NCBI GenBank assembly: GCA_024103275.1
Contig: JAGFIV010000042.1
Location: 1-54,308 of the forward strand
Length of the DNA: 54,308 nucleotides
DNA from: Flavobacteriales bacterium
GTDB lineage: Bacteria > Bacteroidota > Bacteroidia > Flavobacteriales_F > PHOS-HE28
Direction: 5' to 3'
Positions 1 to 54,308 of this stretch are shown one piece after another. Positions within the stretch are counted from its first letter, which is position 1; each line of letters opens with the position of its first letter. Both the position numbers and the translations under genes were made by a program. The notes under the pieces are model-generated. The model did no database searches. It had not been told where the DNA came from and saw only the letters and a list, made by a program, of their open reading frames with translations.

Positions 1-179
1 CCCAACCCGCGCTCGGGTGTGCGCGGGTCCAGAAGATCCCGGCGCTCGCTTGCAGCGAGTGCCCGCCATGCCCGCCGCCTCCGGCGGTCTCCCCCGCTTG
101 CGAAATTGGTCGGCCCTGACTTGTGCAAGCATCGTGTGTGGGCCTGTGCTGCGGATCGTTCGTGCGCTGGGGCCTTGCC
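1..179. other. non-coding or truncated left edge
   Basis: No convincing gene is visible here. Short open frames on both strands have no family features. The stretch holds small GC hairpins (for example an inverted repeat CTCGC...GCGAG near 47-62) and runs up to the stop codon of the ytxJ gene. It could be the intergenic side of a gene lying outside the window. Confidence 0.4.
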
Positions 180-527
180 TCACGCGGGTTCCACCATGGC
201 CTCCACCGTATCCGCGTAAGTGATGGCGCGGTGCGAGGTGTGGTGGATGCACGCGCCGTTGCGGATCACCAGCACCTGTGGTGATTCGTGCTGGATGCCG
301 TAGCGCGTTTCCACGGCATCGGAGATGTCACGGTGGGCCCAGAGGTCCAGGTAATAGGCTGGATGGCCGGCATCATCGGCCGCGGTCCAATCCTTTTCCA
401 GGCGGGCCAAAGCACCCTTGCTGATCCGGCACGTGGTACTGTGCTTGAAGATCAGTACGGGCTTCTGCCTGGACAGGTCGTCGATCCGGTCCAGTTGCCC
501 CAACGTGGTCAATTCTATCCAATGCAT
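180..527 (-). CDS. ytxJ: YtxJ-family bacillithiol-linked redox protein
   Basis: This is a small cytoplasmic thioredoxin-fold protein of the YtxJ family (DUF2847), which is thought to act as a monothiol bacilliredoxin-like protein in bacteria that use bacillithiol. It has 115 residues, the usual family length. The strand 'PVLIFKHSTTC' leads into a C33-R-I-S36 single-cysteine active site, and 'SPQVLVIRNG' near residue 83 supplies the expected cis-proline loop. The ATG at 527 gives the usual family N-terminus (HWIELTTL). It lies 127 bp downstream of the DUF2249 gene on the same strand, so the two may be co-transcribed, although the gap contains repeat-like sequence. The exact substrate is not known for this family. 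Confidence 0.85.
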   Translation of the reverse strand: MHWIELTTLGQLDRIDDLSRQKPVLIFKHSTTCRISKGALARLEKDWTAADDAGHPAYYLDLWAHRDISDAVETRYGIQHESPQVLVIRNGACIHHTSHRAITYADTVEAMVEPA

Positions 528-631
528 GATGAACGAGATTTTAGTTCACAGTACGTTCTTCGGAGGCAACTTGAACAAACTGTCCATCCCTACGAACCAC
601 GAACCATCTACTACGAACCGATCCCACCTGT

Positions 632-660
632 TTTCAGCTTTCAACTTTCCTGTTTCAGCT
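632..660. repeat. short TTTCAGCTTT-type intergenic repeat
   Basis: A pyrimidine-rich stretch repeats the words TTTCAGCTTT and CAACTTTC around the stop codon of the DUF2249 gene. The same words recur at 4107-4140, at the end of the ppx gene. The upstream part of the gap (about 590-625) repeats CTACGAACC and ACGAACC. The position at a gene end suggests a processing or termination element, but this is inference. Confidence 0.4.
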
Positions 661-1413
661 TTTGAGCTTTGCGACCCGCACCTTCCACTCTTCCGGTCCG
701 TCCACCAGGTAATCCCACTTGAAGGGCACGCCGCTTTCCGCCTCGATCTGGTAGTAGAGCGGCTTGGGGTCGTGGTCGTTGGTGAAGACGAAGGCTTGGC
801 CCGGCTTCAGCTCATCGAACGCATCGAACACCATCTCGTGCCGCTTGGCCGGATGGAAGGGGCGCACGTCGAAGGTCTTCACCACCAGGATGTCCACATC
901 GACCTCGTCGTCGTTCTGCTCCAGCTTCTTCACGTGTACCACATACTCGCCGGGCTGTTGCTTCTTGTAGGTCCAGGCCATTTGTCCGCTGAACTTCTCG
1001 TTGAAGATCCCGTGGATCTCGGCCGGCTCCTGCCCGGCGATGATCTCCATGGTGTCGCCTTCCTTCATCATGCCGTAGCGGTGGAACACCACGTGTTTCC
1101 AGTCGGCAGGGTCCACCTTGCGCAGGTCCATCAGCGTGGAGATGTCGGTGAACTCGCGGCCCTGTGAGGCTTCGGTACGGGTGACCATCACCTTCCATTC
1201 GCGGCCGCCGCGCTCCAGGTATTCCCAGCCCACCACATCGCCGTGGATGGAGAGGAATTCGTAGTACAGCGGCAGGGGGTCATGGTCGTTGATGAAGATG
1301 AAGCTGTCGCCCACGGGCAGCTCCTTGAACATCTTCAGCAGGGTGGTGTGCCGGTCGATGGGGACCATGACGCGTACATCGAGCTCGGGTGGCGGTTGGA
1401 TGTGATTGCCCAT
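655..1413 (-). CDS. protein with three DUF2249-like domains
   Basis: The protein has 252 residues and contains tandem DUF2249 units, a domain of unknown role often seen near redox or nitrogen-oxide genes. The first (about residues 10-80) and last (about 175-252) each carry the signature 'NDHDPxPLYY' followed by an aromatic W-x-Y and a 'W.V.V.' strand. The middle part (about 100-165) repeats the same pattern in degenerate form ('GDTMEIIAGQEPAEIHGIF', then 'MAWTYKKQQPGEY'), so it looks like a third unit that lost the NDHDP loop. The ATG at 1413 was chosen because it is followed by the first domain strand; the 25-codon extension upstream has no features. It is divergent from the helicase gene. 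Confidence 0.75.
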   Translation of the reverse strand: MGNHIQPPPELDVRVMVPIDRHTTLLKMFKELPVGDSFIFINDHDPLPLYYEFLSIHGDVVGWEYLERGGREWKVMVTRTEASQGREFTDISTLMDLRKVDPADWKHVVFHRYGMMKEGDTMEIIAGQEPAEIHGIFNEKFSGQMAWTYKKQQPGEYVVHVKKLEQNDDEVDVDILVVKTFDVRPFHPAKRHEMVFDAFDELKPGQAFVFTNDHDPKPLYYQIEAESGVPFKWDYLVDGPEEWKVRVAKLKS

Positions 1414-1645
1414 AATGGATGGAATGCTTTGCAGGTCTCTTCCGCTGGCGCCAAACCTCGCGCATGCATGCGGTGCCGCAAGGTACACCGGGCCTTTGCG
1501 GCAATGGTCACAGTGTGGTCAATCCGCCTTGGCGGGGCCATGGGGCAGACCCGGCCTTCCACACCCCTTTCTTGCCTACCTTGTCCTCGTGCCGGTGGCG
1601 ATCCAGTCGCCGATCACCGGAGCCGCACGCACCACCCTAACCCCC

Positions 1646-4087
1646 ATGTCCATTGAAGAAGAAGGCGCAACCGTCGCATCCGTGAGGAAACCCGCCGCGG
1701 CCCCACGGCCGGGCCCGGACCCGGAGGAAGGCCGGCTGGAGACCACCGAAATGGCCGCCATGGCCGCCCGGTTCGTGAACAGCACCAACAGGCATGTGTT
1801 CCTCACCGGCAAGGCGGGCACCGGCAAGACCACCTTCCTGCACCAGCTGGCACGCGGCACGCACAAGCGGTTCGTGATCACGGCCCCCACGGGCATCGCG
1901 GCGCTCAACGCCAAGGGCGTCACCATCCACTCCCAGTTCCTGCTGCCCTTCGGAACCTTCATCCCCGAACGGCACTTGCCGCCGGACATCCCCGAATACG
2001 GCCAGTTCCACGACCGCGACACCTTGAACCGGCGCCACCCGCTGAACGCGGTGCGGCGCCACGTCCTGCGGGCCATCGACCTGCTGATCATCGATGAGGT
2101 GAGCATGCTGCGTGCCGACCTGCTGGACGCCATCGACCATCGCCTGCGCAGCGCGCGCGGCATGCACCACCTGAGCTTCGGCGGCGTGCAGGTGCTGCTC
2201 ATCGGCGACCTCTTCCAGCTGCCGCCCGTGGTCAAGGATGATGAATGGGCCGTGCTGCGCAACTGGTATGCGAGCCCCCACTTCTTCGAGGCCCGTGCCC
2301 TGAAGGAGGCGGGATATGCGCACATCGAGCTGGACAAGATCTTCCGGCAGCAGGACGGCGGGTTCATCGCGATCCTGAACAACCTGCGCAACAACACGGT
2401 GACGCAGGCGGACGTGGATACGCTGAACAGCTACTACAAGCCGTCCACGGCCCAGGGCGGGGCCGATGGCGTGATCACCCTGACCACCCACAACCGCACC
2501 GCGGATGAACTGAACCGGCGCGAGCTGGACGGCCTGCCCGGGAAGGCCCATGTATTCAAGGCCGGGGTGGAGGGCGATTTCCCGCCCGGCATGTATCCCG
2601 TGCCGGATGAACTGGAACTGAAGGAAGGGGCCCAGGTCATGTTCATCCGCAACGACCCCGACAAGGCATACTTCAACGGGAAGTTGGCGCGGGTGGCGGA
2701 CATCGATGAGGACGGCATCACCGTGGAGATGCTGGACGGCGGCGGGCCTTACCGGATGAAGCGCGAAACATGGGAGAACAAGCGCTACGTGGTGGATACC
2801 GCCACCAAGGAGCAGAAGGAGGAAGTGCTGGGCAGCTTTACGCAGTATCCGGTGAAGCTGGCCTGGGCCATCACCGTGCACAAGAGCCAAGGCCTCACGT
2901 TCGACAAGGCCATCATCGACGTGGGCAGTGCCTTTGCCCGGGGGCAGGTGTACGTGGCCCTGTCACGTCTGCGCTCGCTGGACGGGCTGGTGCTGCGCAC
3001 GCGCATCGACCCCGCCGTGGTGACCACCGACCGCGAGGTGCTGGCCTTCAGCGAACGGAGGCTCAGCCAACAGCCGCTGCCGGAACAACTGCGGGAGCAC
3101 CAGCGGCTCTACCTGCAGGCCATGCTCACGGGCTGCTTCGATTTCAGCGACATCGCCAAGAAGGTGGGCTTTACCCGCAAGGATGGCGAGGCGGGCGAAT
3201 TTGAGGACGAATCGATGCGAACGGCCCTGCAAAGGCTGGCCGACAAGCTCGACAAGGAGGAGGCCAATACGCACATCTTCCGCAACCAGTTGTTGCGCCT
3301 GCTGCATGCGGGCGACAGGGCCACGCTGCTGGAGCGGATCGGCAAGGGAGGCGGCTACTATGCCGCGATGTTGGGCGGGTGCATGATGGACCTGCTGCGG
3401 CATTTGGCCCAAGTGGAGCAGTTGAGCCGCACCAAGCAATATGCAGCGGACCTGCGCGAGATCGATGCCTTGCTGGTGCGGCAACTGGGGATGATCGCCA
3501 AGGCGGGCCACATCACCACCTGCATCCTCAATGGGGAGGATGTGGGCCCCATGCCGGACCTGGAGCAGGAACTGCGCATCCGGCGCGCCGCCGCCTTGGT
3601 GGAAGTGGCGAAATGGGCCGAGGAGAACCGCCCCAACGCCAGCGGAAAGACTGGCCGCAAGCGGAAGCGCCAGGACCCGGATGGCGTGTTTGGCGGGAAG
3701 GAGGCAAGGGGGGAGAAAAGGGAGAGGAGGGAGAAGCGGGTCAAGCGGGAGAAGGGGGAGAAGGGGGAGAAGATGGTGAAGGGGGAGACCTATCGGAAGA
3801 CGTATGCATTGCTGCAGGAAGGCAAGTCCCTGGCCGAGGTGGCCGCAGCGCGCCAGTTGTCACTTGGGACCATTGAAGGACATGCCGCACGGGGAATAGC
3901 GGAAGGCGAGATCGACATCGCTTCGGTGATGGAGGATGGCATGCGCAATGCCGTTGCCGACTGGATGCAGGAGCATCCCAAGGCCACTACGCAGGAAGCC
4001 CGCGATCACTTCCGCGAGACATACAGTTACGGGCAGTTGCGGATGGTGCAGGCGTGGCTGAGGAAGGAGGCACAGGCGGAAAGCTGA
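1646..4087 (+). CDS. PIF1/RecD-like SF1 DNA helicase with C-terminal HTH domain
   Basis: This is an ATP-dependent superfamily 1B helicase. Seen motifs: Walker A GKAGTGKT (residues 55-62), 'TAPTGIAAL' motif Ia, 'LLIIDEVSM' Walker B (D150/E151), 'LIGDLFQLPPV' motif III, 'ITVHKSQGLTF' motif V near residue 415, and 'YVALSRLRSLDGL' motif VI. After the helicase core come a helical region, a lysine/glutamate/arginine-rich low-complexity linker (about residues 685-715, from a purine-rich tract at 3695-3790), and a C-terminal helix-turn-helix ('RQLSLGTIEGHAARG') as in RecQ-like HTH_40 helicases. The 813-residue form from ATG 1646 starts in the usual place; the frame is open further upstream but has no features. 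The likely role is in DNA repair or replication-fork processing, and the family is widespread in Bacteroidota. Confidence 0.88.
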   Translation: MSIEEEGATVASVRKPAAAPRPGPDPEEGRLETTEMAAMAARFVNSTNRHVFLTGKAGTGKTTFLHQLARGTHKRFVITAPTGIAALNAKGVTIHSQFLLPFGTFIPERHLPPDIPEYGQFHDRDTLNRRHPLNAVRRHVLRAIDLLIIDEVSMLRADLLDAIDHRLRSARGMHHLSFGGVQVLLIGDLFQLPPVVKDDEWAVLRNWYASPHFFEARALKEAGYAHIELDKIFRQQDGGFIAILNNLRNNTVTQADVDTLNSYYKPSTAQGGADGVITLTTHNRTADELNRRELDGLPGKAHVFKAGVEGDFPPGMYPVPDELELKEGAQVMFIRNDPDKAYFNGKLARVADIDEDGITVEMLDGGGPYRMKRETWENKRYVVDTATKEQKEEVLGSFTQYPVKLAWAITVHKSQGLTFDKAIIDVGSAFARGQVYVALSRLRSLDGLVLRTRIDPAVVTTDREVLAFSERRLSQQPLPEQLREHQRLYLQAMLTGCFDFSDIAKKVGFTRKDGEAGEFEDESMRTALQRLADKLDKEEANTHIFRNQLLRLLHAGDRATLLERIGKGGGYYAAMLGGCMMDLLRHLAQVEQLSRTKQYAADLREIDALLVRQLGMIAKAGHITTCILNGEDVGPMPDLEQELRIRRAAALVEVAKWAEENRPNASGKTGRKRKRQDPDGVFGGKEARGEKRERREKRVKREKGEKGEKMVKGETYRKTYALLQEGKSLAEVAAARQLSLGTIEGHAARGIAEGEIDIASVMEDGMRNAVADWMQEHPKATTQEARDHFRETYSYGQLRMVQAWLRKEAQAES

Positions 4088-4132
4088 AAGCGGAAAAGAT
4101 CCGCCATTTCAGCTTTCCACTTTCAGCTTTCC
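4078..4132. terminator. bidirectional terminator-like inverted repeat
   Basis: GGAAAGCTGAAAG at 4078-4090 is the exact reverse complement of CTTTCAGCTTTCC at 4120-4132, with a smaller GCGGA/TCCGC hairpin inside (4090-4104). The repeat spans the stop codons of the convergent helicase and ppx genes, so it could terminate both transcripts. A second partial right arm lies at 4107-4118. Confidence 0.6.
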
Positions 4133-5028
4133 ACTTTTCTCCCGCACTGCTTGGTGTACAGGTCGTAGATGATGCCGTCGGCCAGGCCCACCTTGGGCAC
4201 AAAGACCTCCTCGATGCCCGCTTCGTCCATCACGCGCAGGAAGATGTCGGCGGCGGGGATGATCACGTCGGCGCGGTCGGGGCGCAGGCGCAGATGCTGC
4301 ACGCGGTCCTCTAGCGAATAGGAGGCGATGCGGTCGCGCTGCTTGCGGATGTCGTCGCGGTGCAACGGCTCACCGTAGGCGTTGCGGTTCTCCTTGAAGA
4401 TGCGGTTGATGTTGCCGCCGGTCCCGATGGCGGTCAGCGGCCCGCGCTGGGCGTGCGGTTCCTGCAGGAATCCGGAAATGGACGCCCACGCCGCCGCATC
4501 CACCTTGCCGTGCAGCAGGCGCACCGTGCCGATGGGGAAGGAGGCGGAGCGCTTCCGCACCCCCTGCTCGATCCAGGTGAGCTCCGTGCTGCCGCCGCCC
4601 ACGTCGATGTACAGGTAACTGCGGTCCTTCAGCAGGTCCTGCGTCCAGAAGGTGCCCATGATCAAATCGGCCTCCTCGGTGCCGCCGATCACTTCGATCC
4701 GCACACCGCTGCGTTCCTTGGCGAAAGCGATGACCTCCGCGCGGTTTGCGGCCTCGCGCATGGCGCTGGTGGCGCAGCAGCGCAGGTGATGCACGCCATA
4801 CACCTCGGTGAGGAGCCGGAAGGCCTCCAGCGATTTGATCAGCTGGTCGCGCTTGGCCATGCCGATGGCACCGGTGGCGACCACGTCCTCGCCAAGCCGG
4901 ATCGGCACACGCACCAACGTTTGCTTCTTGATCACCGGGTGGTCCTCGCGCGCAATCACCTCGCCGATGAGCAGGCGCACGGCGTTGGAGCCGATGTCGA
5001 TGGCAGCGTATGCAAGCGGACCGGTGAT
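4123..5028 (-). CDS. Ppx/GppA-family phosphatase (exopolyphosphatase / pppGppase), atypical start
   Basis: Short-form Ppx/GppA phosphatase of the ASKHA fold, which hydrolyses polyphosphate or pppGpp in the cytoplasm. Seen: 'AAIDIGSNAVRLLI' phosphate-1 strand, 'CCATSAMREAAN', and the phosphate-2 loop 'DVGGGSTEL'. The conserved first strand lies upstream of the first canonical start (GTG at 4980, which would give 285 residues and cut into this strand). The reading frame continues upstream without any ATG, GTG or TTG. An ATC at 5028-5026 lies 4 bp from a TACCTTCG promoter box, the same layout as the ATG of other genes here, so I place the start there (301 residues), possibly as a mutated or non-canonical start. 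The gene faces the helicase and lies beside a copy of the valS 3' end. The function is well supported; the start is uncertain. Confidence 0.8.
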   Translation of the reverse strand: MTGPLAYAAIDIGSNAVRLLIGEVIAREDHPVIKKQTLVRVPIRLGEDVVATGAIGMAKRDQLIKSLEAFRLLTEVYGVHHLRCCATSAMREAANRAEVIAFAKERSGVRIEVIGGTEEADLIMGTFWTQDLLKDRSYLYIDVGGGSTELTWIEQGVRKRSASFPIGTVRLLHGKVDAAAWASISGFLQEPHAQRGPLTAIGTGGNINRIFKENRNAYGEPLHRDDIRKQRDRIASYSLEDRVQHLRLRPDRADVIIPAADIFLRVMDEAGIEEVFVPKVGLADGIIYDLYTKQCGRKVES

Positions 5029-5032
5029 GCGA

Positions 5033-5040
5033 CGAAGGTA
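5033..5040 (-). promoter_or_regulatory. -7 promoter box TACCTTCG for ppx
   Basis: On the minus strand the sequence TACCTTCG fits the TAnnTTYG element seen before other genes in this window. Four bases separate it from the presumed ATC start of the phosphatase gene. No clear -33 TTTG is visible. Confidence 0.5.
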
Positions 5041-5050
5041 GCGGCCATGC

Positions 5051-5101
5051 CTACTTCAGCACCGCCAGCCGTTCCTCCAGCGTCGTGATCTTCGGTTCGG
5101 C
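5051..5101 (-). repeat. partial copy 1 of the valS 3' end
   Basis: The 51 bases match the last 51 bases of valS (8264-8314) at 44 positions by eye and encode almost the same tail ('LEERLAVLK' plus stop). It lies between the ppx promoter and the toxin-antitoxin promoter. No gene continues from it, so it is a stray fragment. Confidence 0.75.
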
Positions 5102-5113
5102 CCGATCCGCCCG

Positions 5114-5121
5114 TATCTTCG
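5114..5121 (+). promoter_or_regulatory. -7 promoter box TATCTTCG for the toxin-antitoxin operon
   Basis: TATCTTCG matches TAnnTTYG and ends 5 bp before the antitoxin ATG at 5127. This spacing would put the transcription start at or next to the start codon, so the mRNA is probably leaderless. Confidence 0.5.
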
Positions 5122-5126
5122 CGGAA

Positions 5127-5345
5127 ATGGAACAGTATATCCTCCAATTGAAGGACGCCCGCAAAAAGAAGTTCTTCGATGAGCTGCTGAGCCAACTCGA
5201 TTTCATCGAAGTGGTGAACATCATGAAGGATGGCAAGAAGGCGACGGTCGCTCTTGAGCTGATGGAGGCGTTGGGCGACGCAAAGGCGCACTTGCGTGGA
5301 ACGATGAAGCTCCGTCCCGCGAAGCGCTTGCTCGAAGAGCTTTGA
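5127..5345 (+). CDS. putative antitoxin of a RelE/ParE-type module
   Basis: This 72-residue charged, mainly helical protein immediately precedes a RelE/ParE-type toxin and is therefore its likely antitoxin. No DNA-binding motif is obvious. The N-terminus is rich in Lys and Glu ('LKDARKKKFFDELL'), followed by hydrophobic 'FIEVVNIMKDGKKATVALEL'. The ATG at 5127 is 5 bp from a TATCTTCG promoter box, which favours it over the earlier in-frame codon at 5085. The gene ends ...GAG CTT TGA, and the toxin frame continues in +1 from exactly this point. It sits between two copies of the valS 3' end. Family assignment rests on context, so confidence is moderate. Confidence 0.65.
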   Translation: MEQYILQLKDARKKKFFDELLSQLDFIEVVNIMKDGKKATVALELMEALGDAKAHLRGTMKLRPAKRLLEEL

Positions 5346-5661
5346 GGTCGTCAGTTCGCCGGTTTTCGACCGAGCGGTCAAACGGCTGGCAAAACGGTAC
5401 TCGTCCGTGCGTGCCGACGTTGCGGAGCTGATCGAAGGGTTGACACATGATCCATTGCAGGGCACAGCGCTCGGCAGGGACTGTTACAAGGTCCGAATGG
5501 CCGTTCGATCCAAGGGCAAAGGCAGGTCGGGCGGCACCCGGGTGATCACGTGTGTGAAAGTGGTGCGCCGAACCGTGATCCTGCTCACCATCTACGACAA
5601 ATCGGAAACGGGCGATATCTCCAACAAGGAGTTGGCGAAGCTGGTGGAAATGTTCACCTGA
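5344..5661 (+). CDS. RelE/ParE-family toxin, no canonical start at its N-terminus
   Basis: This is a type II toxin of the RelE/ParE fold; relatives cleave mRNA or block gyrase. The conserved family pattern is visible in full: 'VVSSPVFDRAVKRLAKRY', then 'DPLQGTALGRDCYKVRMA', the basic 'SKGKGRSGGTRVITCVKVV', and the C-terminal 'LLTIYDKSE...ISNKEL'. The first half lies upstream of the first usable start codon (GTG 5407), which would remove the essential first strand and helix (a CTG lies at 5386). Reading starts directly after CTT-TGA of the antitoxin in +1 frame, giving 105 residues. Either the product is made by +1 frameshifting as an antitoxin-toxin fusion, or the start codon has been lost and the toxin is inactive. 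Confidence 0.7.
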   Translation, partial: EVVSSPVFDRAVKRLAKRYSSVRADVAELIEGLTHDPLQGTALGRDCYKVRMAVRSKGKGRSGGTRVITCVKVVRRTVILLTIYDKSETGDISNKELAKLVEMFT

Positions 5662-5682
5662 GCCAGGGCTGCCCAGCTCTCT

Positions 5683-5773
5683 TCACTTCAGCACCGCCAA
5701 CCGTTCCTCCAGTGCCTTGATCTTCGCTTCGGCATCGGCCTTCTTCTTGCGCTCGTTCTCCAGCACCTGCGGC
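5683..5773 (-). pseudogene. partial copy 2 of the valS 3' end
   Basis: Ninety-one bases match the last 91 bases of valS (8264-8354) with only about six differences by eye, including the stop codon. They encode 'QVLENERKKK' and the rest of the valyl-tRNA synthetase coiled-coil tail. Upstream of the match (towards higher coordinates) the similarity stops abruptly and an inverted repeat begins ten bases later. A 60-codon frame runs through it, but it has no sign of being a gene of its own. Confidence 0.8.
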
Positions 5774-5783
5774 AGGACTCTCA

Positions 5784-5953
5784 AACCCGGAATATGCAGT
5801 AGGATTTCTACTACGGCCCGAAATCGCTGCGGCAGCAAGCGTTTCACTGGCTTTCCTTTCGTCAAAATGACATAAGCTATACCTCCTCAACGAAAGCCTT
5901 GCTGCCATTGCGCTTTCGACCCTCGCAACGAACCCTACTGCATAATCCGGGTT
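5784..5953. repeat. 170-bp inverted-repeat (MITE- or att-like) element
   Basis: The 20-bp arms at 5784-5803 and 5934-5953 are reverse complements with one mismatch (AACCCGGAATATGCAGTAGG against its partner). Inside, further imperfect pairing is visible (GGCTTTCCTTTCGT on the left, ACGAAAGCC on the right), so the whole segment could fold into a long imperfect hairpin. It starts ten bases from the end of the valS-tail copy. No transposase is encoded. Confidence 0.6.
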
Positions 5954-6067
5954 CAAAGGCAACCGAATTGCAAGACCTACGTCCCCCGGATAGTACCAAC
6001 CTCAAGATCAATGCGATTGCTGCAGCTCCCTGTCCTCGATGCGCCGATCGTTTCAAAAAGGACATCC

Positions 6068-8263
6068 ATGAAGTGTATCCTGACCATCCTCTTTTCCACG
6101 CTGCTGGCCTTTACGGCGGAGGCGATATCTGTTTCGATCACGGTGGTGAAACAGCCCATTTGCACATACGCCAGTGGCGAGCTGATGGCGGTGGTCAGTG
6201 GCGGCACCGCGCCATACAGCTATGCCTGGAGCACCGGGGCCGTTACCCAATCCATCAGCAGCTTGCCACCCGGCGACTATTCCGTTACGGTGACCGATTC
6301 CAACCAGCAACAGGCCACGGCCGACGTGACGCTGACCACAACGGATTATGGTATTGTTCTCTTTGAAGATTGGTTCAACTTTGGCATGGGCCTATGCAGT
6401 GGAACGGTCCTGATCGCTTTCGATCCCGTAGGAATGGGAATACCGGGCCCTCCACCATATTATGTGGACGGGGTGGAGATGCAAGAGGGGCTTGCCCCAG
6501 ACCCCGATGACCCGGGGGAATATGTGACCTATTACGGTGGGTATGTGGATAACCCCCAGTATGGACAGGACAATAGCTTCAGCTTTGCTGACGGTAACGG
6601 CTGTCCAGGGTTCTATGAAATACCCATTGGTTGGCCGATTCAATGGCCCACGTTGACCACGATGAGCATTCAAGGTGCTTGCGTGGGGACCACTTCAGGC
6701 AGCATCACCATACAATCCAGCGGGGAGGGGCATCAGCAGTTCGTGCAAACGCGCATAAGTCCGGAGGTGCCGGGCTACCCAGGCCATCCCACCGGTGGCG
6801 GGCCGCACGCGTTCACCATCACCGGCCTGGCCGCAGGAAGCTATACCCTGACACAGTTCATGACCGAAACGCCCTTTTTCCCGAGCAGCCAATGTTCCTC
6901 CACGTTCAACTTCACGATCCCGCAGCTTGGTGCGGAATGTGGAACGGTGAGCGGAACGGTCTTCATTGACAATGACCAGGACTGTGTGCAGGATGTGGGC
7001 GAAGTGGGCGTGCCGAACACCGTGCTTGAATTGCTGCCTGGACCTCAGTACCGGTTCACTGACGCTACCGGCGCGTTCAGCATGCAACTGGCGAACGGCA
7101 GTTACACCTTGGGCCAAGGCGATCCCACCTTGGTACAGCTCTGCCCGACCACGGCACCGGCGCCCTTCACGCTCAATTTCAATCCGGTGGTGCTGAACAT
7201 TGCGGACAGCAGCACCGTGGGGCTCGACCTTCGTGCGCACATGACGGGTACGGCCATGCGACCCGGTTTCCCGGGGACCTATTGGGGGCAGGTTCGCAAT
7301 CTGTCGCCACAGGTGAGCGGCGCGGTCACCGTCACCATGGTGATCGACCCTGCATTGACCTACGACGGTGCAACACCTCCACCGACCGATGTGACGGGCA
7401 ATACGGTGACGTGGCAATTCGGCTCTTTTGGCCCCTACCAGCTCATGAACTTGTCGGTGGATGTGCAGGTTCCGCCGGGTACGCCGCTGGGTTCCGTCCT
7501 CAATAGCACATTGACCGTGCTGAACACCTTGGGCGATGCCGACCCTGTGAACAATACGGCCAGCCTGAATGGAATTGTGACAGGCAGCTTCGACCCCAAC
7601 GAGAAGACCGGGCTCACGGATGCCACACGGAGCGGGTCACAGTTCATTTTGGGTGAGGATGCATGGATCGACTATACCGTGCGGTTCCAGAACACGGGCA
7701 CGGATACCGCTTTCACCGTGGTGGTGCGCGATGAGCTGAGCGAGGACCTGGCGATCGGCACCTTGGACATTCTCGGGGCATCGCACGATTTCGTGCCGTC
7801 ATTCGCCGAGGGGCGCGAGCTGGTGTTCTCCTTCAACGATATCCTGTTGCCGGACAGTACCACGGACCTGTTGGGCAGCCAGGGCTATGTCAGCTTCCGG
7901 ATCAAGCCTCGTGCAGATATCCAAGTGGGTGAGGTGATCCAGAATACGGCGGGCATCTACTTCGACTTCAATGAGCCGGTGATCACCGATACGGTGACGC
8001 ACGTGGTTGAGCTCGAAACGGCGGTAGTAGAGGTACCTGCGGGCCGCACCATGCGCTTGGCCCCGAACCCGGCGGACGATGTGCTCCTGGTGCTGGATGC
8101 AAACGCCAACGCCGTGTTCGAGGTCCTGACTTCGGATGGCCGCCGGATGGCGGTTCCCTTCCGACGTATAGGAACAATGGTCAGGATGGACGTGAAGGCG
8201 TTGTCAGCGGGCCTGTACCTCGTACGGAGCGGCCAGGACATTGCGCGCTTTGTGAAGCGCTGA
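6068..8263 (+). CDS. secreted multidomain protein with T9SS type A sorting domain
   Basis: This is a 731-residue cell-surface or secreted protein exported by Sec and then by the type IX system. It has a signal peptide (residues 1 to about 19, 'MKCILTILFSTLLAF'), a SprB-type repeat domain (about 20-100, 'SGGTAPYSYAWSTGA...LPPGDYSVTVTD'), an SdrD B-like segment (from about 293, 'GTVFIDNDQDCVQDVGE'), DUF11-like and DUF7619-like beta domains ('SFDPNEKTG' near 507), and a C-terminal sorting domain (about 655-731, 'LAPNPADDVLLVLD' to 'GLYLVRSG'). The ATG at 6068 begins the signal peptide. Its stop codon abuts the valS stop codon with no spacer (TGA|TCA), and it lies between two valS-tail copies. 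The ligand is unknown; a role in adhesion is inference. Confidence 0.85.
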   Translation: MKCILTILFSTLLAFTAEAISVSITVVKQPICTYASGELMAVVSGGTAPYSYAWSTGAVTQSISSLPPGDYSVTVTDSNQQQATADVTLTTTDYGIVLFEDWFNFGMGLCSGTVLIAFDPVGMGIPGPPPYYVDGVEMQEGLAPDPDDPGEYVTYYGGYVDNPQYGQDNSFSFADGNGCPGFYEIPIGWPIQWPTLTTMSIQGACVGTTSGSITIQSSGEGHQQFVQTRISPEVPGYPGHPTGGGPHAFTITGLAAGSYTLTQFMTETPFFPSSQCSSTFNFTIPQLGAECGTVSGTVFIDNDQDCVQDVGEVGVPNTVLELLPGPQYRFTDATGAFSMQLANGSYTLGQGDPTLVQLCPTTAPAPFTLNFNPVVLNIADSSTVGLDLRAHMTGTAMRPGFPGTYWGQVRNLSPQVSGAVTVTMVIDPALTYDGATPPPTDVTGNTVTWQFGSFGPYQLMNLSVDVQVPPGTPLGSVLNSTLTVLNTLGDADPVNNTASLNGIVTGSFDPNEKTGLTDATRSGSQFILGEDAWIDYTVRFQNTGTDTAFTVVVRDELSEDLAIGTLDILGASHDFVPSFAEGRELVFSFNDILLPDSTTDLLGSQGYVSFRIKPRADIQVGEVIQNTAGIYFDFNEPVITDTVTHVVELETAVVEVPAGRTMRLAPNPADDVLLVLDANANAVFEVLTSDGRRMAVPFRRIGTMVRMDVKALSAGLYLVRSGQDIARFVKR

Positions 8264-10903
8264 TCACTTCAACACCGCCAGCCGCTCCTCCAGCGCCTTG
8301 ATCTTCGCTTCGGCGTCGGCTTTCTTCTTGCGCTCGTTCTCCAGCACCTGCGGCGGCGCACCGTTCACGAAACGCTCGTTGCCGAGCTTCTTGTCCACGC
8401 TGGCCAGGAAGCCGCGCAGGTACTTCAGCTCCTCTTCGGCCTTTTTGGCCTCGACGGCGGTGTCCATCCGCGGCAGAACCACGGCGTACTCGGTTGCCCC
8501 GGAGAACACGGCGGTGGCACCAGCCGGGATGGACCCGAATGGAACGGCAAGCGCACCAGTGTTAGCGAGCTTGTCGACCAATGAAGCCGAAGCCGTGCTC
8601 AACGGCGTGTCAGTGGTCGGTCCCACTTCGAGCGGTTCCTTCGGGGATATTCCCCGCTCATTGCGCACGTTGCGCACGGCGCTCACCAGGTCAAAGGCGT
8701 GCTGCACCTCGGCCTCCAAGGCCGCATCCCCTTCGCCGCCTTGCGGCCACGACGCAACGATGATGTCCTCGCCGGGCTTGCGCTCGCGCAGGTGGTGCCA
8801 CAGCTCTTCGGTGAGGAAGGGCATGTAGGGATGCAGCAGCTTCAGCACATCCTCGAACAGGCCGATCGTGGCCTCGTAGGTCGCGGCATCGATCGGCTCC
8901 TGGCGGGCATCGCCCGCCGAAGCCTTGGCGAAGGCGGGCTTGATGCTCTCGAGGTACCAGCTGCAGAGGTCGTCCCAGATCAGCTTGTACGTGGTGAGCA
9001 GGGCATCGCTGATGCGGAACTGGTCGTACAGGCCGTTCAGTTCAGTGGTGGTGCGGGCGATGCGCGAACGCATCCATGCGACCGCTGCTGTGGAGGAAGC
9101 CGGTTGCTCCTTCTCTGCGACCTCCCAGCCCCTCACCAGGCGGAAGGCGTTCCAGATCTTGTTGGCGAAGTTGCGGCCCTGTTCACAGAGGCTCTCGTCG
9201 AAGGGCAGGTCGTTGCCCGCCGGTGAGGAGAAGAGCATGCCCGCGCGCACGCCGTCGGCGCCGTACTTGGCGATCAGCTCCAGCGGATCGGGGCTGTTGC
9301 CCAGGCTCTTGCTCATCTTGCGCCCCAGCTTGTCGCGCACGATGCCGGTGAGGTACACGTTCTTGAAGGGCACCTCTCCGCGGTATTCCAGTCCGGCCAT
9401 GATCATGCGTGCCACCCAGAAGAAGAGGATCTCCGGCGCGGTCACCAGGTCGTTGGTGGGGTAGTAGTACTTGATGTCCTTGTTCTGCGGGTCCTTGAAC
9501 CCGTCGAACACGCTGATGGGCCACAGCCAGCTGCTGAACCAGGTGTCCACCACATCCTCGTCCTGCTTGATGCCGTTGGTGCCCTGCCCGGCGGCCTTGA
9601 ACTGCGCGACGGCTTCGGCCTCGGTGCGGCACACGGCCACATCGCCCGCCTCGTTGTACCACGCCGGGATCCGCTGCCCCCACCAGAGCTGGCGGCTGAT
9701 GCACCAGTCGCGCACGTTCTCCATCCAGTAGGTGTACGTGTTCACGAACTTCTGCGGGTGCAGCTTCACGCGGCCGTCCTTCACCACTCCCAGCGCGGGC
9801 TTGGCCAGCTCGCCCATCTTCACGAACCACTGCAGGCTGAGGCGCGGTTCGATCACCGCATCGGTGCGCTCGCTGGTGCCCACCTTGTTCACGATGTCCT
9901 CGGTCTTCACCAGGTGGCCCTTTTCCTCCAGTTCCTTGGCGATCTTCTTGCGCACCACGAAGCGGTCCTCGCCCACGTAGAGCTGGGCGGCCTCGCTCAG
10001 CGTGCCGTCGGGGTTCAGCGTGTCCACCACTTCCAGGCCGTGGCGTTGGCCGATCTCCCAGTCGTTGATGTCGTGCGCGGGCGTCACCTTCAGCGCGCCG
10101 GTGCCGAATTCGCGCTCCACGTAGGCGTCGAAGATGACGGGCACGCTGCGGCCGATCAGCGGCACCAGCACGCGTTTGCCCTTCAGGTGTGCGTAGCGCT
10201 CGTCCTCCGGGTGCACGGCCACGGCGGTATCGCCCAGGATCGTTTCCGGGCGTGTCGTCGCTATCGTGATCCACTCGTCCGTGGTGCCTTCGACCAGGTA
10301 CCGCACGTGATAGAGCTTGGAGTTGACCTCCCTGTAGATCACCTCCTCATCGCTCACGGCAGTGAGGGCCTGCGGATCCCAGTTCACCATGCGCAGGCCG
10401 CGGTACACCAAGCCCTTCTTGTGCAGGTCGATGAACACGTCGATCACGGCGTCGCTCAGCGCGGGCTCCATGGTGAAGCGCGTGCGGTCCCAATCGCAGC
10501 TGGCGCCCAGCTTCTTCAGTTGCTCCAGGATCACGCCGCCGTACTTCTCCTTCCAGGCGAAGGCATGCTTCAGGAACTCTTCGCGTCCGATGGCGCTCTT
10601 CTTGATGCCCTGCTCGGCCAGGAGGCGCACCACCTTGGCCTCGGTGGCGATGCTCGCATGGTCGGTGCCGGGCACCCAGCAGGCGTTCTTCCCCTGCATG
10701 CGGGCGCGACGCACCAGTACGTCCTGGATGGTGTTGTTCAGCATGTGCCCCATGTGCAGCACGCCGGTGACGTTGGGCGGGGGGATCACCACCGTGTAGG
10801 GTTCGCGGTCGTCGGGCATGCTGCGGAAGTAGCCCTTCTCCATCCAGTGGGCATACCACCTGCCCTCCACGGCCTTGGCCTCGTAATGCTTGGGAATTTC
10901 CAT
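8264..10903 (-). CDS. valS: valyl-tRNA synthetase
   Basis: Charges tRNA-Val with valine in the cytoplasm and edits mischarged threonine. It has 879 residues, the usual length. Seen: class I signature HMGH (residues 50-53), the CP1 editing domain ('TTRPETILGDTAVAVHP'), KMSKS (529-533), the anticodon-binding helical region, and the C-terminal coiled coil ending 'LEERLAVLK'. The ATG at 10903 gives the standard N-terminus; a TAACTTCG box lies 17 bp upstream. Two odd points: an in-frame palindromic insertion encoding 'PAFAKASAGDARQE' at about residues 654-668, in a loop after 'CSWYLESIK', and partial copies of the gene's 3' end at 5683-5773 and 5051-5101. The gene ends directly against the convergent T9SS gene, leaving no room for a terminator. 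Confidence 0.97.
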   Translation of the reverse strand: MEIPKHYEAKAVEGRWYAHWMEKGYFRSMPDDREPYTVVIPPPNVTGVLHMGHMLNNTIQDVLVRRARMQGKNACWVPGTDHASIATEAKVVRLLAEQGIKKSAIGREEFLKHAFAWKEKYGGVILEQLKKLGASCDWDRTRFTMEPALSDAVIDVFIDLHKKGLVYRGLRMVNWDPQALTAVSDEEVIYREVNSKLYHVRYLVEGTTDEWITIATTRPETILGDTAVAVHPEDERYAHLKGKRVLVPLIGRSVPVIFDAYVEREFGTGALKVTPAHDINDWEIGQRHGLEVVDTLNPDGTLSEAAQLYVGEDRFVVRKKIAKELEEKGHLVKTEDIVNKVGTSERTDAVIEPRLSLQWFVKMGELAKPALGVVKDGRVKLHPQKFVNTYTYWMENVRDWCISRQLWWGQRIPAWYNEAGDVAVCRTEAEAVAQFKAAGQGTNGIKQDEDVVDTWFSSWLWPISVFDGFKDPQNKDIKYYYPTNDLVTAPEILFFWVARMIMAGLEYRGEVPFKNVYLTGIVRDKLGRKMSKSLGNSPDPLELIAKYGADGVRAGMLFSSPAGNDLPFDESLCEQGRNFANKIWNAFRLVRGWEVAEKEQPASSTAAVAWMRSRIARTTTELNGLYDQFRISDALLTTYKLIWDDLCSWYLESIKPAFAKASAGDARQEPIDAATYEATIGLFEDVLKLLHPYMPFLTEELWHHLRERKPGEDIIVASWPQGGEGDAALEAEVQHAFDLVSAVRNVRNERGISPKEPLEVGPTTDTPLSTASASLVDKLANTGALAVPFGSIPAGATAVFSGATEYAVVLPRMDTAVEAKKAEEELKYLRGFLASVDKKLGNERFVNGAPPQVLENERKKKADAEAKIKALEERLAVLK
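8905..8942. repeat. valS: in-frame palindromic repeat inside valS
   Basis: GCCCGCCGAAGCC and TTGGCGAAGGCGGGC (8912-8939) form an imperfect palindrome, flanked by another GGCGGGC at 8902-8908. On the coding strand it reads as the peptide 'AFAKASAG'. Relatives of this enzyme normally pass directly from 'IKPAY' to 'PIDAATYE', so about 13 residues are extra. This looks like a mobile palindromic unit that inserted without breaking the frame. Confidence 0.65.
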
Positions 10904-10919
10904 TTCGTCGGGAAGGCCG

Positions 10920-10927
10920 CGAAGTTA
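10920..10927 (-). promoter_or_regulatory. -7 promoter box TAACTTCG for valS
   Basis: The minus-strand sequence TAACTTCG lies 16 bp before the valS ATG at 10903 and fits the TAnnTTYG element. The -33 element is not clear. Confidence 0.4.
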
Positions 10928-11169
10928 CCAGTTGAGGGCGCTGGGCGGAGAGGCCTCCAGGTTGCGGGTTAACGGGTTGCGAGTTGTGCGCTTCGAGCCA
11001 TGAGCGCGCCCTACGTCCTCTGTCTCAGTTCTCAGTTCTTAGTTCGCAGTTCGTAGGGTTGTGCGGGACCTACTTCGCCCTACGTCCTACGCCTTGCGCT
11101 CCCCCAATTGCCACGCGCTGTGGCACGGCTTTTCCTGATAACCGACAACAGACAACTACCCCCCCCGGG
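10928..11169. other. intergenic gap with heptamer repeats
   Basis: No gene is seen between holA and valS. At 11021-11057 the words TTCTCAG, TTCTTAG and TTCGCAG repeat with a period of about seven bases, and CCTACG words recur at 11008-11013 and 11079-11090. The right end (11138-11160) has ACAACAGACAACTACC, complementary in style to the heptamers, as in the gaps at 20.8 kb and 24.9 kb. Confidence 0.5.
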
Positions 11170-12195
11170 TCACATCACCACCCGGGCCACCAGTTCGCGC
11201 AGCAGGTCACCGTCATCGGCGCTGGAGTTGCCCACGCCCTTGCTCCGCAGGTCGGCCTCGCGCAGCAGATGCTGCACGGCTTTCAATTTGGCGGGCGGAT
11301 AGTTGCGGGCGGCACCGGCATAATCCCTCACGAAGTAGGGCGGCACCTTCAACGCGGCCGCCAGGTCGGCCTGGGATTTCCCCGGATTGGCATGCACGAC
11401 GCCCAGCTTGGCGAAGTACGAGCTCAACAGCCCGATGGTGAGCACCAGCGGCGAATTCCTGTCCGATCCCAGGAATTGGGCGATCCGTTGCGCCTTGTAA
11501 TGGTCCCGGTTCCCCATCGCGTTCTGCAGCTCGAAGATGTTGAACTCCTTGCTGATGCCCACGTACCGCTGGATCAGGTCCGAAGTGATGCTGCCGCCCG
11601 GCTCACACACCAGGCACAGTTTTTCCACCTCGTTGATCAGCTTGCCCAGGTCGCTGCCCAAATGGTCCGCCAGCAGCTTGGATTCCACGGGCCCGATGCG
11701 CCGTTTGTGGTGGGTGACGTATTGCTGGACCCAGCCGGGCAACTTTTCCTCCTTCAGCTTGTCACTGGTGAACACCACCTGCCTCTTGGCCAGGTCCTTC
11801 AGCCACGCCTTGCGCCCGTCGGCCTTCTTGTGCTTGTAACAGATCACCAGCACGGTGGAGGGGGTGGGATTCTTGAAATAGGGGTCGAGCTTGTCAAAGG
11901 GGTCGGCATTTCCGCGCTGCACCCAGGCCTGTGCCTCGCGGAGCACCACCACTTGCCGTTCGGCCATCATGGGGTAGCGCAGGCAGGTGTCCACCAGGGC
12001 GGAAGGCTCGGTGTCCTTGCCGTAGAGGATGGTCAGATTGAAGTCGCGCTCATGTTCCTGCAAGGCGTGCTGTTCGATCTCCGCTGCGACCCGGTCGATG
12101 AAGAAGGGCTCCTCGCCATGCAGGAAATACACCTGTTTGAAGGTGCCGGAGGAAAACTCCTTCCTGAGCTTGCGGAAGTCGTCGGTGGTGCTCAT
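11170..12195 (-). CDS. holA: DNA polymerase III subunit delta
   Basis: Delta subunit of the clamp loader, which opens the beta sliding clamp during replication. It has 341 residues, typical for the family. Seen: 'YFLHGEEPFFIDRVAAEIE' at the N-terminus (AAA+-like domain I, clamp-binding helix region), 'TVLVICYKHKKADGRKAW', 'GSDLGKLINEVEKL' in domain II, and the C-terminal collar helices with 'ALKVPPYFVRDY'. The ATG at 12195 overlaps the amn stop by 4 bp (ATGA), which implies translational coupling within an amn-holA operon on the minus strand. Confidence 0.92.
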   Translation of the reverse strand: MSTTDDFRKLRKEFSSGTFKQVYFLHGEEPFFIDRVAAEIEQHALQEHERDFNLTILYGKDTEPSALVDTCLRYPMMAERQVVVLREAQAWVQRGNADPFDKLDPYFKNPTPSTVLVICYKHKKADGRKAWLKDLAKRQVVFTSDKLKEEKLPGWVQQYVTHHKRRIGPVESKLLADHLGSDLGKLINEVEKLCLVCEPGGSITSDLIQRYVGISKEFNIFELQNAMGNRDHYKAQRIAQFLGSDRNSPLVLTIGLLSSYFAKLGVVHANPGKSQADLAAALKVPPYFVRDYAGAARNYPPAKLKAVQHLLREADLRSKGVGNSSADDGDLLRELVARVVM

Positions 12196-12965
12196 TCAAA
12201 ACGCAGGTGCTTCACCGAGCGGCCTTCGTTGATGATGTCGCGCAGGGAGGCGATGCCGACTTTCACGTGGTTCTCCGCGAAGTTGCCGGTGACCTTTTTG
12301 TCGCTTTCGCTGGTCTTTACCCCTTCGGGGATCATGGGCTGGTCACTCACCAGCAGCAAGGCGCCGGTGGGTATCTCATTGTGGAAGCCCGTGATGAAGA
12401 TGGTGGCGGTCTCCATGTCCACGGCCATGCAGCGGTCGCGGCGCAGGCGTTCCTTGAACTCCTCGTCATGTTCCCATACGCGGCGGTTGGTGGTGTACAC
12501 GGTGCCGCTCCAATAATCCAGCTCCATGTCCCGGATCACGCCGCTGACCGCGCGGTGGATCATGAAGCTGGGCAGCGCGGGCACCTCCGGCGGGAAGTAG
12601 TCGTTGCTGGTGCCCTCGCCGCGGATGGCGGCAATGGGCAGGATCAGGTCGCCCAACTGGTTCTTTTTCTTCAGCCCGCCGCATTTGCCCAGGAACAACA
12701 CCGCCTTGGGCGCGATGGCGCTCAGCAGGTCCATGATGGTGGCGGCCGTGGGGCTGCCCATGCCGAAGTTGATCATCACCATGTCTTCCGCAATGGCCAC
12801 CTGCATCGGTTTGCCGTGGCCGTGCAAGGTGGCGCCCGTCTGTTGCGCGAACAGGTCCAGGTAGTTGTCGAAGTTGGTGAGCAGCACGTAGCGCTTGAAC
12901 TCATCCAACGCCACACCCGTGTAGCGGGGCAGCCAGTTTCGCACGATCTCGTCCTTGGTATGCAC
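12192..12965 (-). CDS. amn: AMP nucleosidase
   Basis: Cleaves AMP to adenine and ribose 5-phosphate, a purine salvage and AMP-level control step in the cytoplasm. It has 257 residues and the phosphorylase-like fold of the short Bacteroidota type that lacks the extra N-terminal domain of the E. coli enzyme. Seen: 'VMINFGMGSPTAAT', 'VLFLGKCGGLKKK', 'RGEGTSNDYFP' and the base/ribose-binding 'CMAVDMETATIFI'. The GTG at 12965 begins the conserved 'HTKDEIVRNWLP' stretch; the open frame extends much further upstream, but that part is antisense to other genes. It overlaps holA by 4 bp and is divergent from the HsdR-N gene with only 24 bp between the starts. Confidence 0.9.
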   Translation of the reverse strand: MHTKDEIVRNWLPRYTGVALDEFKRYVLLTNFDNYLDLFAQQTGATLHGHGKPMQVAIAEDMVMINFGMGSPTAATIMDLLSAIAPKAVLFLGKCGGLKKKNQLGDLILPIAAIRGEGTSNDYFPPEVPALPSFMIHRAVSGVIRDMELDYWSGTVYTTNRRVWEHDEEFKERLRRDRCMAVDMETATIFITGFHNEIPTGALLLVSDQPMIPEGVKTSESDKKVTGNFAENHVKVGIASLRDIINEGRSVKHLRFE

Positions 12966-12989
12966 TTTTGTTCGGTCTTTGGGATGTGG

Positions 12990-13457
12990 ATGCAAGCCTT
13001 GAACCTGCCCGATCACGGTGTCAAAACTAAACACGACCCGGAAGGCGGCCGCGTGTTCGATCCCGTGCGCCGCACCTGGGTGGCCCTCACCCCGGAGGAG
13101 TGGGTCAGGCAGCATGTGATCAACCACCTCGCCCACGACCTGGGCTGCCCCCTGTCCCTGATGGCCGTGGAGAAGCAGTTGCGGGTGAACAGGCTGGTGC
13201 GCCGGGCGGACATCGTGGTGCATGACCGCATGGGACGGCCCGTGCTGCTGGTGGAATGCAAGGCGCCCGCGGTGAAGATCGACCTGGCCGCCTTTGAGCA
13301 GGCCGCCCGCTACAACTCCGTGTTCAAGGTACCCTTCCTGCTGGTGACCAACGGCCTGGTCCACTATTGCTGCCGTGTGCACCAGTCCGACGGGCGGATC
13401 GAATCCCTTGCCGCCGTGCCGGACTTCGGCCACTTGTGCAGCGCCATTCGGGATTAA
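12990..13457 (+). CDS. stand-alone HsdR N-terminal (PD-(D/E)XK) nuclease-domain protein
   Basis: This 155-residue protein consists only of the N-terminal nuclease domain of type I restriction HsdR subunits. The PD-(D/E)XK core is visible: 'RADIVVHDRMGRPVLLVECKAP', with D and E-x-K as likely metal ligands, preceded by 'TPEEWVRQHVINHL' and followed by 'YNSVFKVPFLLVTNG'. The start 'MQALNLPDH' (ATG 12990) is the usual start of this Bacteroidota family; an ATG two codons earlier is possible. No motor domain, HsdM or HsdS is nearby, so this is not a restriction system. The family is common and its role is unknown; DNA repair is a guess. Confidence 0.85.
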   Translation: MQALNLPDHGVKTKHDPEGGRVFDPVRRTWVALTPEEWVRQHVINHLAHDLGCPLSLMAVEKQLRVNRLVRRADIVVHDRMGRPVLLVECKAPAVKIDLAAFEQAARYNSVFKVPFLLVTNGLVHYCCRVHQSDGRIESLAAVPDFGHLCSAIRD

Positions 13458-13462
13458 ATTCG
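13455..13462 (+). promoter_or_regulatory. -7 promoter box TAAATTCG for the S8 protease
   Basis: TAAATTCG overlaps the stop codon of the HsdR-N gene and ends 4 bp before the ATG at 13467, so the protease mRNA is probably leaderless. Confidence 0.45.
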
Positions 13463-13466
13463 GGCC

Positions 13467-16043
13467 ATGAGACCGCGGTTCCTCCCCTTCGTTTTCCTGC
13501 TGGCCCTGGCCACCTCCGTGCAGGCCCAGGGCCCTTCCAAGCTGGGCTTCCAGTTGCAAGCGTGGTTGGCCACCGCCGACCCGGCCGGCAGGGTGGACCT
13601 GTTCCTGGGGGGTGATGCGGCGGAGGTGTCCCGTGCCGTGGCGGCCCATGGCGGGCGGGTGAAGATGGCCATTGATGGATGGGTGCAAGCCTCCATGCCC
13701 GTGGCCCAAGTAGCGGAGCTGGACCGCGAGGCCGCCGTGGAAAGCGTGGTGTTCAGCCTGTCCAAGGGCCGGGTGCTGAATGACAGCATGCGCGTGAAGG
13801 CCCACGTCAACGAGGTGCAGCAGGGCTTGTTCCCCTTGCCGCGGGCCTACCAGGGCGAAGGGGTGTTGTTGGGCATCATCGATACGGGCATCGAGCTGGC
13901 GCATCCCGATTTCCAGGACAGCCTGGGCCGCACCCGGGTGTTGCGCTATTGGGACCAGAACTTCGCCTACGATCCGTGGCTGACCCCCTTGGGCTACGGT
14001 TACGGGCAAGCGTGGGACAGCGCTGCGATCAATGCCGGCGACTGCCCGGCGGTGGACCCCTTCAACCAATTCGGCCACGGCAGCACGGTGGCGGCCACGG
14101 CGGCGGCCAACAACAACGGCAACGGCCATTGCGCCGGCGTGGCGCCCAAGGCCGACCTGCTCATTGTGGCCAACACCTTGGGCGGGCCCAACTGGACCTC
14201 CACTGTGGTGGATGCCGTGCGCTGGATCCTCGACCAGGCGGCCCAATTGAACCGCCCGGTGGCCATCAACCTCAGCCTGGGCGATTACTACGGAAGCCAT
14301 GACGGCCTGGACCCCGCGGCGTTGATGATCGACCAGCTCATCACCGCGCAGCCCGGCCGCGTGCTGGTCTGCGCCGCCGGCAACAGCGGCAACATGCCGC
14401 CCTACCACCTGCGCCACCAAGTGGGGGCCGATACCACCTTCACCTGGTTCGCCTACAATCCGGGCAGCATGTTCGGGCTGGGCGCCGTGTATTTCGACCT
14501 GTGGGCGGACACCGCCGATTTCAGCCAGGTGCAATACAGCGTGGGTGCGGACAAGTATGAGGATGGCTTCGCCTTCCGGGGCCGCATCCCCTTCCGGAAC
14601 ATCCAGGGTACCCTGGGCCAGGTGGTGGTGGATACCCTTTGGTCCATCGACGGGAACAAGCTCGGCCGCGTCTTCACCCAGGCCCAGCTAAGGGGCGGCC
14701 AGTACCACATGGAAGTGTACATCCCCCAACCCGATTCGACCAGCCACTTGCGCTACCGGTTCATGACCACCGGGCTGGGCCTCTTCGACGTGTGGAGCCT
14801 GGACATCTTCGGCACGTCGAAGATGATCACCAACATCCCCGACAGCGCCTCGTTCCCGGACATCGTCCACTATGCGATGCCGGACAACCAGCAAAGCATC
14901 GTGGACTCATGGGCCTGCTCGCCACAGGTGATCACCGTGGGGAACTACTACAACCAGCAGGTGTACCTCGATGTGAACGGCGTGGAGCGCAACCTGGGCA
15001 ATCCCCCCGGGGCCATCAGTGCCAACAGCAGCAGGGGGCCGGCCCGGACCGGTGTGGCCAAACCCGACGTGGCCGCCCCGGCGGACGTCACCTTCGGCGC
15101 CGGGCCCTTGGATGTGTTGCAAGCCCTGCTGGCGAACGGCCCGGACAAACTGATCGACACGCTGCACATGCGCAACGGCGGCACCTCCATCGCATCCCCC
15201 GTGGTGGCCGGCATAGCGGGCCTGCTGCTGGAGAAATGCCCCAGGGCCTCCAATACCTTCATCCGGGATGCGTTGACCGCCACCGCCTTCAGCGACGATT
15301 TTACCGGGGAGGTGCCCAACGTCAGTTTCGGCCACGGGAAGGTCCACGCCTTCAATGCCCTGGCCGGCACCAATTTTGACGTGCCCCTGGCGATGTCAGG
15401 CCCGCTCTGCGAAGGGGACAGCGTGATGATCTCCGGGCCGGATTTCATGTACCGCTACTGGTGGAACCATGGCGGTACCCAACGCGACGTGTGGAGCTCC
15501 GGCGGCGACACGCTGAGCCTGATGGTGGAGTCCACCAGCGGGTGCCGCGGATGGAGCGACACGCTGGTGGTGGAGGCCCATCCCTTGCCGACGCCCACCA
15601 TCACGGTGGACGGCCTCACGCTGACCAGCAGCCCCGCAGCGGAATACCAATGGTACCTGGATGATGAACCCATCGCGGATGCCGTGGACCAGGAGTATGA
15701 GGTGGCCGAGAACGGCCACTACCGGGTGCACGTCGTGGATAGCATCGGCTGTGGGGCCTTTTCCGATACGGTGTTCATCTTCACGGTGGGCGTGGGGCGA
15801 TCCCGGGCCGCGGGCCTGGGGCTCCACCCGGTGCCGGCCACGGACCGGATGTGGGTGGAGGGACTCCCCGAGGCCGGAGCCGTGCCGTTCGAGATCATCG
15901 ATGCCGAAGGCCGCCGCCTGATGGCCGGGGAATTGGCGGTGCAGGACCCCGTTGTGCGGACGGCCCTGCTGCCTTCCGGCGTGTATGTGCTGCGGCTGAT
16001 GGGTCCGCGGGAGAGCCACCTCCTCCGCTTCGTCAAGCAGTAG
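13467..16043 (+). CDS. secreted S8 (subtilisin-like) serine protease with T9SS sorting domain
   Basis: This is an 858-residue secreted protease. A signal peptide (1 to about 20, ending 'SVQA|Q') precedes an inhibitor-like N-terminal region. The catalytic triad is complete: Asp139 in 'GIIDTGIEL', His204 in 'FGHGSTVA', Ser574 in 'GGTSIASPV'; Asn306 in 'CAAGNSGN' forms the oxyanion hole. A beta-rich insertion of about 200 residues ('FTWFAYNPGSMF' to 'DIFGTSK') separates His and Ser, as in other Bacteroidota S8 enzymes. The C-terminus has Ig-like segments and a T9SS type A sorting domain (from about 785, 'LHPVPATDRMWVEGL'). The role is likely extracellular protein degradation. It follows the HsdR-N gene by 9 bp but has its own promoter box. 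Confidence 0.92.
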   Translation: MRPRFLPFVFLLALATSVQAQGPSKLGFQLQAWLATADPAGRVDLFLGGDAAEVSRAVAAHGGRVKMAIDGWVQASMPVAQVAELDREAAVESVVFSLSKGRVLNDSMRVKAHVNEVQQGLFPLPRAYQGEGVLLGIIDTGIELAHPDFQDSLGRTRVLRYWDQNFAYDPWLTPLGYGYGQAWDSAAINAGDCPAVDPFNQFGHGSTVAATAAANNNGNGHCAGVAPKADLLIVANTLGGPNWTSTVVDAVRWILDQAAQLNRPVAINLSLGDYYGSHDGLDPAALMIDQLITAQPGRVLVCAAGNSGNMPPYHLRHQVGADTTFTWFAYNPGSMFGLGAVYFDLWADTADFSQVQYSVGADKYEDGFAFRGRIPFRNIQGTLGQVVVDTLWSIDGNKLGRVFTQAQLRGGQYHMEVYIPQPDSTSHLRYRFMTTGLGLFDVWSLDIFGTSKMITNIPDSASFPDIVHYAMPDNQQSIVDSWACSPQVITVGNYYNQQVYLDVNGVERNLGNPPGAISANSSRGPARTGVAKPDVAAPADVTFGAGPLDVLQALLANGPDKLIDTLHMRNGGTSIASPVVAGIAGLLLEKCPRASNTFIRDALTATAFSDDFTGEVPNVSFGHGKVHAFNALAGTNFDVPLAMSGPLCEGDSVMISGPDFMYRYWWNHGGTQRDVWSSGGDTLSLMVESTSGCRGWSDTLVVEAHPLPTPTITVDGLTLTSSPAAEYQWYLDDEPIADAVDQEYEVAENGHYRVHVVDSIGCGAFSDTVFIFTVGVGRSRAAGLGLHPVPATDRMWVEGLPEAGAVPFEIIDAEGRRLMAGELAVQDPVVRTALLPSGVYVLRLMGPRESHLLRFVKQ

Positions 16044-16170
16044 GGCCGATGGCCAAGGGATGCGCCCGGTGCGGGCCTCCCTTCCATGGTGAGGCGTCCC
16101 CGCGCCGGTGCGGCCCGGTCTAGGCTGCAAGGGTTGGCCACCGGACGGCATCGCGGGGGGGACGGCCGGT

Positions 16171-16178
16171 TACTTTCG
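16171..16178 (+). promoter_or_regulatory. -7 promoter box TACTTTCG for patatin gene
   Basis: TACTTTCG lies 4 bp before the ATG at 16183. This is the same arrangement as for the S8 protease and antitoxin genes, again consistent with a leaderless transcript. Confidence 0.45.
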
Positions 16179-16182
16179 TCCC

Positions 16183-16926
16183 ATGGAACGGCATCCGTTC
16201 GTGCTTTCGGGGGGAGGTGTCCGCGGCATGGCCCACCTGGGCGTGCTGCGTGCCTTGGCGGAGAGGGGCATCGTGCCGGGGGCGATCTCGGGCACCAGCG
16301 CCGGGGCGTTGGCCGGTGCGCTGATCGCCGACGGTTACACCCCCCGGGAGGTGTTGGACCTGGTGCTTCCGGAGCTTCGCCGTTCCGTCCTGGTCCGCCG
16401 GCGCGGACTGGCTTCCCGGCGCATCAGGGCCTTCCTGGAGGAGGTGCTCCGCCACCGCACCTTCGCGGAGCTGGAGATCCCTCTGTACGTTTCGGCCACC
16501 AACCTGGAACGAGGAGGCCAACATGTGATCCACGACGGGGAGCTGATCCCGGCGCTCATGGCCTCTTGCGCCATCCCCCTGGTCTTCCCCCCGGTGCAGG
16601 TGGGCGGTGTCTTCCACGTCGATGGCGGGCTCAGCAACAACCTGCCCGTGGAGCCCTTCCGCGACCGGCTGGACAGCGTGGTGGCCGTGCATGTGAACCC
16701 GTTGCCGCCCTTTGACCCTTCGAAACGTGGCGTGCTGCGCAACATGGACCGCATCTGGCACCTGAACTTCCGCGAGATGGTGATGCGCTCCGCCCGGGGT
16801 TGCTTCCTGTTCATCGAGCCGCCCGGCCTGGCCCGCTACAACATGTTCGAGCTCGGCAAGGCTGCGGTGATCGAGGAGATCGGTTACGAATGGGCGCGCC
16901 GCTTGGTGATCCACCGTCCCGGTTGA
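16183..16926 (+). CDS. patatin-like phospholipase (cytoplasmic, RssA-type)
   Basis: A 247-residue patatin-fold lipid acyl hydrolase without a signal peptide, similar to RssA/YchK-type proteins. Seen: oxyanion loop 'LSGGGVRGMAHLGVL' at the N-terminus, nucleophile elbow GTSAG near residue 33, and the catalytic 'DGGLSNNLPV' Asp in the second half. It thus has a complete Ser-Asp dyad. The ATG at 16183 sits 4 bp after a TACTTTCG box; longer open frames upstream carry no family sequence. It converges on the amidohydrolase gene with 6 bp between stops. The substrate is not known, but membrane phospholipid is the usual assumption. Confidence 0.88.
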   Translation: MERHPFVLSGGGVRGMAHLGVLRALAERGIVPGAISGTSAGALAGALIADGYTPREVLDLVLPELRRSVLVRRRGLASRRIRAFLEEVLRHRTFAELEIPLYVSATNLERGGQHVIHDGELIPALMASCAIPLVFPPVQVGGVFHVDGGLSNNLPVEPFRDRLDSVVAVHVNPLPPFDPSKRGVLRNMDRIWHLNFREMVMRSARGCFLFIEPPGLARYNMFELGKAAVIEEIGYEWARRLVIHRPG

Positions 16927-16932
16927 AGCCGG

Positions 16933-18585
16933 TCAGCGCAGGGGCCACAACTGTTCCCCGTTGATGAAGGTGGCCTGTACCCGGGCTTGCAGCAGCTGGT
17001 CCTCCGCCGTGGTGAGCAGCTCGCGGTCAAGCACCACGAAGTCGGCCTTCTTCCCTGGCTCCAGGCTGCCCAGGTCCTTTTCCGTGAAGGTGGCCAAGGC
17101 ATTCCAAATGGTCATGCCGCGCAGGGCCTGCTCCCGGGTGAGGGCATCCTGCATCTGGAATCCTTCCGGGGGGCGGCCCTCGCGGTCCTTGCGCACCACG
17201 GCCGCGTAGAATGTTTGCAAGGGGGCGATGCCCTCCACCGGGAAATCCGTCCCCAGCGCGATCATGCCGTTTTCCCGCATCAGGCGCTTCAGCGCGTAGG
17301 CGTTGGCCAGCCGTTCCGGCCCCAGGCGGTCCACGGCCCACAACATGTCGCTGGTGGCGTGCGTGGGCTGCATGCTCGGGATGATGTTGTACGCCCCGAA
17401 CTTGCCGAAGTCCGCAGGGTCCACGCACTGCGCGTGCTCGATCCGCCAGCGCAGGTCGTTGGTGCCGCCAAGGGCATCGGCATACACGCCCAGCAGCAGG
17501 CGGTTGGCGCTGTCGCCGATGCAGTGCGTGGCCATCTGGAACCCGTGGGACCTGCACCAGGCGGCCACCTCCAGGAAGTGCTCCCGGGGCGCAAGCTGCA
17601 GGCCGTGGCCGGCGGAGGGGTCGTCGCTGTAGGGCCGCAGCAGCAAGGCCCCGCGTGAGCCCAGCGCGCCGTCGGCGTAACACTTCACGGCCCGCACCAC
17701 CAGGCGTTCCTCGTCGATGGGTTGCGGGAACCGGGCGAAGTTCAGGCTGTCGTCGGCGAGCATGGCATACACGCGGATCTGCAGTTCGCCCGCCGCCTGC
17801 ATGCGCTGGATCAGGTCGATGGTGCCCGCATCCAGCCCCGCATCGCACACCATGGTCAGGCCCGCTTCCAGGCAATCGCGCTGGGCCTCCAGCAGGGCCT
17901 TGCGCTTGGTGGCCTCGTCCGCGTCGTCGAAGATCTTCTGGAACATGCCCACGGCGTTGTCCACAAGCAGGCCGGTGAGCTTGCCATCCTTGGTGCCCAG
18001 CAGGCCGCCGGCCACGGTGCTTGCCGCGGTGAAGCCCGCGCTGTCCAAGGCCGCCTGGTTCGCGATGGCCGCGTGGCCGTCCACCCGCTGCAGCAGCACC
18101 GGACAGTCGGGGAAGAGCAGGTTCAGGCTGTCGTTGGACGGGATCCGTTGGCCCGGCCACAGGTTCTGGTCCCAGCCGCGCCCCAGGATCCAGCCTTTGC
18201 CCGGGCGGGAAGCCGCGAAGGCCCGCACGCGCTGCAGCACCTCGCTCCAGTCGCGTGCCCCGGCGAGGTTCACCTTCTGCTTGTTCAACCCGTAGCCCAG
18301 GAAATGGCAGTGCCCGTCGATGAAGCCCGGGTAAATGGGCTTCAGCCCCGCATCGTAGGTCGTTTTGGCCCGGTAGCGGTTCAGGATCTGGAACTCCGCG
18401 CCGAGCTCCAGGATCCGGCCGTCCTTGATGGCCATCGCAGTGTATTCCGTGTTGGCGCCGTCCAGGCTGAAGATCCGCGCGTTGCGCACGATCAGGTCCG
18501 CCTCGCGGTTGCGGTACTCGAAACGGCAGGAGGCCAGCAGCATGGCGGCTGCAAGCGCGGGCAGGAAAAGGGCCTGGGGCTTCAT
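16933..18585 (-). CDS. amidohydrolase family 3 (YtcJ-like) lipoprotein
   Basis: A 550-residue metal-dependent hydrolase of the Amidohydro_3/YtcJ group. It begins with a lipoprotein signal, 'MKPQALFLPALAAAMLLASC', whose Cys20 would be lipidated, so the enzyme is anchored in the cell envelope. Seen: 'YPGFIDGHCHFLGYG' (metal-binding HxH), 'HCIGDSANR', 'RIEHAQCV' and 'ALGTDFPVE', the usual metal and catalytic positions of the TIM barrel. The start at 18585 overlaps the upstream membrane protein stop by 4 bp, indicating an operon. The substrate (an amide or cyclic imide) cannot be predicted. The frame is open well beyond 18585, but that part is antisense to the membrane protein gene. Confidence 0.9.
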   Translation of the reverse strand: MKPQALFLPALAAAMLLASCRFEYRNREADLIVRNARIFSLDGANTEYTAMAIKDGRILELGAEFQILNRYRAKTTYDAGLKPIYPGFIDGHCHFLGYGLNKQKVNLAGARDWSEVLQRVRAFAASRPGKGWILGRGWDQNLWPGQRIPSNDSLNLLFPDCPVLLQRVDGHAAIANQAALDSAGFTAASTVAGGLLGTKDGKLTGLLVDNAVGMFQKIFDDADEATKRKALLEAQRDCLEAGLTMVCDAGLDAGTIDLIQRMQAAGELQIRVYAMLADDSLNFARFPQPIDEERLVVRAVKCYADGALGSRGALLLRPYSDDPSAGHGLQLAPREHFLEVAAWCRSHGFQMATHCIGDSANRLLLGVYADALGGTNDLRWRIEHAQCVDPADFGKFGAYNIIPSMQPTHATSDMLWAVDRLGPERLANAYALKRLMRENGMIALGTDFPVEGIAPLQTFYAAVVRKDREGRPPEGFQMQDALTREQALRGMTIWNALATFTEKDLGSLEPGKKADFVVLDRELLTTAEDQLLQARVQATFINGEQLWPLR

Positions 18586-19892
18586 TGGCGGAGGAAGGGC
18601 AGGTGCCGCCGCACCTTGTCCGGATCGGCCACCAGCAGGAGCGCCAAGGTATAAAAGGGCAGGATCGGGATGCGGTAGCGTATCAGCGCCCCCACCACCG
18701 GTGTGGTCCACCCGATGAGCAGGGCCAGGGCCAGGCAGAACGAGGCACAGAAGAAGAACATCGGCCGGTCCACCCGCCCCCATGGCCTGCGCCACAGCCA
18801 GGCCACCGGCACCAAGGCCAGCAGCACCGCATTCTCCAGCGCGCCCAACAGGCCCAGGGCACCGATGTCCCAGGAGACCAGGGGCGAGAGGAAGGTGAGG
18901 TACAACGCATGGGGCATGGTCTTCAGCAGGCCCATCGCCCCCAGTGCCATGCGGTCGGTGGGAACGTAGCTGCCCGGCGACACGGCTTCCACCACGCCCA
19001 GCATGTCCCGCTGCTTCTGCTGGATGATGGCCACCACGTCCAGGCCGGGGGAAAGCAGCGGCAGCACCAGGGCTGCCGCAATGGCCGCCGCGTAAAGCGC
19101 GATGAACTTCGGCCCGGCGCGGCGGCCGTCCGTGCGGCGGCACCACCACAAGGCCAACAGCCCGGGCAGCATGCAGGCCAATACGTATGACTTCAGCGTG
19201 AACTGCACCAGCAGTCCCAGTGTCATCCAGGCCCAACCGGTCCACGGCAACGGCCCCTGCATGCGGCGGAGGACCTGCAACAGGAAAATGCCCCAGCCGA
19301 AGAACAGAAGCGCCTCCTTGATCGGCCCGCTGGACCACAGGAGCACGCTGGGCCAGAGGAAAAGGCCGGCCATCCAGGCCTTGGGCAGCTCCGGCACCCA
19401 TTGGAGGAAGGCCTTGTACATGGCCACCTGGCCGGTGAGGGCCAGGAAGGCGAAGAAGACCGTATGCACGTGGAAGATGCCGAAGGAGAAGACGCGCAGC
19501 AGGGCATTGAAGCGGATCATCGTGTGGGCATCGTTGTAGTAACCGGTGTCATGCTGGCGGTACCAATTGTTCATCACCCCGTAATACTGCGTGCTGATGT
19601 GCGGGGCCTCGCTGCCGATGCCGGTGATCATCCGGAGGAAATCAAGGGGATGGCCGTACAGTGCGCCGTACATGATGTTCCCGTCGTCGTAAAACTTGTA
19701 GATGTCGGCGTTCAACCGGTCGGTATAGTGGAAGGTGTACACTCCCCACAGGAACGTGCCGGCGGCCACCTTCAGCAGGAACAGGGCGCCGATGGTGCGC
19801 TTCCCCAGGCCCGGTGCCCGGAAAAACCCCGACCTCTGGATCAGGTACAGCAGCAGCAGGAAGTAACCGCAGGTGGGCAACAGGTCCGCCAT
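18582..19892 (-). CDS. polytopic membrane protein, glycosyltransferase-like topology
   Basis: I do not recognise a named family with certainty. The 436-residue protein has about ten hydrophobic segments and a long aromatic loop after the first ones ('YTDRLNADIYKFYDDGNIMY...'), followed by 'WPSVLLWSSGPIKEALLFFGWGIF'. This arrangement (acidic loop after TM1-2, multiple TM helices) resembles GT-C or GT39-type glycosyltransferases or O-antigen ligase-like proteins. The ATG at 19892 lies 6 bp after a perfect TACATTTG promoter box, so it is favoured over a TTG three codons upstream. It is the first gene of an operon with the amidohydrolase lipoprotein (4-bp overlap). Confidence 0.6.
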   Translation of the reverse strand: MADLLPTCGYFLLLLYLIQRSGFFRAPGLGKRTIGALFLLKVAAGTFLWGVYTFHYTDRLNADIYKFYDDGNIMYGALYGHPLDFLRMITGIGSEAPHISTQYYGVMNNWYRQHDTGYYNDAHTMIRFNALLRVFSFGIFHVHTVFFAFLALTGQVAMYKAFLQWVPELPKAWMAGLFLWPSVLLWSSGPIKEALLFFGWGIFLLQVLRRMQGPLPWTGWAWMTLGLLVQFTLKSYVLACMLPGLLALWWCRRTDGRRAGPKFIALYAAAIAAALVLPLLSPGLDVVAIIQQKQRDMLGVVEAVSPGSYVPTDRMALGAMGLLKTMPHALYLTFLSPLVSWDIGALGLLGALENAVLLALVPVAWLWRRPWGRVDRPMFFFCASFCLALALLIGWTTPVVGALIRYRIPILPFYTLALLLVADPDKVRRHLPFLRQ

Positions 19893-19898
19893 GGAGGC

Positions 19899-19906
19899 CA
19901 AATGTA
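19899..19906 (-). promoter_or_regulatory. -7 promoter box TACATTTG for the membrane protein operon
   Basis: Minus-strand TACATTTG is a perfect TAnnTTTG element and ends 6 bp before the ATG at 19892. The implied transcript starts at or very near the start codon. Confidence 0.55.
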
Positions 19907-19978
19907 GACGGGGATGCCGGGGCCTTGCCGGTTGGCGGCTATTCCCGTCCTTTGCGGCCCGATGAAGGACGGACGGCC

Positions 19979-20809
19979 ATGACGCGCGCGGAACTGGTGG
20001 ACATCATCAAACGGAAGCGGAGCCTGCTCTGCGTGGGCCTGGACACCGAGCCGCTTCGGCTGCCGCTGCGTTTCCGGGGCCAGCATGACCCGGTGCGGGC
20101 CTTCAACCACGCCATTGTGCAGGCCACCCACCACGTGGCCGTGGCCTACAAGCTCAACCTGGCCTTTTACGAGGCCAACGGCGCGGCCGGCTGGCGCGAC
20201 CTGGAAAGCACGGTCGCCTACATCCGCAGCCTGGGCGATTGCCTGATCATCGCCGATGCCAAGCGCGGCGACATCGGCAACACCGCCCGCAAGTATGCGG
20301 AAGCCTTTTTCGACCAGCTCGACTTCGATGCCGTGACCCTGTCCCCCTACATGGGCGGCGACAGCATCACGCCCTTCCTGGGCAGGCCGGGGAAGTGGGC
20401 CATCGTGCTGGCCGTCACCAGCAACGAAGGGGCCATGGACTTCCAGTTCCAGGCCGTCGGCGACGGGCACCAACGCCTCTTTGAGCTGGTGATGCGGCAC
20501 ATGGCCGCGCTGGGCGGGCCGGACGAGCTGATGTTCGTGGCGGGTGCCACACGCCCGGACATCCTGGCGCAGGCCCGCGCCGTGGCCCCCGACCATTTTT
20601 TCCTGGTGCCCGGCGTGGGGGCCCAAGGCGGCGACCTGGAGGCCGTGCTGCGGGCGGGCCTTGCCCGCGACGGCGGCCTGCTGGTCAACAGTTCGCGCGG
20701 GATCCTGTACGCGGGGCAGGAAGAAGAAGCCGTGCCCAAGGCCCGCGAAGCCGCCGAAGCCCTGCAGCGCATGATGGAGAAGGCCATGCAGGAACGCGGT
20801 GTGGTGTAG
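19979..20809 (+). CDS. pyrF: orotidine 5'-phosphate decarboxylase
   Basis: Last step of UMP synthesis, decarboxylating OMP to UMP in the cytoplasm. At 276 residues it belongs to the longer type 2 subfamily. Seen: 'LLCVGLDTEP' at strand 1, 'AYKLNLAFYEANG', the catalytic 'ADAKRGDIGNTARKYA', and the phosphate-binding 'LVPGVGAQGGD' near the C-terminus. The ATG at 19979 gives the standard start. A six-codon frame (ATG 19962, peptide MKDGRP) ends in a TGA overlapping the pyrF ATG, which might couple translation, but it may be chance. It is divergent from the membrane protein gene with 86 bp between the starts. Confidence 0.94.
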   Translation: MTRAELVDIIKRKRSLLCVGLDTEPLRLPLRFRGQHDPVRAFNHAIVQATHHVAVAYKLNLAFYEANGAAGWRDLESTVAYIRSLGDCLIIADAKRGDIGNTARKYAEAFFDQLDFDAVTLSPYMGGDSITPFLGRPGKWAIVLAVTSNEGAMDFQFQAVGDGHQRLFELVMRHMAALGGPDELMFVAGATRPDILAQARAVAPDHFFLVPGVGAQGGDLEAVLRAGLARDGGLLVNSSRGILYAGQEEEAVPKAREAAEALQRMMEKAMQERGVV

Positions 20810-20840
20810 TTCGCGGTTGTCTGGTTTTCAGTTGTCGGTT

Positions 20841-20946
20841 CTCAGTTCTCAGTTCTCAGTTGGTTGTTGCCAGTTGCTGCCGACTACGCCAGTCAGCTAC
20901 CAACTGAGAACTAACAACCAACAACCAACAACCAACAACCAACAAT
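20841..20946. repeat. heptamer-repeat inverted repeat between pyrF and DUF2851
   Basis: The left side repeats TTCTCAG (three times) and runs into GTTGGTTGTTG; the right side repeats AACAACC about four times. GTTCTCAGTTG (20852-20862) pairs perfectly with CAACTGAGAAC (20901-20911) across a 38-base loop. The same words occur in the gap at 24.9 kb. The block follows the pyrF stop, so a role in 3' end formation is possible. Confidence 0.55.
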
Positions 20947-20998
20947 TAACCCCCAAGAGGCCCTATCTTGTTCAGCACGGGTTGGCAAATTTTCCGTC

Positions 20999-22357
20999 AT
21001 GGACATGCAGATGGCCTACGCCGAGGTTGTGCCGTTCCGGGATACGGACGTGTTGCTGGACCCCGCCTTTCCGTATGGGGAAGATCTGTTGCAGTTCATT
21101 TGGGAGGCCGGGCTCTATGATGCGCACGACCTGTGCACCACCGATGGCGAGGCATTGGAGGTGCTGAAGGCGGGGCGCATCCAGCACAACAGCGGGCCCG
21201 ACCTCAATGATGCGGTGGTGCGCGTGGCGGGCCAAACCTGGGCGGGCACGGTGGAGGTGCATCTGCGGTCCAGCGAATGGAACACCCATGGCCACCAAGG
21301 CGACCCCGCCTACAACAATGTGGTGCTGCACTCGGTGTACCTGCATGATGCCGAGGTGCACACGGCGGATGGCCGGAGGCTGCCCACGGTGGAGCTGCGC
21401 GGGCGCATCGACGGGCGCCACCTGCGCTTGCACCAGGCCCTGATGGAAAGCCGGCGCGAGGTGCCCTGCACCCCGTACCTGCGGGAAGTGGACCCGGCCC
21501 GGGTCCGCCTTTGGCTCGAACGCTTGCTCGTGCAACGCCTGGAGCGCAAGGTGGGGGAGGTGGAAGCCTTGTACCGGCGCAACGGCAACGACCCGAACGA
21601 GACCTTGCACCACATGCTGCTGCGGTGGCTGGGCGGGCCGGTGAATGCGGAGGCCTTCAGCATGCTCGCCCTTGCCCTGCCGGTGCGCCTGTTGCTGAAA
21701 TACCGCGATGACCCGGCCCGCGTGGAGGCCCTGCTGTTCGGCCAGGCCGGATTCCTGGACGATGGCCCCCAAGAGGACCATCCGCGCAGGCTGCAGCAGG
21801 AATACCGATGGCTGGCCCACGTACACGGCTTAAGGCCGGTGCCGGCGGCGGCCTGGAAATTCGGCCGCTTGCGTCCGTCCAATTTCCCCACCCTGCGCCT
21901 GGCCCAATGGGCGGCCCTGATCACCACGCGGGCGGACATGCCGGCGGAGCTGGTGGCGCATGATGCCCCGGAAGCGCTGCGCGCCTTGCTGGACGTGGAG
22001 GCCGATGGCTACTGGCACACCCACTACCGCTTCGGGGCGGCATCGGCACCGCGGCCCAAGCGGCTCGGGCGGGCCATGGCGGACAGCCTGATCATCAATG
22101 CCATCGTGCCCTACCTCTTCGCCATGGGCCGCATCCGGGGTTTCCAGCCGTGGATGGACCGGGCCATGGCGCTGATGGAACGCCTGCCCGCGGAACAAAA
22201 CGGCATCACGCGCATGTGGGACCAATTGGGCCTGAAGGCCGCCAACGCCGGCCAAAGCCAGGCCCTGATCGAACTGAAGAAGACCTACTGTGCGGAACGG
22301 AAATGCCTCTCCTGTGCCATCGGTGCCGCGCTGCACAAAAAGTGCAGCCCGGCCTGA
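20999..22357 (+). CDS. DUF2851 family protein
   Basis: A 452-residue protein of the DUF2851 family, widespread in Bacteroidota and of unknown function. Seen: 'FIWEAGLYD', 'GRIQHNSGPDLNDAVV', 'WAGTVEVHLRSSEWNTHGH' and the C-terminal 'CAERKCLSCAIG' cysteine cluster typical of the family. The 'GPD...VEVH' region resembles a PD-(D/E)XK-like core, but I would not claim nuclease activity. The ATG at 20999 matches the usual family start closely. Its stop is 77 bp from the convergent VWA gene, and the gap is a C-rich repeat (CCCAACCTT, 22408-22436). Confidence 0.85.
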   Translation: MDMQMAYAEVVPFRDTDVLLDPAFPYGEDLLQFIWEAGLYDAHDLCTTDGEALEVLKAGRIQHNSGPDLNDAVVRVAGQTWAGTVEVHLRSSEWNTHGHQGDPAYNNVVLHSVYLHDAEVHTADGRRLPTVELRGRIDGRHLRLHQALMESRREVPCTPYLREVDPARVRLWLERLLVQRLERKVGEVEALYRRNGNDPNETLHHMLLRWLGGPVNAEAFSMLALALPVRLLLKYRDDPARVEALLFGQAGFLDDGPQEDHPRRLQQEYRWLAHVHGLRPVPAAAWKFGRLRPSNFPTLRLAQWAALITTRADMPAELVAHDAPEALRALLDVEADGYWHTHYRFGAASAPRPKRLGRAMADSLIINAIVPYLFAMGRIRGFQPWMDRAMALMERLPAEQNGITRMWDQLGLKAANAGQSQALIELKKTYCAERKCLSCAIGAALHKKCSPA

Positions 22358-22434
22358 TCATCGACCACGGACGCGGCACCACGCCTGGCGGGCCTCCACC
22401 CTCCCTTTCCCAACCTTCCCAACCTTACCAACCC

Positions 22435-24285
22435 TCATCCACGCTGCAACACCACCTTCCCGCTGACCCACCCGTCCTTGACGGGATAGCGGATCAGGTA
22501 GATGCCCGTGGCATAGGCGCTGAGGTCGGCCACTTCCGTCCGGTCGGCATGCAGGCCCCGGATGATCTGCAGCACCTTGCCGCCGAGGTCCGTGATGTAC
22601 AGCTCGGGAATGTCGCGATCGGCGGTGATGTGGATGGGGCCCGTGGTCGGGTTCGGGTAGTAGCGCCAGGTGATCGCGGTGCTGTCGGCGGGGCCCGTCA
22701 CGGCGGTGGCCGTGCTGTCGGTGCCGTTGGCCGTGGTGACCAGCGAATCCGGCAGGCCCAGTCCCAGGTCGGGGATCAGCTGCCGGCAGTCGGGCATGTA
22801 CGTGTAGCTTTTCAGGATGCGGGCCAGCAAACCGCTGAGCGATTCCACATCATAGTGGTCCGTGGTGGGCTCCAGGTGGGGGAGGCCCACGCCGCTGTGG
22901 TTTGTGAGGAAGGTGTAGGTACCGTTGGTGCCCAAGGCCACCGACCGGAGCAGGTACTCCGTGGCCTTGTCGATGCCGCTGGCCGCCACCGGCACGATGC
23001 GGATGCCCTTGGCGGTGGCCTGGCGCACCAGTTCCTGCATCCGTTTGCGCACGGCGGGCGTGTTGTGCGGACCCGCGTCCAGCACCAGGAAGAGGATCCG
23101 GGCGCGTGCCTCCGCGCTCCACTCCAGGTGGTTGATCGCCGAATCCAGGGCCACCTCCACGGCCTCGGGCGTATCGCCGCCGCCGCCGGCCCACTGCGCT
23201 GAAATGAAGTTCACCGCCTTGGACAGGACCCGGGTGAACGGCATGGTCCGCGTGAGGTACTCCTCGCCGGGACCCTCGTCGCGGTAAAACACGTTGGCGA
23301 AACGGAAGTTGAGCTGGTCGCCGATCTTCTTGGAGCGGAAGATGATCTCGTTGAGCTCGGCCTGCAGGAAATCGATTTCGTCCTGCATGGAGCCGGTGGC
23401 ATCCACCGCAAAGGCCACGTCCACCTGGCTGCTGGGGCCGCAGGGCACATCCAGCACCAGGCGGTTGATCCCGTCGCCGAAGGGCCGGACGTTTTCCATG
23501 CGGTGGGTCACCCCAGCATGGGAAACGGTGATGGAGTTGGGGCCGGTGGCGGCCAGTTCATCCGAGTCCAGGCCCGCCCACAGTTCGGCTTTGCCCGTAT
23601 TGTCCGTTCGGGCGCGGAAGATCTCGGTGCCGTCCGCACGCACCAGCCGCACTTCGGCATCGGCGATCGGGAGGCCCCGTACATCCTGCACGGTGAGGGA
23701 ATGGCGGCCTTGCGGACGGATGCCCCAAGCGCGCTGCATTTGTGCCAGCACGGTTTTCGTCAAGTCCGTCCACAGCTCCCATTTGCCGAAATCGTTCACC
23801 TCCCCGGCCGTGAGGATGCCCGGGTTCGCTGCACGGCCACCGGCCGCCATCGCCCCGGGGTCGCCGTCCGGGAAGGGCATTCCCATCCGATGGTCCATGT
23901 CGGAGGTTACCGCGAAACCCGGAACGCCCCTGGCGCGGGGGCGTGTGCGGCGCCGGGTTTCCGCATGGGCCGCAGGCGCGGCAGCATCGCGTTCCACGGC
24001 GAAGTCCGCCTTTTCATCCGCCCGCACGTGCACCATGCGGCTGGAAGCCACATATCCGTCGTAGCTCACCACGCATTTGTACAGCCCCGTGTCCAGGTCC
24101 ACATGGAAGTTGCCGAAGCGGTCCGTCAGCACCGAGGCCACCAGTTCATCGCCCCGGTAGATGTCCACGTTGCCGTAGGCCAGGGCACCCATGGCCTCGC
24201 CGGCATTCAGGTTGCCGCTGATGGATTGGGTGAAGGCCGCGGGGGTGATGCCGAGCAACATGGGGAGCATGAACAGGTGGCGCAT
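22435..24285 (-). CDS. secreted von Willebrand factor A protein with T9SS sorting domain
   Basis: A 616-residue extracellular protein. After a signal peptide (1 to about 19, 'MRHLFMLPMLLGITPAAF') comes a carboxypeptidase-like carrier domain ('SGNLNAGEAMGALAYGNVDIYRGDELVAS'-type beta domain, 20-90). A low-complexity Arg/Ala segment follows, then a second beta domain ('LTVQDVRGLPIADAEVRL'), a VWA domain with a MIDAS motif 'DATGSMQDE' near residue 293 and 'GGGGDTPEAVEVAL', and a T9SS type A sorting domain ('YYPNPTTGPIHIT' to 'GIYLIRY'). It probably binds metal-dependent protein partners at the surface. The ATG at 24285 starts the signal peptide; the longer frame has none. No clear promoter box was seen. 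Confidence 0.88.
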   Translation of the reverse strand: MRHLFMLPMLLGITPAAFTQSISGNLNAGEAMGALAYGNVDIYRGDELVASVLTDRFGNFHVDLDTGLYKCVVSYDGYVASSRMVHVRADEKADFAVERDAAAPAAHAETRRRTRPRARGVPGFAVTSDMDHRMGMPFPDGDPGAMAAGGRAANPGILTAGEVNDFGKWELWTDLTKTVLAQMQRAWGIRPQGRHSLTVQDVRGLPIADAEVRLVRADGTEIFRARTDNTGKAELWAGLDSDELAATGPNSITVSHAGVTHRMENVRPFGDGINRLVLDVPCGPSSQVDVAFAVDATGSMQDEIDFLQAELNEIIFRSKKIGDQLNFRFANVFYRDEGPGEEYLTRTMPFTRVLSKAVNFISAQWAGGGGDTPEAVEVALDSAINHLEWSAEARARILFLVLDAGPHNTPAVRKRMQELVRQATAKGIRIVPVAASGIDKATEYLLRSVALGTNGTYTFLTNHSGVGLPHLEPTTDHYDVESLSGLLARILKSYTYMPDCRQLIPDLGLGLPDSLVTTANGTDSTATAVTGPADSTAITWRYYPNPTTGPIHITADRDIPELYITDLGGKVLQIIRGLHADRTEVADLSAYATGIYLIRYPVKDGWVSGKVVLQRG

Positions 24286-24437
24286 GGGTGTTGTCCTTTC
24301 GCCCCGGTACACCCGGCGGGCATGCCGGTTCAAGCCGCCAGCCGCCCGGCAGCGTTAAATGATCCCGGCCTGCGCAAGGGCTTTGGGATTCCTTCGCGTA
24401 ATTTGCACCTCCCATCGGGGCCACCGATGCAGCCAAC

Positions 24438-24668
24438 ATGATCGACCACATCAAGACCTTTTTTGAGCGGCAGGCCTTCGGCGTGTGCGAGTGGTGGGCG
24501 CACAAGCTCAACATCAAGACCGAGCAGGTGCGGCTCAGTTTCATCTACCTCAGCTTCGTCACGGCCGGCCTGAACGTGGTGCCCTACCTCATCATGGCCT
24601 TCATCCTGCACCACAAGGAACAGATCAAGCGGCCCTTCGCCCGGCGCAGTACGGTGTGGGAGTTGTGA
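24438..24668 (+). CDS. PspC-domain membrane protein
   Basis: A 76-residue protein with one PspC-like domain. Residues 40-62 form the transmembrane segment ('FIYLSFVTAGLNVVPYLIMAFI'), preceded by 'CEWWAHKLNIKTEQVRLSF'. PspC-type proteins sit in the inner membrane and sense envelope stress, but the many short Bacteroidota copies have no assigned role. The ATG at 24438 gives the usual N-terminus. A DUF1456 gene follows 7 bp downstream, probably in the same operon. A TAATTTG element near 24399 is close to, but not exactly, the promoter consensus. Confidence 0.8.
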   Translation: MIDHIKTFFERQAFGVCEWWAHKLNIKTEQVRLSFIYLSFVTAGLNVVPYLIMAFILHHKEQIKRPFARRSTVWEL

Positions 24669-24675
24669 TCACCCC

Positions 24676-24921
24676 ATGTCCAACAACGACATCCTGAAGA
24701 AACTCCGCGTGGCCTTGAAGCTGCGCGACACCGACATCGTGAAGATCCTGCGGCTGGTGGATTTCCACATGACGCTTCCCGAGGTGAACGCGCTGTTCCG
24801 CAAGGAGGACCACCCTAACTACAAAGAGGCCGGTGACCAGGTGCTGCGCAACTTCCTCAACGGCCTGGTGATCCATCTGCGCGGACCGATGCCACCGGGG
24901 AAGCAGGAGAGGAAGGGGTGA
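24676..24921 (+). CDS. single-domain DUF1456 (YehS-like) protein
   Basis: An 81-residue protein with one DUF1456 unit ('NNDILKKLRVALKLRD' to 'EAGDQVLRNFLNGLVI'). E. coli YehS has two such units in about 156 residues, so this is a half-length form; it reads as complete rather than broken because it has a clean start and stop. The charged C-terminus ('PMPPGKQERKG') is disordered. It follows the PspC gene by 7 bp. Function unknown. Confidence 0.8.
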   Translation: MSNNDILKKLRVALKLRDTDIVKILRLVDFHMTLPEVNALFRKEDHPNYKEAGDQVLRNFLNGLVIHLRGPMPPGKQERKG

Positions 24922-24930
24922 TGGTGGTGG

Positions 24931-25041
24931 GTTCTTAGTTCGTAGTTCTCAGTTCTCAGTTCTTAGTTCTTAGTTCTTAGTTCTCAGTTGGCAGGAGCAG
25001 TAGGCAGGAACTGACAACCAACAACCAACAACCAACAACAG
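24931..25041. repeat. heptamer-repeat block after DUF1456
   Basis: TTCTTAG / TTCTCAG / TTCGTAG words repeat about eight times in 24931-24990, followed by ACAACCA words repeated about four times in 25014-25041. The first set is nearly the complement in style of the second (GTTCTCAGTTG/CAACTGA type), as in the block at 20.8 kb. It lies directly after the stop codon at 24921. Confidence 0.55.
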
Positions 25042-25067
25042 GGAACCGACAACAGCCACCTGCACCC

Positions 25068-25293
25068 AGGGCTATCGCGTCCTCATTCATCAACGGTCAT
25101 GACTTCGGCAAAGGAGTAGGAACAGCAGGCCCAGCGTGCGTCCCTTGCTCCCCGGACCGCCGCTCGCTTTGGTCCGCCCCCTCGCCCTGAGCCCGCCGTT
25201 CGGCGGGCTCAGGGGGACAGGATCGCCGCACGCTGGGCCTGCTGTTCCTGCACATTCCCAGTACTGACGGGAGAAATTAGACGCGATAGCCCT
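25068..25293. repeat. 226-bp nested inverted repeat with three stems
   Basis: Outer 14-bp arms (25068-25081 and 25280-25293), middle 23-bp arms (25118-25140 and 25227-25249) and a central 14-bp hairpin (25185-25198 and 25201-25214, two-base loop) are all perfect by eye. A further small stem GGACC/GGTCC lies at 25154-25175. The segments between arms pair poorly. There is no open frame of note. The element fills most of the 417-bp gap between the DUF1456 and RmlD-like genes. It could be a MITE or a structured RNA; no transposase is present. Confidence 0.7.
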
Positions 25294-25324
25294 GCACCTG
25301 CACCTGCAACTGCCAACTATCCCC

Positions 25325-25332
25325 TAAGTTCG
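25325..25332 (+). promoter_or_regulatory. -7 promoter box TAAGTTCG for RmlD-like gene
   Basis: TAAGTTCG ends 6 bp before the ATG at 25339. It lies outside the nested inverted repeat. The spacing again implies a leaderless transcript. Confidence 0.5.
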
Positions 25333-25338
25333 CCTTCC

Positions 25339-26241
25339 ATGAAGATCCTGATCACGGGCAGCAACGGCCTGCTGGGCCAAAAGCTCATCGCCGCCCTGCG
25401 CCATGATCCCGAAGTGGAATTGATCGCCACCTCGCGCGGAAGTGACCGTACTGCGGATCCCTTGGGTGCCCGCTACCGCACCATGGATACCACCGACCGC
25501 GAACAGGTGGATGCGGTGATCGATGCGGTGCGGCCGGATGCGATCATCCACACGGCGGCCATGACCAACGTGGATGCCTGCGAACAGGATCCCGCCGCGT
25601 GCCGGCTGCAGAACGTGACGGCCACGCAACTCCTGGTGGATGCGGCCAAGCGCGCCGGCAGCCACTTCATCTTCCTCAGCACCGACTTCATCTTCGACGG
25701 GGAACACGGGCCCTACCGCGAGGAGGATGCCCCCGCGCCGCTGAGCATTTACGGCCACAGCAAGCTCGAAGGCGAGCGTATCGTGCAGGAAGCAGGCCTG
25801 GACCGTTGGGCCATCGCGCGCACCATCATCGTATACGGCATCGCGCCGGGCCTGAGCCGCAGCAACGTGGTGCTGTGGGCCAAGGGCGCCCTGGAAAAGG
25901 GAACGCCCATCAAGGTGGTGGACGACCAATGGCGCATGCCCACCTTGGCCGAGGACCTGGCCGACGGCTGCATCCGCATCGCAAAGCGCGGGGCCACCGG
26001 CATCTTCCATCTCAGCGGACCGGACGGCATGAGCATCCTGGAGCTGGTACAGCGCGTGGGCGCCTTCTTCAACTTGCCCACCGGGGCGGTGGCGCCCGTG
26101 AAGAGCGCCTCCCTGGGCCAGCCCGCCAAACGCCCGCCGCGCACGGGCTTCATCCTGGACAAGGCGCGCAGGGAACTGGGCTATCATCCCCGCAGCTTTG
26201 AGCAGGGGCTGGCCGTGCTGCGCAGCCAGTTGGCCACCTGA
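25339..26241 (+). CDS. RmlD-like SDR-family NAD(P)-dependent reductase
   Basis: A 300-residue extended short-chain dehydrogenase similar to dTDP-4-dehydrorhamnose reductase (RmlD). Seen: nucleotide-binding 'ILITGSNGLLGQKL' at the N-terminus, 'IIHTAAMTNVDACEQ', 'FLSTDFIFDGEHGPY', and the catalytic YGHSK (Tyr-x-x-x-Lys) motif near residue 138. The substrate is probably a nucleotide sugar, but no other rhamnose genes lie nearby, so dTDP-rhamnose synthesis is not certain. The ATG at 25339 has a promoter box 6 bp upstream. The ComEA-like gene follows 14 bp after its stop and is probably co-transcribed. Confidence 0.85.
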   Translation: MKILITGSNGLLGQKLIAALRHDPEVELIATSRGSDRTADPLGARYRTMDTTDREQVDAVIDAVRPDAIIHTAAMTNVDACEQDPAACRLQNVTATQLLVDAAKRAGSHFIFLSTDFIFDGEHGPYREEDAPAPLSIYGHSKLEGERIVQEAGLDRWAIARTIIVYGIAPGLSRSNVVLWAKGALEKGTPIKVVDDQWRMPTLAEDLADGCIRIAKRGATGIFHLSGPDGMSILELVQRVGAFFNLPTGAVAPVKSASLGQPAKRPPRTGFILDKARRELGYHPRSFEQGLAVLRSQLAT

Positions 26242-26255
26242 CCGCAGCATGTCAC

Positions 26256-27221
26256 ATGGCGAACCGGCACGGACGGCACCCGTGGAAGGAAGCGTGGAAG
26301 GACCTTCTGGACATGCGCCGGGGCGACCGCCGGGCCTTCTCCATCCTGCTCGGCCTGTGCCTGCTCGCGGCCGCTTGGGTCACCTGGGAACAATGGATAC
26401 GCCCGCCAAGGCTGGCACCGCAGGAAGCGCAGGCCTTGGAGGTGGTTTGGCGGTCCTTGGGCGATACGGGCCGCGCCCCCGCCGGGCGGGCCGTCCAGGG
26501 GTGGGAGGACATCCAGCTCTTCCCATTCAACCCGAACGGATTGCCCGTGGACCAATGGGTCTTGCTCGGGCTCAGCGATAGGCAGGCCGAAGCCATCCAC
26601 AAGTACGAGGCCCGGGGAGGGCGGTTCAGGACCAAGGACGACCTGGGCCGCATGCGTGTGGTGGACCCGGGACTGTTCGCGCTTTGGAAGCCCTATATCC
26701 AACTGCCTGAACGCGCGGAAGCCGCAAGTCGGCCATCGCGTGGCCAGGGCTGGCAGCCGCGCGACACCGCCCGGGCCGTCAACGGGGAAAGACGGGAAAG
26801 GCGGGCCTCCCCGCAGGCCCTGGTGGAGCTGAACGCCGCGGATTCCGCAACCTTGGTGGCCATACGCGGCATCGGCCCCGCCTTTGCCCGCGGCATCATC
26901 CGCTACCGCGATCGCCTCGGAGGGTTCATCAGCCTGGACCAACTGGCCGAGGTTCCCATCCTGCGGGACAAGCCGGATGCCGTGGAGCAATTGAAACAAC
27001 AGCTCACCCTGGACCCGGGGGCCGTGCGGCAGATCCCCATCAACACCTGCGCCGTGGAGGAACTCGCCCGCCACCCCTACATGAACTGGAAAGTGGCCAA
27101 GGCCCTGGTGGCCTACCGCGGGCAACACGGTCCGTTCCGCGCGGCGGAGGACATCGCCGGTTGCCTGTTGGTGACGGACACCATCCGCGCGCGCATCTTG
27201 CCTTACATCACCGTGGAGTGA
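26256..27221 (+). CDS. ComEA-like membrane-anchored helix-hairpin-helix protein
   Basis: A 321-residue protein with one N-terminal transmembrane segment ('FSILLGLCLLAAAWVTW', about residues 24-40) and several helix-hairpin-helix units outside it. Seen: 'FNPNGLPVDQWVLLGLSD' (first unit), 'VELNAADSATLVAIRGIGP' (classic ComEA HhH) and 'INTCAVEELARHPYMNWKV' (third). Such proteins bind double-stranded DNA non-specifically; ComEA serves natural transformation in other bacteria, but the three-unit Bacteroidota form has no proven role. The ATG at 26256 is 14 bp after the RmlD-like gene. Confidence 0.82.
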   Translation: MANRHGRHPWKEAWKDLLDMRRGDRRAFSILLGLCLLAAAWVTWEQWIRPPRLAPQEAQALEVVWRSLGDTGRAPAGRAVQGWEDIQLFPFNPNGLPVDQWVLLGLSDRQAEAIHKYEARGGRFRTKDDLGRMRVVDPGLFALWKPYIQLPERAEAASRPSRGQGWQPRDTARAVNGERRERRASPQALVELNAADSATLVAIRGIGPAFARGIIRYRDRLGGFISLDQLAEVPILRDKPDAVEQLKQQLTLDPGAVRQIPINTCAVEELARHPYMNWKVAKALVAYRGQHGPFRAAEDIAGCLLVTDTIRARILPYITVE

Positions 27222-27250
27222 ACGCGCAGGGCGCGTGCCGCTCTTCCGGT

Positions 27251-27258
27251 TAGCTTTG
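27251..27258 (+). promoter_or_regulatory. -7 promoter box TAGCTTTG for acyl-CoA dehydrogenase
   Basis: TAGCTTTG is a perfect TAnnTTTG element, 52 bp before the ATG at 27311, so this gene has a normal 5' leader. No TTTG is seen at -33. Confidence 0.5.
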
Positions 27259-27310
27259 CAGCCTTGGAAAACAGCTGTTATTGATACCCTTGAAGCAGAG
27301 GACGGAACCC

Positions 27311-28453
27311 ATGGAATTCAGCACGACCGAGGACCGGAAGATGATCGCACGCTCCGTGCACGACCTGGTGGAGCGTGAGTTGCGCCCCCACGTCATGGAA
27401 TGGGATGAAAGCCAACACATGCCGAAGGACCTTTTCAGGGACCACTTCGGCCCTGCCGGCATGCTGGGCGTGCTGGTGCCCGAGGAATACGGCGGTGCCG
27501 GCCTGGGCTACCAGGAGTATGTGGACACCATCGTGGAGGTGGCGCGTGTATGCGGAAGCGTGGGCCTGAGCGTGGCCGCGCACAACTCGCTCTGCACCGG
27601 CCACATCCTGTACTTCGGCAACGAGGAGCAGAAGAAGCGCTGGCTGCCCAAGCTGGCCACCGGCCAATGGCTGGGGGCATGGGGCCTCACCGAGGCGGGC
27701 ACCGGCAGCGATGCCATGCGCATGGCCACCACCGCCCGCAAGGAAGGCAAGGAATGGGTGATCAACGGCACCAAGAACTGGATCACCCACGGCATCAGTG
27801 CCGACGTGATGGTGGTGATCGCCCGCACCGGCGAACTGCTGGACCACCATGGCATGACCGCCTTCGTGGTGGAACGCGGCACCCCCGGATTCGCCGGCGG
27901 CAAGAAGGAGAACAAGCTGGGCATGCGCGCCAGCGAGACCGCCGAGGTCATCTTCCAGGACTGCCGCATCCCGGAGGAAAACGTGCTGGGTGAGGTGGGC
28001 AAGGGCTTCCAGCAGGCCATGAAGGTGCTGGACGGCGGCCGCATCAGCATCGCCGCATTGGCCTTGGGCATCGCCAAGGGCGCCTTCGATGCCGCCGTGG
28101 CCTACAGCAAGGAGCGCCACCAGTTCGGCAAGCCCATTTCTGAGTTCCAGGCCATCAACTTCAAGCTGGCCGACATGGCCACCAAGATCGAGGCCGCCGA
28201 ACTGTTGATCCGCCAGGCCGCGGACATGAAGAACAGGGGCCTGCCGATGACCAAGGAAAGCGCCATGGCCAAGTACTACGCCAGCGAGGTAAGCGTGCAG
28301 GTGGGCACCGATGCCGTGCAGATCTTCGGGGGCTACGGCTACACCAAGGATTTCCCCGTGGAGAAATTCTACCGTGACAGCAAGCTGTGCACCATCGGCG
28401 AGGGGACCTCGGAGATCCAGAAGCTGGTGATCAGCCGGCAGATCCTGCGCTGA
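27311..28453 (+). CDS. acyl-CoA dehydrogenase
   Basis: FAD-dependent enzyme that introduces the first double bond in fatty acyl-CoA or branched-chain acyl-CoA oxidation, passing electrons to electron-transfer flavoprotein. It has 380 residues, the usual length. Seen: '[18 protein letters not shown]' (flavin-binding, middle domain), '[10 protein letters not shown]', '[14 protein letters not shown]', '[20 protein letters not shown]' and the C-terminal '[11 protein letters not shown]', whose first Glu is the catalytic base. This Glu position is typical of short-chain acyl-CoA and butyryl-CoA types. The ATG at 27311 starts at the normal place ('MEFSTTED'). Confidence 0.94.
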
Positions 28454-28467
28454 CCCCGGTGCAACAT

Positions 28468-28492
28468 GGCGGGGCGGGGCATGGACCCCGCC
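28468..28492. terminator. GC-rich hairpin between acyl-CoA dehydrogenase and next promoter
   Basis: GGCGGGG (28468-28474) pairs with CCCCGCC (28486-28492) around an 11-base loop. There is no T-tract, and the next promoter box starts four bases later, so it may be either a terminator or an operator. Confidence 0.35.
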
Positions 28493-28495
28493 CGG

Positions 28496-28503
28496 TATAT
28501 TTG
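28496..28503 (+). promoter_or_regulatory. -7 promoter box TATATTTG
   Basis: TATATTTG is a perfect TAnnTTTG element 24 bp before the ATG at 28528. Confidence 0.55.
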
Positions 28504-28527
28504 AACGGAACAAAACAACCGACAAGG

Positions 28528-29253
28528 ATGCCCGAGAAAAAGCAGTTCGTCGCCACCCCCGAGGCCAAGGCGCAAGCCAAACAATTGCGGCTGTTCGCCC
28601 TGCTGGCATGGGCCGCCGCCATCGCCGGCGAGGTCTTCGCCATCCTCAAGCTCCTGCACAACGACATGCTCACGTGGCTCATCGTCGCCACCGTGGTCAT
28701 CCTGGCCCTTTCCATCACCGGTTCCCTGCTGTGGAAGAAGTCCAACCGGCTGGACCCGGCCTCGGAAAAGGACAAGTTCCGCTTCTTCGTGCAGAACCAG
28801 CTGGGCGCCATCATCGCCGCCGTGGCGTTCCTGCCGCTCATCATCCTCATCTTCACCAACAAGGAGCTCGACGGCAAATCCAAGGGCATCGCCGGGGCCA
28901 TCGGCATCGTGGCGCTGCTGGCCGCAGGCATCGTGGGCACCGATTTCAACCCGCCCTCCATCGAGAAATACACCGACGAGATCAACGCGCAGACCGATTC
29001 GGTGAAGACCCTCAACCACGGGGTGGACCTGGTGTACTGGACACCGGGCGGGGAGAAATACCACCTGTTCCAGGACTGCCAGCACATCAAGGGCCGGGAG
29101 ATCCACGAGGGCACGGTGCAACAGGCGTGGGAAGAGCGCAAGATCGGCGACAACGAGCTGTGCAAGACCTGCGAAAGGCGCGCCCGCAAGCAACTGGAGG
29201 CCGGGGAAACCCCGGCAGCGGAGCCCGTGGCGGAGCCGGCCGGCCAGGAGTGA
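28528..29253 (+). CDS. membrane protein with C-terminal Cys/His cluster, function unknown
   Basis: I do not recognise a named family. The 241-residue protein has four hydrophobic segments between about residues 20 and 145 ('LFALLAWAAAIAGEVFAIL', 'MLTWLIVATVVILALSI', 'LGAIIAAVAFLPLIILIF', 'IAGAIGIVALLAAGIVG'). A soluble tail follows with 'YWTPGGEKYHLFQDCQHI' and '...GDNELCKTCERRARK'. The H-x4-C...C-x2-C spacing looks like a metal-binding knuckle, seen also at the ends of some competence and nuclease-like proteins ('YH...C...C..C'). The last residues are Ala/Glu/Pro-rich and disordered. The gene is preceded by a good promoter box and followed by the rpsU promoter. Confidence 0.7.
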   Translation: MPEKKQFVATPEAKAQAKQLRLFALLAWAAAIAGEVFAILKLLHNDMLTWLIVATVVILALSITGSLLWKKSNRLDPASEKDKFRFFVQNQLGAIIAAVAFLPLIILIFTNKELDGKSKGIAGAIGIVALLAAGIVGTDFNPPSIEKYTDEINAQTDSVKTLNHGVDLVYWTPGGEKYHLFQDCQHIKGREIHEGTVQQAWEERKIGDNELCKTCERRARKQLEAGETPAAEPVAEPAGQE

Positions 29254-29404
29254 GCGGCATTCCCATCACACCGCCCAAGGGCACGCATCCTTGCCGGCAT
29301 GCCGGTCCGTCCGGGAATTGGGCCCGACCCCGGGTCCGGCCGGGGGCCGTTGGGGATTTTGTGCGATTGCCACCCGCAGGTGATGAAGCATTGGGAAAAG
29401 CACC

Positions 29405-29412
29405 TATATTTG
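29405..29412 (+). promoter_or_regulatory. -7 promoter box TATATTTG for rpsU
   Basis: TATATTTG lies 26 bp before the bS21 ATG at 29439, followed by the A-rich leader AAACAGAAAAACAGAC, typical of Bacteroidota ribosomal protein genes. Confidence 0.55.
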
Positions 29413-29438
29413 CGCCCCCAAACAGAAAAACAGACAGC

Positions 29439-29630
29439 ATGCTGATCGTTCCGGTGAAAGAAGGCGAGCCCATCGACAAGGCCTTGAAAAAGTTCAAGAA
29501 GAAGTTCGACCGTACGGGCACCCTGCGCGAGCTGCGCCGCCGCCAACACTTCACCAAGCCGTCCGTGGAGCGCCGCATGGAGCGGATGCGCGCGGTATAC
29601 AAGCTGGAGACCTACGGGGAGGAGCAATAA
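29439..29630 (+). CDS. rpsU: 30S ribosomal protein bS21
   Basis: Small basic protein of the 30S subunit near the anti-Shine-Dalgarno site of 16S rRNA. It has 63 residues, the normal Bacteroidota length. Seen: 'VKEGEPIDKALKKFKKKF', 'LRELRRRQHFTKPSVERR'. The ATG at 29439 follows the A-rich leader. The gene is followed by a strong hairpin terminator at 29679-29718 and then the recombinase gene. Confidence 0.95.
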   Translation: MLIVPVKEGEPIDKALKKFKKKFDRTGTLRELRRRQHFTKPSVERRMERMRAVYKLETYGEEQ

Positions 29631-29678
29631 GCCGCCCGGTGCCCGGCACTATCACCAGGCACCTGTCCACAACCCGCC

Positions 29679-29718
29679 AAAGAAGGCGAAAAGGCACACA
29701 AGCCTTTTCGCCTTCTTT
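29679..29718 (+). terminator. strong hairpin terminator after rpsU
   Basis: AAAGAAGGCGAAAAGGC (29679-29695) and its exact reverse complement (29702-29718) form a perfect 17-bp stem with loop ACACAA. The 3' arm ends in CTTTCTTT-like pyrimidines. It ends 16 bp before the recombinase ATG, so the recombinase must have its own promoter or read-through. Confidence 0.8.
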
Positions 29719-29734
29719 GCGTTGCACCCTTGCC

Positions 29735-30649
29735 ATGCCCGTGGAACGCTTTCTTGAATACCTGGTCTCCGAAAGGCGGGCCAGCCCGCTAACGGTGGAG
29801 GCCTACCGGAGCGACCTGCGGCAATTTGCCGCCTTCCTGGAAGGCATGGGCGCGGGGCCTCCGGGCCGGGCCACCTCCAAAATGGTGCGCTCCTGGATGA
29901 TGGAGCTGATGCAGGCGGGCGTGGGCCCGCGGTCGGTGAACAGGAAGCTCAGCGCCTTGCGCGCCTACTACCGGTTTGCCCGCAAGGTGGGCGGGGCCGG
30001 TCCCGACCCTACCGCCCTGGTGGAGGCACCCAAGGTGCCCCAGCGGCTGCCCGAGTTCGTCGGCGAACCGCAGATGCGGGAATTGCTGGACGGCATGGCT
30101 TGGCCGGAGGGCTTTGCCGGCATGCGCGACCGCCTGCTGATGGAACTGCTCTACGGCACCGGCATGCGCCTGGCCGAGCTCACCGGCCTGGGGCCGGGGG
30201 ACGTGGACCTGAGGCGGGCCACCGTGCGGGTGCTGGGCAAGCGCCGCAAGGAGCGCATCATTCCCCTGGCGCAGCCGCTGGTGAAGCTGCTCGGCGAATA
30301 CCTGGCGCAGCGCGAGGCGGTGGCACCCGGCGGGGACGGCCCCCTTCTGGTGGGCCCGGACGGGAGGGGCGTACCACGCCGCACCATCCAAACCCTGGTG
30401 ACGCATTATCTTAGTGCGGTCACAACGCAACGGAAACGAAGCCCCCACGTTTTGCGGCACACATTTGCGACACACCTGCTGGAGCATGGCGCGGACCTCA
30501 ATGCCGTGAAGGAGTTGCTGGGCCACGCGAACCTGGCCGCCACCCAGGTGTATACCCACAACACCGTGGACAAGCTGAAACGGGCGCATCGGCAGGCGCA
30601 CCCGCGGGGCGGGGGGGAAGACCATCGCGACCAATCAAACGACCTGTGA
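29735..30649 (+). CDS. XerC/XerD-family tyrosine recombinase
   Basis: A 304-residue tyrosine recombinase, of the size of chromosomal XerC/XerD that resolve chromosome dimers at dif. Seen: SAM-like N-terminal domain ('LEYLVSERRASPLTVEAY'), catalytic Arg in 'YGTGMRLAEL', 'HVLRHTFATHLL' (His and Arg), and 'LGHANLAATQVYTHN' with the nucleophile Tyr. All catalytic residues are present. The ATG at 29735 begins the domain. Next to rpsU and hpf, this is the housekeeping arrangement of Bacteroidota, so it is not a mobile element integrase. XerC and XerD cannot be told apart from sequence alone here. Confidence 0.9.
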   Translation: MPVERFLEYLVSERRASPLTVEAYRSDLRQFAAFLEGMGAGPPGRATSKMVRSWMMELMQAGVGPRSVNRKLSALRAYYRFARKVGGAGPDPTALVEAPKVPQRLPEFVGEPQMRELLDGMAWPEGFAGMRDRLLMELLYGTGMRLAELTGLGPGDVDLRRATVRVLGKRRKERIIPLAQPLVKLLGEYLAQREAVAPGGDGPLLVGPDGRGVPRRTIQTLVTHYLSAVTTQRKRSPHVLRHTFATHLLEHGADLNAVKELLGHANLAATQVYTHNTVDKLKRAHRQAHPRGGGEDHRDQSNDL

Positions 30650-30650
30650 A

Positions 30651-30959
30651 ATGAACGTGAACGTGCATTCCATCCACTTCGACGCGGACATCAAGTTGGT
30701 CAACTTCATCAAGGAGAAGTTGGACAAGCTCACCCTCTTCCACGACAACATCATGGGCGGCGACGTCACCCTCCGCGTGGGGCCTGACGGGGAGCGGCCC
30801 CGGAACAAGCATGTGGAGATCCGCCTGGCCGTGCCCGGCAACGACCTCTTCGCCAAGCGGCGGGCGGCCAGCTTTGAGGAGGCGGCGGTGAATGCCATCG
30901 ATGCTTTGCGCAGCCAGGTGGAAAGGGACAAGACGCGCCTGCGCGAAGTGCGGGGCTGA
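30651..30959 (+). CDS. hpf: short-form ribosome hibernation factor (HPF/RaiA)
   Basis: Binds the 30S decoding region in stationary phase and keeps ribosomes inactive. It has 102 residues, so it is the short form without the C-terminal dimerisation domain. Seen: 'VHSIHFDADIKLVNFIKEKLDKL', the basic 'RPRNKHVEIRLAVPGNDLFAK', and 'AVNAIDALRSQVERDKTR'. The ATG at 30651 is 1 bp after the recombinase stop, so they form an operon. A tRNA promoter follows downstream. Confidence 0.92.
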   Translation: MNVNVHSIHFDADIKLVNFIKEKLDKLTLFHDNIMGGDVTLRVGPDGERPRNKHVEIRLAVPGNDLFAKRRAASFEEAAVNAIDALRSQVERDKTRLREVRG

Positions 30960-31011
30960 ACCCGTTCCGATCCTTTAACGGCGCGGCGGACCAAATTCTT
31001 GGACGGCTGCG

Positions 31012-31042
31012 TTTGGCTGCTTCGTGCTTTTGTATACATTTG
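31012..31042 (+). promoter_or_regulatory. tRNA-tuf operon promoter
   Basis: TTTG at 31012-31015 and TACATTTG at 31035-31042 are separated by 19 bp, a full match to the Bacteroidota -33/-7 promoter. It lies 67 bp upstream of the first tRNA. Confidence 0.75.
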
Positions 31043-31109
31043 CAGGCCCAATTCCGGGGGGTGGACCTTCCGGGAACGGGTCCGGGGCGTTCTTTTCCTT
31101 GCTGTACAT

Positions 31110-31182
31110 GCCAATGTAGCTCAGCTGGTAGAGCAGCTGATTTGTAATCAGCAGGTCGGGGGTTCGAGTCCCTTCATTGGCT
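31110..31182 (+). tRNA. tRNA-Thr (anticodon TGT)
   Basis: The acceptor arms GCCAATG/CATTGGC pair fully; the anticodon loop in CTGATTTGTAATCAG holds TGT, and the T arm has GTTCGAGTC. Length 73 with discriminator T; the CCA end is not encoded. First of four tRNA genes before tuf. Confidence 0.95.
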
Positions 31183-31197
31183 CCGTGAACGGACCAT

Positions 31198-31280
31198 GGG
31201 GAGATACCCAAGCGGCCAACGGGGGCAGACTGTAAATCTGCTGTCTTACGACTTCGTAGGTTCGAATCCTGCTCTCCCCA
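31198..31280 (+). tRNA. tRNA-Tyr (anticodon GTA)
   Basis: GGGGAGA/TCTCCCC acceptor stem, anticodon GTA in GCAGACTGTAAATCTGC, and a long variable arm (CTGTCTTACGACTTCGTAGG region) as expected for tRNA-Tyr. Length 83, no encoded CCA. Confidence 0.95.
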
Positions 31281-31335
31281 CGATGAACGGAGCCAATGAC
31301 CGGAATGGTTTCAACGACCGGTGTTGCAAGATCAA

Positions 31336-31408
31336 GCGGGAGTAGCTCAGTTGGTAGAGCATCAGCCTTCCAAGCTGAAAGTCGCGGGTTCGAGTCTCGT
31401 CTCCCGCT
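31336..31408 (+). tRNA. tRNA-Gly (anticodon TCC)
   Basis: GCGGGAG/CTCCCGC acceptor stem; CAGCCTTCCAAGCTG places TCC in the anticodon loop; T arm GTTCGAGTC. Length 73. Confidence 0.95.
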
Positions 31409-31455
31409 CTACCCCCCACTCCCCGCTTGCGGGGCGGGGGGCCAACGGCGCAAAG

Positions 31456-31527
<72 letters not shown>

Positions 31528-31634
31528 CAAGGCTCGAAGGCCTTTCAGGCCGGCCAGCGGCAAAAAGCACGTACAGTAATTAAAGGAACACCCCAACGAG
31601 TCAGTAAAAGAACAACACCAAACGATCGCCCCAC

Positions 31635-32822
<1,188 letters not shown>

Positions 32823-32846
32823 CCAAACACATGAAAAAGCAGGCAG

Positions 32847-32876
32847 GGCCGTCCCGCATTTGGCGGGACGGCCTTT
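32847..32876 (+). terminator. terminator after tuf
   Basis: GGCCGTCCCGC (32847-32857) pairs perfectly with GCGGGACGGCC (32863-32873), loop ATTTG, then TTT. It would end the tRNA-tuf transcript before tRNA-Trp, at least partly. Confidence 0.75.
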
Positions 32877-32911
32877 GCCGACGAAAGGGACACCAAGGAA
32901 ACCAGGAACGA

Positions 32912-32984
32912 ACGGGAGTAGCTCAATCGGTAGAGCGACGGTCTCCAAAACCGTAGGCTGCGGGTTCGATTCCTGCCTCCCGTG
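32912..32984 (+). tRNA. tRNA-Trp (anticodon CCA)
   Basis: ACGGGAG/CTCCCGT acceptor stem; ACGGTCTCCAAAACCGT places CCA in the anticodon loop. Length 73 with discriminator G; the next three bases are CCA, unlike the other four tRNAs. secE starts 15 bp downstream. Confidence 0.93.
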
Positions 32985-32999
32985 CCAATACAAACGACC

Positions 33000-33227
33000 G
33001 TGGCAAACTTCAAGGCATACATCAGCGAGAGCTATAACGAGCTGGTCCACAAGGTGAGCTGGCCTACATGGAAGGAGCTCCAAAGCAGCGCCATCCTGGT
33101 GCTCGTGTCAACCGTCGTCGTTTCGCTCATCATTTTCCTGATGGACTTCATTTTCGGGGTCCAGAACATGGGAGGCAGCGGATTCTGGAAAGGGATACTC
33201 GGATTCATCTACAAATTCATCGCCTGA
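33000..33227 (+). CDS. secE: preprotein translocase subunit SecE
   Basis: Small inner-membrane part of the SecYEG channel. It has 75 residues. Seen: the conserved amphipathic '[19 protein letters not shown]' and one transmembrane helix ('[22 protein letters not shown]'). The GTG at 33000 gives the normal Bacteroidota start ('ANFKAYI'); the earlier GTG at 32982 lies inside tRNA-Trp and is rejected. nusG starts 5 bp after its stop. Confidence 0.94.
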
Positions 33228-33232
33228 GGACC

Positions 33233-33787
33233 ATGCCCGTGCCCCACACGAAAAAATGGTATGTGCTTCGCGCCATCAGCGGGAAGGAGAAAAAGGTCAA
33301 GGAGCTCATTGACGCGGAGATCCGCCGCTCCAACCTCGGCACCTACGTATCCCAGGTGCTGATCCCCATGGAGAAGTTCTACCAGATCCGCGACGGGAAG
33401 AAGGTGAGCAAGGAGCGCAATTTTTTCCCCGGATACGTGCTGGTGGAGGCCGACCTCTCCGGCGAAACCGCCCATACGCTGAAGCAGATGACCAACGTGA
33501 TCGGCTTCCTGGGCGCCGAAAAGGGAGGAGACCCCGTACCCTTGAGACAGAGCGAGGTCAACCGCATCCTGGGCACGGTGGATGAGCTGGCTGATGCGGA
33601 GGAATCACCCTACAACCCCTACCACGTGGGCGAGGGGGTGAAGGTGATCGACGGGCCATTCAACGGATTCAACGGGACCATCGAGGAGATCAACGAAGAG
33701 AAGAAGAAGCTGAAGGTGATGGTGAAGATCTTCGGCCGGCGCACGCCGCTCGAACTGAGCTTCATGCAGGTGGAAAAGGAGATCTGA
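33233..33787 (+). CDS. nusG: transcription termination/antitermination factor NusG
   Basis: Binds RNA polymerase and couples transcription to translation or Rho. It has 184 residues. Seen: NGN domain with '[20 protein letters not shown]', '[13 protein letters not shown]', '[11 protein letters not shown]'; and the KOW motif '[18 protein letters not shown]' followed by '[16 protein letters not shown]'. The ATG at 33233 is 5 bp from secE. rplK follows 67 bp downstream with an A-rich leader. Confidence 0.96.
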
Positions 33788-33854
33788 TACAAACACGAAC
33801 AACCGTCCGAGTGCGCCGCCAAGCGCACGTTACCAAGGACCTAAAAACCAAACA

Positions 33855-34298
33855 ATGGCCAAGGAAGTTTCGGGGCTGGTGAAGCTCCAGGTAAAAGGCG
33901 GGGCCGCGAACCCCGCCCCGCCCGTGGGCCCCGCGTTGGGCGCCAAGGGGGTGAACATCATGGAGTTCTGCAAGCAGTTCAACGCACGCACGCAGGACAA
34001 GGCCGGCAAGGTGCTGCCCGTGATCATCACCGTATACAGCGACAAGTCGTTCGACTTCGTGATCAAAACGCCCCCGGCCGCGGTGCAGCTGATGGAGGCG
34101 GCCAAGGCCAAGAAGGGCAGCGGCGTGCCGCAGACCGACAAGGTGGGCAGCGTCACCTGGGACCAGGTGAAGGCCATCGCCGAGGATAAAATGCCCGACC
34201 TGAACTGTTTCACCCTGGAAAGTGCCATGAGCATGGTGGCCGGCACCGCCCGCTCGATGGGCATCACCGTTACCGGCGAAAGCCCCATCAACAAATAA
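33855..34298 (+). CDS. rplK: 50S ribosomal protein uL11
   Basis: Part of the GTPase-associated centre; binds the thiostrepton loop of 23S rRNA and is needed for stringent response activation by RelA. It has 147 residues. Seen: the proline-rich '[20 protein letters not shown]' N-terminal domain that contacts factors, and the rRNA-binding C-terminal domain ('[13 protein letters not shown]'). rplA follows 9 bp downstream. Confidence 0.97.
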
Positions 34299-34307
34299 TC
34301 CGGAGCC

Positions 34308-35000
34308 ATGGCACAATTGACCAAAAAGCGCAAGGCGGCAGCCGCCCTGTATGATGCCTCCAAGGCGTATGACCTGCTGGAGGCCGCCAACCTGGTGAAA
34401 AAGACCAGCACCACCAAGTTCGATGCCACCGTGGACATCGCCGTCCGCCTGGGCGTGGACCCCAAGAAGAGCACCGAAATGGTGCGCGGCACCGTGAGCC
34501 TGCCCCATGGAACGGGCCGCACCGTGCGCGTGCTGGTGCTGGCCGACCCCGCCAAGTGCGAGGAAGCCATGGCCGCCGGGGCGGATATGGCCGGACTGGA
34601 CGAATACGTGGAAAAGATCAAAGGGGGCTGGACCGACATTGATGTGATCATTTGCACGCCCAACGTGATGGCCAAGGTGGGTGCCCTGGGTCGCATCCTG
34701 GGCCCCCGCGGCCTGATGCCGAACCCGAAGACCGGCACCGTTACCATGGACGTGGCCAAGGCCACCAAGGAGGTGAAGGCCGGCAAGATCGATTTCAAGG
34801 TGGACAAGGCCGGGGTGATCCACGCCGTGATCGGCAAGGCCTCCTTCGGGGCGGAAAAGCTCAGCGAGAACGCCAATGAACTGTTGCAGACCTTGATGAA
34901 GCTGAAACCCAGCACCGCCAAGGGAACCTACATCCAAAGCATCTTCGTGAGCAGCACCATGGGCCCGGGCATCCGGGTGGATACCAAGGTCGTGGCCTAA
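34308..35000 (+). CDS. rplA: 50S ribosomal protein uL1
   Basis: L1 stalk protein; in many bacteria it also represses its own operon by binding the mRNA. It has 230 residues. Seen: '[18 protein letters not shown]', '[19 protein letters not shown]' (signature). After its stop comes an 18-bp palindrome and the rplJ gene, 52 bp away. Confidence 0.97.
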
Positions 35001-35014
35001 CCATTAACGAAAGC

Positions 35015-35032
35015 GGTGCCCGGCCGGGCACC
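35015..35032. promoter_or_regulatory. 18-bp palindrome between rplA and rplJ
   Basis: GGTGCCCGGCCGGGCACC is a perfect palindrome in the rplJ leader. It can form a hairpin in the mRNA and may be a terminator or an uL10-(bL12) autoregulation site, as known for rplJ leaders in E. coli. No uridine tract follows. Confidence 0.5.
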
Positions 35033-35052
35033 TCCAGAAACAGACCAAAAAC

Positions 35053-35583
35053 ATGGCAACCCGTGAACAAAAAGACCAGGCCATTGCCGAACTGATCGAG
35101 GAGATCAAAGGCAGCAATGTGCTCTATCTGACCGATGCCAGCTCCATGACGGCCGAGGCCACCAGCGGACTGCGGCGCGCATGCAACAAGGGCGGGGTGA
35201 GGATGAAGGTGGTGAAGAACACGCTGCTGCGCAAGGCGATGGAGCGGGTGGAAGGCCGCGATTACAGCGAGCTTTACCCGACGCTCAAGGGCCAAACGGC
35301 GCTGATGTTCGCCGAGAAGGGCAACGCGCCCGCCAAACTGATCAAGGATTTCCGCAAGAAAGGCGACCGTCCGGCGCTGAAAAGCGCCTGGATCGATGAG
35401 GCCGTCTTCATCGGCGACGACCAATTGGTGATGCTCAGCCAGCTCAAGGGCCGCGAGGAGCTCATCGGTGAGATCATCGGCCTGCTGCAAAGCCCGATCA
35501 AGAACGTCATCAGCGCCCTGCAGGGCGGCGGCGGCCACAAGATCGCCGGCCTGGTGAAAGCCTTGGAGGAAAGGGCCGCCTGA
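35053..35583 (+). CDS. rplJ: 50S ribosomal protein uL10
   Basis: Base of the L12 stalk; its C-terminal helix carries bL12 dimers. It has 176 residues. Seen: 'EIKGSNVLYLTDASSMTAEA', 'GGVRMKVVKNTLLRKAME' (rRNA-binding), 'IKNVISALQGGGGHKIAGLVKALE' C-terminal. rplL begins 97 bp later; the gap has a G/C-rich hairpin-like stretch but no clear terminator. Confidence 0.96.
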   Translation: MATREQKDQAIAELIEEIKGSNVLYLTDASSMTAEATSGLRRACNKGGVRMKVVKNTLLRKAMERVEGRDYSELYPTLKGQTALMFAEKGNAPAKLIKDFRKKGDRPALKSAWIDEAVFIGDDQLVMLSQLKGREELIGEIIGLLQSPIKNVISALQGGGGHKIAGLVKALEERAA

Positions 35584-35680
35584 ACCAGAACAAGAGGATG
35601 GGGGCCTTGGCAGCCCACCCCGTTGAAACGCGTTACGCACAGTCAGCTTCCCAACAACCGTAAGTAACAAACAAACCAAG

Positions 35681-36061
35681 ATGGCAGACATCAAAACCTT
35701 GGGCGACCAGCTTGTCGGCCTCACCGTGAAGGAGGTGAGCGAACTGGCCCAATACCTGAAGGACGAATACCAGATCGAGCCTGCGGCCGCAGCCGTGGCC
35801 GTGGCCGCACCCGCCGGTGGCGGAGGTGGAGGCGAGGCCGCCGAGGCCAAGACCAGCTTCGATGTCATCCTCAAGTCCGGCGGCCAAAGCAAGCTGGCCG
35901 TGGTGAAGCTCGTGAAGGAGCTCACCGGCCTGGGCCTGAAGGAGGCAAAGGACCTGGTGGACGGAGCACCGAAGCCCCTGAAGGAAGGGGTCTCCAAGGA
36001 GGAGGCCGAAAGCTTGAAGCAACAACTGACCGAAGCCGGGGCAGAAGTTGAGGTCAAGTAA
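35681..36061 (+). CDS. rplL: 50S ribosomal protein bL12
   Basis: Flexible stalk protein that recruits translation GTPases. It has 126 residues. Seen: N-terminal dimerisation domain ('[20 protein letters not shown]'), an Ala/Gly hinge ('[20 protein letters not shown]'), and the factor-binding C-terminal domain ('[20 protein letters not shown]'). A large hairpin follows before rpoB. Confidence 0.97.
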
Positions 36062-36073
36062 GGCAATCCGCCC

Positions 36074-36137
36074 GAAAGGACAGCGAAGGCCGGGTATCCC
36101 GTCAAGGTGCGGGGTACCCGGCCAAGCCGGTCCTTTC
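36074..36137 (+). promoter_or_regulatory. nested hairpin in the rplL-rpoB gap
   Basis: GAAAGGAC/GTCCTTTC (36074-36081, 36130-36137) encloses GGCCGGGTATCCCG/CGGGGTACCCGGCC (36088-36101, 36110-36123; 13 of 14 pairs plus a G-U). It resembles the attenuator/RNase III processing structure of the E. coli rplL-rpoB gap (established there; analogy here is inference). It would lower rpoB expression relative to ribosomal proteins. Confidence 0.7.
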
Positions 36138-36236
36138 GCCCGTTAAAGGGCCGCACCAACCCCCACGGTACCGGGGGCGTTTTCCACAGGTACCAACAGG
36201 TCGTCGGCGTTCTTAATTCCCCCCAGTCTTCCCTTC

Positions 36237-40091
<3,855 letters not shown>

Positions 40092-40096
40092 GCGCC

Positions 40097-43000
40097 ATGA
40101 CCATGATCAAGAAGGAGGTGAAGTTGTCGAGCCAATTCGACAAGATCGTCATCAGCCTGGCGAGCCCCGAGAAGATCCTCGAGCGCAGCCACGGCGAGGT
40201 GATCAAGCCGGAGACGATCAACTACCGCACCTATAAGCCTGAGCGTGACGGGCTGTTCTGCGAACGCATTTTCGGTCCCGTGAAGGACTTCGAATGCCAT
40301 TGCGGCAAATACAAGCGCATCCGCTACAAGGGCATCGTGTGCGACCGCTGCGGCGTGGAGGTGACCGAGAAGAAGGTGCGCCGCGAGCGCATGGGCCACA
40401 TCCAGCTGTCCGTGCCCGTGGCACACATCTGGTACTTCCGCAGCCTGCCCAACAAGATCGGCTACCTGCTGGGCCTGCCCACCAAGAAGCTCGACCAGAT
40501 CATCTACTACGAACGCTACGTGGTGATCCAGCCGGGCGAGGGCACCGTGAACAAGGAAGGCGAGGCCCTGCAATACCTGGATTTCCTCACCGAGGAGGAA
40601 TACCTGGACATCCTCGAGGCCGTGGGGAAGGACAACCAGTACCTGGAGGACAACGACCCCAGGAAGTTCATCGCCAAGATGGGCGCGGACGCGCTGTACG
40701 ACCTGTTGAAGCGCCTCGACCTGGACAACCTGAGCTACGAGCTGCGCCACAAGGCCGACACCGAGACCAGCCAGCAGCGCAAGAACGAGGCCCTCAAGCG
40801 CCTCAGCGTGGTGGAGGCCTTCCGCAGCGCTAACGCACGCCGCGAGAACCGCCCCGAGTGGATGATCGTGAAGGTGGTGCCCGTGATCCCGCCCGAGCTG
40901 CGCCCCCTGGTGCCCTTGGACGGCGGCCGCTTCGCCACCAGCGACCTCAATGACCTCTACCGCCGCGTGATCATCCGCAACAACCGCCTGAAGCGCCTGG
41001 TGGAGATCAAGGCCCCCGAGGTGATCCTGCGCAACGAGAAGCGCATGCTGCAGGAGGCCGTGGACAGCCTCTTCGACAACAGCCGCAAGAGCAGCGCCGT
41101 GAAGAGCGAGAGCAACCGCCCGCTGAAGTCCCTGAGCGATTCGCTCAAGGGCAAGCAGGGCCGCTTCCGCCAAAACCTGCTCGGCAAGCGCGTGGACTAC
41201 AGCGCCCGCTCCGTGATCGTGGTGGGCCCCGACCTGAAGCTGCACGAATGCGGCCTGCCCAAGGACATGGCCGCCGAGCTCTACAAGCCCTTCATCATCC
41301 GCAAGCTCATCGAGCGCGGCATCGTGAAGACCGTGAAGAGCGCCAAGAAGATCGTGGACAAGAAGGAGCCCGTGATCTGGGACATCCTGGAGAACGTCAT
41401 CAAGGGCCACCCCGTGCTGCTCAACCGTGCACCCACGCTGCACCGGCTTGGCATCCAGGCCTTCCAGCCCAAGCTCATCGAGGGCAAGGCCATCCAGTTG
41501 CACCCCCTGGCCACCACGGCCTTCAACGCCGACTTCGACGGTGACCAGATGGCCGTGCACCTGCCCCTGGGCCACGCCGCCATCCTGGAGGCCCAGCTGC
41601 TGATGCTGGCCAGCCACAACATCCTCAACCCGGCCAACGGCGCCCCCATCGCGGTGCCCAGCCAGGACATGGTGCTCGGGCTGTACTACATCACCAAGGG
41701 CCGCAAGAGCGAGAAGGACAACCCCGTGAAGGGCGAGGGACTGACCTTCTACAGCCCCGAGGAGGTGACCATTGCGTACAACGAGAAGCGCCTGGACCTG
41801 CATGCCTGGATCAAGGTGCGCTGGACCAACCCAGACGGGTCCACGAGCATGATCGAGACCACCTGTGGCCGCGTGCTCTTCAACGCCATCGTGCCGGAGG
41901 AACTCGGGTACATCAACGAGGTGCTCACCAAGCGCTCCCTGCGCGACATCATCGGCAGGGTGGTGCGCGAAAGCGGTACCGCCAAGGGGGCGAAGTTCCT
42001 GGACGACATCAAGGAACTGGGCTTCATGAGCGCGTTCCGCGGAGGCCTGAGCTTCAACCTGGCCGACGTGGTGATCCCCAAGGAAAAGGACAAGCTCATC
42101 CATGCCGCCCAAGGCGAGGTGGACGAGGTGTTGGGCAACTACAACATGGGCCTGATCACCAACAACGAGCGCTACAACCAGACCATCGACATCTGGACGC
42201 ACACCAACAGCAAGCTCACCTATGCGCTGATGGAGCGGCTGAAGAACGACAACCAGGGCTTCAACTCCATCTACATGATGATGGACTCCGGCGCCCGGGG
42301 CTCCAAGGAGCAGATCCGCCAGCTTAGCGGCATGCGGGGCCTGATGGCCAAGCCCCAGAAGAGCGGCGGCGGACAGGACATCATCGAGAACCCCATCCTG
42401 TCCAACTTCAAGGAGGGCCTGTCCATCCTGGAGTACTTCATCTCGACGCACGGTGCGCGCAAGGGCCTTGCCGATACCGCGCTGAAGACCGCAGACGCCG
42501 GCTACCTCACCCGCCGCCTGGTGGACGTGGCACAGGACGTGGTGATCACCGCGGAGGATTGCGGCACCTTGCGGGGCCTGGTCGTCACCGACCTGGTGAA
42601 GAACGAAGAGGTGGTGGAGCCGCTCTCTTCACGCATCCTGGGCCGCACGGTGGTGAACGACGTGATCCACCCCCAGACCGGAGACCTCATCATCGCCAGC
42701 GGCGAAACCATCGACGAGCGCGTGGCCGAGGCCATCGGCAAGAGCCCCATCGAGGAGGTGGAGGTGCGCAGCGTGCTCACCTGCGAACAAAGGCACGGGG
42801 TGTGTGCCAAGTGCTACGGCCGCAACCTGGCCACGGGGCGCATGGTGCAGATCGGCGAGGCCGTCGGCGTCATCGCCGCACAGTCCATCGGTGAACCCGG
42901 CACGCAGCTTACCCTGCGGACCTTCCACGTGGGTGGTGTGGCCGGCAAGATCACTGAGGACAGCCAGATCCAGGCCAAGTACGACGGCCGCCTGGAGGTG

Positions 43001-44398
43001 GATGAGTTGCGCACCGTGAAGAAGAAGGAGCGCAACGGCGAGGAGGCCGAAGTGGTCATCAGCCGCAGCGCCGAGATGCGCATCGTGGACTCCAACACCG
43101 GGATCGTCCTCACCACCAGCCATATCCCTTACGGGGCCATGTTCAACTCCAAGAACGGGAAGCTGGTGAAGAAAGGGGAGATGATCTGCCATTGGGACCC
43201 GTACAATGCCGTGATCATCTCCGAATATCCGGGTGTGCTCGCATTTGAAAGCATCGAGGAGGGGGTCACCTTCCGGGATGAGATCGACGAGCAGACCGGC
43301 TTCACCGAAAAGGTGATCGTGGAGACCCGCGACAAGAAGAAGAACCCCACCATCCGGATCATGGATGCCAAGAGCAAGGAGGAGATCAAGAGCTACTCCC
43401 TGCCCGTGGGCGCCCACATCTCGGTGAACGACGGGGAAAAGGTGGAGGCCGGCGACATCCTGGTGAAGATCCCGCGCAGCTCCGGCAAGGGCGGCGACAT
43501 CACCGGCGGCCTGCCCCGGGTGACGGAGCTCTTCGAGGCCCGCAACCCGAGCAACCCCGCGGTGGTCAGCGAGATCGACGGCATCGTGGCCTACGGCAAG
43601 ATCAAGCGGGGCAACCGCGAGATCATCGTGGAGAGCCGCACCGGCGAGCACAAGTACTACCTCGTGCCCCTGAGCAAGCACATCCTGGTGCAGGAGAACG
43701 ACTACGTGAAGGCCGGCCAGCCGCTGAGCGACGGCTCCATCAGCCCCTCGGACATCCTGGACATCCAAGGCCCCACCCGGGTGCAGGAATACCTGGTGGA
43801 TGAGGTGCAGGACGTGTACCGCATGCAGGGCGTGAAGATCAACGACAAACACTTCGAGGTGATCGTGCGCCAGATGATGCGCAAGGTGGAGATCGAGGAT
43901 CCGGGCGATACCCGCTTCCTGGAGCACCAGGCGGTGAACAAGGCCGAATTCATGGAAGAGAACGACAGCATGTTCGACAAGCTGGTGGTGACCAACACCG
44001 GTGACAGCGCCAACGTGAAGGAGGGCCAGATCATCACCCTGCGCAAGCTGCGCGACGAGAACAGCGTGCTCAAGCGCAAGGACGGCAAGCTGGTGGAGAC
44101 GCGGCCCGCCACCCCGGCCACCAGCCGCCAGCTGCTCATGGGCATCACCCGGGCCTCCCTGCAGACCGAGAGCTTCATCAGCGCCGCATCCTTCCAGGAG
44201 ACCACCAAGGTCCTCAACGAAGCCGCGGTGGCGGCCAAGGAGGACGGACTGCTCGGCCTGAAGGAAAACGTGATCGTGGGACACCTGATCCCGGCGGGCA
44301 CGGGCACCCGGGCCTTCCAAAAGGACCTGGTGTACGGCAAGGATGAGTACACCCGCCTGATGGCCGTGAAACTGGCCGAACAGGAGATCGAGGAATGA
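40097..44398 (+). CDS. rpoC: DNA-directed RNA polymerase subunit beta'
   Basis: Catalytic beta' subunit of RNA polymerase. It has 1433 residues. Seen: N-terminal zinc site ('[20 protein letters not shown]'), the active-site '[15 protein letters not shown]' with three Asp that hold Mg, bridge helix region '[18 protein letters not shown]', C-terminal zinc cluster ('[15 protein letters not shown]') and trigger-loop region '[18 protein letters not shown]'. A hairpin terminator follows, then DUF3467. No inteins. Confidence 0.98.
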
Positions 44399-44405
44399 AG
44401 GATGG

Positions 44406-44433
44406 AAGGGGCCTGCCGCAAGGGAGGCCCCTT
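44406..44433 (+). terminator. terminator after rpoC
   Basis: AAGGGGCCT (44406-44414) pairs with AGGCCCCTT (44425-44433); flanking GATGG and CCATC can extend the stem with a bulge. It lies 8 bp after the rpoC stop. Confidence 0.65.
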
Positions 44434-44482
44434 CACCCATCCGTTATCCGGGCATGCAGCGGCATGCGTAACCATGTGAACG

Positions 44483-44803
44483 ATGGCTGACGAAAAGAAC
44501 CAACCACGCCCCAACCAGTTGAACATCGAGATCAGCGAGGAGGTGGCGGACGGCATTTACAGCAACCTGGCGATCATCACCCACAGCAATTCGGAGTTCG
44601 TCGTGGATTTCGTGCGGGTGATGCCCGGCGTGCCCAAGGCCAAGGTGAAGGCACGCGTGCTGCTCACCCCCCAGCATGCCAAGCGGCTCATGCGGGCCTT
44701 GGTCGACAATGTGCAGAAGTTCGAGGCCGTGCACGGCACCATCCGGGAAACGGAGGTGCCGGAGGTGCCGATGAACTTCGGCGGCCCGACGGCCCAGGCC
44801 TGA
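44483..44803 (+). CDS. DUF3467 family protein
   Basis: A 106-residue protein of DUF3467, which in Bacteroidota commonly follows rpoC. Seen: 'LNIEISEEVADGIYSNLAIITHSNSEFV', 'DFVRVMPGVPKAKVKARV', and 'TPQHAKRLMRALVDNV'. The function is unknown; its constant place next to rpoC suggests a link with RNA polymerase or its regulation (inference). The ATG at 44483 gives the usual N-terminus. Confidence 0.88.
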   Translation: MADEKNQPRPNQLNIEISEEVADGIYSNLAIITHSNSEFVVDFVRVMPGVPKAKVKARVLLTPQHAKRLMRALVDNVQKFEAVHGTIRETEVPEVPMNFGGPTAQA

Positions 44804-44859
44804 GCGGTGCCGCGGATGTTCCTGCCTGGCGGCCTGACCTTACCTGACCTGGGCGCCAA

Positions 44860-47139
44860 CTACTCACGCGCTCCTTGCGAGAATATGGCGTAGCCGAAGT
44901 TCAGGCTCCATACCCACGGCAGGCGAAGGCCATCGATGTAGCTCACATTGAACCACAGCGGTCCCAAGGGGCTCTGGTAGATCAGCGAGCCACTGCCGAT
45001 GAAGTACCGGGAGCTGATCGCGGTGCCCTGGGAGGTGAGGTTGTCCCCTTCGCGTTCAAGTGTCCGATAGGGCTGGAACACATAACCTTCCATGCGCAGG
45101 TCGAACTTGTTGCGCGCCACGGCGACGATGCTCCGCAGGCCGCCGGCCAGGTATTGGGGCGCGCGGTAGTGTTCCAGGAAATAGGTCTTGGTTTCAGGGG
45201 TAGGCTGGAAAACCGGTGTTTGGAGCAGGGTGGCCGTATAGTTCTGGAAGAACGGTTGGGTGCTGTACACCCCTTCGGCCAGCACCCCGAACTTGAAGAT
45301 CCCCTTGGGCAGGAAATACTTGTCGAGGTGTGCCTTCAGCACCACCCAGCCCCGGCGGGCGGTGAAGCGGCCGCGGTCCGTCCATTGCGAGCCGGGCGTG
45401 GTATTCTCGTCGCCCGCGATGTACCGGAGCTGGAATTGCAGGAGCTCGCCGCTGTTGGCCTGCTGCTTCCGGTTGAGGCTGTTGCGCTCCAGGACCAGGC
45501 CACCGGTCACCAGTGAAAATTCCGTCAGGTCTGCCGTGTCCCGGGCCGTGAACGATGTGTTCTGGTAATAGTTGTCGCGGGTCTGGGCATACTTGGCGTC
45601 CACCCGGAGCAGCCCCTTGTTGCCCATGCCCATGCCCGCATTGGCACCGCCCCACACCTCCTTGTGCACGATGTAGGAAGGGCGCACCTCCTGGAAGAAG
45701 GAGGTGAACCCGCTGAAGTAATCCCAGCGGTTCAGCGTCACGCAGGGTTCGATGTAGACCGGCCTTCGCGAACTCAGGTCCGTACGCCAGCGGAACTGGC
45801 CGGAGGTGTAGAATTTCCCCAGATAAGCACGGCCCTCGATGCGGCTGCTCGCGCGCCCGAAAAGCAAATACCGCGCCGCCAGCATGCCCGTGTTGACGGG
45901 CCTGGAGCTGACCAGCCCGCCAAACTGCACCTCCAAGGCCCGTTCACGCTTCACGTTGATGTCCAGGTTGAAATTGCCGCGCGCCGGCACATAGGTGGCT
46001 TGCGGAAAGAGGCCGCCGATGTTGTAATCCGCAAAAAGCCGGAAGTAGCGGGGCTTCAGCTCCTCGCCGGAAATGGGCTCGTTGTGCTTGTTCAACAGCC
46101 GCTCACAGTACAAGGCTTGCCTGGCTGACACGCCGTCGAAGCGGATGTCGCCGAAGGTCACCGGTGGGCACCGGTCCAGGAACTCCCGCCGCGCACGGGC
46201 CAGGTCCTCGCGGCTGCGGCGGCGGTGCACGGCTTGCAGGATCTCGTCCATGTGCTCCATGGTGGAGGCATAGCCGTCCGCGATGGCCTGCTTCGCGTTG
46301 GCAAAGTCGAAGAGCGATACCTGGGTCCGGGGCTCGATGATGATCCCGGGGTCGCAGGGCAGCACGTAGTTCGTCGGCTGGGTCATGATCGCCTTCAACT
46401 GGCTCATCAGGTCGTCCTCGTTCGGCGGGGGCGCGTTGTAGGCCACGTTGCTGCCGATGATGTAATCGGGCAGGAACGCATCGTACATCACGTCAGCGGG
46501 GAAGTTGTTGTACATGCCCCCGTCCATCATCAGGTGGCCATTGATCCGGATGGGCTTGAAGTAGAACGGATAGCTCATGCTGGCACGCACCGCCAGCGCC
46601 AGGTTGCCCTTCGAGAAGACCACCTCCTTCCTGGCCGTGATGTCCGAGGCCACGCAACGGAAGGGGATGAACAGGTGGTCCATATCGTAGTGCGCCGCGG
46701 CAGCCGCACCGGCGAATGCCTGCATTTGCTCATAGTCGATCAGTACCGGCGAACGCAGGTTGGTGGGCAGCGACATCTGCAGCGCGGTGTCCACGTTCAG
46801 GCCCAAGGTGAGCATGGAGGCGTCAGGCGGGTCCTGTTTAAAGTAGTAAGTGTATTCAGGCTCCACTCCGCCCCGGGCCATGGTCTGGTACCGGTCGGTC
46901 TGGAATAGCGAGTCCATCTGTGCAGGCGATATCCCCGAGGCATACAAGGCGCCCACCAAGGCCCCCATGCTGCTTCCGGTGATGTAGTCGACGGGGATGT
47001 CGTTCTCCTCCAAGGCCTTCAGCACCCCGATATGCGTGAGTGCCGTGGCCCCGCCACCGCTGAGCACCACGCCGATGCGCTGTGCCCGGGCGAATGCCAC
47101 GGTGCAGAACAGCAGGAAAACGCAGAGGATACGCGGCAT
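44860..47139 (-). CDS. outer-membrane patatin-like phospholipase with C-terminal beta-barrel
   Basis: A 759-residue protein with a signal peptide (1 to about 19, 'MPRILCVFLLFCTVAFARA'). The patatin domain (about 20-330) has 'VLSGGGATALTHIGVL', the nucleophile elbow GSSMG and the 'DGGMYNNFP' Asp, so it should be active. A POTRA-like segment ('FGDIRFDGVSARQALYCER') follows, then a BamA/Omp85-type barrel (about 430-759) ending in 'LNFGYAIFSQGARE'. It belongs to the PlpD-like group of type Vd autotransporters, although Bacteroidota forms seem to keep the patatin domain attached. A TACTTTTA box lies 30 bp before the ATG at 47139. Convergent with DUF3467. Confidence 0.88.
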   Translation of the reverse strand: MPRILCVFLLFCTVAFARAQRIGVVLSGGGATALTHIGVLKALEENDIPVDYITGSSMGALVGALYASGISPAQMDSLFQTDRYQTMARGGVEPEYTYYFKQDPPDASMLTLGLNVDTALQMSLPTNLRSPVLIDYEQMQAFAGAAAAAHYDMDHLFIPFRCVASDITARKEVVFSKGNLALAVRASMSYPFYFKPIRINGHLMMDGGMYNNFPADVMYDAFLPDYIIGSNVAYNAPPPNEDDLMSQLKAIMTQPTNYVLPCDPGIIIEPRTQVSLFDFANAKQAIADGYASTMEHMDEILQAVHRRRSREDLARARREFLDRCPPVTFGDIRFDGVSARQALYCERLLNKHNEPISGEELKPRYFRLFADYNIGGLFPQATYVPARGNFNLDINVKRERALEVQFGGLVSSRPVNTGMLAARYLLFGRASSRIEGRAYLGKFYTSGQFRWRTDLSSRRPVYIEPCVTLNRWDYFSGFTSFFQEVRPSYIVHKEVWGGANAGMGMGNKGLLRVDAKYAQTRDNYYQNTSFTARDTADLTEFSLVTGGLVLERNSLNRKQQANSGELLQFQLRYIAGDENTTPGSQWTDRGRFTARRGWVVLKAHLDKYFLPKGIFKFGVLAEGVYSTQPFFQNYTATLLQTPVFQPTPETKTYFLEHYRAPQYLAGGLRSIVAVARNKFDLRMEGYVFQPYRTLEREGDNLTSQGTAISSRYFIGSGSLIYQSPLGPLWFNVSYIDGLRLPWVWSLNFGYAIFSQGARE

Positions 47140-47195
47140 CGGCGGCACACTTCGCAAAGCGCGGGCCGTAAAAGTAGGCTCCGCTGCCCGGTGGC

Positions 47196-47993
47196 TCACC
47201 CACCGCCCATAACGCGGTCGATCACAGCTTGGAAGTAGCGGGGCGCGTGCAGCAATCGGCTGCCGTACCAGCTGAACGGCTCGCCGTCCACCAGCATGAT
47301 GCGTGCATCAGGCAGGATCTTTTTCACCTCGGGCACATGCTTGCCGCCGAAGGGATAGGGTTCGCTGGAAAGCAGCACCACTTCCGGCCTCCATGCGCGC
47401 AGTTGGTCATCGTTGCATTCCGGGTACCGGCCGAGATCGGCTGGCGGGCAGGGGGCAAACCCGCAGCGCACCAGCATGTCCCGGATGAAGGTGGGTGCCC
47501 CGGCCAGCATCCACGGCATTCGCCAGATGAAGTACGCCGCCTTCACGGGATGAAGAAGGGGCCGTAAACCGCCAAAGGCACCGTGTATGCCCCCGATGAT
47601 CCGGGTCGCTGCAGCTGCTGTACCGGTGATCCCGCCGATCATCCGGACCATGGCCAGCGCCCCGTCGAGGTCTTCTACATCGCTCATCCACACGGGGAAT
47701 TCCTGCGCCAAGGCTTCGATGTCCGCCTGCGCGTTCTCCTCCTTGTTGCCGATGATCAGGTCCGGCTGCAGGGTGCGCACCCTGGCCAGGTCCACCTGCT
47801 TGGTGCCGCCTACGCGCGGTTTCGTCCGGAACCATTCCTCCGGCCGGATGCAGAACTTGGTGATGCCCACCACGCGGTCGCCCAGGCCGAGGTCATGGAG
47901 CATTTCGGTCTGGGAGGGGACGAGGGAGATGATGCGCCGGGGAAGGCCGGGCAGTCGCACGCTCCGGACCATCTGGTCAACCGCCATGTTCAT
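47196..47993 (-). CDS. BtuF-like helical-backbone metal receptor protein without signal peptide
   Basis: A 265-residue protein of the BtuF/FhuD periplasmic-binding fold. Seen: 'RIISLVPSQTEMLHDLGLGDRVVGIT', 'VGGTKQVDLARVRTLQPDLIIG', and the C-terminal 'LLSSEPYPFGGKHVPEV'. Proteins of this fold normally bind cobalamin, haem or siderophores outside the cytoplasm, but no signal peptide or lipobox is visible here, so it may be cytoplasmic. The family is common in Bacteroidota with unknown role. The start at 47993 overlaps the RAYT stop by 4 bp; an ATG two codons later (47987) is possible. Confidence 0.75.
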   Translation of the reverse strand: MNMAVDQMVRSVRLPGLPRRIISLVPSQTEMLHDLGLGDRVVGITKFCIRPEEWFRTKPRVGGTKQVDLARVRTLQPDLIIGNKEENAQADIEALAQEFPVWMSDVEDLDGALAMVRMIGGITGTAAAATRIIGGIHGAFGGLRPLLHPVKAAYFIWRMPWMLAGAPTFIRDMLVRCGFAPCPPADLGRYPECNDDQLRAWRPEVVLLSSEPYPFGGKHVPEVKKILPDARIMLVDGEPFSWYGSRLLHAPRYFQAVIDRVMGGG

Positions 47994-48535
47994 TGCCAGT
48001 TCGCGGGATTCTCAGCGATGTATTGTGTGATGCGGCCACGTTCGCCGTTGTCCCTGCGGATGATCCGTTCATAGAATCCAAGTTGCCATAAGCGGCGGCC
48101 CATGGTCGCCTGTGCCCGGTTCACCCGCAGGGTGGTTTCCGATTTGAACGCCCCAATGATCGCACCCAACGAACCGGACCGAGGCCCTTTTGGGCGCGCA
48201 CGGACCGGGCCATCGGATTCCGTAGGGTCGACCCTACGGGTCGACGGTCCGGATGCCATTCCGGGCCGTGGTGCCAATATCAAGATCGCATGAAGATGGC
48301 CCGGCATGATCTGCGTTTCATCCAGTTTTACATGTGGGAAGTGGTGCGGGATGGCCTGCCAGCATTCATCGATCATGCGGCCTACCGGGCTCAGGTCCAT
48401 GCGTGCATTGGCACCTGTACCCACGATTTGCCCAAAAGCTTGTATGCGGGCATGCGTGCAAAGGGTGACATAGTAAATCCCCTGCGTGTAATCATGTCCG
48501 GGCAGGCGGATGTGTTTATGGAAAGGCGGTGCCAT
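47990..48535 (-). CDS. REP-associated tyrosine transposase (RAYT, IS200-like)
   Basis: A 181-residue Y1 HUH enzyme of the RAYT group, which handles single-stranded REP palindromes rather than moving as an IS element. Seen: N-terminal 'RLPGHDYTQGIYYVTLCTH', the HUH metal site His80-Leu-His82 in 'IMPGHLHAIL', and the C-terminal 'YERIIRR' and 'ITQYIAENPANW'. Between them lies an unusual segment ('STRRVDPTES') encoded by a REP-like palindrome (48227-48245). A second REP-like sequence lies just upstream of the gene. The stop overlaps the downstream BtuF-like gene. Confidence 0.85.
   Translation of the reverse strand: MAPPFHKHIRLPGHDYTQGIYYVTLCTHARIQAFGQIVGTGANARMDLSPVGRMIDECWQAIPHHFPHVKLDETQIMPGHLHAILILAPRPGMASGPSTRRVDPTESDGPVRARPKGPRSGSLGAIIGAFKSETTLRVNRAQATMGRRLWQLGFYERIIRRDNGERGRITQYIAENPANWQ
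48227..48245. repeat. REP-like palindrome inside the RAYT gene
   Basis: GTCGACCC TAC GGGTCGAC forms a perfect 8-bp stem with a three-base loop; GTAGGGTCGACCCTAC (48222-48237) is also a perfect palindrome. The sequence is followed by GGTC, as in the copy at 48581 (GGTA). It is read in frame by the transposase gene. Confidence 0.65.
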
Positions 48536-48580
48536 TTGCCGATTGAAGCACCGCCAAAATAGGGCCAGGGTGGCCAGGGA

Positions 48581-48599
48581 GTCGACCCGGTGGATCGAC
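48581..48599. repeat. REP-like palindrome upstream of RAYT
   Basis: GTCGACCC GGT GGATCGAC forms a stem with one mismatch. It lies 45 bp upstream of the RAYT start, between it and the stop codon of the CBS-like gene, and has the same orientation as the copy at 48227. Confidence 0.6.
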
Positions 48600-48607
48600 G
48601 GTACAGG

Positions 48608-49963
48608 TCACCGCAATTTCCCCAGGATATCCTGCTTCGTCAGGATCCCGTATCCGTTCGCCTGCTCCACCAGTACCGCGGGCGAGCCGCCGCCCAGTTC
48701 CTTGGCCACCTGTTCCAGTGCCGCCTCGGGCATCAGCACGGGCAGGGGAGGGCCCATCACCACCCGGCAAGCCTGCAGGCGTACATCGGGGTCCTCCAGA
48801 ATGGCATCGAAGAGGCGTGCATCCGTGATGGTGCCCACGGGCTTGCCGCCCTCGAACACCGGCAGCTGGTCGATGTTGTGCGCCCGCATCTTGTCGATGG
48901 CGTTGCGCACGGGCTCCCCGGCCTCCACGCTCAGCAACTGCATGTCCTTGCCTTTCAGCAGGTCGGCGGCGGTGGGTTTCTCCTCCACCAGGAAGCCGCG
49001 CTCGCGCATCCAGTCGTCGTTGAACATTTTGCCCAGGTAGCGCGTGCCGTGGTCGTGGAAGATCACCACCACCACGTCCGTGGGCTTCAGCTTGTCCTTC
49101 AACTGCATCAGCCCCGCCATGGCCGCGCCCGCGCTGTTGCCCACGAAGATGCCTTCCTCGCGCACGATCTTCCGCGTGTAGATCGCCGCATCGCGGTCCG
49201 TCACCTTCTCGAAGAGGTCGATCAGGCTGAAATCCACGTTCGCCGGCAGCATGTCCTCGCCGATGCCTTCGGTGATGTACGGATAGATCTCGTTGGGGTC
49301 GAAGATCCCGGTCTCCTTGTACTTCTTGAACACCGATCCATACGTGTCGATGCCCCACACCTGGATGGCCGGATTCTTCTCCTTCAGGAATTTCCCGGTC
49401 CCGCTGATGGTGCCGCCCGTGCCCACGCCCACTACCAGGTGCGTCACCTTCCCGCCGGTCTGCTCCCAGATCTCCGGGCCGGTGCTTTCGTAGTGTGCTT
49501 GGGTGTTGCTCAGGTTGTCGTACTGGTTGGCCTTCCAGCTGTCGGGGGTCTCCTTTTCCAGCCGCGAGCTCACCGAATAGTAGGAGCGGGGATCTTCCGG
49601 CTCCACGTTGGTGGGGCACACGATCACCTCGGCGCCGAAGGCCCGCAGCGCGTCCACCTTCTCCTTGCTCTGCTTGTCCGTGGTGGTGAAGATGCACTTG
49701 TAGCCCTTGATGATGGCCGCCATGGCCAGGCCCATGCCGGTGTTGCCGCTGGTGCCCTCGATGATGGTCCAGCCCGGTTTCAGCTTCCCGGCCTTTTCGG
49801 CATCCTCGATCATCTTCAGCGCCATGCGGTCCTTGATGCTGTTGCCGGGGTTGAACGTTTCCACCTTGGCCAGCACCGTGCAGGGCAGATCGGCCACCAG
49901 GCGGTTCAGTTTCACCAGCGGCGTGTTGCCGATGGTGCTCAGGATGTTCGCGTGGATCTTCAT
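48608..49963 (-). CDS. cystathionine beta-synthase-like PLP enzyme with CBS domains
   Basis: A 451-residue fold-type II PLP enzyme fused to a C-terminal pair of CBS domains, as in cystathionine beta-synthase and some O-acetylserine lyases. Seen: PLP-lysine in 'NPGNSIKDRMAL' (Lys45), substrate loop 'EGTSGNTGMGLAM', phosphate loop 'VGVGTGGTISGTG', and CBS motifs 'NIDQLPVFEGGKPVGTITDARL' and 'VLVEQANGYGILTKQDIL'. CBS domains suggest regulation by adenosyl ligands. The ATG at 49963 lies 6 bp after a TACCTTCG box; the longer open frame upstream has no features. The exact reaction (beta-synthase versus cysteine synthase) is uncertain. Confidence 0.9.
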   Translation of the reverse strand: MKIHANILSTIGNTPLVKLNRLVADLPCTVLAKVETFNPGNSIKDRMALKMIEDAEKAGKLKPGWTIIEGTSGNTGMGLAMAAIIKGYKCIFTTTDKQSKEKVDALRAFGAEVIVCPTNVEPEDPRSYYSVSSRLEKETPDSWKANQYDNLSNTQAHYESTGPEIWEQTGGKVTHLVVGVGTGGTISGTGKFLKEKNPAIQVWGIDTYGSVFKKYKETGIFDPNEIYPYITEGIGEDMLPANVDFSLIDLFEKVTDRDAAIYTRKIVREEGIFVGNSAGAAMAGLMQLKDKLKPTDVVVVIFHDHGTRYLGKMFNDDWMRERGFLVEEKPTAADLLKGKDMQLLSVEAGEPVRNAIDKMRAHNIDQLPVFEGGKPVGTITDARLFDAILEDPDVRLQACRVVMGPPLPVLMPEAALEQVAKELGGGSPAVLVEQANGYGILTKQDILGKLR

Positions 49964-49969
49964 GCGCCG

Positions 49970-49977
49970 CGAAGGTA
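49970..49977 (-). promoter_or_regulatory. -7 promoter box TACCTTCG for the CBS-like gene
   Basis: Minus-strand TACCTTCG ends 6 bp before the ATG at 49963; it is identical to the box before ppx. Confidence 0.5.
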
Positions 49978-50163
49978 GGCATGTGCCACACGGCTGAATG
50001 CCCGGTTTGGGAGGCGCGATGATGCCATGATACCTGGTTGTAGCCCTTGTATGCAGGCTGACCAGACAGCGCCACAGGGGGTGCATCCGGATTGCGAACG
50101 GTTGGCGTCAGGGAGCATTCTTGGCCGGGCGCTTCCTGCACCGGGCAGCGGCCGCAATTATGC

Positions 50164-50171
50164 TAGATTTG
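50164..50171 (+). promoter_or_regulatory. -7 promoter box TAGATTTG for the methyltransferase
   Basis: TAGATTTG is a perfect TAnnTTTG element 5 bp before the ATG at 50177. Confidence 0.55.
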
Positions 50172-50176
50172 CTCTA

Positions 50177-51040
50177 ATGATGAGCGTAAAGAGCAGGATC
50201 ACGCAGGTGCCGGGATTGTCCGGCCTGGCCCGATGGTATGGAAGGACGATGACCGATCGGGACAACAACCGCGTGATCAGGTCAATTGCTGGATCGCCAT
50301 ACCGGCAAGGTGTGGCCATTGCCGATGCGGTCCGTTCCATCGGCTTGCCCATGGGCGGTGAGGAAGAGCGGGATGTGGCCGCCATTGAGGAACTGCGTGG
50401 ACAGTACGCGAACCATACTGGGCTGCTTATTGATGGATCGCTTGGGCCGGGGGGACTCTATGACCAAGGGATCACGGTCGGGAGAGCGTTTGCTGCAAGC
50501 AAGCCCGTGAAGGCATGTCGGTTCTTGTACAAACTGGTCCGCTTCCTGAAACCGGACGTGATCCTTGAATTGGGCACAAACACCGGGATCTCGTCGGCCT
50601 ACATGGCTTCGGCACTGCGCAGGAACGGTAATGGAAGATTGGTTACGTTGGATGCTTCGCCGTACCGGCAGAAAATTGCAAGAACGGTCCATCAAGGATT
50701 GAATTTGGCCAATGTGGAATATGTGACCGGCCTTTTTACCGATACGCTGGCTTCCGTATTGGACGAATTGAAAAGGGTGGACCTTGCATTCATTGATGGA
50801 CACCATCAGTACCAGCCGACCTTGGACTACTTTGCGTTGATAGAACCCTACTGTGCACCGGACGGTGTATGCATGTTTGATGACATCCGATGGTCGGCAG
50901 GCATGGAGCAGGCGTGGAAAGAGCTCCAGCATGACCAGCGGACAGGCTTGTCCGTTGACCTGAACGCAATGGGGCTCACCACGTTGAGGCGGGACGATAT
51001 CGGCGGCCCGTTTGTGATGAAGCAACTCTACTCGTTGTGA
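50177..51040 (+). CDS. class I SAM-dependent methyltransferase
   Basis: A 287-residue methyltransferase of the Methyltransf_24 type. Seen: SAM-binding 'VILELGTNTGISSAYMASAL', 'LVTLDASPYRQKIAR', 'DLAFIDGHHQYQPTLDY' (post-motif with Asp-Gly-His-His), 'CMFDDIRWSAGMEQAW'. The substrate is unknown; similar proteins modify sugars or lipids. Its codon usage is visibly less GC-rich than its neighbours (for example ATT, TTG and CAA codons), so recent transfer is possible. The double ATG at 50177 lies 5 bp after a perfect promoter box; the open frame upstream has no features. Flanked by non-coding gaps on both sides. Confidence 0.85.
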   Translation: MMSVKSRITQVPGLSGLARWYGRTMTDRDNNRVIRSIAGSPYRQGVAIADAVRSIGLPMGGEEERDVAAIEELRGQYANHTGLLIDGSLGPGGLYDQGITVGRAFAASKPVKACRFLYKLVRFLKPDVILELGTNTGISSAYMASALRRNGNGRLVTLDASPYRQKIARTVHQGLNLANVEYVTGLFTDTLASVLDELKRVDLAFIDGHHQYQPTLDYFALIEPYCAPDGVCMFDDIRWSAGMEQAWKELQHDQRTGLSVDLNAMGLTTLRRDDIGGPFVMKQLYSL

Positions 51041-51199
51041 ACCGGCAAGACCTGTAGCAAGGGGAGGCTATCGGTATTGCACCTTGTGTGAAGGGGTTGG
51101 CGGCTGGTACCACGAGCCCTGAACAACCCCTAAGGGCCTGGCAGTTCCGTACGTATTCCCCCCGAGGAGGAATTGGGCCAGGGGACAGGGTGCCCGCCC

Positions 51200-52732
51200 C
51201 TACTCAAACCGGATCGCTTTCGCCGGCGCGATGCGCGACACGTACATGCTGGGCACCACCAGCGCCAGCACGCATACCGCCAGCACCCCGATGTTCAGGG
51301 CGGCGATCGGCCAGATGGACAGGTCCACCGGCACCACATTCACATAGTAACTCTCTATGGGCAGGCGCACCAGCCCGAAGTGCTGCTGCAACAGCGCCAG
51401 GCCGATGCCCAGCACATCGCCCGCCAGGATGCCGATGCCCATGATGTATGCCGCGTCGATCAGGAAGATGCGGCGGATGGTGCCGTTGGTGCTGCCCAGC
51501 GCCTTCAGCACCCCGATCATGTTGGTGCGCTCCAGGATGATGATCAGCAGCGCCGAGGTCATGTTGATGATCGCCACCAGCACCATCAGCACGATCACCA
51601 CCACCACGTTGGTGTCCAACAATTCCAGCCAGGCGAAGATCTCCGGGAATTTCTGCCGGGCGGTCACCGTGCGCAGGCCCACGCCGAGGTATTCGCGGTA
51701 GATCAGGTCGTCCATGGCCGTCAGGTCCACCCCTTCCTTCAGGATTACCTCAAAGCCGCCGCAGTAAGCCTTGTAGCTGCCGCCGCTGGTGCGCCGGCCA
51801 ATGTGCGCGTCGGCGTAGGACAGGCAGCGGCCTTCCCGTCCGGCGTGCGAGGGGCGGATGTGGAGCCAGGCCGTGTCCGGCAAGGTGCCGCCGTTGTCGC
51901 TGAGCACCATCATCAGCGTGGTGTCCCCCGCCACGCACAGCGTGTGCGGGCCTTTTCCGCGCAACGGCGTACCCGGCCAGTCGTAACTGTAGCGACCGTC
52001 GCCGCCGAAGCCCAGCCCTTCCACGGTGATGCCCGGGCCCGCGGCCTCCCCGTCCACGCGGATCTCCGCCTGCACGCCCCACTGCGCGAATCGTTGGATA
52101 TGCGCGATGTCCATGTAGATCAGCTGGTGGTCCACCTTCTCCAGCCCCGTCTCATAGATGCCCTTGATGCGGTATTTGCGCGGGCGGATGTCCTCGCGGC
52201 CCTTGATCAGGTATACCGTCAGGTCGTCCCCCAGGCTACGGCGCAGGCGCTGGGAAAGCCACCGGCTGATCAACACCTCGGACCGCACGCTGTCACCCAC
52301 GGACAGCACCGCGCCGGCCACCAGGTGGGCCCGCAGGAACTCCCAGTCATGGTCCGCGCCCACCCCCTTGGCCACCACGCCCTGGATGTCGTCCTTCGTT
52401 TCCACGATGCCCGGTTGCAGCGCGAACACCTGGATGTGATCCACGCCCGCCACCGTGTCCAACCACGGATAGAACGGCTGTGCGGTGCGCACACGCGCCG
52501 AGGTGTTGCCATCGCCTTGCGCCAGCGGCAAGATCTCGATATGCGCACCGGCACCTGTTACTTTGGCCCGGACTTCGCCCTGGAACCCCGTACTGATCCC
52601 CACGGTGAGGATCATCACCGCCATGCCGATGACGATGCCGAGGATAGCAATGAGCACGATGGGCCGTGACAGCCGGTCCTGGCGTTCGCTGTCGCCGAGG
52701 ATGCGGCGGGCGATGAAATGTGCGAAGCCCAT
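51200..52732 (-). CDS. LolC/E (FtsX)-family ABC transporter permease
   Basis: A 510-residue inner-membrane permease of the MacB/FtsX superfamily, like LolC/LolE that release lipoproteins from the inner membrane. Seen: 'FIARRIL' start, TM1 'PIVLIAILGIVIGMAVMIL', a large periplasmic domain (about 50-370), and three C-terminal TM segments ('VVVVIVLMVLVAIINMTSAL', 'IFLIDAAYIMGIGILAGDVL', 'LNIGVLAVCVLALVV') ending 'MYVSRIAPAKAIRFE'. The periplasmic part contains an unusual insert ('DWPGTPLRGKGPHTL'). No ATPase gene is adjacent in the window. The ATG at 52732 overlaps the start of the divergent DUF1343 gene in CATG. Confidence 0.88.
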   Translation of the reverse strand: MGFAHFIARRILGDSERQDRLSRPIVLIAILGIVIGMAVMILTVGISTGFQGEVRAKVTGAGAHIEILPLAQGDGNTSARVRTAQPFYPWLDTVAGVDHIQVFALQPGIVETKDDIQGVVAKGVGADHDWEFLRAHLVAGAVLSVGDSVRSEVLISRWLSQRLRRSLGDDLTVYLIKGREDIRPRKYRIKGIYETGLEKVDHQLIYMDIAHIQRFAQWGVQAEIRVDGEAAGPGITVEGLGFGGDGRYSYDWPGTPLRGKGPHTLCVAGDTTLMMVLSDNGGTLPDTAWLHIRPSHAGREGRCLSYADAHIGRRTSGGSYKAYCGGFEVILKEGVDLTAMDDLIYREYLGVGLRTVTARQKFPEIFAWLELLDTNVVVVIVLMVLVAIINMTSALLIIILERTNMIGVLKALGSTNGTIRRIFLIDAAYIMGIGILAGDVLGIGLALLQQHFGLVRLPIESYYVNVVPVDLSIWPIAALNIGVLAVCVLALVVPSMYVSRIAPAKAIRFE

Positions 52733-53963
52733 GCGGGTGGTGGCGAAGATAGCCGCGCTGCTGCTGGTGGCCGGTTGCCACGGGCCGGTGCCGGCGCAGG
52801 AGCCCACGGCCGGGGCCCAGGTGCCCAAGGCACCGGTGGAAGTGCCGGATTATGCCAACGGCGCGATCAGGACCGGCGCCGAACGGACCGAGGCTTACCT
52901 GCCGCTGTTGCGCGGCAAGCGCGTGGCCGTGGTCACCAACCAGACCGGCATGATCGGCCGCACCCACCTGGTGGATTCCTTGCTGGCCCTGCAGGTGGAT
53001 GTGGCCAAGGTATTCGCGCCGGAGCATGGCTTCCGTGGCACCGCCGATGCCGGCGAAATGGTGGCCGACCAGCGCGACCGGCAGACCGGCCTGCCCCTGG
53101 TCTCCCTCTACGGCAAGAACAAGAAACCAAGCCCCGCCCAACTGGCGGACGTGGACCTGCTGCTCTTCGACATCCAGGACGTGGGCGTGCGCTTCTACAC
53201 CTACACCAGCACCTTGCACTACGTGATGGAGGCCGCCGCCGAGCTGGGTAAACCCGTGGTCGTGCTGGACCGCCCCGACCCCAACGGCTTCTATGTGGAC
53301 GGCCCCGTGCTCGATACCGCCTATAGGTCCTTCGTGGGCATGCACCCAGTGCCGCTGGTACACGGCATGACCATCGGCGAGTATGCCCGCATGATCAATG
53401 GCGAACGCTGGCTGAAGGACGGCGTGCAATGCGAACTCACCGTGATCCCTTGCGAGGGTTACGGCCACGGGCTTTTCTACGAGCTGCCGGTCCGGCCCTC
53501 GCCCAACCTGCCCACCATGGCCGCCATCTACCTCTACCCCGCGCTGGGCCTCTTCGAGGGCACCATCGTCAGCGTGGGGCGCGGCACGGACAGGCCCTTC
53601 CAGTGCATCGGCTTCCCCGGTTGCACGCTGGGCGACTATCACTTCACCCCGCGATCCATGCCCGGGGCCAAGGACCCGCCGTACCGCGACCAGGCATGCA
53701 CCGGGCTGGACCTGCACGTCTTCGGTGAGATCTACAGCCGGGCCGATCCCCGCTTGGACCTGCAATGGCTTATCGGCATGTACCAGGCTGCGCCGGACAA
53801 AGCAAGATTCTTCCACGCCACCTTTTTCGACAAGCTCGCCGGTGGCCGCGCCCTGCGCGAGGCCATCATCGCCGGCAAGACCGAAACGGAGATCAAACGC
53901 TCCTGGCAGCCCGCCCTGGAGGCCTTTGGGCAGAAACGCAAGGCCTACTTGCTCTATCCGTAG
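52731..53963 (+). CDS. DUF1343 (NamZ-like exo-beta-N-acetylmuramidase) lipoprotein
   Basis: A 410-residue protein of the DUF1343/GH171 family, of which NamZ removes terminal N-acetylmuramic acid from peptidoglycan fragments. A lipobox 'LLVAGC' (Cys16) indicates an envelope lipoprotein. Seen: 'VAVVTNQTG', 'VFAPEHGFRG' (probable catalytic Glu), 'LLLFDIQDVGVRFYTYTSTL', 'LDRPDPNG', 'GRGTDRPFQCIGFP'. The ATG at 52731 is the only start that gives a proper signal; it shares two bases with the permease start on the other strand. The likely role is muropeptide recycling. No other recycling genes are in view. Confidence 0.9.
   Translation: MRVVAKIAALLLVAGCHGPVPAQEPTAGAQVPKAPVEVPDYANGAIRTGAERTEAYLPLLRGKRVAVVTNQTGMIGRTHLVDSLLALQVDVAKVFAPEHGFRGTADAGEMVADQRDRQTGLPLVSLYGKNKKPSPAQLADVDLLLFDIQDVGVRFYTYTSTLHYVMEAAAELGKPVVVLDRPDPNGFYVDGPVLDTAYRSFVGMHPVPLVHGMTIGEYARMINGERWLKDGVQCELTVIPCEGYGHGLFYELPVRPSPNLPTMAAIYLYPALGLFEGTIVSVGRGTDRPFQCIGFPGCTLGDYHFTPRSMPGAKDPPYRDQACTGLDLHVFGEIYSRADPRLDLQWLIGMYQAAPDKARFFHATFFDKLAGGRALREAIIAGKTETEIKRSWQPALEAFGQKRKAYLLYP
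52744..52751 (-). promoter_or_regulatory. -7 promoter box TATCTTCG for the permease
   Basis: Minus-strand TATCTTCG lies 11 bp before the permease ATG and inside the signal-peptide codons of the divergent DUF1343 gene. Confidence 0.45.
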
Positions 53964-54308
53964 GTGGGAAGGAAATACCGGTGCCCAGTCCTGTGCAAGG
54001 CCGGGGCAGATCCCATGCGTTTTCTCCGGGAAAAGCGGCTGCATCCATTTCGGGCAGCGCTGAAAACAATCTGAAGCAACCGCCCAATCAACGTCCATTA
54101 CCGTCCATTGAACCCCCAAACCACCCACCCAAAATGCTGACACACGTACGGTTCATTAGGCCCGGTGGGTTCCAAAGACTTCACCCTATCGCCAGCACGG
54201 AATGGTGATCACCCGGCCGCAAGTGCCCCGGCCGACGGGTCAGGTAGGCGTGTTGAGGGCCGGGACGCTTCCGGAAGTGGGGAGGGGTATCGTTGCAATC
54301 CCTTGGTT
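53964..54308. other. non-coding right edge
   Basis: No gene is recognised in these 345 bases. A C-rich, low-complexity part (about 54075-54135, repeating CCATT, CCCAAACC and CACCCA words) is followed by GC-rich sequence with a TAGG-rich stretch and no start of a known gene. It may be the upstream region of a gene beyond the window. Confidence 0.4.

Follow-up and report, generated by a model that had tools for sequence, protein, structure and literature searches.

Recurrent insertion at the 3' end of valS in one genus of uncultured Flavobacteriales, and similar layouts with toxin-antitoxin pairs behind other genes

Insertion at the end of valS recurs in one group of uncultured bacteria, and a similar layout with toxin-antitoxin pairs occurs behind other genes. 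In several genomes of the genus, the resident valS ends in an incoming tail, which is followed by cargo; the old tail is displaced downstream and is still joined to its old neighbour. The first example is in a stretch of 54,308 nucleotides from a Flavobacteriales bacterium (contig JAGFIV010000042.1), referred to here as the window.

The features of the window locus are listed in Table 1. The original prediction described two partial copies of the valS 3' end, and their coordinates, identities and common orientation all hold. It also had the T9SS and valS stop codons abutting: they do so exactly (8261-8263 and 8264-8266), and the junction reads TGATCA. The toxin-antitoxin pair and the T9SS gene are on the plus strand as described. 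The toxin frame opens at 5308, but the ATG of a relative, G006, is not ATG in the window, where GTG at 5407 is the first of the usual start codons. The antitoxin is 93% identical to an antitoxin at the equivalent place in G006. When the valS tail was searched in the window's own genome, as had been suggested, three strong matches were obtained (E 6e-56, 1e-33 and 3e-12), all at this locus; there was no fourth strong match in that genome, the next best having E 0.016. The 51-bp copy adjoins the ppx leader and is therefore the ancestral end of valS, and displaced tail 2 marks the end of valS before the T9SS insertion. The toxin-antitoxin pair was inserted first and the T9SS gene second. Defence annotation gave no match for the toxin-antitoxin proteins of the window or for HicA; a cargo protein of AAA_14/DUF4143 type matches the PADLOC candidate PDC-S01.

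Table 1. Features of the valS-ppx locus in the window, in order from valS to ppx
Feature	Position	Strand	Remarks
valS (valyl-tRNA synthetase)	8264..10903	-	Intact, C-terminal arm kept; PF00133 (E 4e-124), PF08264, PF10458 (E 1e-9)
Resident valS tail	8264..8354	-	LAVLK type; strand common to both displaced copies
T9SS-type surface protein	6068..8263	+	731 aa; youngest cargo; SprB repeat, DUF11, DUF7619; Por_Secre_tail match under cut-off
Inverted repeat, imperfect	5784..5953		Pair of 62-nt arms with 73% complementarity; separates displaced tail 2 from the T9SS gene
Displaced valS tail 2	5683..5773	-	91 bp; 85/91 identical to valS 3' end
RelE-family toxin open frame	5308..5661	+	PF06296 (E 6e-7)
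Antitoxin gene	5127..5345	+	72 aa; no Pfam match
Displaced valS tail 1	5051..5101	-	51 bp; 44/51 identical to the last 51 bases of valS; adjoins ppx leader
ppx (Ppx/GppA phosphatase)	4123..5028	-	Ancestral downstream neighbour of valS; probable AUC start at 5028

The corresponding loci of relatives were compared across the genus. Four loci were removed before counting: L074 (a second valS, 44% identical), L075 and L076 (27 and 268 bp downstream, respectively) and L077 (valS stop absent). valS and ppx are on the same strand in all 31 complete intervals, with a spacing of 71 bp to 20 kb, and six of these intervals are empty; the predicted ancestral order of valS followed by ppx is supported. The cargo is otherwise variable, of mixed orientation and often only one or two genes, so that a variable cassette sits between two conserved genes; a fixed content between the same two copies, the pattern that would have spoken against insertion, was not seen. 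Displaced valS tails number 15, in 11 of 38 loci, and every one is in valS orientation; the loci come from 11 separate assemblies, one of them of 7 contigs. Outside the genus, a displaced tail was found in one of 74 loci (L098, from Fulvivirga), and this is a simple tandem duplication of the tail and its downstream sequence. The displaced tails are 29-91 bp long by BLAST, mostly with 79-100% DNA identity over the aligned tail, and end at the valS stop, or within about 20 bp of it in worn copies. Eight of the 15 start at -42 to -54 (nine when ungapped), and the others at -29, -64, -66, -72, -76, -87 and -91. Two matches were not taken as copies, one of 26 bp far past ppx (L039) and a weak one at 6589-6703 (L069), and the displaced tail of G031 (L044), known only by synteny, is outside the 15. 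A weak 40-bp match in G030 (L245) is unlike a valS end. The copies are stacked in the window (two displaced tails), in G020 (three) and in G021 (two). The valS locus shows, as additive flexible genomic islands do, successive insertions into a single site that leave the end of the target gene repeated.

Comparison of filled and empty genomes shows what happens to the tail. In G018, valS ends in a tail denoted QL and is followed by a gene X. In G020 and G031, valS carries a LAVL tail, followed by cargo and then by a displaced QL tail adjoining the X of G018. Incoming DNA can therefore carry its own tail, pushing the old one downstream, as expected of an element with a replacement gene end. G040 and G030 form a second filled/empty pair, in which a displaced tail of the old QL type lies ahead of the matching sequence. 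In a third comparison, valS is directly followed by a T9 gene in G009, whereas in G029 and G012 cargo and a displaced tail separate valS from the same T9 (94% and 85% identical DNA, respectively). Serial insertion with restoration of the tail, as originally predicted, is supported by these genomes, in which displaced tails stand before the expected neighbours. The two tail types differ in length, and the exchange was mapped by codon alignment: identity between LAVL and QL genomes is 0.45 over the last 8 codons, compared with 0.84 just upstream, and switching is limited to the last ~25 bp of valS. A lower third-position divergence was considered as evidence that the tail is mobile and rejected, since it declines toward the tail but is not clearly below that of other conserved stretches.

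The displaced tail of G006 is identical to the tail of G043 at 53 of 53 positions, and the resident tail of G006 has 5 differences. For six of the 15 copies (G012, G037, G030, G008, one of those in G020, and G032), the genome's own valS matches best, or as well as any other, and the G008 copy shares rare variants with its own valS. Import of a foreign, replacement gene end is thus shown by the LAVL/QL switches in two clades, and not by the six copies closest to their own valS.

We consider it somewhat probable, from the arrangement of these genomes, that insertions build up into a stack at valS-ppx and that the locus has no recombinase of its own, and propose that it acts by homologous insertion-duplication, probably by transformation. 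DNA of relatives, probably taken up by transformation, would pair with the valS end; a single crossover within the tail, together with non-homologous closure of the other end, would then give an insertion with a duplication. Closure might involve circularisation of the fragment, or pairing between sister chromatids. The survivors would be only those events that leave valS whole. Repeated events put the newest insert beside valS and the oldest displaced tail beside ppx. Displaced tails would serve as homology arms for later events, and a unit of cargo plus tail could therefore be added to any relative. Against this mechanism, the short valS copies, their clustered starts and the ~25-bp switching have a more site-specific look than general homologous recombination would give, and for RecA-type exchange the stretch that is shared is short. 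In work on natural transformation of Streptococcus pneumoniae, which can yield merodiploids and additive insertions, one transformant is reported to have gained an additive insertion and, with it, a small duplication of 3,276 bp (PMC3784515). That insertion was a laboratory event whose mechanism was unclear to its authors (PMC3784515), whereas the outcome described here is seen repeatedly, at the ends of genes within a genus.

Similar layouts were found behind other genes. In G031, the 400 bp past the displaced hflX tail are 96.75% identical to the sequence directly 3' of hflX in G020. In G020, the sequence after the lysS copy matches, from its first base, the sequence 3' of lysS in G031 (88%, 192 bp). 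There is one such filled/empty pair for each of these two genes, and bracketing repeats for hiuH and katG. Direct repeats of host sequence around cargo, with the old neighbour kept after the second copy, are thus present at valS, hflX and lysS. In G000 and G005, the sequence following the hflX copy was not matched from its first base by any relative, and the sequence following the lysS copy of G034 had no match behind lysS in relatives. The duplication affects unrelated genes and its length is variable: the repeats measure 29-91 bp at valS, 66 bp at hiuH, 96 and 260 bp at lysS, 102 and 122 bp at hflX, and 521 bp at katG. Against G020, the displaced copy of the 102-bp hflX tail matches at 89 positions and the resident tail at 91, a crossover pattern that fits homologous insertion-duplication only loosely. 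A general scan of 551 ORFs (518 from 800 kb of G037, and 33 from the window) gave 13 downstream tail copies and 9 upstream head copies, and hence no strong general excess. Six of the 13 tail-copy hits were inspected. The clear case among these is katG, whose two copies enclose a HigB-type toxin; the rest of those inspected were rejected as paralogues, internal duplications or doubtful frames.

The original prediction drew a parallel with integrases and integrons, while noting that no recombinase is encoded at the inserts. The latter point holds: among the matches listed (to about E 3e-11), there is no Phage_integrase (PF00589) in the valS-ppx intervals of 45 genomes, and thus neither an integron integrase adjoining the array nor a recombinase encoded by an element. 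The nearest listed PF00589 matches on valS contigs are about 18-24 kb away, in seven genomes. Neither a recombinase nor a transposase is among 25 of 40 Pfam families listed for 50 of 64 non-T9SS insert ORFs. Viral contigs scanned with a degenerate tail pattern gave 0 matches; phage and plasmid collections gave one partial phage match (79%), from a record without annotation, and two matches of 30 bp, both within ParB genes.

An integrase could still act in trans, and we regard this as possible but rather unlikely. It would recognise a core in the valS tail around KIKALEER, at about -45 to -23; circles of cargo would bring a matching core and a tail to replace the old one, in the manner of elements that rebuild the 3' end of a gene. 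Tyrosine recombinase genes are present in 43 of 45 genomes, the switch between old and new tails is confined to the last 8 codons, and the clustering of displaced-tail starts would fit a core. In both G030 and G021, moreover, the AAA cassette joins the tail at nearly the same position, although the displaced tails differ in type. Conversely, the remaining starts are scattered, no integrase is listed in the intervals, and Resolvase is absent from all 44 genomes in which it was sought. The best inverted repeat in the tail (7/9 arms, 5-bp spacer) is imperfect; it does sit at the switch, but was rejected as a core, its score being reached by 59 of 500 shuffles. Finally, the ends of hflX, lysS, katG and hiuH are unrelated to that of valS, and their duplication with different tails argues for a general homologous process over one attachment site, so that the integrase/integron parallel is not upheld.

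A transposition- or replication-type process that adds cargo and copies the host's own tail, with no import, is improbable. The six copies closest to their own valS, including that of G008 with its rare variants, are what it predicts. It is already weakened by the tail-type switches, in which resident and displaced tails differ in type (G018/G020/G031 and G040/G030); in addition, the displaced tail of G006 is that of another genome rather than its own, and no transposase is among the families listed. It is very improbable indeed that there is no insertion system, and that independent tandem duplications (as in Fulvivirga), convergent coiled-coil coding sequence or assembly error account for the layout, given the high DNA identity, the cargo between copies, the filled/empty pairs and the number of separate assemblies; the copies have arisen by duplication of DNA, and tails of older types lie beside the expected neighbours.

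The valS layout resembles several known systems in part and differs from each. Integron arrays consist of small cassettes, each with a recombination site at one end and the newest first. That layout is similar, but at valS no integrase is listed beside the array, cargo lies in either orientation, and it is the end of a functional gene that is repeated. Minimal mobile elements of Neisseria are flanked by conserved genes and are transferred by transformation and homologous recombination. They are replaced between two conserved flanks, whereas the valS locus is additive and retains displaced tails and stacks. ICEs and phages that insert at gene 3' ends restore the gene end and displace the old one. 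Tycheposons, which figure in PMC10872708, belong to this group as well; in contrast to all of these, no recombinase of the families listed is seen in the valS cargo, and a like layout occurs at several unrelated genes. The Neisseria elements are described as gene cassettes exchanged horizontally (PMC2649163). A further comparison is fGI-2 of Ca. Methylopumilus, an additive flexible genomic island with repeated gene ends (PMC10872708). Its target is a tRNA gene, its cargo is mostly unknown, and additive islands are ascribed to mobile elements (PMC10872708). By comparison, the valS locus has an essential protein gene as target, often a cargo of one or two genes, an exchanged coding tail, and filled/empty pairs.

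Direct repeats bracket 17 of 50 toxin-antitoxin loci, compared with 1 of 30 cold-shock genes (Fisher p 0.0017). In nine of the 17, the repeat is a gene tail: six by a numeric rule (L163, L167, L263, L267, L276 and L280), two at valS (L159 and L160), and L286 at katG, where the repeat extends beyond the stop. L254 fits the rule (stop 6 bp inside the copy) but was excluded as likely to be in the wrong frame, while L164, L251, L264, L272 and L275 are doubtful and were left uncounted as gene tails. By eye, L161 and L170 resemble intergenic repeats or hairpins and were rejected as gene tails; L165, bracketed but outside the 17, has a similar appearance. Two of the nine (L263 and L276) may be paralogous regulators, and events may be shared by descent. 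No description of toxin-antitoxin loci bracketed by duplicated gene ends was found in the literature covered, which included few subscription journals and consisted mostly of titles and the starts of abstracts.

A broader and more tentative suggestion is that toxin-antitoxin modules and small cassettes may spread in the genus as units of cargo plus core-gene tail, with no recombinase of their own: the gene end would be the homology arm, essentiality would filter the products, and addiction would block loop-out. Toxin-antitoxin cargo would be over-represented because addiction punishes loop-out between direct repeats. This bears on the open question of the means by which toxin-antitoxin pairs on chromosomes, and cargo of a single gene, are mobilised in the absence of a recombinase. 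The scar is legible, consisting of an altered gene end, cargo, and a displaced old end still attached to its old neighbour, so that the direction and order of insertion can be read from it. A simple search rule follows, namely direct repeats of a gene end around cargo, and the idea that addiction stabilises duplication becomes directly testable. Sites of insertion could then be predicted at gene ends like that of valS. If the proposal is true, the 3' ends of core genes (valS, hflX, lysS, katG and hiuH) would serve selfish genes generally as sites of additive insertion that need no integrase.

The valS gene of the window and the two copies of its 3' end are listed in the table below. The copies are real and lie in the same orientation, as the original prediction had it, and in the window's own genome the strong matches to the valS tail are at these three places only (the next match has an E value of 0.016). 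The proposed contact between the stop codons of the T9SS surface protein gene and valS was also borne out, the junction reading TGATCA.

valS and the copies of its 3' end in the window
Feature	Position	Strand or orientation	Remarks
valS	8264-10903	minus	PF00133 and PF10458
valS 3'-end copy	5683-5773	valS orientation	85/91 identical
valS 3'-end copy	5051-5101	valS orientation	44/51 identical; directly before the ppx leader

The 51-bp copy near ppx is the oldest valS end in the window, the 91-bp copy is the next and the resident tail (the end of the intact gene) is the youngest; the toxin-antitoxin (TA) pair therefore entered before the T9SS gene. G006, a genome of the same genus, has the same TA pair (82% identical DNA) in the same place, again with a displaced tail, that is, an extra copy left downstream of the inserted cargo, adjoining ppx. 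The toxin start is ATG in G006, and the corresponding codon in the window is not ATG. Between the second displaced tail and the T9SS gene lies a 62-nt imperfect inverted repeat (5784-5845 and 5892-5953, 73% complementary), which is perhaps a small mobile repeat. The ppx start of the window (5026-5028, minus strand) falls in the same alignment column as in relatives, where the codon is ATC in 25 of 28 genomes, GTG in two and ATG in one. In 13 of the 28, the stretch from the upstream stop to the conserved ppx region has no in-frame ATG, GTG or TTG, and the start codon is probably AUC.

ValS was found in 40 of 45 genomes of the family, all of one genus, and DNA downstream was taken where obtainable, giving 38 loci with the valS stop and useful downstream sequence. 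Six of the genus loci carry record names; all are metagenome assemblies, entered as Flavobacteriales or Bacteroidetes bacterium. In the 31 loci where ppx was reached, it was on the valS strand every time, and the distance from the valS stop to the first aligned ppx codon ranged from 71 bp to about 20 kb. Six of the 31 intervals are empty (G005 and G033, 71 bp; G041, 98 bp; G044, 99 bp; G014, 106 bp; G043, 113 bp), in agreement with the suggested ancestral order of valS followed by ppx. The others carry T9SS proteins (often in tandem), a RelE pair, HicA, an AAA_14/DUF4143 ATPase, small CarboxypepD_reg proteins, HmuY with a TonB receptor, AbgT transporters and others. The intervals of G002 and G010 (loci L046, L052, L243 and L244) span 17-20 kb and hold long antisense arrays of T9SS paralogues; displaced tails were not detected there. 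The ATPase cassette just past the valS stop in L054, L044, L063 and L071 opens with an inverted repeat, CCTTGTAT...TTGAA / TTCAAAA...CAAGG, and in G020 and G021 it is reduced to the inverted repeat and the 3' end of the gene.

Fifteen tail copies were found in 11 of the 38 genus loci, all in valS orientation. Most of the genomes surveyed are fragmented assemblies, and events common by descent lower the number of independent cases. The displaced tails run to the valS stop, worn copies finishing within some 20 bp of it, and start 29 to 91 bp before it. When the 91-bp tail was searched against 44 genomes, with at most 20 candidates scored per genome, the copies sat at valS loci with one exception, a weak 40-bp match in G030 that was rejected as it does not resemble the valS end. 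Outside the genus, 80 Bacteroidota valS loci were tested over 0.6 to 10 kb downstream; six proved to be from the genus, and one of the remaining 74 has a tail copy, against 11/38 within it (Fisher p 2e-5). At this locus, L098 of Fulvivirga imtechensis, the valS tail and the sequence downstream are simply duplicated in tandem. One displaced tail in each of L063 and L070 holds a short palindrome at the same tail position (by eye), possibly a REP-like element.

The serial insertion at the valS 3' end that had been proposed is supported by comparisons of filled and unfilled genomes. G009 has valS and a T9SS gene joined by TGATCA. In G029 and G012 a CarboxypepD_reg gene and then a displaced tail separate valS from the G009 T9SS gene (94% and 85% DNA identity respectively), and the TGATCA junction is retained. 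In G018, valS ends in ...ERIAQLHA, and behind it lies a secreted-protein-like gene (107-aa frame), whose longer relative in G031 has no match in Pfam. In G020 and G031, valS ends in ...ERLAVLG and is followed by other cargo, and an old-type tail (...DWIGQLST and ...ERYGQLSA) lies directly before the secreted-protein-like gene of G018. Similarly, valS of G040 ends in ...RIAQLA, whereas G030 has valS ending in ...RLAVLK, the ATPase, an old-type tail (...RMRQLAD) and then sequence matching G040. These contrasts in tail type show that, in the last two comparisons, incoming DNA brought its own tail and pushed the resident tail downstream. Between genomes of the two tail types, strong divergence is confined to the last 8 codons (identity 0.45, against 0.84 just upstream). 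Six of the 15 copies, however, match the valS of their own genome as well as or better than any other, and in those a foreign tail may not have been imported.

Similar layouts occur around TA loci elsewhere. At first look, direct repeats surrounded the TA pair in 8 of 12 genus loci with the window's antitoxin family; on a stricter count, repeats bracket 7/12 of these, 8/30 HicA and 2/8 HigB loci. The total of 17/50 compares with 1/30 for control cold-shock genes (Fisher p 0.0017), the loci counted being 30 of 53 HicA, 12 of 15 antitoxin, all 8 HigB and 30 of a longer cold-shock list, and both TA and control loci being non-independent. The repeat is or includes a gene 3' end in 9/50 TA loci and 0/30 controls (p 0.02). 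These ends belong to valS (twice), katG (where the repeat extends past the stop codon), hiuH, lysS, hflX, a T9SS-tail-like gene and two genes resembling regulators, possibly paralogues. Except for valS and ppx, these gene names were read by eye from C-terminal sequences, not assigned from databases. A general scan of 551 ORFs gave 13 tail copies downstream, barely above the 9 head copies upstream, and gene-tail copies are therefore not simply common everywhere. In two genomes a hairpin-like, terminator-like repeat brackets RelE-family pairs (by eye; L165, 1390-1455 and 2040-2100; L170, 1107-1165 and 1753-1813).

Tail copies lie inside the fetched flank in 3 of 29 hflX and 1 of 29 lysS loci. 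In G031, the 400 bp behind the displaced hflX tail share 96.75% identity with the sequence directly after hflX in G020, and the two form a filled/empty pair. Displaced hflX tails also occur in G005 and in the window's own genome, with another TA-like pair (by eye) as cargo; the latter locus (L324, on contig C56, with a displaced tail of 122 bp) is a second such layout in that genome. None of the relatives searched matches the sequence behind these two tails from the first base. The sequence after the displaced lysS tail in G020 matches that behind lysS in G031 from the first base (88% over 192 bp). The lysS copy of G034 lies outside the fetched flank, with about 1 kb of other sequence ahead of the G031-like stretch, and no counterpart of the sequence after it was found behind lysS in relatives.

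We favour homologous insertion-duplication over a single attachment site, because the duplicate differs with the locus, being whichever gene end is present there, and measures anywhere from 29 to 521 bp. The donor would be a piece of DNA from a relative, containing the gene end and cargo; one recombination would take place inside the gene end, and the other end of the piece would be closed non-homologously. A site-specific enzyme acting at the valS tail is the main rival. It would better explain why about half of the valS copies begin at -42 to -54 from the stop (8/15, or 9/15 by an ungapped measure), and the restriction of tail exchange to a short stretch is also in its favour, but it fits the variation in sequence and length of the duplicate less well. 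The resemblance to integrase targets or integron cassettes originally drawn is not supported: among the matches listed there is no integrase within the valS-ppx intervals, resolvases were found in 0/44 genomes, and no recombinase is among the 25 of 40 Pfam families listed for 50 of the 64 non-T9SS interval ORFs.

In pneumococcus, a single additive insertion accompanied by a small duplication is reported from transformation, by a mechanism that the authors call unclear (PMC3784515). The closest described case found is in Ca. Methylopumilus, where repeated copies of the final 20 nt of tRNA-Lys precede an additive genomic island (PMC10872708). Set against that description, the target here is an essential protein gene, a coding tail is exchanged (as evidenced by tail type in two clades), the cargo is small and the layout recurs at several genes. 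Addiction would stabilise inserts flanked by repeats, and we infer that the excess of TA pairs among the cargo fits such an effect.

Follow-up and report, generated by a model that had tools for sequence, protein, structure and literature searches.

An orphan ISAs1-type MITE in a Flavobacteriales genome and its probable promoter-locked insertion

Introduction

What is an element made of three nested perfect stems that enclose no gene, and what determined the place where it stands? Here we address this question for one such element in the window, by which we mean the whole 54,308-nucleotide stretch of Flavobacteriales DNA that was analysed. The initial annotation had offered three options, namely that the element is a MITE bounded by its outer arms as terminal repeats, that it encodes a structured non-coding RNA, or that it serves as a chromosome-organising site. 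The spacing to a promoter box described below, which lies outside the element, was absent from it.

Results

Boundaries and fold of the element

By comparing full, deleted and rearranged copies, we placed the element at positions 25067-25294 (228 bp), with sharp boundaries CAGGGCTATCGC...GCGATAGCCCTG. The three nested perfect stems seen earlier are present, but the extent of 226 bp first given to them fell one base short at each end (starting at 25068), because the shared terminal repeat takes in the leading C and the trailing G as well. Likewise, of the stem lengths of 14, 23 and 14 bp reported at that time, the middle and central ones were borne out, the former sitting within a 30-nt arm pair of 90% identity and the latter within a 17-nt pair of 94% identity, but the outer one is actually 15 bp long. 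The view that no gene is enclosed also held, with no ORF of at least 80 aa inside the element. The features of the locus are as follows.

24676-24921, + strand: DUF1456 gene, the upstream neighbour
25057-25066, + strand: left TSD copy CACCTGCACC, 10/10 identical to the right copy
25067-25294, + strand: MITE, one of about 19 genome copies
25067-25081, + strand: left TIR CAGGGCTATCGCGTC, 15-bp perfect inverted repeat, equal to the end of the ISAs1 IS of congener G004
25118-25140, + strand: left arm of the middle inverted repeat, 23 bp, perfect; the inner segment is missing from four 101-bp copies
25185-25214, + strand: central 14-bp perfect inverted repeat with a TT gap (arms 25185-25198 and 25201-25214), no T run after it
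25227-25249, - strand: right arm of the middle inverted repeat, 23 bp, perfect, from inverted-repeat comparison
25280-25294, - strand: right TIR, 15-bp perfect inverted repeat, equal to the end of the same G004 IS
25295-25304, + strand: right TSD copy CACCTGCACC, 10/10 identical to the left copy
25325-25332, + strand: predicted -7 promoter box TAAGTTCG, 6 bp ahead of the rmlD ATG; its first base lies 31 bp from the end of the MITE; kept in congener G002
25339-26241, + strand: RmlD-type dTDP-4-dehydrorhamnose reductase gene (rmlD), downstream of the targeted promoter; Pfam RmlD_sub_bind, 223 bits

RNA folding of positions 25060-25302 gave -145.3 kcal/mol, compared with -93.3 +/- 4.9 for shuffled sequences (z -10.7), and DNA folding of the opposite strand gave a z of -9.1. 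An Rfam search of the element returned no family match, and no promoter was detected inside it. An intrinsic terminator was considered and rejected, as no terminator-like site was found at the element and the central repeat has no trailing T run.

The element is multicopy and shares its ends with an ISAs1 IS

A copy count had been proposed earlier as a check, and in the window's own genome (3.58 Mb in 137 contigs, a fragmented assembly) it yielded about 19 copies: 13 full-length ones, the window copy included and the others at 91-96% identity, four deletion copies of 101 bp that all lack the inner stems, and two rearranged copies (on contigs C90 and C106). The companion check for flanking duplications was equally positive, with 10-bp TSDs on most copies and a 10/10 match at the window copy. 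Matching 10-bp flanks of their own are found in 11 copies, while four further matching flank pairs join different copies (L009/L013, L013/L019, L016/L022 and L016/L024), and such reciprocal TSDs point to recombination between copies or to chimeric assembly. We considered whether the 101-bp copies form a mobile sub-family and dropped this idea, since the sequences closest to them are full copies; they more likely arose by repeated slippage at CCCAG repeats (or by gene conversion, or through an assembly error), and that the same inner segment was lost repeatedly between these repeats fits ordinary palindrome instability. In copy L021 (G000:C90:97551-97774) the outer arms are flipped relative to the centre, as could result from recombination between, or conversion of, the middle inverted repeats.

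Congener G004 carries three ISs of 1216 bp, each with ends CAGGGCTATCGCGTCTTAA and a perfect 10-bp TSD, and the 15-bp MITE ends match the ends of this IS. Its 368-aa protein scored 371 bits against the NCBIfam ISAs1 transposase model NF033564 (cut-off 70); the only other matches were Pfam DDE_Tnp_1 and DDE_Tnp_1_assoc, and the protein did not classify as a Mutator-superfamily transposase. A similar 1218-bp element with the same TIR is present in another congener, G422. In the window genome no ISAs1 transposase was detectable, so that mobilisation there would be past or hidden by assembly gaps. The element thus has the hallmarks of a MITE, being short, non-coding and multicopy, with TSDs and with a TIR common to an autonomous ISAs1 element. 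Since it is multicopy and flanked by TSDs, its ends match those of the congener IS and its own genome is without the transposase, we classify it on sequence comparison as an orphan ISAs1-type MITE.

Two other origins were tried and rejected: derivation from the known IS by simple internal deletion, given that the common sequence is confined to the terminal 15-19 bp, and a phage or plasmid origin, for which there was no match. Other MITEs of congeners, mostly 225-258 bp long (225-333 bp across subfamilies), have the same TIR and unrelated interiors, most of which are again nested palindromes (L128, L130, L277, L274, L110, L112, L114, L133 and others).

An empty site in a sister species and uncompensated stem variation

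In G002, the closest congener found (RmlD 90% identical), the same gene pair and the same core promoter TATCCCCTAAGTTCGCCTTCCATG occur without the MITE, that is, as an empty site. In 6 of the 13 congener loci examined, a box of the TAnnTTTG/TTCG kind precedes the orthologous ATG by 12-14 bp, and several others of these loci carry near variants of it. With the copy number, the 10-bp TSDs, the TIR of the congener ISAs1 element and this empty site, the MITE option of the initial annotation, in which the outer arms are terminal repeats, is the one that stood.

Its other two options did not. A structured non-coding RNA or a chromosome-organising site would be in keeping with the very stable fold (z -10.7). 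However, the lack of an Rfam match, the flanking TSDs and the empty site in the congener speak against both, and the copies lie at scattered sites, which lends no support to an organising role. Moreover, the covariation that had been suggested as a check was absent within the family: among the 13 full copies none of 76 predicted pairs showed a compensatory change and many single-sided breaks were seen; in a sister subfamily, both partners had changed in 3 of 56 pairs, one of these lying within the TIR. In the absence of compensatory change nothing points to a selected RNA structure. We therefore rejected an RNA gene and give RNA or organising-site function next to no credence; judged from these alignments, the nested inner stems are best seen as passenger palindromes. 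The outcome that the initial annotation had named as adverse to its view, a single copy with stems varying uncompensated, was found in its second half, as the stems do vary in this way, but not in its first, the element being multicopy.

Insertions lie at a nearly fixed distance from predicted promoter boxes

In Flavobacterium johnsoniae the Bacteroidota -7 box TAnnTTTG occupies positions -12 to -5 (PMC6847099). Using this F. johnsoniae consensus, we read the flanks outward from the element ends and scored boxes out of 6 for 46 insertions in the genus, full ISs included, 38 of which have an intact TSD. In 33 of the 46 elements a box scoring at least 5/6 and pointing away from the element started 31, 32 or 33 bp from one end, compared with a mean of 1.06 at this score over the remaining 3-bp bins between 13 and 114 bp, of which the fullest, at 22-24 bp, held 5. 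Full-score boxes numbered 20 at 31-33 bp versus a mean of 0.15 in other bins. The subset with intact TSDs behaved alike (28/38 at a score of at least 5/6 and 16/38 at full score), and bins beyond 34 bp were nearly empty. The remaining 13 of the 46 lack a box with a clear score at 31-33 bp, in some cases because of chimeric flanks or a weaker motif. The binomial P is exceedingly small; since the elements of a single genome are related to one another, however, we rely on the bin contrast and not on the exponent. Single-ended cases, in which distances were counted by eye, agreed: L287 (33), L294 (33 and 32), L278 (33), L284 (31) and L135 (33).

We regard these boxes as predicted promoters on account of their motif, their position before genes and their conservation. 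Gene starts follow them, in one case that of a tRNA-Leu gene, and TAnnTTYG is rare in the window, with 16 occurrences on both strands of 54 kb. Taking the first T of the box as -12, the 10-bp target falls at about -43 to -34, and consequently the core promoter stays intact. A second small cluster of boxes was noticed 22-24 bp from the element (flanks of L009, L122 and L240), about one helical turn nearer than the main one.

The almost fixed distance of 31-33 bp upstream of promoter boxes is the reason why these elements and their parent transposon appear to find promoters instead of inserting at random, and we consider it very probable that the window element is a MITE with promoter-locked insertion. 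Retention of the copies as a regulatory module, such as an insulator or a spacer at the promoter, would also place them there, since the element separates the core promoter from everything upstream of about -43. Nevertheless, in the window's own genome the box lies on either side of the element (6 left and 9 right, the ends being symmetric and both orientations seen), the downstream genes are unrelated, and the rule is obeyed alike by full ISs and by MITE subfamilies that differ in their interiors, which makes this explanation improbable.

The spacing is neither a general outcome of survival nor, so far, a property of the whole family

Random insertion with survivors only at a promoter-sparing position could likewise be considered, as hits in genes or core promoters are harmful and survivors should therefore be intergenic. 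Any upstream distance would then be tolerated, yet the bins beyond 34 bp are nearly empty. Furthermore, we defined the ends of 10 IS3-family insertions from this genus by comparison between copies, and none of the 10 had a box at 31-33 bp (Fisher P 3e-5). With this control and the narrow spacing we rejected survivor selection as the cause of the spacing, and random insertion followed by survival is very improbable.

As a second control we took 13 distant ISAs1 insertions, whose transposases are 37-44% identical where measured and which have CAGG-type ends and 9-11-bp TSDs. Only 1 of the 13 fitted the spacing, and this one lies in an AT-rich genome; promoter targeting throughout the ISAs1 family is thus not supported, though promoter motifs in those genomes may differ. 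From 0/10 for IS3 and 1/13 for distant ISAs1, we conclude that the spacing is neither a general survival outcome nor, so far, a whole-family property. Within the genus, TACCTTTG lies about 34 bp, counted by eye, from the right end of a second ISAs1 (L153, G032:C219), whose ends are different (CAGGGCAAACGCATCAAAAG); given this case, a further ISAs1 lineage of the genus may also keep the spacing.

How the transposase may find its target

We propose that an ISAs1-family transposase, acting in trans, would move the non-autonomous MITE by recognising its CAGGGCTATCGCGTC ends and would duplicate 10 bp upon insertion. This transposase lineage would insert the element at the upstream border of sigma-A promoters, with the target at about -43 to -34, and we infer that it is guided to promoters during target capture. 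Guidance would most likely be via promoter-bound RNA polymerase (sigma or alpha-CTD) or via DNA shaped by the polymerase. That the ISAs1 lineage in Bacteroidota finds its targets via promoter-bound RNA polymerase, placing both full ISs and MITEs at this position of active promoters, is a tentative proposal to which we give nearly, but not quite, an even chance.

The main rival is that the transposase itself reads TAnnTTTG, some 21-23 bp beyond the TSD, with no role for RNA polymerase. The aligned flanks fit such reading, as they conserve just the box and the following C, and neither the TSD nor the -33 region. However, a 368-aa transposase reading a sequence two turns away is unusual, and all aligned sites lie just upstream of a gene start, although in-gene insertions could have been purged. 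Hence we hold direct reading of the box to be rather unlikely, though still the strongest of the alternatives.

Discussion

In the open-access literature we found no reports of promoter targeting by ISAs1, or of promoter-locked insertion at Bacteroidota promoters. The element resembles the ISAs1 family and its MITE derivatives in its CAGGG-starting terminal repeats, its 10-bp TSD and the matching IS in the genus, and differs in that it shares only the terminal 15-19 bp with the IS and in a promoter spacing that was not seen as a rule in the 13 distant insertions.

The closest parallel in behaviour is provided by TnGBS, ISLre2 (p-MULT 3) and ISKra4 (p-MULT 4), which have Mutator-superfamily DDE transposases and target sites upstream of sigma-A promoters, TnGBS inserting 15-17 bp upstream of the -35 box; in these types the asymmetry of the ends sets the orientation, and near-symmetric ends go both ways (PMC3942029). 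The common traits are the fixed distance upstream of a sigma-A promoter and, here, symmetric ends with both orientations. On the other hand, the superfamily is Mutator there and ISAs1 here, the promoter type and the phylum are other ones, and so is the offset, the -35 box being 15-17 bp away in p-MULT and the -7 box 31-33 bp away here, where the TSD abuts the -33 region. The MITE and IS described here thus work like p-MULT elements but are not one of them.

Among short repeats, BrickBuilt, MITE239 and MITEPgRS of Porphyromonas gingivalis are likewise intergenic Bacteroidota MITEs with IS-matched TIRs, but they have ends of the IS5-family type and variable or absent TSDs, and fixed promoter spacing is not reported there (PMC4596501). 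Correia elements of Neisseria are also short, palindromic and mobile repeats that frequently lie directly upstream of genes, but Correia subtypes bring their own promoters (PMC10969869), whereas the MITE here leaves the host promoter intact.

If promoter-fixed insertion has arisen in an ISAs1 lineage as well, with a different promoter type and offset, it would suggest a convergent safe-harbour strategy, in which DNA is added beside a gene while gene and core promoter remain unbroken. Target choice can be tested directly, with an IS of 1.2 kb, a substrate of 228 bp and a landmark of 8 bp. In uncultured Flavobacteriales, elements of the family pinpoint promoters with an error of one or two bases and, if guidance by polymerase is true, their insertion sites would amount to a natural, base-resolved polymerase footprint.

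Two further features of the window were noted. Paired heptanucleotide arrays, GTTCTTA/GTTCTCA followed by AACCAAC/ACAACCA, occur in two intergenic regions (24931-24989, 25014-25039, 20816-20862 and 20909-20945), and a similar tract also adjoins the empty site in G002. Five tRNA genes (Thr, Tyr, Gly, Thr and Trp) lie at 31110-32987, all on the + strand.
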